DNA from: a virus
DNA length: 31,057 bases
Direction: 5' to 3' (one strand)
Virus record (IMG/VR): IMGVR_UViG_3300025889_000591
Coordinates: 1-31,057 of that record
The notes under the pieces were generated by a model. It saw nothing but the letters and a program-made list of their open reading frames with translations. It was not told where the DNA came from and ran no database searches. Shown here piece after piece: positions 1-31,057 of the stretch. Position numbers and translations under genes: made by a program. How positions within the stretch are numbered: the first letter of the stretch is position 1; every line of letters starts with the position of its first letter.

Positions 1-45
1 AACACAACGCAAGTCTTCCTTTGTTTCGTTGATCTCTTTTTTCAT
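1..45 (-). CDS. First 15 codons of the leftward gene completed at 30707-30934
   Basis: ATG is the complement of 43-45, preceded on the minus strand by the ribosome-binding site CAACGGAGAAC. The reading frame runs off the left edge of the window. It is the redundant copy of the start of the 75-residue protein whose whole gene lies at 30707-30934. It is partial only because a circular genome was cut here. Confidence 0.8.
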   Translation of the reverse strand, partial: MKKEINETKEDLRCV

Positions 46-50
46 TGCTT

Positions 51-137
51 GTTCTCCGTTGTTGTTGGGGCGTGATTGCATCCCGGACGCGCTGGCGGCG
101 CGTTTCGGCCCCCGCCGGGGCCTCATCAGCGGGTTAG
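51..137 (-). repeat. Two-hairpin intergenic leader element, copy A
   Basis: On the minus strand this stretch follows the stop codon of the gene at 141-407 and leads into the ribosome-binding site of the next gene. Hairpin 1 (107-122) has the stem GGCCCC/GGGGCC with loop GGCG. Hairpin 2 (87-103) has the stem ACGCGC/GCGCGT with a 5-base loop. A shared tail CCGGGATGC and an AC-rich stretch ending in CAACGGAGAA follow. Copies B (630-713) and C (1253-1342) share this layout; the fourth occurrence, 30940-31026, is the terminal-repeat duplicate. There is no U-run after either stem, so it does not look like an intrinsic terminator. Confidence 0.85.
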
Positions 138-140
138 TTT

Positions 141-407
141 TTACTCAAACCAGTGACAAGTGTTCGGGTATTGCAATTCAAAGTCGATCTCGTTGTCGCA
201 AAAAACGCGTTCAGAAACGATCCACCCTCCATCAATTCGCGTTTTGTATTCGGCGCGCGCATCGTGCGCCCGCAAGCCGTGTGTTTCATTTTTGCGACCT
301 TTGCGATTGATAATGTATACCGTTGAATTACTGACAACGACAAAAGTAGAGTCGAGAATGTCACCAGCTTTGTAGGGTTTCGGGTTTTTCAAAGTATAAA
401 CTTTCAT
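141..407 (-). CDS. Hypothetical early protein, 88 aa
   Basis: The start codon (complement of 405-407) is preceded by CAACGGAGAAAAAAG, the site common to this gene cluster. I do not recognise the product. It begins MKVYTLKNPKPYKAGDIL and reads like a small, mostly beta soluble protein with no membrane segment and no clear motif. It is the first gene after candidate promoter P-L2 (450-478), and its stop codon leads directly into leader element copy A. The gene is therefore probably expressed early in infection from its own promoter. Function unknown. Confidence 0.75.
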   Translation of the reverse strand: MKVYTLKNPKPYKAGDILDSTFVVVSNSTVYIINRKGRKNETHGLRAHDARAEYKTRIDGGWIVSERVFCDNEIDFELQYPNTCHWFE

Positions 408-449
408 CTTTTTTCTCCGTTGTTTTGGCGTCGTTGCCTCTGAGATCGT

Positions 450-478
450 TTATTGCATACATCCTTGAACAAACGCAA
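450..478 (-). promoter_or_regulatory. Candidate leftward promoter P-L2
   Basis: On the minus strand the block TTGCGTTTGTTCAAGGATGT is preceded by an A-rich tract (TAGAAAAAAAACAG). The same 20-base block with a similar A-rich tract occurs upstream of the gene at 1346-1669. TTGCGT (473-478) could be a -35 box. The best -10 candidates here, CAATAA or AATAAA at 17-18 bases, are weak. The A-rich stretch resembles an UP element. Position and duplication argue for a promoter, but the -10 match does not prove it. Confidence 0.5.
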
Positions 479-525
479 GTATTTTTTCTGTTTTTTTTCT
501 ACTTTTTTATAGTGTGTTGTTTTTA

Positions 526-624
526 TTACAAAAACAAAGCCAGCCAACCGACCGCGCCGAGGGCCGCAAACGTGATCAAGTTGCCAAGGTGTTCAATGAT
601 CAAAGCGATCGTTTCTCTTTTCAT
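526..624 (-). CDS. 32-residue membrane miniprotein
   Basis: ATG is the complement of 622-624, 8 bases after GGAG in the leader CAACGGAGAACGAACC. The frame gives 32 codons and a TAA. The product has a charged amphipathic N-terminus (MKRETIALIIEHLGN) followed by one hydrophobic segment, LITFAALGAVGWLALFL, that runs to the C-terminus. It is probably a single-span inner-membrane peptide. It is preceded by leader element copy B and followed by promoter P-L2. I do not recognise a family. Small early membrane peptides in phages can alter host functions, but nothing here shows a target. The ribosome-binding site shared with the neighbours is the main reason to call it real. Confidence 0.65.
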   Translation of the reverse strand: MKRETIALIIEHLGNLITFAALGAVGWLALFL

Positions 625-629
625 GGTTC

Positions 630-713
630 GTTCTCCGTTGTTGTTGGTTGGTAGCATCCCGGACGCTGGCGGCGCAGCGTTTCGGCCCCCGCCGGGGCCT
701 CGTCAGCGGGTTA
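630..713 (-). repeat. Two-hairpin intergenic leader element, copy B
   Basis: The element begins at the TAA stop of the gene at 711-1247 and ends in CAACGGAGAAC before the 32-aa gene. Hairpin 1 (684-699) is identical to copy A. Hairpin 2 (663-680) differs in sequence but still pairs perfectly: ACGCTG/CAGCGT with loop CGCCGC. A different sequence keeping the same fold supports selection on the RNA structure. No U-run follows. Confidence 0.85.
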
Positions 714-1247
714 CGCGTTGACCGAGCGCGCAGCTTGCGCCGCGTCGACGATCTCGCGCTGGCGAATGAAGTGCGCCGCGACGGCTTCGAGGCAATGCCA
801 AAGTTTGAACTCGCGCGCTTCGCCGGGCGTCAAGGGTCGCGCCGGGGCGTCGTCGTCTAACCGCGCGACAAGCTCGGCGGCCCCGGCCTCGTCAAAGCGG
901 CCGTCGACGACCACCGGGATGTAATCGTGATCAAGCAAGATTTCGAGCGTTGAGCCGGTCACCACTTCGGCGCTCCGAATGTTTTCGATCGTCAAGATCG
1001 GCGTTCCGTTGTCGTACCCGGGCGCGCGGCTATGGTCGACCCCTTGCAAGGCGAAAGAGTACGAAACGCCGTCGACGGCGTGCTTTGCAAGGTATTTGTT
1101 GGCCTTGTACTCTTCGTTGAACAGCCAGTCGATCGCCTCGCTCAACAAGTCGATCTTTTTGGTTTTGTAGCCTTTGCGCTCCCGGCGGAGGGCTTGGATC
1201 TCTTCGAGGGCGTCGGCGGCGGATTGCGTGATCTTGATCGATTTCAT
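711..1247 (-). CDS. Hypothetical early protein with RHH-like N-terminus, 178 aa
   Basis: The ATG at the complement of 1245-1247 follows GGAGAATAAACC, the usual site of this cluster. The N-terminus (MKSIKITQSAADALEEIQAL) has a short strand followed by helices and a conserved-looking 'KIDLLSEAIDWL' helix, as in ribbon-helix-helix proteins, but the match is by eye only. The rest has acidic stretches and a hydrophobic 'ILLDHDYIPVVVDGRF' strand region. It has no membrane segment. It lies between leader elements B and C in the early unit. It could be a DNA-binding regulator or an unrelated phage-specific protein; function is not established. Confidence 0.75.
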   Translation of the reverse strand: MKSIKITQSAADALEEIQALRRERKGYKTKKIDLLSEAIDWLFNEEYKANKYLAKHAVDGVSYSFALQGVDHSRAPGYDNGTPILTIENIRSAEVVTGSTLEILLDHDYIPVVVDGRFDEAGAAELVARLDDDAPARPLTPGEAREFKLWHCLEAVAAHFIRQREIVDAAQAARSVNA

Positions 1248-1252
1248 GGTTT

Positions 1253-1342
1253 ATTCTCCGTTGTGTTGTTGGTTGCTTGATTGCATCCCGGACGCGCTGG
1301 CGGCGCGTTTCGACCTCTGCCAAGGTCTCGTCAGCGGGTTAG
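1253..1342 (-). repeat. Two-hairpin intergenic leader element, copy C
   Basis: The element lies between the stop of the gene at 1346-1669 and the ribosome-binding site of the gene at 711-1247. Hairpin 2 (1292-1308) is identical to copy A. Hairpin 1 (1312-1327) is GACCTT-GGCA-GAGGTC. Compared with GGCCCC-GGCG-GGGGCC in A and B, the second pair changes G-C to A-U and the fifth C-G to U-A, and the sixth becomes a U-G wobble. Two compensatory changes plus a tolerated wobble strongly suggest a functional RNA stem. Confidence 0.85.
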
Positions 1343-1345
1343 TTC

Positions 1346-1669
1346 TTAGGCTTTCGACAAAAGCCCCAGCAGTTTTTCGAAGTCTTCGGAGGCTTCGGGG
1401 TGTACTTCCAAAAGTTGATCAAAGTATTTTGGGTCGGAGTTTTTCAGGTCTTCGATAAAACGAGGCATGCATTTGTAGACCTCAGCGAAACGCGCGCGTT
1501 GTGCAATGTAGCAGCGTTTGTGGGTTTTTCCGGTGTCTCGTCTAAAGTCGGCAGTGCGATCCATGATTCCGGCCTTGTTTGTTTGCAGACAAGCGAAAAG
1601 GTTAAACTTTCTGCAAATCATATCCATGATGAAACCCTGTCCGTTTGTGATGATGACTTTCATTTGCAT
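1346..1669 (-). CDS. Hypothetical early protein, 107 aa, first gene of the leftward unit
   Basis: An open frame extends upstream to 1825, but the correct start is the ATG at the complement of 1667-1669, 9 bases after GGAG in CAACGGAGAAAAAAGCC; upstream codons cover the promoter region. The product starts MQMKVIITNGQGFIMDMICR. It contains four cysteines and a basic middle part (DFRRDTGKTHKRCYIAQRAR). The acidic C-terminus ends in EDFEKLLGLLSKA. I do not recognise a family. As the promoter-proximal gene of the early unit it may be among the first phage proteins made. It has no signal peptide or membrane segment. Confidence 0.7.
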   Translation of the reverse strand: MQMKVIITNGQGFIMDMICRKFNLFACLQTNKAGIMDRTADFRRDTGKTHKRCYIAQRARFAEVYKCMPRFIEDLKNSDPKYFDQLLEVHPEASEDFEKLLGLLSKA

Positions 1670-1716
1670 GGCTTTTTTCTCCGTTGTTGTTTCGGCGTCG
1701 TTGCCTTCTGAAATCA

Positions 1717-1745
1717 ATACTAGTGACATCCTTGAACAAACGCAA
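1717..1745 (-). promoter_or_regulatory. Candidate leftward promoter P-L1
   Basis: On the minus strand TTGCGT (1740-1745) and TAGTAT (1717-1722) are 17 bases apart and follow an A-rich tract (TAGAAAAAAAGTAG). The block TTGCGTTTGTTCAAGGATGT is identical to that at P-L2. The -10 candidate matches the TATAAT consensus in 4 of 6 positions. This is the first plausible promoter upstream of the whole leftward unit. Both P-L copies also share a downstream leader with GGCAACGACGCC before the ribosome-binding site. Confidence 0.6.
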
Positions 1746-1835
1746 TACTTTTTTTCTACTTTTTTTCTATAAAAATGAAAAGTGCAACAAAAACAAAAAG
1801 ATACAATGCAATTTTTTTTCTGCAAAAAGTAGTTT

Positions 1836-1864
1836 GCCTTAGTTGCCGCCCTAGTTGACGCCCT
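1836..1864. repeat. 29-bp intergenic direct repeat, copy 1
   Basis: The sequence from 1836 to 1864 matches 1927-1955 at 27 of 29 positions, and the two starts are 91 bp apart. Inside each copy the unit TAGTTGMCGCCCT occurs in near tandem, making four related half-units. The region is non-coding and lies between the divergent units, just upstream of the terminase genes. Repeats of this kind are typical of protein-binding sites such as origin iterons, terminase-binding (cos/pac) sites or operators. Confidence 0.75.
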
Positions 1865-1926
1865 ACTTTTGATCTCGCAAGTCTACGAAAACAAAAGGCT
1901 TTTTGCATGTTTGTGATACAAAGCCC

Positions 1927-1955
1927 GCCCTAGTTGCCGCCCTAGTTGATGCCCT
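1927..1955. repeat. 29-bp intergenic direct repeat, copy 2
   Basis: This is the second copy of the repeat at 1836-1864, with two substitutions. It is flanked on the left by AAAACAAAAGGCTTTTTGCA and on the right by TGCAACCCTTTGTTTTT, which is an imperfect inverse of the left flank. The repeat is thus set inside a larger loose dyad. Confidence 0.75.
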
Positions 1956-1995
1956 CGACGGTCTGCAACCCTTTGTTTTTGCTGCTAAAAATAGG

Positions 1996-2027
1996 CCTCC
2001 CCTTATACCTTATATAAGGAGGTTTTT
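1996..2027. terminator. Bidirectional terminator-like hairpin
   Basis: CCTCC-CC-TTATA pairs with TATAAGGAGG across a short loop. Rightward, TTTTT (2023-2027) follows the stem. Leftward, the complement continues as CCTATTTTT. The centre holds the perfect palindrome CCTTATATAAGG. A second palindrome around CCTGCAGG (TTTTCCCTGCAGGAAAA) follows at about 2024-2040. The hairpin could insulate the divergent units from each other or mark a protein-bound site; its position between divergent promoters is unusual for a plain terminator. Confidence 0.5.
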
Positions 2028-2127
2028 CCCTGCAGGAAAAGCCCTCCTTATGCCGCGTCTGCACTTGCGCCGTTGGGGCGAAGTGCGCGGCCCCGTAGGC
2101 TTCGCAGGATCGGGCGGTTTTTTTGCG

Positions 2128-2155
2128 TTGCGACGCTTCGTTTTTGTGTTACAAT
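2128..2155 (+). promoter_or_regulatory. Candidate rightward promoter for the late unit
   Basis: TTGCGA (2128-2133) and TACAAT (2150-2155) are separated by 16 bases, resembling a sigma-70 promoter with a 5 of 6 match in the -10 box. The perfect palindrome TGTCGACA overlaps the -10 box and predicted start site (2155-2162) and could be an operator. The first late gene starts at 2210 with a strong site, so a 5' leader of about 50 bases is expected. Confidence 0.55.
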
Positions 2156-2209
2156 GTCGACACGTCGGCGAAGCAAAGGCCGAGAACAAGGGCAACGGAG
2201 GCCGTTTTG

Positions 2210-2431
2210 ATGCGCTATGATTACACGTTACATTTGCGGATCCCGTCGGAGATCATGAAACTCGTCGACCGGGCGACGCGGGGTTCGTATCACTGCAAGC
2301 GATCTGATTGGTTGCGCGCCGCGATCGTACAAGCTGCGGAGCGCGAACTAGGGTTGACGCCGCCGAGCGCCGATCCCACCGGCGCGCTTGGACGTTGGCG
2401 ACAAGCGCAAAAGAAAGGCAAACGACGATGA
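2210..2431 (+). CDS. Small ribbon-helix-helix-like DNA-binding protein, 73 aa
   Basis: The ATG at 2210 is preceded by GGAGG (2197-2201). The frame is open further upstream, but that part overlaps the promoter. The sequence starts with a strand, YTLHLRIPSEIMKLVD, followed by a helix, SDWLRAAIVQAAERELG, the pattern of Arc/MetJ-type ribbon-helix-helix proteins that bind DNA as dimers. The C-terminus is basic. It is the first gene after the candidate late promoter and its TGA overlaps the ATG of the small terminase (ATGA). It may autoregulate the unit through the TGTCGACA palindrome or the 29-bp repeats, or assist packaging; both are inferences. Confidence 0.7.
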   Translation: MRYDYTLHLRIPSEIMKLVDRATRGSYHCKRSDWLRAAIVQAAERELGLTPPSADPTGALGRWRQAQKKGKRR

Positions 2432-2856
2432 GCGCGCAACTCAAACTAACCGACGAGGTCGCCGACGTGATCGTCGCCGCCTTCAAAAAGGGCGCGTCGC
2501 AAGCCGTCGCCGCGTCGCTGGCGGGGATCTCAAAGCGATCGTTGGAGCGGTGGTTGCAAGTCGGCCGGGCGTATCAACACGCCCTCGAGGCCGGCGAACC
2601 CGTCGAGGAAAGGCACGAGCCTATGTTTCGACTTTTGCGGCGCGTCAAAAATCAGGAAGCACAGTTTTTGTTGACGGCCCTCGATTGCATCGAACTCGCC
2701 GCAAGCCAGCCGCAAACGTGGCAAGCGGCCGCTTGGCTACTCGAACGCAAGGCACACGACGACTTTGGCCGCCACGCGCCAAAACAGGCCGAAACAAGCG
2801 AGGAATCACGAACGATCGTCATAAAGCACGAGATCCCGGGCTTCGAGGATGAGTGA
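2428..2856 (+). CDS. terS: Terminase small subunit
   Basis: The small terminase recognises phage DNA and loads the large subunit at the start of packaging. The 142-aa product has a helix-turn-helix near residues 19-43 (QAVAASLAGISKRSLERWL). A following helical region contains the 'TWQAAAWLLERK' pattern common in phage small terminases, and the tail is acidic. The ATG at 2428 overlaps the previous stop; the longer open frame upstream lies in the previous gene. Its stop overlaps the start of the large subunit by 8 bases, the usual terS-terL pairing. The 29-bp repeats upstream are natural candidates for its binding site. Confidence 0.85.
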   Translation: MSAQLKLTDEVADVIVAAFKKGASQAVAASLAGISKRSLERWLQVGRAYQHALEAGEPVEERHEPMFRLLRRVKNQEAQFLLTALDCIELAASQPQTWQAAAWLLERKAHDDFGRHAPKQAETSEESRTIVIKHEIPGFEDE

Positions 2857-4123
2857 GATCACGATCGACTACAAACCGCTGGCGGCGCAAGCGGCGTTTC
2901 ACCTTTGCCGGGATCGGGTGAAATGTATGCTCGGCGGGGTCGGGTCGGGAAAAACGCGCGCGGGCGGGGCGGAGGCCGCAAACCACGCCCTCAACCAACC
3001 GGGTTGTGACGGGATGATAGTCTCGCCGACGTACAACATGCTCACGAGGCTTTCCTTGCCTTCGTTCCTCGAAACCCTACCCAAACAGGCGATCCGCGAG
3101 CATAGGCGCGGCGATCGCGTGTTTGTGTTGCACAACGGCGCGCGCGTTTGGTACGCTAGCGCAGACCGGCCCGAAACCCTCGACGGCTCGAACCTCGCTT
3201 GGTTTTGGGTCGACGAGGCCCGCTATATAAAGCGCACCGCGTACACCACGCTTTTGGCGCGCCTTCGCCAGCCGGGCGCAAGGCGTCACCAAGGTTTTTT
3301 GACGACAACGCCCGAAATGAATTGGTTGTTTGACGAGTTCGGAAGTGATTCAAAGCCCGAGGATCGCGGCATAATCAACGCGAAAACGGCCGACAACCAC
3401 CACAACCCGACCGACTACATCGATCAAATGCGGCGCAGCTATTCGGCCTCGCTTTTCGAGATGTACGTCGGCGGCCAATTCGTACACTTAGCCGGCGGAG
3501 TCTTCGACGACTTTTCCGCCCGGGTACACGTACAACCGTTGACCGTTGATCCAAAGCTCCCGGTCAACCTCGCCGTCGATTTCGGCTATAGGTCGCCGTC
3601 GGTTTTGTTTTTTCAGTTGTTGCCGTTTTGCGCGGCGCACAAAAGCCGCCAATGTATGCACATTATAGACGAGGATCAACCGAGCAACACGCCGACGCGG
3701 GGCCTTGTCGAGCTTATCGGGCGCAAGTTCAAGCGGCATTCGTGGCGCAAGGGCCTCGCGTACGTTGACCCCGCCGGGGCCGCCGCTTCGATCGTCGAGG
3801 GTTATTCCGACGTGTCGCTCTTAAAGGCCGACGGCTGGCGAGTTCTGGCGACGTACGATCCGCGCAAACGCTGGATCCCGTACGGGATCGATCAAATCAG
3901 GATCAAGCTCAACCCTCACGACGGCCCGCCGAGCTTGTACATTGATCCAAAATGCAACCACGAACGCGGGATCGTTCGGTCGTTGCAAGCGTCAAAGTAC
4001 CCGGAAAAAAAGGCCGGCGTACAAGCCAACATCCCCGAAAAATGCGGGGTTTACGATCACGCTCGCGACGCGTTGCGCTACGCCGTGATCGGTCTCAACA
4101 ACAACGGAGTAAAGGTTCTATGA
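2849..4123 (+). CDS. terL: Terminase large subunit (ATPase and nuclease)
   Basis: This is the packaging motor that cuts concatemeric DNA and drives it into the prohead using ATP. The 424-aa protein has a Walker A at residues 29-36 (GGVGSGKT), a Walker B at about 116-123 (LAWFWVDE) and a coupling motif LTTTP near 151-155. In the nuclease domain, acidic residues appear at D244 (LAVDFGY), D275-E276 (IIDED), D307 (YVDPAG) and D403/D407 (DHARDALRYAV). The length is at the short end for the family, but both domains are complete. It lies between terS and the endolysin gene with overlapping ends. Confidence 0.95.
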   Translation: MSEITIDYKPLAAQAAFHLCRDRVKCMLGGVGSGKTRAGGAEAANHALNQPGCDGMIVSPTYNMLTRLSLPSFLETLPKQAIREHRRGDRVFVLHNGARVWYASADRPETLDGSNLAWFWVDEARYIKRTAYTTLLARLRQPGARRHQGFLTTTPEMNWLFDEFGSDSKPEDRGIINAKTADNHHNPTDYIDQMRRSYSASLFEMYVGGQFVHLAGGVFDDFSARVHVQPLTVDPKLPVNLAVDFGYRSPSVLFFQLLPFCAAHKSRQCMHIIDEDQPSNTPTRGLVELIGRKFKRHSWRKGLAYVDPAGAAASIVEGYSDVSLLKADGWRVLATYDPRKRWIPYGIDQIRIKLNPHDGPPSLYIDPKCNHERGIVRSLQASKYPEKKAGVQANIPEKCGVYDHARDALRYAVIGLNNNGVKVL

Positions 4124-4818
4124 TTACACTCGAACAAGCAAACGCCGCCGCCAACGAGGCCGCGCGCCGCTACTACGCCCGGGAGGGTCAACCGTACCAA
4201 GGATGGGGGTCCGACGAATCGACGGCCTCGAAAATGCCGTGGTTTGTGCGTTGTATCAACAAGGCCGCCCGACAAATGCGGATCAAGCCCGGCCTTGGTT
4301 TGTGCGCCCTTTGGGGCCGTTCCATGCAAGAAACCGGCGCGGCTTGGTACGACGTCGAACAAAAGAGCGACGCGCGTTGTGAGGAGCTATATGGCCCGCA
4401 AACGGCCACAGGAAAAAAGCTCGGCAACACGCAACCCGGCGACGGCGCGAAGTACAAAGGCCGGGGCGTTATTCAGGCGACCGGGCGGGCAAACTATACG
4501 AACTTTTCGAACAAGATCGGCGTTGACTTCGTCGACAACCCGGATCGAATCATTGATCCAGAATACGCGTCGCAGTTTATCGCGTGGTATATCGTCGAGG
4601 AAATGCCGCGCCGGTCGGAGTGCTTCCGGTTGCTCGAATGGATCAAAAACGACGAGTTGAGCCTACGCCAGCGAACGCACCGGGTCGCAGCTTGCATCAA
4701 TTGGGGCGAGTATTACCCGTGCCGAAACTACCCGGCCGAAAGCCAGATCCACGGCTTCGACATGACGTTGATCTATGCCGAATCACTGGCGAGCGTTTTG
4801 GGGCTTCGTTATGATTGA
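4120..4818 (+). CDS. GH19-type endolysin (lysozyme/chitinase-like)
   Basis: It hydrolyses beta-1,4 bonds of peptidoglycan to release progeny. The 232-aa product carries the GH19 signature YKGRGVIQATGRANY (residues 112-126) and an upstream MQETGA in which E71 is the likely catalytic acid. There is no signal peptide, so export needs a holin. The ATG at 4120 overlaps the terL stop (ATGA) and follows ACAACGGAGT; the open frame upstream of 4120 lies inside terL. It sits beside the terminase, far from the membrane lysis genes at 24-25 kb. GH19 endolysins are mainly found in phages of Gram-negative hosts. Confidence 0.9.
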   Translation: MITLEQANAAANEAARRYYAREGQPYQGWGSDESTASKMPWFVRCINKAARQMRIKPGLGLCALWGRSMQETGAAWYDVEQKSDARCEELYGPQTATGKKLGNTQPGDGAKYKGRGVIQATGRANYTNFSNKIGVDFVDNPDRIIDPEYASQFIAWYIVEEMPRRSECFRLLEWIKNDELSLRQRTHRVAACINWGEYYPCRNYPAESQIHGFDMTLIYAESLASVLGLRYD

Positions 4819-5959
4819 ACCCCGACTTTTGCGCGGTGATTGCGTCGAGGTTTTGCGCGGCCTCGCCGAAAACAGCGTTGACGCCGTCGTGACCGATCCG
4901 CCCTACGGCCTCGCGTTCATGGGCAAGAAATGGGATTACGACGTCCCGGGCGTCGAGGTTTGGCGCGAGTGTTTGCGGGTACTCAAGCCGGGCGGGTATC
5001 TTCTAGCGTTTGCCGGGACACGAACCCAACATCGAATGGCCGTCAACATCGAGGACGCGGGCTTCGAGATTCGCGACTTGATCGCGTGGGTCTACGGATC
5101 CGGCTTCCCAAAATCGCACGACGTGAGCAAGGCGATCGACAAGGCCGCCGGGGCCGAGCGCGAGGTTTTGGATCAAGGTCGAAGCGGAAAAACTGCGATT
5201 TGGGACAAAAAAGGAACGATGGGATCTTTTGACATAACCGCGCCCGCAACCGAAGCCGCGAAGCAATGGGAAGGGTGGGGAACGGCCTTAAAACCCGCCC
5301 TTGAACCGATCACGGTAGCCCGCAAGCCTTTCGCCGGCACGATAGCCGAAAACGTGTTGACGTGGGGAACGGGCGCGATCAACGTCGACGGGTGCAGGAT
5401 CGAAGCGAACGGTGAAAAAACAGGAAGTAACGGCGCTTTTGGTTTTGATCCAGAAAAAGGATGGAATCAACACAAAATGTCAAAATCGGTCTGCCGAAAG
5501 CAGTCAACGGAAATAGGCCGGTGGCCCGCAAACTTGATCCACGATGGATCCGACGAGGTCAACGATCACTTTCCCGACGACTCGGCGCGTTTTTTCTATT
5601 GCCCGAAAGCCGACAAAGCCGACCGCGACGCCGGCCTTTCGAGGGCGGAGACAAGCGCCGCCGACAAGACAAACCGCCAGCCGGGAAGCGCCGGGATCAA
5701 CCCTTACGCGGGAACAAGAGTACCAAGCCGCAACAACCACCCGACCGTCAAGCCGGTTGCGCTTATGCAATACCTTTGCCGGCTTGTGACTCAACCCGGC
5801 GGCGTTGTTCTTGATCCTTTCATGGGTTCGGGTACAACCGGCCGGGCTTGTCTTGCCGAGGGCTTCGGCTTTGTTGGAATCGAGCGGGATCCCGATTACT
5901 TCGACCTCGCAAGCGAACGAATGCGGCGCGTTCAACTCCCGCTTTTTGGGGGTGTTTAA
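4811..5959 (+). CDS. Site-specific amino-DNA methyltransferase (beta class)
   Basis: It transfers a methyl group from S-adenosylmethionine to the amino group of adenine or cytosine in DNA. The catalytic motif TDPPYG (residues 28-33) comes near the N-terminus. The SAM-binding motif DPFMGSGTTG comes near the C-terminus (335-344), which is the order of the beta class. The 382-aa length fits. The target-recognition part lies between them (about 110-310). The ATG at 4811 overlaps the end of the endolysin gene by 8 bases. Because it is in the late unit it probably modifies progeny DNA before or during packaging, protecting it from restriction. The recognition sequence cannot be told. Confidence 0.9.
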   Translation: MIEPRLLRGDCVEVLRGLAENSVDAVVTDPPYGLAFMGKKWDYDVPGVEVWRECLRVLKPGGYLLAFAGTRTQHRMAVNIEDAGFEIRDLIAWVYGSGFPKSHDVSKAIDKAAGAEREVLDQGRSGKTAIWDKKGTMGSFDITAPATEAAKQWEGWGTALKPALEPITVARKPFAGTIAENVLTWGTGAINVDGCRIEANGEKTGSNGAFGFDPEKGWNQHKMSKSVCRKQSTEIGRWPANLIHDGSDEVNDHFPDDSARFFYCPKADKADRDAGLSRAETSAADKTNRQPGSAGINPYAGTRVPSRNNHPTVKPVALMQYLCRLVTQPGGVVLDPFMGSGTTGRACLAEGFGFVGIERDPDYFDLASERMRRVQLPLFGGV

Positions 5960-6375
5960 TGAGTCAAAGCAACCTCGAAGACTTGTTTTTTTCGCAATGC
6001 AAGGCCGCCGGCTTGCCGCTCCCGGCGCGTCAACTTCGCTTGATCCCGATACAACGGCAAAAGCCCGACCACCCGCGCGAACTCATGACCCGGCACAAAG
6101 TCGACTTCGCTTGGATTGACGAGGCGATCGTTCTCGAAGTGCAAGGCGGGACGTGGGGCGGCGGTCGACATACCCGGGGCAAGGGTTACGCGGGCGATTG
6201 TTGGAAAATGGCCGCGTTGCAGTTGTGCGGGTGGATCGTTTACTATGCGACCGGGGATCAAGTCAAAAGCGGCGAGGCGCTTGCATGGATAACGGAGGCC
6301 CTTGAAAATGCGAAAAGCAAAGCCGCCAGCCGGCGCGATCAAGGAAGCAAAAAAGGCGCTCCGCTGGCGGGATAA
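5959..6375 (+). CDS. VSR/PD-(D/E)XK-like endonuclease
   Basis: The 138-aa product contains KVDFAWIDEAIVLEVQGG, in which D49 and E60-x-Q62 fit the active site of the very-short-patch-repair/PD-(D/E)XK nuclease fold. GGRHTRGKGYAGDCWKMAAL follows, a stretch seen in small phage nucleases of this type. The ATG overlaps the methyltransferase stop (TAATG). The pairing with a methyltransferase recalls Dcm-Vsr and restriction-modification pairs. Small nucleases of this kind are also common near phage portal and terminase genes without a methyltransferase, so the link may be chance. Substrate unknown. Confidence 0.75.
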   Translation: MSQSNLEDLFFSQCKAAGLPLPARQLRLIPIQRQKPDHPRELMTRHKVDFAWIDEAIVLEVQGGTWGGGRHTRGKGYAGDCWKMAALQLCGWIVYYATGDQVKSGEALAWITEALENAKSKAASRRDQGSKKGAPLAG

Positions 6376-6700
6376 GTACGGCCGAAAAGTCGTCAAAGGC
6401 GCGACGCGCGTGGGTTGGACGCGGGCGAATCAGATCGCAAGCGGCCGGGCGTTGACCGAAGCCACGATCCGCCGAATGGCCGCGTTTCAACGCCACCGGA
6501 AAAATGCCGCCGTCGCCGAGCGTTATCAAGGCGAACCTTGGCGCGACCGGGGCCGCGTAGCGTGGGCAACGTGGGGCGGCACGGCTGGCGTGAATTGGGC
6601 GATCCGCAAAGTCTCGCAATTCAACCGGGAAGACAAGAAAAAGAAAGCGAAACGCAAACAAAACGGCCGCGCGCGGCGACGAAGGAAACGATCACGATGA
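6308..6700 (+). CDS. Small basic structural or DNA-binding protein, 130 aa
   Basis: The ATG at 6308 follows GGAGG (6294-6298) by 9 bases and lies inside the end of the nuclease gene (68-base overlap). The product is very basic, and its last 30 residues are almost all Lys, Arg and Asn. The core reads TRVGWTRANQIASGRALTEA followed by TIRRMAAFQRH and then VAWATWGGTAGVNWA. This pattern recurs in proteins next to portal and protease genes in phages, with no role I can name with certainty. Non-specific DNA binding in the prohead is a reasonable guess. Its stop overlaps the portal ATG. Confidence 0.65.
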   Translation: MRKAKPPAGAIKEAKKALRWRDKYGRKVVKGATRVGWTRANQIASGRALTEATIRRMAAFQRHRKNAAVAERYQGEPWRDRGRVAWATWGGTAGVNWAIRKVSQFNREDKKKKAKRKQNGRARRRRKRSR

Positions 6701-8022
6701 AACTCACAAGCGAAAACCTTCAAAGCCTTGTCAAAAAGCAAAGCGAGGCCGAGCGGCGGGAATACGTCGCCGGGTTGCTCGACATATACGCGGGCGATTG
6801 GAAACACGCCCTTGACGACGAGTTGCGGGCGTTGTTTTTGCCGCAAACGTACGAAAAACTTGCGCTTCGCGCCGACACGTCGATCAACGTACTTAAACAG
6901 GCCGCCGATCAAATCGCTTGCGTTTACTCGCGCAAAACGACGCGAACCGTTGACGGCAACACCGAGCCTTTCGAGGTTTTCGCGGATCTTGATATGGCGT
7001 TTGACGGGGCCGATAAAAAAACTTTCGTCTGTCAAGAAACCTTTGTTCGCCCGCTTTACGACGAAACCCGCCAGTTGTTGACGGTTGACATTTTGACGCC
7101 GGATTCGGCGTGGGCCTTGCCGGCCCCGCTCGACCCGCTCGGCTTGTCGTTTCTTATGTACCAGAAAGGCGATCACTTCGTAGTCTGGACGGCCGAAAAC
7201 TACGCGGTATACGACAAAGATTTTCACTTGATCCGCGACCCGGAAAACCCCGACAACCTGAACCCATTTGGCGTGATTCCTTGGGTATGTATTCACAACG
7301 CGTACCCCTCCGACGGTCAGGTTTTTCACGAGGGCGAAAGCGAACAACTCCGCCAAGCCACCATGACGACGGGCGTGCAAAAGACCGATTTGAACCATAT
7401 TCAACACCTGCAAAGTTTCAAACAACTAGTCGGGATCGGCCTCGACGACGAAGAGAAAATGCAAAAAATGGCCGATCCGTCGAGTATGTTGACGATTGAC
7501 AACCCGGGCGCGTCGGTCTCGGTTTTGGACATGCAAGCGGATCTCAAAATGCACTTGGACTCCGTTTTGCAAGCCTCGGCGGTAACGCTCAACCAACTAG
7601 GGATCCGCCCGGAAATGACGCGCGGCACGTTGTCGGCACAAAGCGGGTACGCCCTCACGATTCAACTCCACAACCTCGAACGCCAATGGGAACAACGGCG
7701 CAACCTATGGCGCTTGTTTGAACAGCGTTTCTACGACGTCGCGAGGTCTGTTTGGTTTTTCTTTACTGGCGACGAGTTACCCGCCGGAAAAGTTCAAGTC
7801 GACTATCAACCACTCGGCCCCGGCGCAAACCTCGCCGAAGAGGTCGCAACCTACAACCTCGCCGTGCAAGGCAAGTTGATTTCGCGCAAGCGCGCAATGG
7901 AGACTTTGTGGAACATGACGGCCGACGAGGCCGACGCAGAGCTTGCACAAATCCAAGCCGAAGAGGTCGCTTTGATTGGGCCGCTTTTGCCCGTAGTAGG
8001 GTTAGACGATGGCGACGCTTGA
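6697..8022 (+). CDS. Portal protein
   Basis: The portal forms the dodecameric ring at the special capsid vertex through which DNA enters and leaves. The 441-aa product lies between terminase and MuF genes, as expected. Its sequence reads like a portal: an N-terminal helical part (GLLDIYAGDWKHALDDEL), a beta-rich wing (residues about 100-210), and a C-terminal helical stem with 'IRPEMTRGTLSAQSGYAL' and a long charged helix (LERQWEQRRNLWRLFEQRFY). The ATG at 6697 overlaps the previous TGA; the open frame upstream is inside the previous gene. No catalytic motif is expected. Confidence 0.85.
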   Translation: MKLTSENLQSLVKKQSEAERREYVAGLLDIYAGDWKHALDDELRALFLPQTYEKLALRADTSINVLKQAADQIACVYSRKTTRTVDGNTEPFEVFADLDMAFDGADKKTFVCQETFVRPLYDETRQLLTVDILTPDSAWALPAPLDPLGLSFLMYQKGDHFVVWTAENYAVYDKDFHLIRDPENPDNLNPFGVIPWVCIHNAYPSDGQVFHEGESEQLRQATMTTGVQKTDLNHIQHLQSFKQLVGIGLDDEEKMQKMADPSSMLTIDNPGASVSVLDMQADLKMHLDSVLQASAVTLNQLGIRPEMTRGTLSAQSGYALTIQLHNLERQWEQRRNLWRLFEQRFYDVARSVWFFFTGDELPAGKVQVDYQPLGPGANLAEEVATYNLAVQGKLISRKRAMETLWNMTADEADAELAQIQAEEVALIGPLLPVVGLDDGDA

Positions 8023-8878
8023 CGAGCTAACGATCGAAACCGAAGAGTCGTTGAAACGGGTCGCGCGTCAATACCGCCGCCAGTTGCCGCCGCTTCGCGA
8101 CTTTTTGATCGATTGGATACGCAAAAACCGCGACAACGATCGGCTTTTGCGTTCGCAAGTTTCGCTTGAACTTGTCTACGCTTTGATCGACCGGGCGGGT
8201 GTTCGCAAATATTTTGAGTTCGATCCGTTCCTCAACCTCGCGACGCAAACGGCGCTTGAAAAGATCAAGGGCCTCGGCGTCGAGTTCGCCGACGGCCTCG
8301 AAACGCCCTCGTTGCGTGGTTTGGAGGCGGCCCTTGCCGGCGAGGGCGCGGCGTTTCTCGAACAACAAAACGCCGCAAAAGAAACGGCGACGTTGCAGGT
8401 TGCGCGGATCCGCGAAAACATAGCGGCGCAAGTGCGGCAAGTTTTGCTTCAAATGCAAGTTGTCCCGACGCCGCTTTCGGTCGCTGGCGAGCAAATCGCG
8501 GCCGTTTCGAACCTTAGTCAAGGGCAAGCCGAAACGATTGTACGGACGGCTATGTCGGCGCAAGTGCAAAGCATACAAAACGCGGCCGGGGCGCGAATGG
8601 AGGCCGCCGGGGTTGATACAATCGCAATTTTCAGCGGCCCCGACGACGCCCTTGATCGCCCGTTTTGCGACGTTTGCGTCGGCCTCGCGTTTGACAAGCA
8701 ACAGATCTCGCAACTCAACAACAACCAAGGGCTTTCGGTGTTGACGAGTTGCGGCGGGTACAATTGCCGGCACGAATGGATCTGGGTTCCCCGGTCCTAC
8801 CAAGAAAGGCAAGGGATCCGGCAAGCAACAACCAACGACATCAAACGCGCAAACAGCGCGGCCCGGGGGCGCAAGTGA
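8009..8878 (+). CDS. MuF-like (SPP1 gp7-type) head morphogenesis protein
   Basis: It is a minor head protein that associates with the portal. The 289-aa product has a long helical N-terminal part and a C-terminal domain with AETIVRTAMSAQVQSIQNAA, typical of the Mu gpF/SPP1 gp7 group. A cysteine/histidine set follows (C220-x2-C223, C248, C253, H255: PFCDVCVG and SCGGYNCRH) that may bind zinc. It overlaps the portal by 14 bases, the usual gene order. The family takes part in head assembly and in some phages is ejected with DNA. No toxin domain is visible at the C-terminus. Confidence 0.85.
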   Translation: MATLDELTIETEESLKRVARQYRRQLPPLRDFLIDWIRKNRDNDRLLRSQVSLELVYALIDRAGVRKYFEFDPFLNLATQTALEKIKGLGVEFADGLETPSLRGLEAALAGEGAAFLEQQNAAKETATLQVARIRENIAAQVRQVLLQMQVVPTPLSVAGEQIAAVSNLSQGQAETIVRTAMSAQVQSIQNAAGARMEAAGVDTIAIFSGPDDALDRPFCDVCVGLAFDKQQISQLNNNQGLSVLTSCGGYNCRHEWIWVPRSYQERQGIRQATTNDIKRANSAARGRK

Positions 8879-9339
8879 TCAAGGTTGGAAAAATGGAGTT
8901 GAAGTTGCCCGAGGAAATCACGAGCAAAACGGCGCTTGCGATCGTCGACGTTGCGGGGCAAGTCGGGGCGGCTTCGATCAAGCTGCGCACAAAAGCGGGC
9001 GTCGGAGTCGACGATCAAAAGATGAAAACGCCGAGCAAGAAACCAAACAGCGCGCGAACCTACGCGAAAAGCTACGGGAAGCGCCGCGACAAACAGGGCC
9101 GCCGGGTCGACATTCGCGACTTGACGATAACCGGGCAAATGGTCAAAAGCGTTTTGCTTGACCGCGTCGAGGCGACGCCAACGGGCGCAAAAGGCGTGAT
9201 CACGGTTACAAACGACCAAAAAGAAAAGGCCGCGTTCAACCAAGCGTTGACGCCGTGGTTTGGTTTGTCGCCAGCCGACGAGCAAGCGATCGCCGCCGCC
9301 GTCGAGGCCGAGTTGCAAAAAATCATTTCGCAGGCATAA
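8875..9339 (+). CDS. Virion morphogenesis / head-tail completion-like protein
   Basis: The 154-aa product starts with GTG at 8875, overlapping the previous stop (GTGA). An internal ATG at 8893 is the alternative start but has only a weak ribosome-binding site. The middle 'RRVDIRDLTITGQMVKSV' and the end 'TPWFGLSPADEQAIAAAVEA' resemble small Mu gpG-like virion morphogenesis or neck proteins, in which a WFGLS segment near the end is common. It is placed between the MuF protein and the scaffold and ends at a terminator. The role in joining head and tail is inferred from family resemblance and position. Confidence 0.6.
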   Translation: MIKVGKMELKLPEEITSKTALAIVDVAGQVGAASIKLRTKAGVGVDDQKMKTPSKKPNSARTYAKSYGKRRDKQGRRVDIRDLTITGQMVKSVLLDRVEATPTGAKGVITVTNDQKEKAAFNQALTPWFGLSPADEQAIAAAVEAELQKIISQA

Positions 9340-9375
9340 AAAAACCCCGGTCGAGGGGAAGACCGAGGTTTTTTC
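9338..9375 (+). terminator. Intrinsic terminator inside the late unit
   Basis: AAAAAACCCCGGTC pairs with GACCGAGGTTTTTT across a short GAGGGGAA loop, and the U-run follows the stem. It begins in the stop codon region of the upstream gene. It probably reduces transcription into the scaffold and capsid genes from upstream, or marks the 3' end of the packaging-gene mRNA. A separate promoter for the capsid genes would be expected in 9376-9427, but I see no convincing one. Confidence 0.85.
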
Positions 9376-9427
9376 GTAACCTTGCTGTGCATACGTAAAG
9401 GATCTTGACAATAAAGGAGGTCAAACG

Positions 9428-9889
9428 ATGGAACAAGAAAAAAACACAGAAGACAAAAGCGAAGCGATTCTTGAACAACTCGCCGCGTTGCTTGTCGAGG
9501 ATGAAACCGCCCCGGAAACGAACGCAAACGAGGCAAAAAGCGACGATGCAACGCCAGCCGCCCCGACGGTCGACGTTGAAGCGTTACAGGCCGAAAACGA
9601 GCGTTTGCGGGCCTTGGTCGAAGAGTACGACAACAACGCGCAAAAGTTGCTTGACGCGCGGCTTTCTGGTTTGTCGGCGCAACGAAAAGAAAAAGTTGAC
9701 TCGTTGTTCGTGGCGCTCAAAGCCGAAAACCCCTTGCAAAAACTAACGGTTTTGCGTACCGTTCAAGGTGCTACCTCGAAAACGTCGGCCGATAACACGC
9801 GGTCACAAATCAACGGCCCGACTTCCAAACCGAAAAACTTGAAAGAACTTCGCGGGCGTTTGTCCACTATTCTGAACGCCCAACGATAA
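9428..9889 (+). CDS. Capsid scaffolding protein
   Basis: The scaffold guides capsid assembly and leaves before or during packaging. The 153-aa product is acidic in its N-terminal half (EQEKNTEDKSEAILEQLA). A coiled-coil segment follows (VDVEALQAENERLRALVEEY, residues about 47-70). The C-terminus is basic and helical (KNLKELRGRLSTILNAQR), as expected of the capsid-binding end. The ATG follows AAAGGAGGTCAAACG, a very strong ribosome-binding site that suits a highly made protein. It lies directly upstream of the major capsid gene. No protease is recognisable nearby, so it is probably not cleaved by a phage protease. Confidence 0.8.
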   Translation: MEQEKNTEDKSEAILEQLAALLVEDETAPETNANEAKSDDATPAAPTVDVEALQAENERLRALVEEYDNNAQKLLDARLSGLSAQRKEKVDSLFVALKAENPLQKLTVLRTVQGATSKTSADNTRSQINGPTSKPKNLKELRGRLSTILNAQR

Positions 9890-9914
9890 ACCTGTCACAA
9901 AAGGAGCGTCGAAA

Positions 9915-10961
9915 ATGGCGACCGAAACTTTGACAAGCCTCGCGAACGGACTGCGGCAAAACTACGGCAACGAGATCGTGATGTCTCTTGTCGATTCGTC
10001 CGGATCTCATCTCAAAAGCATCGTCCCGCCGAACTCCGTGATCGGCCGGCTGGCGGTCAACAACCGAATCTTTTTCCGAGGCATGGGGGCCGACGTGGGC
10101 GGCCGTTACGCCGCACAGTTCCCGGTCTACTACTCCGCCGGGGCGGCCGCGTCCTATGCACAAGGCGACGCGTACCCAACCGCAACCAACGTTTCGATCG
10201 CGCAAGCCCTCGCCGAATGGGCGCGATACTGGATCCCGATGGAAATGGACGGCCTCGCGATCCACGGCGCGCAAGGAAACAGCGTCGTCGGCGATCTGCC
10301 TTCGATTGCGGTTGAGTTTGAGTTGAAGCTCAAAGCCCTGTTTTCTCGTATCGAAAACGACCTCGTCAAAGCGCAAAGCGGAAACAACCTCGCCGGCGTC
10401 AAGACTTGGATGACCAACACCGGCACTTTTGAAGGGTTGAGCTTGACAAACTCATGGTGGCAACCGGCACTTAAAAACGCCGCAACCAATCAAGTCACCC
10501 GTGCAATGATTCGCGAAGTTTTCGCGCAGCTTGCACGGCAAAACGCCCGGCCCAACGAGATCTGGTGTTCCCGCACTCAATACAACTTGATCGCGGAAGT
10601 TCTCGGCGCGGATATTCAGTATATCGAAGTCGCCAGCGTTGAGGGCTTGATCCGAACCTTTACGCTTGACGGCGTACCCGTGTTCCCGATTGATTCGATG
10701 GAGCCGAGCGGAAACGCCGTCAACGACGAAGTTTGGTTTATCAACACCGATATGATGAGCTTGCACTTTCTCCCGCAAGACACCCCGCAAACCGACGTCG
10801 AGCTTGAAACCATGCCGGCCGATTTCGAAGGCTATCCGGTCGGAATCAAAGCGATCGACCCGGGCCACGACGCGGAGAGCATGATCATCAAATGCTACCC
10901 GCAACTTGTCTGCAAAAACCCAAGCCAGTTCGGCGCAATCTACGGCCTCGCGACTTCTTAA
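9915..10961 (+). CDS. Major capsid protein
   Basis: It forms the icosahedral shell, most likely with the HK97 fold. The 348-aa length, the position after a scaffold gene and the composition support this. Examples are the early VVPPNS-like region (KSIVPPNSVIGRLAVNNRIF), a glycine-rich E-loop-like part (GGRYAAQFPVYYSAGAAASY), and the domain with PNEIWCSRTQYNLI and SMEPSGNAVNDEVWFINTDM seen in small phage capsids. The ATG follows AAAAGGAGCGTCGAAA. No cleavable N-terminal delta domain is evident, in keeping with a separate scaffold protein. Confidence 0.85.
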   Translation: MATETLTSLANGLRQNYGNEIVMSLVDSSGSHLKSIVPPNSVIGRLAVNNRIFFRGMGADVGGRYAAQFPVYYSAGAAASYAQGDAYPTATNVSIAQALAEWARYWIPMEMDGLAIHGAQGNSVVGDLPSIAVEFELKLKALFSRIENDLVKAQSGNNLAGVKTWMTNTGTFEGLSLTNSWWQPALKNAATNQVTRAMIREVFAQLARQNARPNEIWCSRTQYNLIAEVLGADIQYIEVASVEGLIRTFTLDGVPVFPIDSMEPSGNAVNDEVWFINTDMMSLHFLPQDTPQTDVELETMPADFEGYPVGIKAIDPGHDAESMIIKCYPQLVCKNPSQFGAIYGLATS

Positions 10962-10986
10962 GTTGTGACCACAAAAGGAGCATGAA

Positions 10987-11400
10987 ATGCCTGTAAATAT
11001 GGTGAAAGTCGAAGCGCAAAGCGACTATGCGACCGCCGGCAAGGCTTACGTTTTGAACGTTGCTATGATGTCGATCACGGAGACAATCACTTACGCAACC
11101 GACGGCGTCGAGCTTGACCTTACCGACATCAACACGGATCTTGTCGCTGGCGACGTTCACAATATCCTTGTTGAAGTCGACGGCGCGGTCGCCGAAAGCG
11201 GCGTTGAAAACTACGTCGGGACGTGGATCTCTTCGTCTGGCAAGCTCAAACTTCAAAGTATGGCGGATCGCGACGTTCGCGACGCGGCCGGCACGGGTAC
11301 AACGACCGCGACGATCGTTTCGGAAGTCGGAAACGGCGAATCAATCACGACAAACTTCAAGTTGACCGTGTTTTATGTCGAACCCGGCACTAACGCCTAA
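10987..11400 (+). CDS. Putative capsid decoration/stabilisation protein, 137 aa
   Basis: The gene follows the major capsid gene and starts at 10987 after AAAGGAGCATGAA, a strong ribosome-binding site similar to that of the capsid. The product is beta-rich, with alternating hydrophobic residues, many Thr and Ser, and no helix-forming stretch or membrane segment. Size, abundance signals and position fit a head decoration protein or head fibre base. The family cannot be identified from the sequence alone. Confidence 0.55.
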   Translation: MPVNMVKVEAQSDYATAGKAYVLNVAMMSITETITYATDGVELDLTDINTDLVAGDVHNILVEVDGAVAESGVENYVGTWISSSGKLKLQSMADRDVRDAAGTGTTTATIVSEVGNGESITTNFKLTVFYVEPGTNA

Positions 11401-11432
11401 CAACTGTTTTTTTTGCGTTCGGAGGTCAACAA

Positions 11433-11900
11433 ATGCAAATTGAACAACTACAAAAGCTCGACGGTTTCGGCCTTTCCGACTATCTCCGAGCTTTGCCAGC
11501 AACCGAACACCGAAACGCTTGCGATACAATTGCGGATTTCGTGTCTTTGGAGTCGTGGTGTCAGATGGAGGAACCGTTTCAAACCTACGTCGCTTGGGCG
11601 ATTGAGGGCGAGGCGGGAACCTACGGCAACGGCCGCGACTTCGAACTTGAAATCCTCGACGAGGGCGTTTCACTAATGCAAGGCTTTGATCGGCGCGGGC
11701 GGCGACGGGTTCGCATTTTCAAGAAAGGCGAAATCGTGCGCCTTCGCGCTGGCGAGGCAAAAGTCACGTTCAAAACCTACGGGTCGGTGTCATCAATGGC
11801 GAGCGAGCGCGGCAAGGTTCGCGAATCGTTCGTGATTGACGAGCCTACAAAAAAAACGCCGGCCCCGGTGGTTGAACCGAAGCGAGGCAAACGACGATGA
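11433..11900 (+). CDS. Hypothetical virion-region protein, 155 aa
   Basis: The ATG is preceded by TTCGGAGGTCAACAA, a ribosome-binding site repeated almost exactly before the gene at 14645. The N-terminal half (ALPATEHRNACDTIADFVSL) is helical. The middle (FELEILDEGVSLMQGF and RRVRIFKKGEIVRL) looks like beta strands. The C-terminus is a disordered Pro/Lys/Arg tail that ends KRGKRR. Its stop overlaps the next ATG. It occupies a place where head-tail connector or capsid accessory genes are common. I do not recognise a family. Confidence 0.6.
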   Translation: MQIEQLQKLDGFGLSDYLRALPATEHRNACDTIADFVSLESWCQMEEPFQTYVAWAIEGEAGTYGNGRDFELEILDEGVSLMQGFDRRGRRRVRIFKKGEIVRLRAGEAKVTFKTYGSVSSMASERGKVRESFVIDEPTKKTPAPVVEPKRGKRR

Positions 11901-12625
11901 GCAACCGAGCGGGGCAACGCGGGACGGTCGTTAGAGGCGAAAGTGATTCGCTACACTATCGCCTTATGATTGACGAGGTCGAATCCACGTTGACCGCCGC
12001 CGAGGTCGCGATCCTCGACACGAACGGAAACGAAATCGTCGCGCGTACTTCGTCGGGCGTTTCGTTTTCCGGCGCAGTCGCGACGTATACCCGGACGTGG
12101 GGCGCTTCGCTTTTTGAAATAGAGGACGGCTTTAGGGCCGTGTTTTACATGACGAGCGGGGGCCTTGAATACACGCGCCGACTGTATTTCGACGTTGTGA
12201 TTCGGGCCTTTCACTCGCAACTTTCGGATCAAGACATAACCGACGTGAACCCGTATATACAAAACCTTAGCGGGCAAACCTCGCTCGCAACGTTTCGGCG
12301 GGAAGCGTGGCGGCAAATCTCCGACACGCTCCGCCAGCGTTTGCGCGACCGAGGGCGTCGCACTTGCAACCCGGGGAACGTTTTTTATCCTGAGCAATTT
12401 TTCGAGGCTCACCGGCTTTTGACGATGTCGCGTTTTTATTTCGCGACGTCGTTTTCGTCGGCGGGATCCGAGGATTGGGACAAATACGAAACCCTCCGCG
12501 AACAAGCGTTCGCGCTTATTGACCAACAACTCTCAAAGGTTGACGTCGACCTATGGCCACAGGACGGCCGTTTGGAGCCGCAGGAACGCGGCTTGAACTT
12601 TGCCGGCGTCTCGTTGGTACGATGA
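11897..12625 (+). CDS. Head-tail connector/adaptor-like protein, 242 aa
   Basis: The first 110 residues form a beta-rich domain (SLHYRLMIDEVESTLTAAEV, then a strand-rich stretch with EIEDGFRAVFYMTSGG). The second half is helical (REAWRQISDTLRQRLRDRG, then FFEAHRLLTMSRFYFATSF and YETLREQAFALIDQQLSKVD). A helical bundle of this kind is typical of gp15/gp6-like head-tail adaptors, here with an extra N-terminal domain. It overlaps both neighbours by 4 bases. The assignment is by position and overall make-up, not by a diagnostic motif. Confidence 0.55.
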   Translation: MSNRAGQRGTVVRGESDSLHYRLMIDEVESTLTAAEVAILDTNGNEIVARTSSGVSFSGAVATYTRTWGASLFEIEDGFRAVFYMTSGGLEYTRRLYFDVVIRAFHSQLSDQDITDVNPYIQNLSGQTSLATFRREAWRQISDTLRQRLRDRGRRTCNPGNVFYPEQFFEAHRLLTMSRFYFATSFSSAGSEDWDKYETLREQAFALIDQQLSKVDVDLWPQDGRLEPQERGLNFAGVSLVR

Positions 12626-13035
12626 GCTTTCAAACGGCCTTAACGGCCCTCAAAACAGCCGTTGAAGCTACCGGCTTGACGAACACGGGCGGCGACTCCG
12701 ATTCAACGTTGCTCAATTCGAGCCGGGCGCGCTTTGATGGGGCCTACCTTTTCCGCGTTGAAACCGGCGCGGCGCTTTATCAAGAGTTGAAACTTTCGCC
12801 CGAATCGTTTTCCGTTGTCGTTGCCCTCGAAATCGCGACGACGCAAGGCACGGGCGAAACCTTTCAAGCGGCGCAAGCCCGGGCGGCCTTACGTTCTCAA
12901 CTGGCGGTTGAGGCTTTGATTTCGGCAAATCACAACGACGTTGTGAACATAACCCGAACCGGCACGGCGACCGTGCAGCTTGTCGACCGGCAACAAGTGA
13001 CAACTCAACAATTCACACTGATCTATAGGGAGTAA
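12622..13035 (+). CDS. Tail terminator/completion-like protein, 137 aa
   Basis: The ATG at 12622 overlaps the previous TGA. The product starts with an amphipathic helix (SFQTALTALKTAVEATG). A strand-helix-strand arrangement follows, with SVVVALEIATTQGTGETFQA, and it ends in VQLVDRQQVTTQQFTLIYRE. The size and fold pattern resemble small tail terminator proteins that cap the tail tube and join it to the head. It sits just before the tail tube gene, which fits. There is no decisive motif. Confidence 0.5.
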   Translation: MSFQTALTALKTAVEATGLTNTGGDSDSTLLNSSRARFDGAYLFRVETGAALYQELKLSPESFSVVVALEIATTQGTGETFQAAQARAALRSQLAVEALISANHNDVVNITRTGTATVQLVDRQQVTTQQFTLIYRE

Positions 13036-13040
13036 GGCCC

Positions 13041-13184
13041 ATGACCGACCGAGGCCGAAACGACCGGGCTTTTTGGAATAAAGCGATCGTGATTCAACCC
13101 GAACCCGTGATCGCCGAACCCGAGCCGCCCGAGGTCGAACCCGAACCCGAAACCGAAACCCAAACCGAAAAAGGGGTTGAATGA
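13041..13184 (+). CDS. 47-residue Pro/Glu-rich small protein
   Basis: The ATG at 13041 follows GGGAGTAAGGCCC. The frame ends in TGA at 13182-13184, overlapping the start of the tail tube gene (ATGATG). The N-terminus is basic (MTDRGRNDRAFWNKAIVI). The second half is a low-complexity run of Glu-Pro and Glu-Thr pairs, encoded by near-repeats of CCCGAACCCGAA. This half is certainly unfolded. A clear ribosome-binding site and tight packing between genes argue that it is real. It could be a small virion or assembly factor; no family is recognised. Confidence 0.65.
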   Translation: MTDRGRNDRAFWNKAIVIQPEPVIAEPEPPEVEPEPETETQTEKGVE

Positions 13185-14620
13185 TGGCAGGCAATTACAA
13201 ACGCGCGGCGCTCGGGCTTATCGGCTTTGTTCCCGAGGTCAACCAAGGATATTCACCATTTGAACAATCCAGCAAGTCAAGCGGCAACACGACGACTAGC
13301 CTCAAAGTTGAGGTGACAAGCTCGACTTCGGATTTGTACCCGGCCGACCTCGCCGACGCGACGGCGCGCCAAAATTATTTGGCCGACTATTTCAACGGTC
13401 TTTCGGTTTATCTTCCCGACTCCGAGGAACACGCGTATATAACGGACACCGCGTACGTTGAAGCGTCAACCGAGTTGACCTTGACGATCACGCCAGCGCT
13501 TGCGGCCGCCCGTGACAGCGCGACGTTTTATATTTTCGGCCGGTTGCCCGCGACTTCGGATTTCACGATCGGAAAGGAAAACCTTTCGAGGCTCGACTTT
13601 CGGCGCGGAAGTTGGACGCCGCCGTCAAACCTCAAAGGCCTTTCCCAAGTCGAAGGGTCGCTTGAAAGCGAGATTCTCGGCCTTGAAACGGCCCTTGAAA
13701 AAACCGTTTCGCCAGTTTTGGATCGTTACTCGCATTTGTTGGCGGCAATCGGGACGCGCAGCGCACACGAGGGCGGCACGACGACAACGGGATCAACCAC
13801 GACGACGATCGAACTTGACACTTCAAACGCCAACGTTTTCAGCGCCGGCGACGCGGTTTTGATCGGCGAGGAGGTCGCGTATATTACCGAAGCCGTCGAG
13901 GATGCGGCGGGCGATTCAATCGTGATTTCGCCAGCTTTGTCTTCGGCCCCGGCCTCGGGCGTTGCAGTCTACGCGGGCGAAAAGTTCACACCAGACGACA
14001 CCGGGCAACTATCGTTGACCGTTGTCGAGCTTGTTGACGACCAACTTTTTGAGCACAAAGGATGCATCATCAACCTTTCGCTTGCGTCGCAGTTTTCGCA
14101 AACGTTGACCTTGACGGTTGAGGCAACCGGCGAGGATTTCGCGTTGACCGATTCGTTTTCAATTGCGGGCAACATTCCCCTTGCCTCGAAAAACACAACG
14201 CCGCCCGCGCCGATCAAGTTCGTTCAAGGTCGCGCTTTCTTCGGTACAACCGAGCTTGACGTTTCAAACGTCGATTTCAACTACAACATCGAACGCAGCG
14301 TTGTTCGCGATACTGGCGACGCCGACACGGCAAGCCAAACCGTGATCGTGACCGGGCGCGCGGCTTCGGCTGGCGTTTCGTTTCGAAACAAAGCGAAAAC
14401 GTTCAAAGACACGACCGAAGCCAACGGGACGCAAAGCCGCCTTTTGCTTCAATTCGGGGCCGAGGCCGGCAACGCGATCGCAATCATAGGCAACGCGCAA
14501 CCAAGCGACCCGGCAACCTACGGCGACAACGAGGGGATCTCGACGTACGACGCGACGTTCGCGTTTGTCGACGACGAGGTCGCGACGAGTTACAACAAAG
14601 CCTTTTTCTATCGTTTCTAA
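13181..14620 (+). CDS. Major tail (tube) protein with inserted beta modules
   Basis: It polymerises into the tail tube. The 479-aa length is long for a tube protein. Residues about 145-195 (FTIGKENLSRLDFRRGSWTP, KGLSQVEGSLESEILG) and the end (STYDATFAFVDDEVATSYNK) read as tube-protein core. Two inserted beta modules precede and interrupt it: residues about 38-125 and about 200-268. Each begins with a Thr-rich strand and has a 'GD/LPDS-x-E-x-AYIT' middle and a 'SPALSSAP/TPALAAA' end. The start is the ATG at 13181 (overlapping the previous stop) or the one at 13184. Position before the tail-chaperone pair supports the call. Confidence 0.75.
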   Translation: MMAGNYKRAALGLIGFVPEVNQGYSPFEQSSKSSGNTTTSLKVEVTSSTSDLYPADLADATARQNYLADYFNGLSVYLPDSEEHAYITDTAYVEASTELTLTITPALAAARDSATFYIFGRLPATSDFTIGKENLSRLDFRRGSWTPPSNLKGLSQVEGSLESEILGLETALEKTVSPVLDRYSHLLAAIGTRSAHEGGTTTTGSTTTTIELDTSNANVFSAGDAVLIGEEVAYITEAVEDAAGDSIVISPALSSAPASGVAVYAGEKFTPDDTGQLSLTVVELVDDQLFEHKGCIINLSLASQFSQTLTLTVEATGEDFALTDSFSIAGNIPLASKNTTPPAPIKFVQGRAFFGTTELDVSNVDFNYNIERSVVRDTGDADTASQTVIVTGRAASAGVSFRNKAKTFKDTTEANGTQSRLLLQFGAEAGNAIAIIGNAQPSDPATYGDNEGISTYDATFAFVDDEVATSYNKAFFYRF

Positions 14621-14644
14621 CCTTAGACGTTCGGAGGTCAACAA

Positions 14645-15220
14645 ATGTCAAGGTTTACTCTTAAAGCCCTTCGCATGGGGCGGATTCGTATCGTTTCAAA
14701 GTACGATCCCGCGATTGATTGGGATGCAATGAACGCGGCCGGGGTTTACTTTTCCGACCCTCCCGAGGGCGGCGAAGTGTACGACGGCCGAAAGCATACC
14801 CAAAAAGTTGAAAGCCTCGAAGGCACGACGCCGATCGTTTTTTATTGTTTGTCACCGACAACAAAGCAACGATTGACGGCGTTTGAGTTAGCCGGGATCG
14901 ACGTCGATTCCCAAACCTCGGCCGTTGTCTATGTTGGCCCCGCTGGCGGGTCGGCAAAGTACAGCGCCGGGAACGGGACTCTGTTAGGATTGACCTCCGC
15001 CCAACGGAGTCTCGGCCTATTTTGCATTGTCGACGTTGACGGCGTCGAAGTGCAACGGATCAAAAACAAGTTTGGATTGCTTGAACTTGCGCCCGCGACG
15101 CTTGCCGAGCTTGCGCCCTTGGGCAACGACGGCGAACCTTGCATCGAGTTTCTTGATCCGATTCTGGAAGAGATCGGCGGGTATTTAATGGACGCCGACG
15201 AAAGCAACGCGGGAAACTGA
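14645..15220 (+). CDS. Tail assembly chaperone, upstream part (gpG-like), 191 aa
   Basis: The gene lies between the tail tube and tape measure genes, where siphoviruses encode lambda G/GT-type chaperones that keep the tape measure soluble and recruit tube subunits. The ATG follows GGAGGTCAACAA. The product is a globular protein with no membrane segment, ending in DADESNAGN. The last two sense codons GGA AAC and the preceding G form the slippery heptamer GGGAAAC in the correct phase directly before TGA. Ribosomes that slip by -1 continue into the frame ending at 15630. Sequence similarity to lambda gpG is not evident; the role rests on position and the frameshift site. Confidence 0.8.
   Translation: MSRFTLKALRMGRIRIVSKYDPAIDWDAMNAAGVYFSDPPEGGEVYDGRKHTQKVESLEGTTPIVFYCLSPTTKQRLTAFELAGIDVDSQTSAVVYVGPAGGSAKYSAGNGTLLGLTSAQRSLGLFCIVDVDGVEVQRIKNKFGLLELAPATLAELAPLGNDGEPCIEFLDPILEEIGGYLMDADESNAGN
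15211..15217 (+). other. Programmed -1 ribosomal frameshift site G GGA AAC
   Basis: In the frame of the 14645 gene the bases read GCG GGA AAC TGA, so GGGAAAC is an X XXY YYZ heptamer in the right phase, followed at once by the stop codon. Lambda uses GGGAAAG at the same place. The downstream frame is open from 15157, so it overlaps this point, and it has no good start codon of its own. I see no strong downstream hairpin; the adjacent stop codon may help to slow the ribosome. Confidence 0.85.
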
Positions 15221-15630
15221 TTCAGGGACTTGAGGCGGCGTTTTTCTGGCCATTTTTGAAGGTATCGGACGGCTTGAAAAACGATTGTTCGATTTGTTCC
15301 AAGGATCCCAAGGTTGCGGAGTTGTGGGGTTGTTTGGGCGATAGTCCCGAACGCGGCGGGTTTGTTTACGAGGTAGCAGGCAAACCGACCCGCCGTTGCC
15401 CCATCTCTCTTTTTAAGCCGCCAGCGGTACAAGCGGCCCTTCAACTCTACCGGGCGTACAAGCGCGGACACTTGCCCGGCCCGGGGAATTGGGAAGATCA
15501 AAGCGCCCTGTTTTGCGAGGTTATGTTTTGTTGTGAGGGCCTCGAAGCGAGCGCCGCGAATTGGGATCTTGATCAACGTCAAAAGAAAGCCGAACGCGCC
15601 CGCAAAGCGCAAACCATGAAAGGCCGATAA
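15217..15630 (+). CDS. Tail assembly chaperone, downstream part (T-like), made by -1 frameshift
   Basis: The frame continues from CTG at 15217 after slippage, reading LIQGLEAAFFWPFLKVSDG and ending KAQTMKGR. This gives a fusion of about 328 residues with the upstream part. The only internal start is a TTG at 15256 without a ribosome-binding site, so separate translation is unlikely. The extension has six cysteines, among them CSIC near its start and FCCEG-like pairs, and a basic C-terminal helix. In lambda the T part binds the tail tube protein while the G part binds the tape measure. The stop is directly followed by the tape measure gene. Confidence 0.8.
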   Translation: MIQGLEAAFFWPFLKVSDGLKNDCSICSKDPKVAELWGCLGDSPERGGFVYEVAGKPTRRCPISLFKPPAVQAALQLYRAYKRGHLPGPGNWEDQSALFCEVMFCCEGLEASAANWDLDQRQKKAERARKAQTMKGR

Positions 15631-15631
15631 A

Positions 15632-18490
15632 ATGGCGACGACTCCGCTTCAAATCCCGATCACAGCCGACATCAAAGGCGCTCAAAACGGTTTTCGCAAA
15701 CTCCAACAAACCGCAAAACGTTCGTTTTCCTCAATCACAAAAAGCGCCGCCAGTCTCGGAAACATAGTCACGGGCTTTTCGTCGGCGGTTGACCTTGCAA
15801 AAGGCGCGGTCGACGGCCTTGATCAATCTTTGAAAGCCGTAGTCAAAACCGGCCAGCAAATCGAGCGAGGAAAGTTTTTCGGCGTTACAGTTGCCGACGC
15901 GGCGCGCTTGCAAAAGCAACTCGACGGCGCGATTTCAAAGCAACAAGCGTTCGGCACGTTGATCGAATTGCAAGCGGCCGGGATAGGCAAAGACCTTGCC
16001 CCGCAAATCGCAAAGGCTTCGCGCGCGCTGGCGTTTGTTTCGGGCTTGCCTCGGTCGGAGTTGTTGCAACAACTGGCGAGCGGCGAAGTCGCCGACGACG
16101 TTTTGCAAAAGATCGGGGTGAGGTCCGGCGAGCTTGCGCTTGCAACGCAACAACGAGCGAACGCACTTGACCGCGAGTTGACGAAGTACGACAAGGTGCA
16201 AATCGCCCTCGGCCTCGTCAACAAGGGCGCGGCGCGGCTTGGAACAACGCTTGACGCGGTCGCAAGAAAAGACATTGTTTCACCGATCACAAAACTCCGA
16301 AACGCCTTCAAGGATCTTGTGTTTGGCGTTTTGCGAACAATCGCCCCACAAATCAACAAGATCATCGCAAGCGCTGGCGGGGTCGACAAAATCGTTCAAA
16401 GGATCGAAACGTTTACAAAGTCGACGTTGATTCCTGCGATCCAAAGCCTCGTCAAGCAAACAAAAAAAGCGTTGAAAGCGATCGCCGACGAAGCAAAAAA
16501 GAAAGGATCTTCTTTTTTTAGCGTGTTTCGGGACAGGATGTCGGAAGCGATCGCCGACGGGATTGTTTCAGGAATTGCAAAAGCAACCAAAACAGGCGCG
16601 AAAGGTTTGGCAAGGCTTGCAATTTCAGCGTTTACAAGCTCACAAACAATCGCAAGCGCCGACTTTGAAAGAAAACAAGAGGAAAGGCTACGAGCGGCGC
16701 GGCGACGATTACAGCAAGCGCCAACCGTTGCAAGCCCGGATCTTGTGCAACGGTTAGGGCTTCGGCCTTTGGCCCCTGTCAAGGCAACGACGAGCGGCAC
16801 AAAAGGTGGCGTTCGAGGCGGCCGCCGGGGCGTTTCACGAGCGGCGCAAGAGATAGCAGCCGAGCGGGCGGCCTTGCAAAGCGAAGCGCGGGCGTTGACG
16901 CGCAACTTTCTATCAAACGCCCTTGACGCCCTTTCGAACCTCGGCGGCACGATTTCGGGCGTATTCTCAGCCCTTCGCGACTTGCCAGAGAAAGCGAAGG
17001 TTTTCTTGTCGACGCGTCGAACCCGGGCGGCCTTGTTGTCGGTTTTGAAAGTGATCGACAAACCGTTGAATCAACAACTCGCCTTGATTCGTCAAAACAA
17101 AACGTTGACCGACCAACAAAAGCAAAGCGCGGTTATTTTCGCGATACAAAGCAAGGCGGGCTTGAACGATGCAAAAGAGTTTTTGCGAAATCAAAAGGTT
17201 GTCACTTCGGAGTTGAGGGCGCAAAACTCTTTTTTGACGTCAAACGCTCAACAAGCGGCCGTTTCCAAGCTCGAAAACGACAAGATTACAGACGTACAAA
17301 CAGCGCAAAGAGACCTACAAAAACAAGAGCAAGTTTTGCTTATTGAAAAAGCAAGACTAGAAAAGACAATCGCGACGGCCTCGGGCGTTCGGCTTGTTGA
17401 GGCCCGGGCCTTGTTGACGATTACAAACAACCAATTGACGAGGACGGCGAAGTTTTCGGCCGAGTATCAGCGGCAAAACGAACTCCAAAACGTAGCGATT
17501 CAACTGCAAAAAACCCTCGCCAGCCTCGAACGCGAACAAGAGATCAAACGAGCGGCGGCTTTGTCGAAGCGGATCCAGCAAAACGCCGACCTTGAAAAGC
17601 GAACAACGCAAGCGGCACTTTTGACTGCGCGCGGGCTTTCGGCGCTTGCCCAAGTCGAGCAACAAAGGATCGCCGCAAAGCGGGCTATTTTGGACATTGA
17701 TCAAAAGATCCTAGCAACCAACCAAGAAATCGAAAGGACGGCCTTGAAAGCGGGCGCAGACGCCTTGAAAGGCAACCTAGAGGCAAGCGCGGCGGCACAA
17801 AAACGCGTTGAAGCGTTGCAAGTGCAAAAAAAGGCCCTTGTTGATCAACGCAACATTCAAAAGAAAGTCGGGGCGCAGCTTGTCGAAAACGCGCAACGTG
17901 CCACGACTTTCGCGGGCGGTTTGCGTCAATCGTTTGCCGACGCCGAGGCAACGGGCCGCAACTTCTCAAACGCCCTTGGGCAACAACTCGGCGGGCTGGC
18001 AAAGTCGGCGATCCAATTCGCGACCGACTCACTAGTCAGACTCGGCGAGGGCCTCGGGCAACTTGCGCAAGGGTTGAAAGGCTTCGACTTTGGGGCAGAC
18101 TTTAGAAAGCGCGCGCTTTCGTTTTTGTCGGATCTAGCCGTGCAACTTGGATCGTTTTTCATCATGTCGGGAACCGGCTTATTGCTTACAGGTACTCCCG
18201 ACGGGGTCGTCCGCGGTGGCGCTCTAATCGGTATCGGGGCGGCCCTTGCAACTGGCGGCGGGTTTGCCAAGGCTTTCGCCGGCGGGTCGGGTTCGAGTGC
18301 GTCAACGGCCGGGATCAACGCCCTACGTTCGACGCCAAGCGCCGCGCCGACCCGGCAAGCCGAAACAACCACGCAAGAGACTTATATTTTGTTCAATCGC
18401 GCGCCTTGGTCGTTGGGTACGCCGGAACAAGAGTTTCGCCAATTCAAACAATGGCAACAAAGCAACGCGCGAACCGTGGGGGCTAGGTGA
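15632..18490 (+). CDS. Tail tape measure protein
   Basis: It sets tail length and is ejected ahead of DNA. The 952-aa product is almost all helical, rich in Ala, Gln, Lys and Leu, with long coiled-coil stretches at about residues 480-770. A hydrophobic Gly/Ala-rich segment near the C-terminus (GTGLLLTGTPDGVVRGGALI and GIGAALATGGGFAKAFAG, about 855-895) is a typical feature that may insert into the host membrane. A basic linker rich in Gly and Arg (GGVRGGRRGVSRA) lies near 390-405. At roughly 0.15 nm per residue it predicts a tail of about 140 nm. No lytic transglycosylase motif is seen. Confidence 0.92.
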   Translation: MATTPLQIPITADIKGAQNGFRKLQQTAKRSFSSITKSAASLGNIVTGFSSAVDLAKGAVDGLDQSLKAVVKTGQQIERGKFFGVTVADAARLQKQLDGAISKQQAFGTLIELQAAGIGKDLAPQIAKASRALAFVSGLPRSELLQQLASGEVADDVLQKIGVRSGELALATQQRANALDRELTKYDKVQIALGLVNKGAARLGTTLDAVARKDIVSPITKLRNAFKDLVFGVLRTIAPQINKIIASAGGVDKIVQRIETFTKSTLIPAIQSLVKQTKKALKAIADEAKKKGSSFFSVFRDRMSEAIADGIVSGIAKATKTGAKGLARLAISAFTSSQTIASADFERKQEERLRAARRRLQQAPTVASPDLVQRLGLRPLAPVKATTSGTKGGVRGGRRGVSRAAQEIAAERAALQSEARALTRNFLSNALDALSNLGGTISGVFSALRDLPEKAKVFLSTRRTRAALLSVLKVIDKPLNQQLALIRQNKTLTDQQKQSAVIFAIQSKAGLNDAKEFLRNQKVVTSELRAQNSFLTSNAQQAAVSKLENDKITDVQTAQRDLQKQEQVLLIEKARLEKTIATASGVRLVEARALLTITNNQLTRTAKFSAEYQRQNELQNVAIQLQKTLASLEREQEIKRAAALSKRIQQNADLEKRTTQAALLTARGLSALAQVEQQRIAAKRAILDIDQKILATNQEIERTALKAGADALKGNLEASAAAQKRVEALQVQKKALVDQRNIQKKVGAQLVENAQRATTFAGGLRQSFADAEATGRNFSNALGQQLGGLAKSAIQFATDSLVRLGEGLGQLAQGLKGFDFGADFRKRALSFLSDLAVQLGSFFIMSGTGLLLTGTPDGVVRGGALIGIGAALATGGGFAKAFAGGSGSSASTAGINALRSTPSAAPTRQAETTTQETYILFNRAPWSLGTPEQEFRQFKQWQQSNARTVGAR

Positions 18491-19323
18491 TGGGGCTAGG
18501 AAATCCGCCCGCGTTTGTCGGGAAAATCACGATCGACTCGACCAACAACGAGGTTTATTTTTCGGAGCAAACGAGCGGCGCGAACACGGCAACGCTTGGT
18601 TTCGGCGAATACTACCCCGACGAATTGGCGACGAGTTTGTCAAGCGCTATGACTTCGGCCTCGGTCGCCGGCAACGCGTACTCCGTGACCTTTGCCGTTG
18701 CAACCGGAAAATACACGGTCGAGCGAACAAGCGGATCCGAAAACTTCGCGATCGACCCGCGCACGTCGCAAGCGGGCAACATTTGGATCGGCGGCACTCA
18801 GGACACAAGCGGCAACACTTGGGCGGTTGAACAATACGGGCCAAACTTTTTGGGTTGGGCGGCGGCCTCGTCGTTGACGGCCTATGCGGCAAGCCATACA
18901 AGCCCGGCGGTCGCGGGCGTGGTTTGGTTTCCTTCGCAACCGGCGCAAGACGACGACGGCGGGATCGACGACGCGACGATCGTGCAAGCCGTCGCAATCG
19001 ACGGGACGGTCGAAACCTACGATTTCACCGGGTGGACCACGTCAAACACGGCTTCGCAATTTCCGCGCTTTTTGGGCAAAAATCAGGTTCGGCGCTGGCG
19101 GTTTCGCTATATAACGCAAGCCAGCCGGGATCAATACGTCCAATTTTGGGGGCCGTGGGCAAAGACTGGCGGCGCGTTTCGCTTCTATCCCGATTACTCC
19201 GACGATTCGGTTTCGTATCAATACAAGTTGACGCTTGAAAGTTGCCAGCGGCGCACGTTTAGCGAGCGAACCGTGCAAGGCTACCCGTACTATTCCGGCG
19301 AACTCGTCGCAAGGGGCGCATAA
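18490..19323 (+). CDS. Distal tail protein-like, 277 aa
   Basis: The ATG at 18490 overlaps the tape measure TGA by one base (TGATG). A GTG at 18487 in the same frame (GTGATG) is an alternative start. The product is rich in aromatic residues and strands, with Gly/Ser/Thr-rich N-terminal strands and a C-terminal half containing RRWRFRYITQASRDQYVQFW and FRFYPDYSDDSVSYQYKLTL. Its place directly after the tape measure and before the tail hub is that of a distal tail protein, which forms the ring at the tube end. No specific motif confirms it. Confidence 0.65.
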   Translation: MGLGNPPAFVGKITIDSTNNEVYFSEQTSGANTATLGFGEYYPDELATSLSSAMTSASVAGNAYSVTFAVATGKYTVERTSGSENFAIDPRTSQAGNIWIGGTQDTSGNTWAVEQYGPNFLGWAAASSLTAYAASHTSPAVAGVVWFPSQPAQDDDGGIDDATIVQAVAIDGTVETYDFTGWTTSNTASQFPRFLGKNQVRRWRFRYITQASRDQYVQFWGPWAKTGGAFRFYPDYSDDSVSYQYKLTLESCQRRTFSERTVQGYPYYSGELVARGA

Positions 19324-21770
19324 TGACGGCGCGAAACTATGGCTTGTTGATTGACATTTTCGGATCTGACTTTGCGCTTGTATCGCACGAACGGATCGTC
19401 GGCGCGCAAGCCTACGCTATCAACAATCAAACTCTTGTTCGGATTGCAACGCCGATCCCGTCGGGCTTGACGGTTGGGGTTGACCCGTACACGAGCAAAA
19501 CGGATCTTGGAGGTACAAGCGTACAACTGACGCGCGCGCCCGAACTTTTCAACGCGCAAAAAACAAGCCCGATTTCGCCCTTGTTGGCGGGTATTTCGTC
19601 GAGTGCGTCAACGCTTCGCGTCGCTTCGGCGGGCGTGTACACGATCCCGGGCTACCTTTGGATCGAACGTGAGGCGGTCTACGCGACCGGGTCAACCGCT
19701 GGCGTCGGTTATGACGACATTTCAATCAACCGGGCGCAACTCGGCACGACGGCGGCCGCGCATTCGGTCGGCTTTAACGTGTACGGGTTCAACCCGTTTT
19801 TGCTTGGTCGCAAGGTTGAACTCAAATGGGTTAAGCTCGACGACTACGCCGACACGGTGCGCCGCTTTGTTGGGTACATCGAAAACGCCGAGCAAAACGC
19901 GGGCGGCGTGAAACTCTCGATTGTATCGGGGCAACAACGGATCAACGATTCGCAGGCCTTCGGCGGCGACTTCGCAAGCGGGGTTTTGCGTTCGGATATG
20001 TTGTACCCGGGCGGGCAAGGCGCACTACCGCCGGGCGTTTCGACTTCGGCCGAAGAGTTTGTTTTAAGGTTGAAAGACAAGGAAACGCCGTTCCCGGCGC
20101 ACGGGTACAGGGGCGGGGCGGCTTTTCCGGGTTTCTTGCGAATCAACAACGAGTTGATCCGGTATCAATTCACCCAACACCCGCTTTTTGAGTTTGAGGT
20201 TTCGAGCGTATCTGGCCAAACGTTGACCTTGTCGCAAACGGTCGACGCGCAAGGCGACGGCCGGTTTGTTGAGGTTGGCGATTTGCTCGACCTCGAAGAC
20301 AGCGCCGGCGACCTTTTGAGCGGCGGCGAGGGCTTGCAAGTCGTCGCCAAAACAACGCCGACAAGCCGAACGGGTACGTTTACGATTACGCACAACGGAT
20401 CGTTGACGGTTTCGGCTGGCGATGTTGTCGTCGGTCGTTATCAACAACTGATCCGGGATCCTCACCAGATCCGCGCGTTTGATTTTTCACAAGCGCAAAC
20501 GCACGAACAAAACGCCGAAGTTTCGGAGGTTAGGCGCTGGCAAGGTGACGCGCTTTTGATGTTGCGGCAGGTTCTCTACTCGTTGAACGGCGACGGTACA
20601 AACGGCCCCGGGTCGGGCCTTTACGACGTTTTGCCCTATCCTTGGGGCCTTGGTTTCACTTCGGCGGAGGTTGACGACGCCAGCCTTGACGCCCTCGCGC
20701 CGTTCTCTTCGAATCGCCGGTATTACATAGACAAGCCGATCGCGGTCGCCGAGCTTGTAGAACGTTTGTCGGTCGCGCTCAATTGCTATCTCGTGTTTTG
20801 TGAGGATGGGCTTTTGAGGGCAACGAGTCGCGGCGACGTGTACCCGTTGACGACGGCAAACCATACCGTCGGATCCGCGCAGCTTGTTCGCGACGACTTG
20901 CCGGCCATGCCGATCGATTTGTCTTTGGTCAAAAACGCGGCGCGAATAGAAACCGATTACAACCTCGACGGCGTCGCGGCGCGGGCCTTTAATCTTATCG
21001 AGCGCGAATCGGTCGCAATGCACGGGCGGCTTGACCTCAAACTTGACGATCCCGGGTTGACGCAAAGCGGCGGGGTTGCCGTTGTGATTCCGTTGCTTGT
21101 TTCGCTTTTGAAAGCCCGTTCCCGGCCCTTGGCGCGCTTTTCCTGTCAAGTTCTACTCTCGCCCTCGACCGTGTACCGTCCCGGGCAAATCGTGGCCTTT
21201 ACGTTGCCCTATTTCGCAAACCTTGAAGGCGGGCAAGGTTACACCGGGGCCTATTTTGAGATCCTACGCGCCGCGCCGGTGGATCAAAACGGAGTTGTTG
21301 AGCTTGAACTTTTGCAGAAACGGCAAGCCGCCGACCTCGGCCGGGTTTGCTTTTCGGCTATCGTCGCCAGCGTCGCGGGGTCGGTTTTGACGCTCGAACC
21401 CGCGTCAACTTCGCACTTTTCGCCGACGGATCCCGACATAACGCCCGCAAACGGCGACGGCGTCGACGATGTCGAATGGTTTTTGGAAGATGACCCGATC
21501 ACGGTTTGGGATGTTTCGAGCTTGGGCGGTACAATCAACACGCACGACGCAACGATCGCCGCAATCAACACGGGCGCGCGCGAAATCGAACTTTCGTCAA
21601 CGCCGGGCGCTTGGACGATCGCGGCCGGCGACGTCGTGCGGCTCGACCGCTGGCAGGATGTCGGCGCGGGCGCGACCGCTGGCGAGCGTCAAGGCGTGTA
21701 CTTAGCCGCCGCCGACGCGGCAACCGAAAAACTCGGAACAAGCGACGATCCGAACCGGTGGGGGTTGTAA
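19323..21770 (+). CDS. Tail hub / tail-associated protein, 815 aa
   Basis: It is the largest protein after the tape measure and probably closes the tail tube and carries the tip proteins. The N-terminal third contains a compact module around residues 88-155 with SSSASTLRVASAGVYTIPGY, YLWIEREAVYATGSTAG and RAQLGTTAAAHSVGFNVY, of a kind common in phage tail proteins. Further beta modules recur at about 295-375 and in the C-terminal 150 residues (IAAGDVVRLDRWQ). The middle (DKPIAVAELVERLSVALNCY) resembles a hub core. No peptidase or lysozyme motif is visible. Start and stop overlap the neighbours. Confidence 0.7.
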   Translation: MTARNYGLLIDIFGSDFALVSHERIVGAQAYAINNQTLVRIATPIPSGLTVGVDPYTSKTDLGGTSVQLTRAPELFNAQKTSPISPLLAGISSSASTLRVASAGVYTIPGYLWIEREAVYATGSTAGVGYDDISINRAQLGTTAAAHSVGFNVYGFNPFLLGRKVELKWVKLDDYADTVRRFVGYIENAEQNAGGVKLSIVSGQQRINDSQAFGGDFASGVLRSDMLYPGGQGALPPGVSTSAEEFVLRLKDKETPFPAHGYRGGAAFPGFLRINNELIRYQFTQHPLFEFEVSSVSGQTLTLSQTVDAQGDGRFVEVGDLLDLEDSAGDLLSGGEGLQVVAKTTPTSRTGTFTITHNGSLTVSAGDVVVGRYQQLIRDPHQIRAFDFSQAQTHEQNAEVSEVRRWQGDALLMLRQVLYSLNGDGTNGPGSGLYDVLPYPWGLGFTSAEVDDASLDALAPFSSNRRYYIDKPIAVAELVERLSVALNCYLVFCEDGLLRATSRGDVYPLTTANHTVGSAQLVRDDLPAMPIDLSLVKNAARIETDYNLDGVAARAFNLIERESVAMHGRLDLKLDDPGLTQSGGVAVVIPLLVSLLKARSRPLARFSCQVLLSPSTVYRPGQIVAFTLPYFANLEGGQGYTGAYFEILRAAPVDQNGVVELELLQKRQAADLGRVCFSAIVASVAGSVLTLEPASTSHFSPTDPDITPANGDGVDDVEWFLEDDPITVWDVSSLGGTINTHDATIAAINTGAREIELSSTPGAWTIAAGDVVRLDRWQDVGAGATAGERQGVYLAAADAATEKLGTSDDPNRWGL

Positions 21771-22450
21771 TGGCGATCACGTCACTATTTCAAAAGCTAG
21801 CCTTTGACGCGGTCGAGGTCGGCGACGCTATAACCGAAACATGGTTAACCCGTGTTTTTCAGGCCGTCAACGCGCTTTATGAGGCCGCCAGCGACGACGC
21901 GGCCGTCGGCAAGGCGTCGGGTTCGCAACTTTGGGAGGGACACGACCACGGCCCCGGCGGAGGCCCTGCAATGCAACGGGGCCTTTTGTATGCCCTCGAC
22001 GGCGGATCGTCGGCGTTGTTCTCGTTGGCGTTGACCGCGAAAACCCCGCAAGACATGACCTACGACGCGTGGGCCACGATCCCGGGTTATTTTGGCGACG
22101 TGGGGCGCTACTTTGTATCTCCGCGCGTTTCGGGGCCGGTCGAAGTTTGGTTGTGTTATGATTGCGTTAGCTCGGATATAACGATCCGCCCGCGCGAGGC
22201 CGCCGCTTCGGTTGTTGCGACAACCCGGGGCGTCGGTTCGTTGCGCGAGTATACGTTGCCGAACTCAACCGACGACGTTGAAAGCCCAACGTACCAATGG
22301 ATCAAGATGTCCTTTCCCTGTTTTCCGGGCGAAACGAACGGGTTTCAAGCGACCCTCGAAGCCGAAACCGACGCGACGTTTCAAGTCTACAGCGTCGCGA
22401 TCGCCGAAGTTGAGGGCTTGACCGTACCGCTGGCGGGGGTTGTGTTGTGA
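21770..22450 (+). CDS. Tail-tip protein 1 of the GHDH paralogue triplet, 226 aa
   Basis: The ATG at 21770 overlaps the hub stop (TAATG). Residues about 32-75 contain VNALYEAASD, SQLWEGHDHGPGGG and MQRGLLYALDGG. The same order of motifs (N-x-L-[YF]-E, GHDH, GG, then a short strand) occurs in the two next genes. The C-terminal part is a beta-rich domain without similarity to its neighbours by eye. Short His-x-His motifs in phage tail fibres can bind metal ions, as in T4 gp37. A role in host recognition or in forming a heteromeric tip is inferred from position and paralogy. Confidence 0.65.
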   Translation: MAITSLFQKLAFDAVEVGDAITETWLTRVFQAVNALYEAASDDAAVGKASGSQLWEGHDHGPGGGPAMQRGLLYALDGGSSALFSLALTAKTPQDMTYDAWATIPGYFGDVGRYFVSPRVSGPVEVWLCYDCVSSDITIRPREAAASVVATTRGVGSLREYTLPNSTDDVESPTYQWIKMSFPCFPGETNGFQATLEAETDATFQVYSVAIAEVEGLTVPLAGVVL

Positions 22451-23157
22451 GTATCTACCGGTGGTTTTCTTCCCTAGTAAACGAAATGACGGCCGCGAAT
22501 CAATGGATTGACGCCGAGGTTTTGTTTCGTGCGACCTCGTCGGCGAATGCGCTTTTCGAGTTCATTCTTGACAAGGCCGCGCCGGGCGCGACTTCGCAAG
22601 CGATACAAGGCCACGATCACACCGCGACGCAAGGCGGGCGCGTGGTTGCGCGCGGGTCGTTGTATTCGGGCGGAGCGGGCAAAAATCAGTTTTTGAAGTT
22701 TGTAGGCCCCGGCTCGGGCGTTTGGGGCAACGCTGACAACGCGAACACGTCAAGCCGCCAGCGGTCGACGACGTTTTGGGCGTATTCGAGCGCGACAACG
22801 TCGGGATCCTCGTCGCCGTACACGAACCCGGTCGCGTGGTGTTCGCTTCGCTTCCAATACGAAACGCACGGCACGGCACGCGTGATTTCGGCAAGGTTGC
22901 AAAACAACACGACCTCAAAAACGTCGGACGTTGTCACGTTCAACATCCCCGGATCAACGGGTATTATTTCGGCCTCGCCGGCGTTGCTTTTGACCGAAGT
23001 TCCGATTTCGTCGGGCTGGAACGAATACACGCTTGAATTGATGAGCGATCACGATTCGCCGACCGTGTACACGTCGCATATTTGTCTTTTTGAGGCCGCC
23101 GACGTCGACGGTTGCTTTGAATCTAGCACGGGCGTTTCGCCCCTTGGGGGCGCGTGA
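22447..23157 (+). CDS. Tail-tip protein 2 of the GHDH paralogue triplet, 236 aa
   Basis: The gene starts with GTG at 22447, overlapping the previous stop (GTGA). It carries ANALFEFILDKAAPGATSQA, then IQGHDHTATQGG and VARGSLYSGGAG, matching the layout of genes 1 and 3. The C-terminal domain is rich in Ser, Thr and aromatic residues (SRQRSTTFWAYSSATTSGSS) and ends LFEAADVDGCFESSTGVSPLGGA-like, close in kind to the end of protein 3. It is probably a beta-sandwich receptor-binding or structural tip domain. No enzymatic motif is seen. Confidence 0.65.
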   Translation: MSIYRWFSSLVNEMTAANQWIDAEVLFRATSSANALFEFILDKAAPGATSQAIQGHDHTATQGGRVVARGSLYSGGAGKNQFLKFVGPGSGVWGNADNANTSSRQRSTTFWAYSSATTSGSSSPYTNPVAWCSLRFQYETHGTARVISARLQNNTTSKTSDVVTFNIPGSTGIISASPALLLTEVPISSGWNEYTLELMSDHDSPTVYTSHICLFEAADVDGCFESSTGVSPLGGA

Positions 23158-23846
23158 TGGGTTACGTTACAAGCGGTTGGCAAGCGATCAAGTGGAGTTT
23201 GTATCAGATCGGGCGGCCGGGTCGGTTTGTTTTGGCGTCGTCGTTGTTTCACAACGTCAACGGATTGTTTGAGGCTTTGACCGGGTCGCCAGCGCCGGGG
23301 GCGGGCGCTCAAACGGTCGCAGGTCACGATCACAGCTTGCAAGGCGGGCGGCCTATTTTCCGATCGTTTGTCGGCGGGTTCGATACTGGCGAAACGGTCG
23401 GATACTTACTAAGCGACGCCGGCGCGGTTGCGACGCCAGTTTCGTTGACCGACAAAAGCCCGGCCTTTCGGGCGTATGTCAACCCGGCGATCACGGATCA
23501 ACTTGCGGGGCCTCCGACCCTCGAGGCGAAAGCCTTTGTCGTTATGACGAACAACTCCGGCACGTCGAGCGATTTCAAGTTTGTTTTGCGCAACGTCGAG
23601 GGCGGTAGCAATTCAACGACGACGACGGAAACGGTCGCGTCGGGCGTTACGTCTTCGAAGTGGATCACGATTGCAGGGATCCCGGTTGCGTCGGGCGGCT
23701 GGCAAGGGTACGATTTGCTTGCAGGTTGGACGGGCGCGGGCGGCGTCGTCAACGTTACGGCTTGCATACTGGCGGAAACAAGCGGCACGGTCGCGGCTAG
23801 CACGGGGGCAAAATATGACAGCGCAAGCGCAACCACTCGACCTTGA
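23154..23846 (+). CDS. Tail-tip protein 3 of the GHDH paralogue triplet, 230 aa
   Basis: The start is GTG at 23154 or the adjacent ATG at 23157, both in frame and overlapping the previous stop. Residues about 48-85 contain NVNGLFEALTGSPAPGAGAQ, TVAGHDHSLQGG and IFRSFVGGFDTG, the shared core. The C-terminal domain differs from proteins 1 and 2 in sequence but shares their Ser/Thr-rich strands and an ending of the form ACILAETSGTVAASTGA. Its last 32 bases overlap the next small gene. Tandem duplication followed by divergence of the C-terminal domains is the simplest origin. Confidence 0.65.
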   Translation: MMGYVTSGWQAIKWSLYQIGRPGRFVLASSLFHNVNGLFEALTGSPAPGAGAQTVAGHDHSLQGGRPIFRSFVGGFDTGETVGYLLSDAGAVATPVSLTDKSPAFRAYVNPAITDQLAGPPTLEAKAFVVMTNNSGTSSDFKFVLRNVEGGSNSTTTTETVASGVTSSKWITIAGIPVASGGWQGYDLLAGWTGAGGVVNVTACILAETSGTVAASTGAKYDSASATTRP

Positions 23847-23979
23847 CGAAACGATCCACGAAATAGACCGCGCAACGGCGGAGTTTTGCGCGTACCTTGA
23901 AAGCCAAAACGAAACGCTTGAAGCGCTGGCGAGGGCGTCAAGCGACGTTTGGGAAGCGAGCGGCGAAAGTGCGGATTGA
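23815..23979 (+). CDS. Small acidic helical protein, 54 aa
   Basis: The ATG at 23815 follows CACGGGGGCAAAAT and lies 32 bases inside the end of the previous gene. The 54-residue product is acidic and helical (DLDETIHEIDRATAEFCAYL, ESQNETLEALARASSDVWEA) with one cysteine and no membrane segment. It opens the lysis block. A chaperone or a tail-fibre accessory role is possible; no family is recognised. The start was chosen over upstream in-frame codons because those lie wholly inside the previous gene. Confidence 0.6.
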   Translation: MTAQAQPLDLDETIHEIDRATAEFCAYLESQNETLEALARASSDVWEASGESAD

Positions 23980-24340
23980 ATGGGTTCGCATGGTCGCGGA
24001 ACAACTGAAACAAAACGCCCGAAAACAGGCGCAAACCGAGGAACAAATCGTGGACATACGCGACCGAATCACGCGGGTTGAATCGGATCTTGCGCACTTG
24101 CGCGAGGCAACCCGCCAACAAGAAACAACGCTTGCGCGGATTGCGGAGGCCGCCAGCCCCACGCAACTCAAAGAACTTGTCGCGCAAGTTGCCAAACACG
24201 AACAAACGTTGACCCGGATCATGGTTGCGGCGGTCGTTGCTCAACTGTTCCTAGGCCCGGTGATTGCGGGGCTTGTTTCGTTGTATATGGCCCCAAAACC
24301 GGCCCCGGCGGCCGCAAAAGTTGAAAAGGGGAAACAATGA
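23969..24340 (+). CDS. XhlA-like coiled-coil membrane protein, 123 aa
   Basis: The frame is open from inside the previous gene. The likely start is GTG at 23969, giving MRIEWVRMVAEQLKQN; ATG at 23990 is the alternative. Residues about 20-80 form a coiled coil (EEQIVDIRDRITRVESDLAH). A membrane span at about 84-107 (MVAAVVAQLFLGPVIAGLVS) and a short Pro/Ala/Lys tail follow. This order, coiled coil then one C-terminal span, is that of XhlA-type haemolysin-like proteins that work with holins. The next gene overlaps by 4 bases and encodes a holin-like protein, which supports a role in lysis. Confidence 0.65.
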   Translation: MRIEWVRMVAEQLKQNARKQAQTEEQIVDIRDRITRVESDLAHLREATRQQETTLARIAEAASPTQLKELVAQVAKHEQTLTRIMVAAVVAQLFLGPVIAGLVSLYMAPKPAPAAAKVEKGKQ

Positions 24341-24615
24341 AAAACGCACTTGTTGAGCTTTTCTCGGACGTTGACGGCCTTTCCCCGTCGGAAGTGATGG
24401 GATTTGTCGCCGGCGTCGCCGGGCTTGTGTTGGCGTTTTTAAACAACGGACAAAGCGCAACGGTTTTGACGTTTTCGGCGGGTTGTTTCGGCGTCAACAA
24501 AGCGGCAAGCGCGGCGGTCAAAACGTCGCAAGCTAAAGCCGTTCAAGCTGCGATTGCGGGGCCGCCAGCCGACAAAAAACCCGCGCCGCTACAAAAAGGA
24601 GGGCCGCCGGTTTGA
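24337..24615 (+). CDS. Holin-like small membrane protein, 92 aa
   Basis: A holin forms the inner-membrane lesion that lets the endolysin (4120-4818) reach the cell wall. This 92-aa product has two hydrophobic segments, at about residues 19-36 (VMGFVAGVAGLVLAFL) and 41-56 (ATVLTFSAGCFGVNKA). They are separated by the turn NNGQS, with a Lys/Pro-rich C-terminal tail (KKPAPLQKGG). Size and two-span hairpin topology fit a class II holin. The ATG follows AGGGGAAACA and overlaps the previous stop. There is no sequence signature for holins, so the call rests on topology and neighbours. Confidence 0.6.
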   Translation: MKNALVELFSDVDGLSPSEVMGFVAGVAGLVLAFLNNGQSATVLTFSAGCFGVNKAASAAVKTSQAKAVQAAIAGPPADKKPAPLQKGGPPV

Positions 24616-24917
24616 CCTCGAAAGCATGGTTGATAGTTGCGATCGTTTTGGTTGTCGTTGGCGTCGTTGTTGGCGGAGTTTACGCGGGATTGATTGCGTC
24701 GGCGCTTGGCGGGGCGGCCGTGACCCGCGCGCGTCGCGAGGAACGGGAACAAATCAAAGAACAAGAAACGATCGAAGCCAAAAAGCAAAAACGAATTGAA
24801 CAAATCAACCGGGATCTGAAAATGGAGGCGCGGGTTATGCAACACCGCACAACGGCCGAACTCAAAGCGCAAGTTCTCGACGACGCAAACGAGATCCTCG
24901 GCGGCGGTCGACGATGA
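24612..24917 (+). CDS. Inner-membrane spanin-like protein, 101 aa
   Basis: The gene starts with TTG at 24612, overlapping the previous stop (TTGA), behind a strong GGAGG at 24598-24602; the nearby ATG is out of frame. Residues 5-30 are a membrane span (WLIVAIVLVVVGVVVGGVYA). A long charged helix follows (REEREQIKEQETIEAKKQKR, then ELKAQVLDDANEIL). An N-terminal anchor with a periplasmic coiled coil is the layout of an inner-membrane spanin (Rz). An outer partner of the Rz1 type is not evident, although the next gene encodes another secreted/membrane protein. Confidence 0.55.
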   Translation: MTSKAWLIVAIVLVVVGVVVGGVYAGLIASALGGAAVTRARREEREQIKEQETIEAKKQKRIEQINRDLKMEARVMQHRTTAELKAQVLDDANEILGGGRR

Positions 24918-25243
24918 GGGCGGCCGCGTTTTTGTGTTGTTGGTTGGCTTGTTTTCCGGCGTTTGCTGGCGGCGTTACGTTGACCCGGGCGGAGTTGTTG
25001 AAAATCGGAAAGGCGCTCAAAACGTGCAAAGCTCGGCAACGTCAACACAAAGTCGAGCTTGACGCCTTGCGCGCGTCGTTTGCGGCAAAGATCAAACACG
25101 AACGGAAAGTCGCAAAGGCGACGAGGGCGAACCCGCTTTCGGGCGTGTTGTGGTTTACGCTCGGCGCGGTTTCGGCGGGCGTTGTCGTGGGTTTGGTCGT
25201 GTACAACGTCAACCGGTCAACGGTTGCGAAAGGCGGCAACTAG
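24914..25243 (+). CDS. Secreted membrane protein with signal peptide and C-terminal span, 109 aa (possible unimolecular spanin)
   Basis: The N-terminus is a signal peptide (MRAAAFLCCWLACFPAFAGG) with a likely signal peptidase I site after AFA. Cysteines at 8, 9 and 13 do not form a good lipobox. A basic helical middle (KTCKARQRQHKVELDALRAS) and a second membrane span at about 75-98 (LWFTLGAVSAGVVVGLVVYN) follow. An N-terminal export signal plus a C-terminal span is the layout of unimolecular spanins such as T1 gp11, but those are lipoproteins. It closes the late unit and overlaps the last early gene tail to tail by 27 bases. Confidence 0.55.
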   Translation: MRAAAFLCCWLACFPAFAGGVTLTRAELLKIGKALKTCKARQRQHKVELDALRASFAAKIKHERKVAKATRANPLSGVLWFTLGAVSAGVVVGLVVYNVNRSTVAKGGN

Positions 25244-25480
25244 ACGCCGCAAAAAAGGCCCTTGCGCTTTGATGTCGGCCCGCATTCTGGCGAGGTCGCC
25301 CCGGCCCTGCAAAACCCGCAAATACTCGGGGTTTTGCGTGTCTTTTTCCCAAACGCACTTTATCCATAAAATCGCGTTGTAACAGTATTCCGGATCGTAG
25401 TCGCCGAGGATCTCGACGTGTTCGGCGTGGGTTTCGGGATCCATTGCCCAAACGGCCGCCCAAAAAAGTTCGACGTTCAT
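25217..25480 (-). CDS. Hypothetical last gene of the leftward unit, 87 aa
   Basis: The ATG (complement of 25478-25480) overlaps the stop of the zinc-finger gene upstream. The product begins MNVELFWAAVWAMDPETHAE. It is rich in Trp, Tyr and acidic residues, with CYNAILWIKCVWEKDTQNPE in the middle and a basic end. It looks like a small helical soluble protein. I do not recognise it. The gene runs into the end of the late unit, with a 27-base convergent overlap, and I see no convincing terminator for it. Confidence 0.65.
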   Translation of the reverse strand: MNVELFWAAVWAMDPETHAEHVEILGDYDPEYCYNAILWIKCVWEKDTQNPEYLRVLQGRGDLARMRADIKAQGPFLRRLVAAFRNR

Positions 25481-26139
25481 TTTTCGCCCCGGCTTTTTCT
25501 AAGTGCCTCGTACGCCCTCGCCTTCGCGTTTCGACAAGCAAAACACGATCCGGTGATGTGCTTTTTTCCGCGCCGAACGCAAACCGGGAAGTTGTCGAGG
25601 CTCAAAACCTCGCCGCAATGGTTGCACTCTTTGGCCCAAGGGCCGGCCATTAAGGCCTTGGCGCGTTCGTTCCAAGGGATTTCAGGAAACCGGGCGTCGA
25701 GATCCGCCAGCGTTTGCCGGGTCGTTTTGTTGAGCGATTTGATCGGGCGGAGGCGACAACGCGACGATTCAAGGATCCCGGTTGCGACGGCTTCGGCTTT
25801 GCATTCGTGATGCAACACGGCCCACCGGCCGACGTCGCGGCTTTCGAGGTTGCGCCAAAAGTAAAGTTCGCCGGCTTCGCCGCAAACTTCGCAAACTTTT
25901 TGCGCGAGGATCTCGGCGTCTTGGATCGCTTTGTTGGCGTAGTAACGGCGGCGCAAAGCGTTCTTTTGCCCGTGCCCGATGCAAGTCTTGCAATGCGACC
26001 GAAACGACGTTTTATTCGCGTTGCGCTTGTTGTGTTGATAAAACTCCGCCAGCGGCTTGATCTTGCCGCAACCGGTACAAAAACGCTCGCCTTGCGCGAC
26101 GTGTTCGGCCGCCGCTGCCGTCAATTCGTATTTTTTCAT
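25477..26139 (-). CDS. Zinc-finger protein with three Cys/His modules, 220 aa
   Basis: The ATG at the complement of 26137-26139 follows GGAGGTCAGACC; the longer upstream frame is not used. Three metal-binding modules are visible. Module 1 is C21-x2-C24 with C50-x2-C53 (CTGCGKIKPLAEFY). Module 2 is C83-x2-C86 with H110, H111 and C113 (CEVCGEAG, VLHHEC). Module 3 is C172-x2-C175 with C199-x2-C202. 'CxxCGxxKPLxEFY' ribbons and Cys-Cys-His-His sets occur in HNH-type nucleases, but the HNH catalytic residues are not clear. The gene at 26674-27249 shares two of its modules in a different order. It probably binds nucleic acid. Confidence 0.7.
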   Translation of the reverse strand: MKKYELTAAAAEHVAQGERFCTGCGKIKPLAEFYQHNKRNANKTSFRSHCKTCIGHGQKNALRRRYYANKAIQDAEILAQKVCEVCGEAGELYFWRNLESRDVGRWAVLHHECKAEAVATGILESSRCRLRPIKSLNKTTRQTLADLDARFPEIPWNERAKALMAGPWAKECNHCGEVLSLDNFPVCVRRGKKHITGSCFACRNAKARAYEALRKSRGEK

Positions 26140-26480
26140 GGTCTGACCTCCAACCATTGATCAACGTACATTTCGCAATCGAGGAACCGTTGCCCGTGCC
26201 ACTCCAACGAGGCAACGAACGCCGCTTGGAACTCTTGCTTGTGTTTCAAAAGCTCCCGGTTTCGGTCGAGCCATTGCTTTTGAGTCGCGCCGATCTCAAA
26301 GATTGCGTCGAAAAGCGCCTTGCGAGCCTCAGCAAGCGCCCTTTGCTTGTCGTCATAGGGAAAGGCCCGTTTTCCAACGCAAACGACGAAAATGGGGCAA
26401 AAGCGGCCGTTTTCGGTTGGCGTGATGTCGGAAAACAAAACGTCGAACATCAACAACCATTCGCGTTCGGTCAGTTTCAT
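26136..26480 (-). CDS. Hypothetical early protein, 114 aa
   Basis: The ATG (complement of 26478-26480) follows GAGGTGACAAA, and its stop overlaps the start of the zinc-finger gene (ATGA). The product starts MKLTEREWLLMFDVLFSDIT. It contains FVVCVGKRAFPYDDKQRALA and a charged helix (RNRELLKHKQEFQAAFVASL), and ends WLEVRP. It has no membrane segment and no known motif. It is one member of a chain of five genes joined by 4-base overlaps behind the helicase, so it is probably co-translated with them. Confidence 0.65.
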   Translation of the reverse strand: MKLTEREWLLMFDVLFSDITPTENGRFCPIFVVCVGKRAFPYDDKQRALAEARKALFDAIFEIGATQKQWLDRNRELLKHKQEFQAAFVASLEWHGQRFLDCEMYVDQWLEVRP

Positions 26481-26677
26481 TTTGTCACCTCGCAGCGAAT
26501 CACGATTCGGTCGGCGGTTTCCCATTCAAAAAACAGGTCGAAGCCCGGGTAGTTTTCGACCCGGCGAAACAACGGCCCGACTTTGCGTTCGGCGTCGAGG
26601 ATGAGGCCGAGGATCGCCCACGCGCAAGAAACTTTTTTGTAGTCGGAAAAGCCCTTGAAAACGATCGTCGTGCTCAT
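26477..26677 (-). CDS. Hypothetical early protein, 66 aa
   Basis: The ATG (complement of 26675-26677) follows AAAAAAGGAGGTTTTGAA, a strong ribosome-binding site inside the end of the gene upstream. The product is MSTTIVFKGFSDYKKVSCAW followed by a helix and a C-terminal strand (FDLFFEWETADRIVIRCEVTK-like). It could be a small alpha/beta protein. No family is recognised. The strong site suggests more protein is made than from its neighbours. Confidence 0.65.
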   Translation of the reverse strand: MSTTIVFKGFSDYKKVSCAWAILGLILDAERKVGPLFRRVENYPGFDLFFEWETADRIVIRCEVTK

Positions 26678-27249
26678 TTCAAAACCTCCTTTTTTCTTAT
26701 TCGGCTTGTCCAAGGAATCAAGCGGGCGTCCTTAGCCTCGAATTGGCAAACGTGATGCAAGACCAACCAAAACGCGAACTCGTTGTCTTGCGTGTTGCCG
26801 GCGTTGATACATCGGTAAAAGTACGCCGCGCCGGGCTTGCCGCAAATGTCGCATTCGTCTTGAGCAAGGATCTCGGCCTCGTTTTCGGCCTTGCGCTCGG
26901 CGTAGCTTTTGCGCTGGCGGGCTTTGTTCTCTTCGTGGTTAGAGTACCAAGCCGCCCGGGCGCGGGCTTTGTTTTTTTCGTGGTGTTTGTAGTAGGAACG
27001 GCGATCGTTTTCGGCGCGTTGCTCGGTCGTTGTGTTTGGTTTGTAGGTATTCGAACAAGGCCGACAATACGACGCGAAGCGTTTGGCTTTTTGCGGAGTA
27101 AGAAACAAATAGAACTCTTCAACGTCTTTGGTTTTTCCGCATTTGCGGCAACGTTTGACGCCGGCCGTGCGTTCAGCTTGCGCGCTTTTTGTCCAACGAC
27201 ACGATGGAAACCGCCGATCGAACTCTTCGATTGTTTGTCTTTTTTTCAT
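26674..27249 (-). CDS. Zinc-finger protein with two Cys/His modules, 191 aa
   Basis: The ATG (complement of 27247-27249) overlaps the helicase stop (ATGA). Module A is C34-x2-C37 with C62-x2-C65 (CRKCGKTKDVEEFY, YCRPC), preceded by RQTIEEFDRRFPSCRW. A very basic, Tyr-rich linker follows at about residues 75-122. Module B is C133-x2-C136 with H165, H166 and C168 (AEILAQDECDICGKPG, VLVLHH-like). Both modules have close counterparts in the 25477-26139 protein. The linker (YKHHEKNKARARAAWYSNHE) resembles those in HNH/endonuclease VII-type phage proteins. DNA binding or cleavage is plausible but unproven. Confidence 0.7.
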   Translation of the reverse strand: MKKRQTIEEFDRRFPSCRWTKSAQAERTAGVKRCRKCGKTKDVEEFYLFLTPQKAKRFASYCRPCSNTYKPNTTTEQRAENDRRSYYKHHEKNKARARAAWYSNHEENKARQRKSYAERKAENEAEILAQDECDICGKPGAAYFYRCINAGNTQDNEFAFWLVLHHVCQFEAKDARLIPWTSRIRKKEVLK

Positions 27250-28520
27250 TGGTTGAACCCTTCTACAAAACGCCCGAATTGCGGTTGAAACGTGAGGTTG
27301 ATTGTCCCGGTCGGGCCGTTGCGTTGTTTCGCGACTATGATTTCGGCCTCGTGCGGCCGCTGGCGGTCGGAGTCTTCGCCGTTGTAGACACAATCACGAT
27401 AAACAAAAAGAATCTTGTCGGCGTCTTGTTCAACCGCTCCGGATTCGCGCAAATCCGAAGGCAAGGGCCGCTTGTCGCGGCGCTTTTCAACGTCGCGGTT
27501 GAGTTGTGAAAGAATGAAAACCGGGGCCTTGTTCGCCCGCGCCCATTCTTTGCAGGCTTTACTCATCGCCGTCACTTGCAACTGGCGATTTTCGAAAGCG
27601 TCGCTTCGAGTCATGCCGGGTACAAGCTGCAGGTAGTCGATCACCGGGATCCGGCCTTTGCTCCGTTGCAACATTTCCGAAAGCGTGAGAGATCCGCGAT
27701 CTTCGAGGCGGAGATCCATTGATGCGTCAAACATATCGACGGCCGCTTGCCAGCGTTTGAGGGCCTCGGTCGGTTGTAGAATGTGATGATTTGGGATGTC
27801 GCAAAGGATAGACAAACAACGGTCGAGAACTTCGCCCGCGCCCATTTCCATGCTGTAGAAGTCGACGCCGCGTTGAAACGACAACGCGATCGCGAGGCAA
27901 AGCGCGAGGGCCGTTTTGCCCATCCCGGGCCGCGCCGCAATCACAACAAGTTCGCCGTCGCGAAACCCGCCTTGAATGATTTGGTTGATCGCCGTCCAAG
28001 TCGTTTTGAGGACGTGCTTTTGAGGGATCCCGATCCCGTCAATCAGGGCTTGAAAGCGGGCTTTGAGTCGGTCGGCGAATGGTTCAACGTCGACGTTTTC
28101 GGTTGTCGGGAGGCCCGCGATCAACTCGGCCATTTGTTCGGGCGTTGCGCCCGTCGCCAGCGCGCCCGACATAAGGCGACGCCGCGCGAGGCCGGCGAGG
28201 TAATGCACGGTCACTTCGAGATCCGCGCGGGTTTTGCCCGCTACTTCCCACTGGTTGAGGATGTCGAGGGCTTGGATCAAAAAACGGTCGAAGTTGTCGG
28301 GCGGGTTCGGCCTTTCCATGATTGAAACCGGGTCGGTCAACCCGTCGACAGCGATCGCTTGCCAAACGAAGCGCGCGGCCTCACTGGCGAACAAATCCGC
28401 GCCGAACGTTCCCATCGTACCGAATACGGTTTCACGGTGCGCTGGCGATAGCATAGCGGCCGCGACTTGCATTTCGTGGATCGGGCTTGCATCGTTGCCC
28501 GTGGTTGTGGTATTTTTCAT
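27246..28520 (-). CDS. dnaB: Replicative DNA helicase, DnaB-like
   Basis: It unwinds DNA at the replication fork as a hexamer, driven by ATP. The 424-aa product has the DnaB N-terminal helical region (to about residue 160), Walker A at 196-203 (ARPGMGKT), Walker B at 293-299 (VIDYLQL), SQLNRDVEKR near 338-347 and DLRESGAVEQDAD near 356-368, all hallmarks of the RecA-type helicase core. It is a little shorter than bacterial DnaB. The ATG follows AGAGGATCGA. No primase or polymerase is encoded, so it must work with host enzymes. Confidence 0.95.
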   Translation of the reverse strand: MKNTTTTGNDASPIHEMQVAAAMLSPAHRETVFGTMGTFGADLFASEAARFVWQAIAVDGLTDPVSIMERPNPPDNFDRFLIQALDILNQWEVAGKTRADLEVTVHYLAGLARRRLMSGALATGATPEQMAELIAGLPTTENVDVEPFADRLKARFQALIDGIGIPQKHVLKTTWTAINQIIQGGFRDGELVVIAARPGMGKTALALCLAIALSFQRGVDFYSMEMGAGEVLDRCLSILCDIPNHHILQPTEALKRWQAAVDMFDASMDLRLEDRGSLTLSEMLQRSKGRIPVIDYLQLVPGMTRSDAFENRQLQVTAMSKACKEWARANKAPVFILSQLNRDVEKRRDKRPLPSDLRESGAVEQDADKILFVYRDCVYNGEDSDRQRPHEAEIIVAKQRNGPTGTINLTFQPQFGRFVEGFNQ

Positions 28521-28547
28521 TCGATCCTCTTTCCGAGTGTGGTCAAA

Positions 28548-28913
28548 TCAAAACGGCAACCCTTCGAGGGCGGCGGGCTTCCTCTCCGTTGTGTCGCCGC
28601 CCTTGTTGGTTTGTTGTAATGGTATCACGTTTTTCGGTTGCTTCTTTTCTTTCTTGTCGAACTTCGGCCGGATCCCCCACCGGCTTCGACGTTTCCCTTT
28701 TTTCGTCAAAACAACGATCGCGCCGATACTGGCGAGCCGCTCAAAACTCGCGCGGAGTTGTCGCTCAGTGATCCGCAGTTGGTCGGCGGTCGCGGCCCGG
28801 GCGGCGCTATAGACGCCGGCCCGATCACTCTGCCACGACAACCATGACCAAACGCCAAGGTCGAGGGCCGTGATCTTGCCCTCGTCAAGCGCCCGCATGA
28901 TTTCGGCGATCAT
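28548..28913 (-). CDS. Winged-helix replication initiator/loader-like protein, 121 aa
   Basis: The 121-aa product has a winged-helix-like fold by eye. A helix at DLGVWSWLSWQSDRAGVY is followed by ATADQLRITERQLRASFERL, a typical helix-turn-helix, and by a wing (IGAIVVLTKKGKRRSRWGI). The rest is a basic, Pro/Lys-rich flexible tail ending LEGLPF. It lies directly upstream of the helicase, where phages often encode an origin-binding protein or helicase loader. It overlaps the upstream gene by 4 bases. The role is an inference from domain and position; it could also be a regulator. Confidence 0.6.
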   Translation of the reverse strand: MIAEIMRALDEGKITALDLGVWSWLSWQSDRAGVYSAARAATADQLRITERQLRASFERLASIGAIVVLTKKGKRRSRWGIRPKFDKKEKKQPKNVIPLQQTNKGGDTTERKPAALEGLPF

Positions 28914-29797
28914 GCGTCGCCAGCAAACGCGCGCGCGTATTCGAGATGATTGACGAAGGGATCGCTTTGCTTCGGTACGCTCGACAACGCCGGGCCTTTG
29001 TAGGGTTGCAAGGCGTCAATCATGCGTCGCAAAGAGACCGGGTGGATCTCTTTGTGCGAGCTTGCGCCGATTTTCGTCTTGATCGCGCCGTCGCTGGCGG
29101 CTTTGTCAAATCCGGATTCGCGCAGCTTCGCGAAGTACGCTTTGAGAAGTTTGGCTTTCTCTTTTTCCTCGGCCTCGGCGGCGGCAGCCATTCGTTCCCG
29201 ATGTCGCTCGTTGAAGACCTCGCGCAAGGCGTCGCGCGTTTTCTTGTCGACGGCGCGGTTTGCTTTGATGTCGCGGCCAATTTGATCAAGGCGCTCGTGA
29301 TCGTTGGCGAGTTTGATTTGCTTCGTGTAGTAGTCGAAATAGTTGATTTCGGGCTTGGATCGGGTATCGGGTCGGGCTTGGGTTGTTTCGGCTCGTTTTG
29401 GGCCGTTTGCGGGCCGCGAAAGGCCGCTTTCTTCGAATAGTGGTAACTCGATTTCGAGGGCAAGGCGCAAAGCGCGCCCGGTTGCCCTCGTGCAAGCGTG
29501 ACCGAGGAGGGCGTGGTTGCCGCCGCGCTTGCCTACTGGCGAGCCGGCGCTTGATCCGTATTCCACAAACAAACGATCGCCCGGCATCACGACTTCGCAA
29601 CGGAAATAGAAAACGCCTTTTGCGGGGTCACACCACTCGTTGACCGGCTGGCAGACAATCGACACGACGCCGGCGCGTTGCGCGAGGACGCGAAGCCCGG
29701 CGACCGTTACATATAGCTTGCCCGAAAGGTTGACGACGTGGCCCATTTGCTCCGAAAGGCCGAGCTTTTCGGTATACTGGCGAGGGTTCATTTTCAT
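28910..29797 (-). CDS. Possible single-strand annealing (ERF/Rad52-like) protein, 295 aa
   Basis: The ATG at the complement of 29795-29797 follows CAACGGAGAACACAAA; an open frame upstream to 29851 lacks such a site. Residues about 20-125 form an alpha/beta domain with GKLYVTVAGLRVLAQRAGVV, then VFYFRCEVVMPGDRLFVEYG, then HALLGHACTRATGRALRLAL. The last stretch resembles the 'A-x-TRA-x-x-RALR' helix of phage annealing proteins of the ERF/Rad52 type. The second half is charged and helical (KAYFAKLRESGFDKAASDGA), fitting a coiled or protein-binding tail. No exonuclease partner is seen. I am not certain of the family. Confidence 0.5.
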   Translation of the reverse strand: MKMNPRQYTEKLGLSEQMGHVVNLSGKLYVTVAGLRVLAQRAGVVSIVCQPVNEWCDPAKGVFYFRCEVVMPGDRLFVEYGSSAGSPVGKRGGNHALLGHACTRATGRALRLALEIELPLFEESGLSRPANGPKRAETTQARPDTRSKPEINYFDYYTKQIKLANDHERLDQIGRDIKANRAVDKKTRDALREVFNERHRERMAAAAEAEEKEKAKLLKAYFAKLRESGFDKAASDGAIKTKIGASSHKEIHPVSLRRMIDALQPYKGPALSSVPKQSDPFVNHLEYARAFAGDA

Positions 29798-29823
29798 TTT
29801 GTGTTCTCCGTTGTGTTTTGTTG

Positions 29824-30678
29824 TCAATCGAGGTTGATCAAGGTTTTCCATGCAAGTTCAACCACAGCTGGAACCTGTCCGTTTCCAGCTGCTTTGATCC
29901 TGTCCAGTCTATGGGCCACCCCATTAGATACTCGTAAAAAGTCGGATCTAGATTCCCAAACTTGCCGCCGCTGTAGTGTTTCCCGTGTTTTTTGAAGTGT
30001 TCTTTGTGTTGTTTTGTTCTCCAAGGGGGCAAATTTTTGTTTGTGCATATGGTCCCGCTTGTCATGATCATCGCTTCTAAAAAAGAAATTTGACCATTGT
30101 CTACTTTTTTTCTCAACTGTATCATATGGCCTTGATTGTACAGTCCTTGTGCGCATGGTGTGGGCCAAAATCCAGATCCGTTTTCTAACGTGCGGAGCGC
30201 CGGCGTTGTTCGCCCCCACAACACCCCATCGCGCGTCATACCCCATTGCGGCAAGGTCAGCGATGACGACGTCAAGACCTCGGCAAACAAGCAACGGTGA
30301 GTTTTCCACGAACACGAATCGCGGTCGAACTTCGCCGACAATTCGCGCCATTTCCCGCCATAGTCCAGATCTGGATCCGGCAAGCCCGGCCCCTCTTCCG
30401 GCGCTTGATATGTCTTGACAGGGAAACCCGCCCGAAACGACGTCAACAAGGCCTCGCCACGGTCGGCCGTCAAAGGTGCATACGTCAGACCAGATCGGGA
30501 ACGGTTCAAGGTGTCCTTCGTTTTGTCGCCGAACAAGTATGCCTCGGGCGTACTCTTCGATTTCGACGGCGCAAACGGTTCGCCAGCCGAGCAACTTTCC
30601 GCCGAGGATTCCACCGCCGCCCCCGGCAAAAAGCGCGAGCTCTTGGAGGCCTTCAACATCGCTTTTGAGATTGTCCAC
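29824..30678 (-). CDS. dcm: C5-cytosine DNA methyltransferase
   Basis: It methylates carbon 5 of cytosine in a specific DNA sequence. The 284-aa product has motif I (LALFAGGGGGILGG, residues 14-27), motif IV with the catalytic Cys (GGFPCQDIS, C87), motif VI (FVENSP, 123-128), a motif VIII-like RKRIWIL (165-171) and motif X (GNGQVPAVVELAW, 265-277). It is short for the family; the target-recognition part (about 173-250) is small and AT-rich. The start is GTG at 30678, 8 bases after GGAG in CAACGGAGAAAACAGT. Made early, it probably protects phage DNA from restriction. A second frame is open over its whole length. Confidence 0.9.
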   Translation of the reverse strand: MDNLKSDVEGLQELALFAGGGGGILGGKLLGWRTVCAVEIEEYARGILVRRQNEGHLEPFPIWSDVCTFDGRPWRGLVDVVSGGFPCQDISSAGRGAGLAGSRSGLWREMARIVGEVRPRFVFVENSPLLVCRGLDVVIADLAAMGYDARWGVVGANNAGAPHVRKRIWILAHTMRTRTVQSRPYDTVEKKSRQWSNFFFRSDDHDKRDHMHKQKFAPLENKTTQRTLQKTRETLQRRQVWESRSDFLRVSNGVAHRLDRIKAAGNGQVPAVVELAWKTLINLD

Positions 30679-30680
30679 AC
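29838..30680 (-). CDS. Overlapping reading frame across the whole methyltransferase gene, 280 codons
   Basis: A frame shifted against the methyltransferase is open from upstream of its start to 29838. GTG at 30680 overlaps the methyltransferase GTG as GTGTG and lies 6 bases after the same GGAG. The translation contains GFPVKTYQAPEEGPGLPDPD, KFDRDSCSWKTHRCL, LPQWGMTRDGVLWGRTTPAL, GSGFWPTP and YLMGWPIDWTGSKQLETDRF. From memory, phage databases hold many annotated proteins with this order of motifs (SWKT, RxGMxxxG, WPTP, LMGWP-x-WT). They may be true overprinted proteins, or a family created by translating methyltransferase genes in the wrong frame. Which of these applies cannot be decided here. 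Confidence 0.3.
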   Translation of the reverse strand: MWTISKAMLKASKSSRFLPGAAVESSAESCSAGEPFAPSKSKSTPEAYLFGDKTKDTLNRSRSGLTYAPLTADRGEALLTSFRAGFPVKTYQAPEEGPGLPDPDLDYGGKWRELSAKFDRDSCSWKTHRCLFAEVLTSSSLTLPQWGMTRDGVLWGRTTPALRTLENGSGFWPTPCAQGLYNQGHMIQLRKKVDNGQISFLEAMIMTSGTICTNKNLPPWRTKQHKEHFKKHGKHYSGGKFGNLDPTFYEYLMGWPIDWTGSKQLETDRFQLWLNLHGKP

Positions 30681-30706
30681 TGTTTTCTCCGTTGTGTTGT
30701 TGGTTG

Positions 30707-30934
30707 TCACCAATTGGGGAAACGATACGCGATTTCTCCCGCCGACGCGCGAAAATAGGAAATGTCGGCTTTGCCTTCTTTTTTCAGTTTGTAGTATGCC
30801 TTATTTGCGAGGCTGGCGGGATCCCACACTTCCGGCTCATCTGACCAAGCCAGTCGGTATTTTGGAAACCTGTTTCGGTAGCCGGGTTGAACACAACGCA
30901 AGTCTTCCTTTGTTTCGTTGATCTCTTTTTTCAT
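30707..30934 (-). CDS. Hypothetical early protein, 75 aa
   Basis: The ATG at the complement of 30932-30934 follows CAACGGAGAACAAGCA at the end of a two-hairpin leader element; the longer frame upstream would cover that element and is rejected. The product starts MKKEINETKEDLRCVQPGYR and contains LAWSDEPEVWDPASLANKAY and a basic helix (YKLKKEGKADISYFRA). It is small, soluble and charged, and I do not recognise it. Its stop codon lies just upstream of the methyltransferase ribosome-binding site. The first 15 codons are repeated at 1-45. Confidence 0.7.
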   Translation of the reverse strand: MKKEINETKEDLRCVQPGYRNRFPKYRLAWSDEPEVWDPASLANKAYYKLKKEGKADISYFRASAGEIAYRFPNW

Positions 30935-31057
30935 TGCTTGTTCTCCGTTGTTGTTGGGGCGTGATTGCATCCCGGACGCGCTGGCGGCGCGTTTCGGCCC
31001 CCGCCGGGGCCTCATTAGCGGGTTAGTTTTTACTCAAACCAGTGACAAGTGTTCGGG
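30890..31057. repeat. Terminal direct repeat, right copy
   Basis: It matches positions 1-168 except for T31016 in place of C127. It contains a further copy of the two-hairpin leader element at 30940-31026, which is the same locus as copy A once the genome is closed into a circle. The mismatch lies in the single-stranded part just before hairpin 1. Confidence 0.93.

Follow-up and report, generated by a model that had tools for sequence, protein, structure and literature searches.

Hammerhead ribozymes are already known to occur in groups within phage DNA. Clustered hammerheads flanking single genes were described in prophages by Perreault et al. in 2011; they cleave in vitro, a triple array around ardA in A. 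tumefaciens cleaves in E. coli as well, and the cutting of long phage transcripts was proposed as their role (PMC3088659). A loop-tail pseudoknot was reported for about 40% of hammerheads (PMC3088659). Later work found hammerheads to be enriched near other ribozymes and Mu-like phage genes, and this 2023 paper called the reason for the gene associations of ribozymes unknown (PMC10085705). An engineered hammerhead is also the basis of RiboJ-type insulators, which normalise the 5' UTR (PMC7536230).

Here we analysed a 31,057-nt stretch of viral DNA (IMG/VR record IMGVR_UViG_3300025889_000591, hereafter the window), in which three copies of a repeated element lie on the leftward (minus) strand between genes called early from their position only. 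Judging from the sequence, the three loci are very probably type I hammerhead ribozymes in a leftward polycistronic transcript, which we propose cut themselves, and thus the transcript, into separate mRNAs. Clustered phage hammerheads and the idea of transcript processing were already published in 2011 (PMC3088659), and the window elements are new members. As in the prophage clusters of that study, several sense-strand hammerheads border individual genes or small groups of genes in phage DNA, long transcripts are proposed to be cut into single-gene or operon-length mRNAs, and a loop-tail pseudoknot may form. Unlike those clusters, the present ones lie in free phage contigs, consist of uniform type I copies, abut stop codons, stand about 34 nt from the next start, reach arrays of 8-10 and coincide with breakpoints of homology. 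Neither arrays of eight to ten that strictly keep the stop-ribozyme-34 nt-start geometry nor homology breakpoints coinciding with hammerheads were found in the open literature, supplements aside. As in RiboJ, a hammerhead stands between the upstream RNA and the ribosome-binding site and would leave a standard 5' UTR; RiboJ differs in being synthetic and in having an extra hairpin ahead of the ribosome-binding site, whereas the cut here would leave an unstructured AC-rich leader (PMC7536230).

Read 5' to 3' on the gene-sense strand, each copy has the order CCCG, CUGAYGA, hairpin 1 (6 bp), GAAA, hairpin 2 between a C and a G, UC, CGGG and AUGC, with the predicted cut between UC and CGGG. The sequence-only reading had placed the three copies correctly and had recognised both hairpins: two copies have GGCCCC/GGGGCC as hairpin 1 and the third has GACCTT/GAGGTC, which differs by two Watson-Crick double changes and a C-G pair turned into U-G, and hairpin 2 is of the GCGC/GCGC or GCUG/CAGC type. 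It missed the 5' strand of a third helix, the CCCG beside the stop codon, and with this strand the element becomes a closed three-way junction. Since CCCG pairs with CGGG, the two form the 5' and 3' strands of stem I, and hairpins 1 and 2 are stems II and III of the junction that it closes (Table 1). Both RNA ends meet in stem I, which is the type I order.

Table 1 Positions of the hammerhead copies, their neighbouring genes and the P elements in the window. Parts are listed 5' to 3' on the gene-sense strand
Feature	Position	Strand	Details
Hammerhead copy A	1287..1338	(-)	RF00163 28.5 bits; CCCG 1338-1335; CUGACGA 1334-1328; stem II 1327-1312, loop GGCA; GAAA 1311-1308; stem III 1307-1293; U16.1-C17 1292-1291; predicted cut 1291/1290; CGGG 1290-1287; next to it on the 3' side, a UGC tail that could pair with loop II
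Hammerhead copy B	658..710	(-)	RF00163 23.6 bits (identical copy in L007); stop TAA 713-711 directly followed by CCCG 710-707; CUGACGA 706-700; stem II 699-684; GAAA 683-680; stem III 679-664; UC 663-662; predicted cut 662/661; CGGG 661-658
Hammerhead copy C	82..133	(-)	RF00163 22.0 bits; CCCG 133-130; CUGAUGA 129-123; stem II 122-107; GAAA 106-103; stem III 102-88; UC 87-86; predicted cut 86/85; CGGG 85-82
Duplicate of copy C at contig far end	30971..31022	(-)	match region 30963-31025
107-aa gene	1346..1669	(-)	upstream of copy A; no Pfam or PHROG match
178-aa gene	711..1247	(-)	between copies A and B; no Pfam or PHROG match
32-aa gene	526..624	(-)	after copy B
88-aa gene	141..407	(-)	upstream of copy C
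75-aa gene	30707..30934	(-)	downstream of copy C; start also at position 45 in the repeated contig end
Intercistronic element P1	1679..1745	(-)	TTGCGTTTGTTCAAGGATG ... GGCAACGACGCC ... CAACGGAG; no hammerhead
Intercistronic element P2 (second copy)	415..480	(-)	upstream of the 88-aa gene

The invariant core bases were complete in all three window copies: CUGANGA joins stem I to stem II, GAAA joins stem II to stem III, whose closing A15.1-U16.1 pair is invariant across 24 aligned copies, and the cleavage-site base H17 is a base other than G with the 3' strand of stem I after it. Across 93 copies the cleavage site was UC in 88 and UA in 5. A three-helix arrangement around the core, open at stem I, emerged from folding, from covariation and from the unbiased pattern test described below; the MFE and centroid structures of copies A, B and C, and of a copy in the related contig L201, were exactly the hammerhead three-way junction. 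The pattern CTGANGAG..CGAAAC..GTCCGGG occurred only at these three places in 31 kb and not once in 100 dinucleotide shuffles, and a motif finder with stem checks returned the same three places. Within 1.3 kb, three sense-strand hammerheads flank genes of one transcript.

Rfam at its curated gathering threshold returned nothing for the window. With the threshold off, RF00163 (Hammerhead_1) was the best Rfam match on the correct strand for copy A (E=2.3e-4) and for copy C alone (E=0.0014); copy B was scored through its identical twin in L007. All three fell short of the curated gathering score of 34 bits, which is an inclusion threshold and not a structural feature, and none of the 21 phage records searched exceeded it. 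The copies share with RF00163 the core, the stem order and the opening at stem I, and differ from it in score (22-28.5 bits), in a 4-bp stem I and in longer stems II and III. Weak Rfam matches to CRISPR-DR22 (504-535), srg1, SNORA13, atoC and Trp_leader were set aside as sub-cut-off, low-complexity or chance. BLAST of copy A against named phages gave chance-level matches only (E 0.6 or more).

The evidence for the element is core conservation and covariation, not folding energy, which is unusable here because the copies are GC-rich and their z values unremarkable (-0.94 to +0.17). For the pairing, the fair test is a scan with an unbiased pattern, rather than an alignment of selected copies; this pattern demands the core, the CGGG strand and the opening base pairs of stems II and III, and leaves free the stem I 5' strand CCCG and the bodies of stems II and III. 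All three stems were present in 68 of the 81 distinct viral-contig matches and in 4 of the 118 bacterial-genome matches, with CCCG upstream in 69/81 and 5/118, respectively, so nearly all phage matches are real and nearly all bacterial ones chance. The 114 bacterial matches that lacked the full stem set were treated as chance.

Alignment of 24 copies (A1) revealed double changes in 9 of 15 pairs, with 56 double-change cells against 12.5 in shuffles and a covariation of 0.467 against 0.111 (shuffled) and at most 0.101 (slid versions). Pairing was kept in 359 of 360 pair cells (99.7%), a figure inflated by the fact that rows were picked partly by pairing; the pairing percentages of the 100-copy context set are inflated likewise, since a motif finder that demands pairing supplied both sets. 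Row choice does not inflate the diversity of pair types in A1. Substitutions that break pairing as often as they keep it had been named beforehand as counter-evidence, and these cells do not bear it out. Within the three closest phages alone the stems vary in concert (14 double-change cells, 99.4% paired), and in L201, whose helicase is 80% identical, all three stems are altered (CCCA/UGGG, GACUCU/AGAGUC, CAC/GUG) with the core kept. In three near relatives, as in about 90 other phage copies, the stems carry compensatory substitutions around a constant core. The RNA-level function, sense-strand placement and compensatory changes put forward in the sequence-only reading are supported, and the covariance-model search of relatives that it had set as a test found copies at gene junctions.

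Loop II and the tail 3' of stem I may also pair. Over the whole set the mean pairing score was 7.57, compared with 6.38 when permuted, and lay above all 500 permutations (maximum 6.92), with pairs such as UUGGC/GCCAA, UUGAC/GUCGA and GUGGC/GCCAC. The window copies pair GCA or GCG with UGC (GCR/YGC, with one G-U pair in two copies), and variation in the nearest relatives is one-sided only. As this tertiary contact is just 3 bp in the window copies, their cleavage rate is uncertain.

Given these features, we considered whether the hammerhead folds now serve mainly as stable hairpins, which protect 3' ends or offer landing sites for RNases or other proteins, with cleavage slow or absent. The strong GC-rich stems, the short tertiary contact and one copy with a G5A core change would suit such a role, yet it predicts drift of CUGANGA, GAAA and UH, and the core was intact in 93 and variant in 1 of the 94 strong-stem hammerheads, a count to be read with the fact that most contigs were found via at least one intact core. 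The additional copies found next to such a core are free of this bias. Moreover, stems and loops vary freely while the core stays, and we regard this explanation as unlikely. Stabilisation or protein binding, both raised in the sequence-only reading, are less likely than self-cleavage because of the hammerhead catalytic core, which that reading had overlooked; its suggestion that the element may process the early mRNA is supported.

The G5A change lies in the terminal duplicate of copy C. Positions 1-168 and 30890-31057 of the window differ at a single base (127 C / 31016 T) and are otherwise the same stretch, which makes the contig circular or terminally redundant. The differing base turns CUGAUGA into CUAAUGA (core G5 to A), which is predicted to cripple cleavage in the duplicate. 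The near-identical contig L007 carries the intact base at this position, and the difference reflects either an assembly error or a variant in the population whose ribozyme is dead.

Position relative to genes was examined in 100 unique copies, with genes called by a simple ORF caller on metagenomic contigs. An ORF of at least 60 codons ended -1 to +7 nt from stem I in 65 of them, compared with 3.6% at random positions and 15/100 on the opposite strand; in a further 20 copies the UGA of CUGANGA is itself the in-frame stop, which is partly built in by the motif. From the predicted cut to the next start codon with a Shine-Dalgarno-like sequence the median was 34 nt (43, 37 and 40 nt for copies A, B and C in the window, to the starts of the 178-aa, 32-aa and 75-aa genes). 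Stop and start occurred together in 79 of 100 copies vs 10.8% at random. The element was always on the gene-sense strand, and this geometry was fixed alike across many unrelated phage contigs.

Copy number was three in the window, three to four in its relatives and 8-10 in other phages, where the arrays approach one hammerhead per gene. L075 (5983-12703) consists of eight successive ribozyme-gene units of 246-563 nt with exactly one gene each, the genes starting 27-35 nt after the cut and ending 0-2 nt before the next ribozyme; in one unit the gene stop is the core UGA of the next ribozyme. L079 (5084-9607, minus strand) holds ten copies in about 4.5 kb and L019 (1334-6900) eight in about 5.5 kb. 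These unrelated contigs with 8-10 intergenic type I hammerheads have no annotated relatives among named phages; BLAST of three arrays other than the window's against named phages found none except for a 34-nt match.

Closer to the window, the same kind of array was found in L007 (near identical to the window), L005 and L006/L200. The neighbouring replication genes are nearly unchanged in these contigs (helicase 99-100% identical) and the small genes are rearranged. Gene order, with HHR for hammerhead, is P-107aa-HHR-178aa-HHR-32aa-P-88aa-HHR-75aa-methyltransferase in the window, 49aa-HHR-254aa-HHR-178aa-HHR-32aa-P-107aa-HHR-72aa-65aa in L005 and P-107aa-HHR-178aa-HHR-32aa-P-144aa-88aa-HHR in L200. 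Genes between the elements had no known domain in Pfam or PHROG, save a DNA cytosine methyltransferase further downstream. The 31-kb phage carries two DNA methyltransferase genes of different kinds, at 4811-5959 (plus strand) and 29824-30678 (minus strand); counted downstream from copy C, the latter is the second gene, and L005 and L200 lack it there. No tRNA genes were found in the window. More distant relatives (61% helicase identity) have no copy of the element, which is thus not essential to this kind of phage.

Local alignments between the window, L005 and L200 begin and end at a hammerhead, a CAACGGAG leader or a P element. The AC-rich stretch with CAACGGAG, earlier taken as part of the repeated element, proved to be the ribosome-binding leader of nearly every gene in the leftward cluster, with or without hairpins, and is likely to be, being near-identical, a homology patch for cassette exchange. 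The P element comprises an A-rich run, TTGCGTTTGTTCAAGGATG, the small hairpin GGCAACGACGCC and the leader, with further copies in L005 (7678) and L200 (6567 and 7824). By position it looks like a phage-specific promoter, and no good sigma-70 -10 box was found in it. In L005 (about 8375-8420) and L200 (about 8316-8361) the leader is preceded by TAA(C/T)CCGCC(A/G)CAACTGGCGACAACAAC, which may be a reduced hammerhead consisting of stop codon, short hairpin and leader with the core deleted. In T4-like phages, PeMobs are mobile regulatory cassettes that pair a promoter with a terminator-like hairpin. The present elements are similar to PeMobs in being repeated, intercistronic and at the borders of shuffled early genes, and unlike them in that one class consists of ribozymes, with the promoter-like element forming a class of its own.

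These breakpoints, together with about 95 nt of sequence common to several junctions of one genome, would also fit mobile or recombinogenic DNA repeats that serve early-gene shuffling, the RNA fold being incidental. Such repeats would leave the compensatory changes and the invariant core, which demand selection on RNA, unaccounted for, as well as the constant gene-sense strand, and the leader without a hammerhead is likewise a breakpoint; we hold this explanation to be very improbable. Transcription terminators or attenuators are scarcely credible, for despite stable GC-rich hairpins directly after stop codons there is, as the sequence-only reading had stated, no U-run in any copy, the distance to the next start stays the same across stems that differ greatly in strength, and terminator and sigma-70 scans called none of the three, with counts close to shuffles.

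To return to self-cleaving hammerheads, they most likely serve, as the sequence suggests, to cut the RNA during its transcription into mRNAs that mostly hold one gene and begin with a short, uniform 5'-OH leader. Each ribozyme would fold once transcribed in the leftward polycistronic RNA, and the cut would fall between C17 and CGGG, shortly after the upstream stop codon and 37-43 nt ahead of the following start; we infer the catalysis, the cut behind C17 and the end chemistry from known hammerhead chemistry. The long mRNA would be split at chosen junctions, in the window into single-gene or short multi-gene pieces. A downstream piece would carry a 5'-OH, CGGGAUGC, the AC-rich leader and the CAACGGAG ribosome-binding site, and an upstream piece would end in stems II and III, two strong hairpins, with a 2',3'-cyclic phosphate. 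The 5' monophosphate-dependent entry of RNase E works poorly on a 5'-OH end, and E. coli seems to be without a kinase that efficiently phosphorylates the 5'-OH end made by a hammerhead (PMC4191395). Possible benefits would be translation uncoupled from the neighbour gene, stabilised pieces and genes shuffled without loss of expression. As the stop codon adjoins stem I and the core or overlaps with them, a ribosome terminating there would sit on part of the ribozyme, and cleavage may, speculatively, depend on ribosome traffic.

Since the standard Rfam scan overlooks the whole set, phage hammerheads are under-annotated. We tentatively suggest that in some phages rows of hammerheads might act as natural insulators: each gene of an accessory or early region would sit in its own stop-ribozyme-leader cassette, receive the same short 5'-OH leader regardless of what lies upstream, and be swappable at the ribozyme or leader without disturbing expression. 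The fixed geometry, together with shuffling at the elements and leader, makes both processing into single-gene mRNAs and insulation testable statements.
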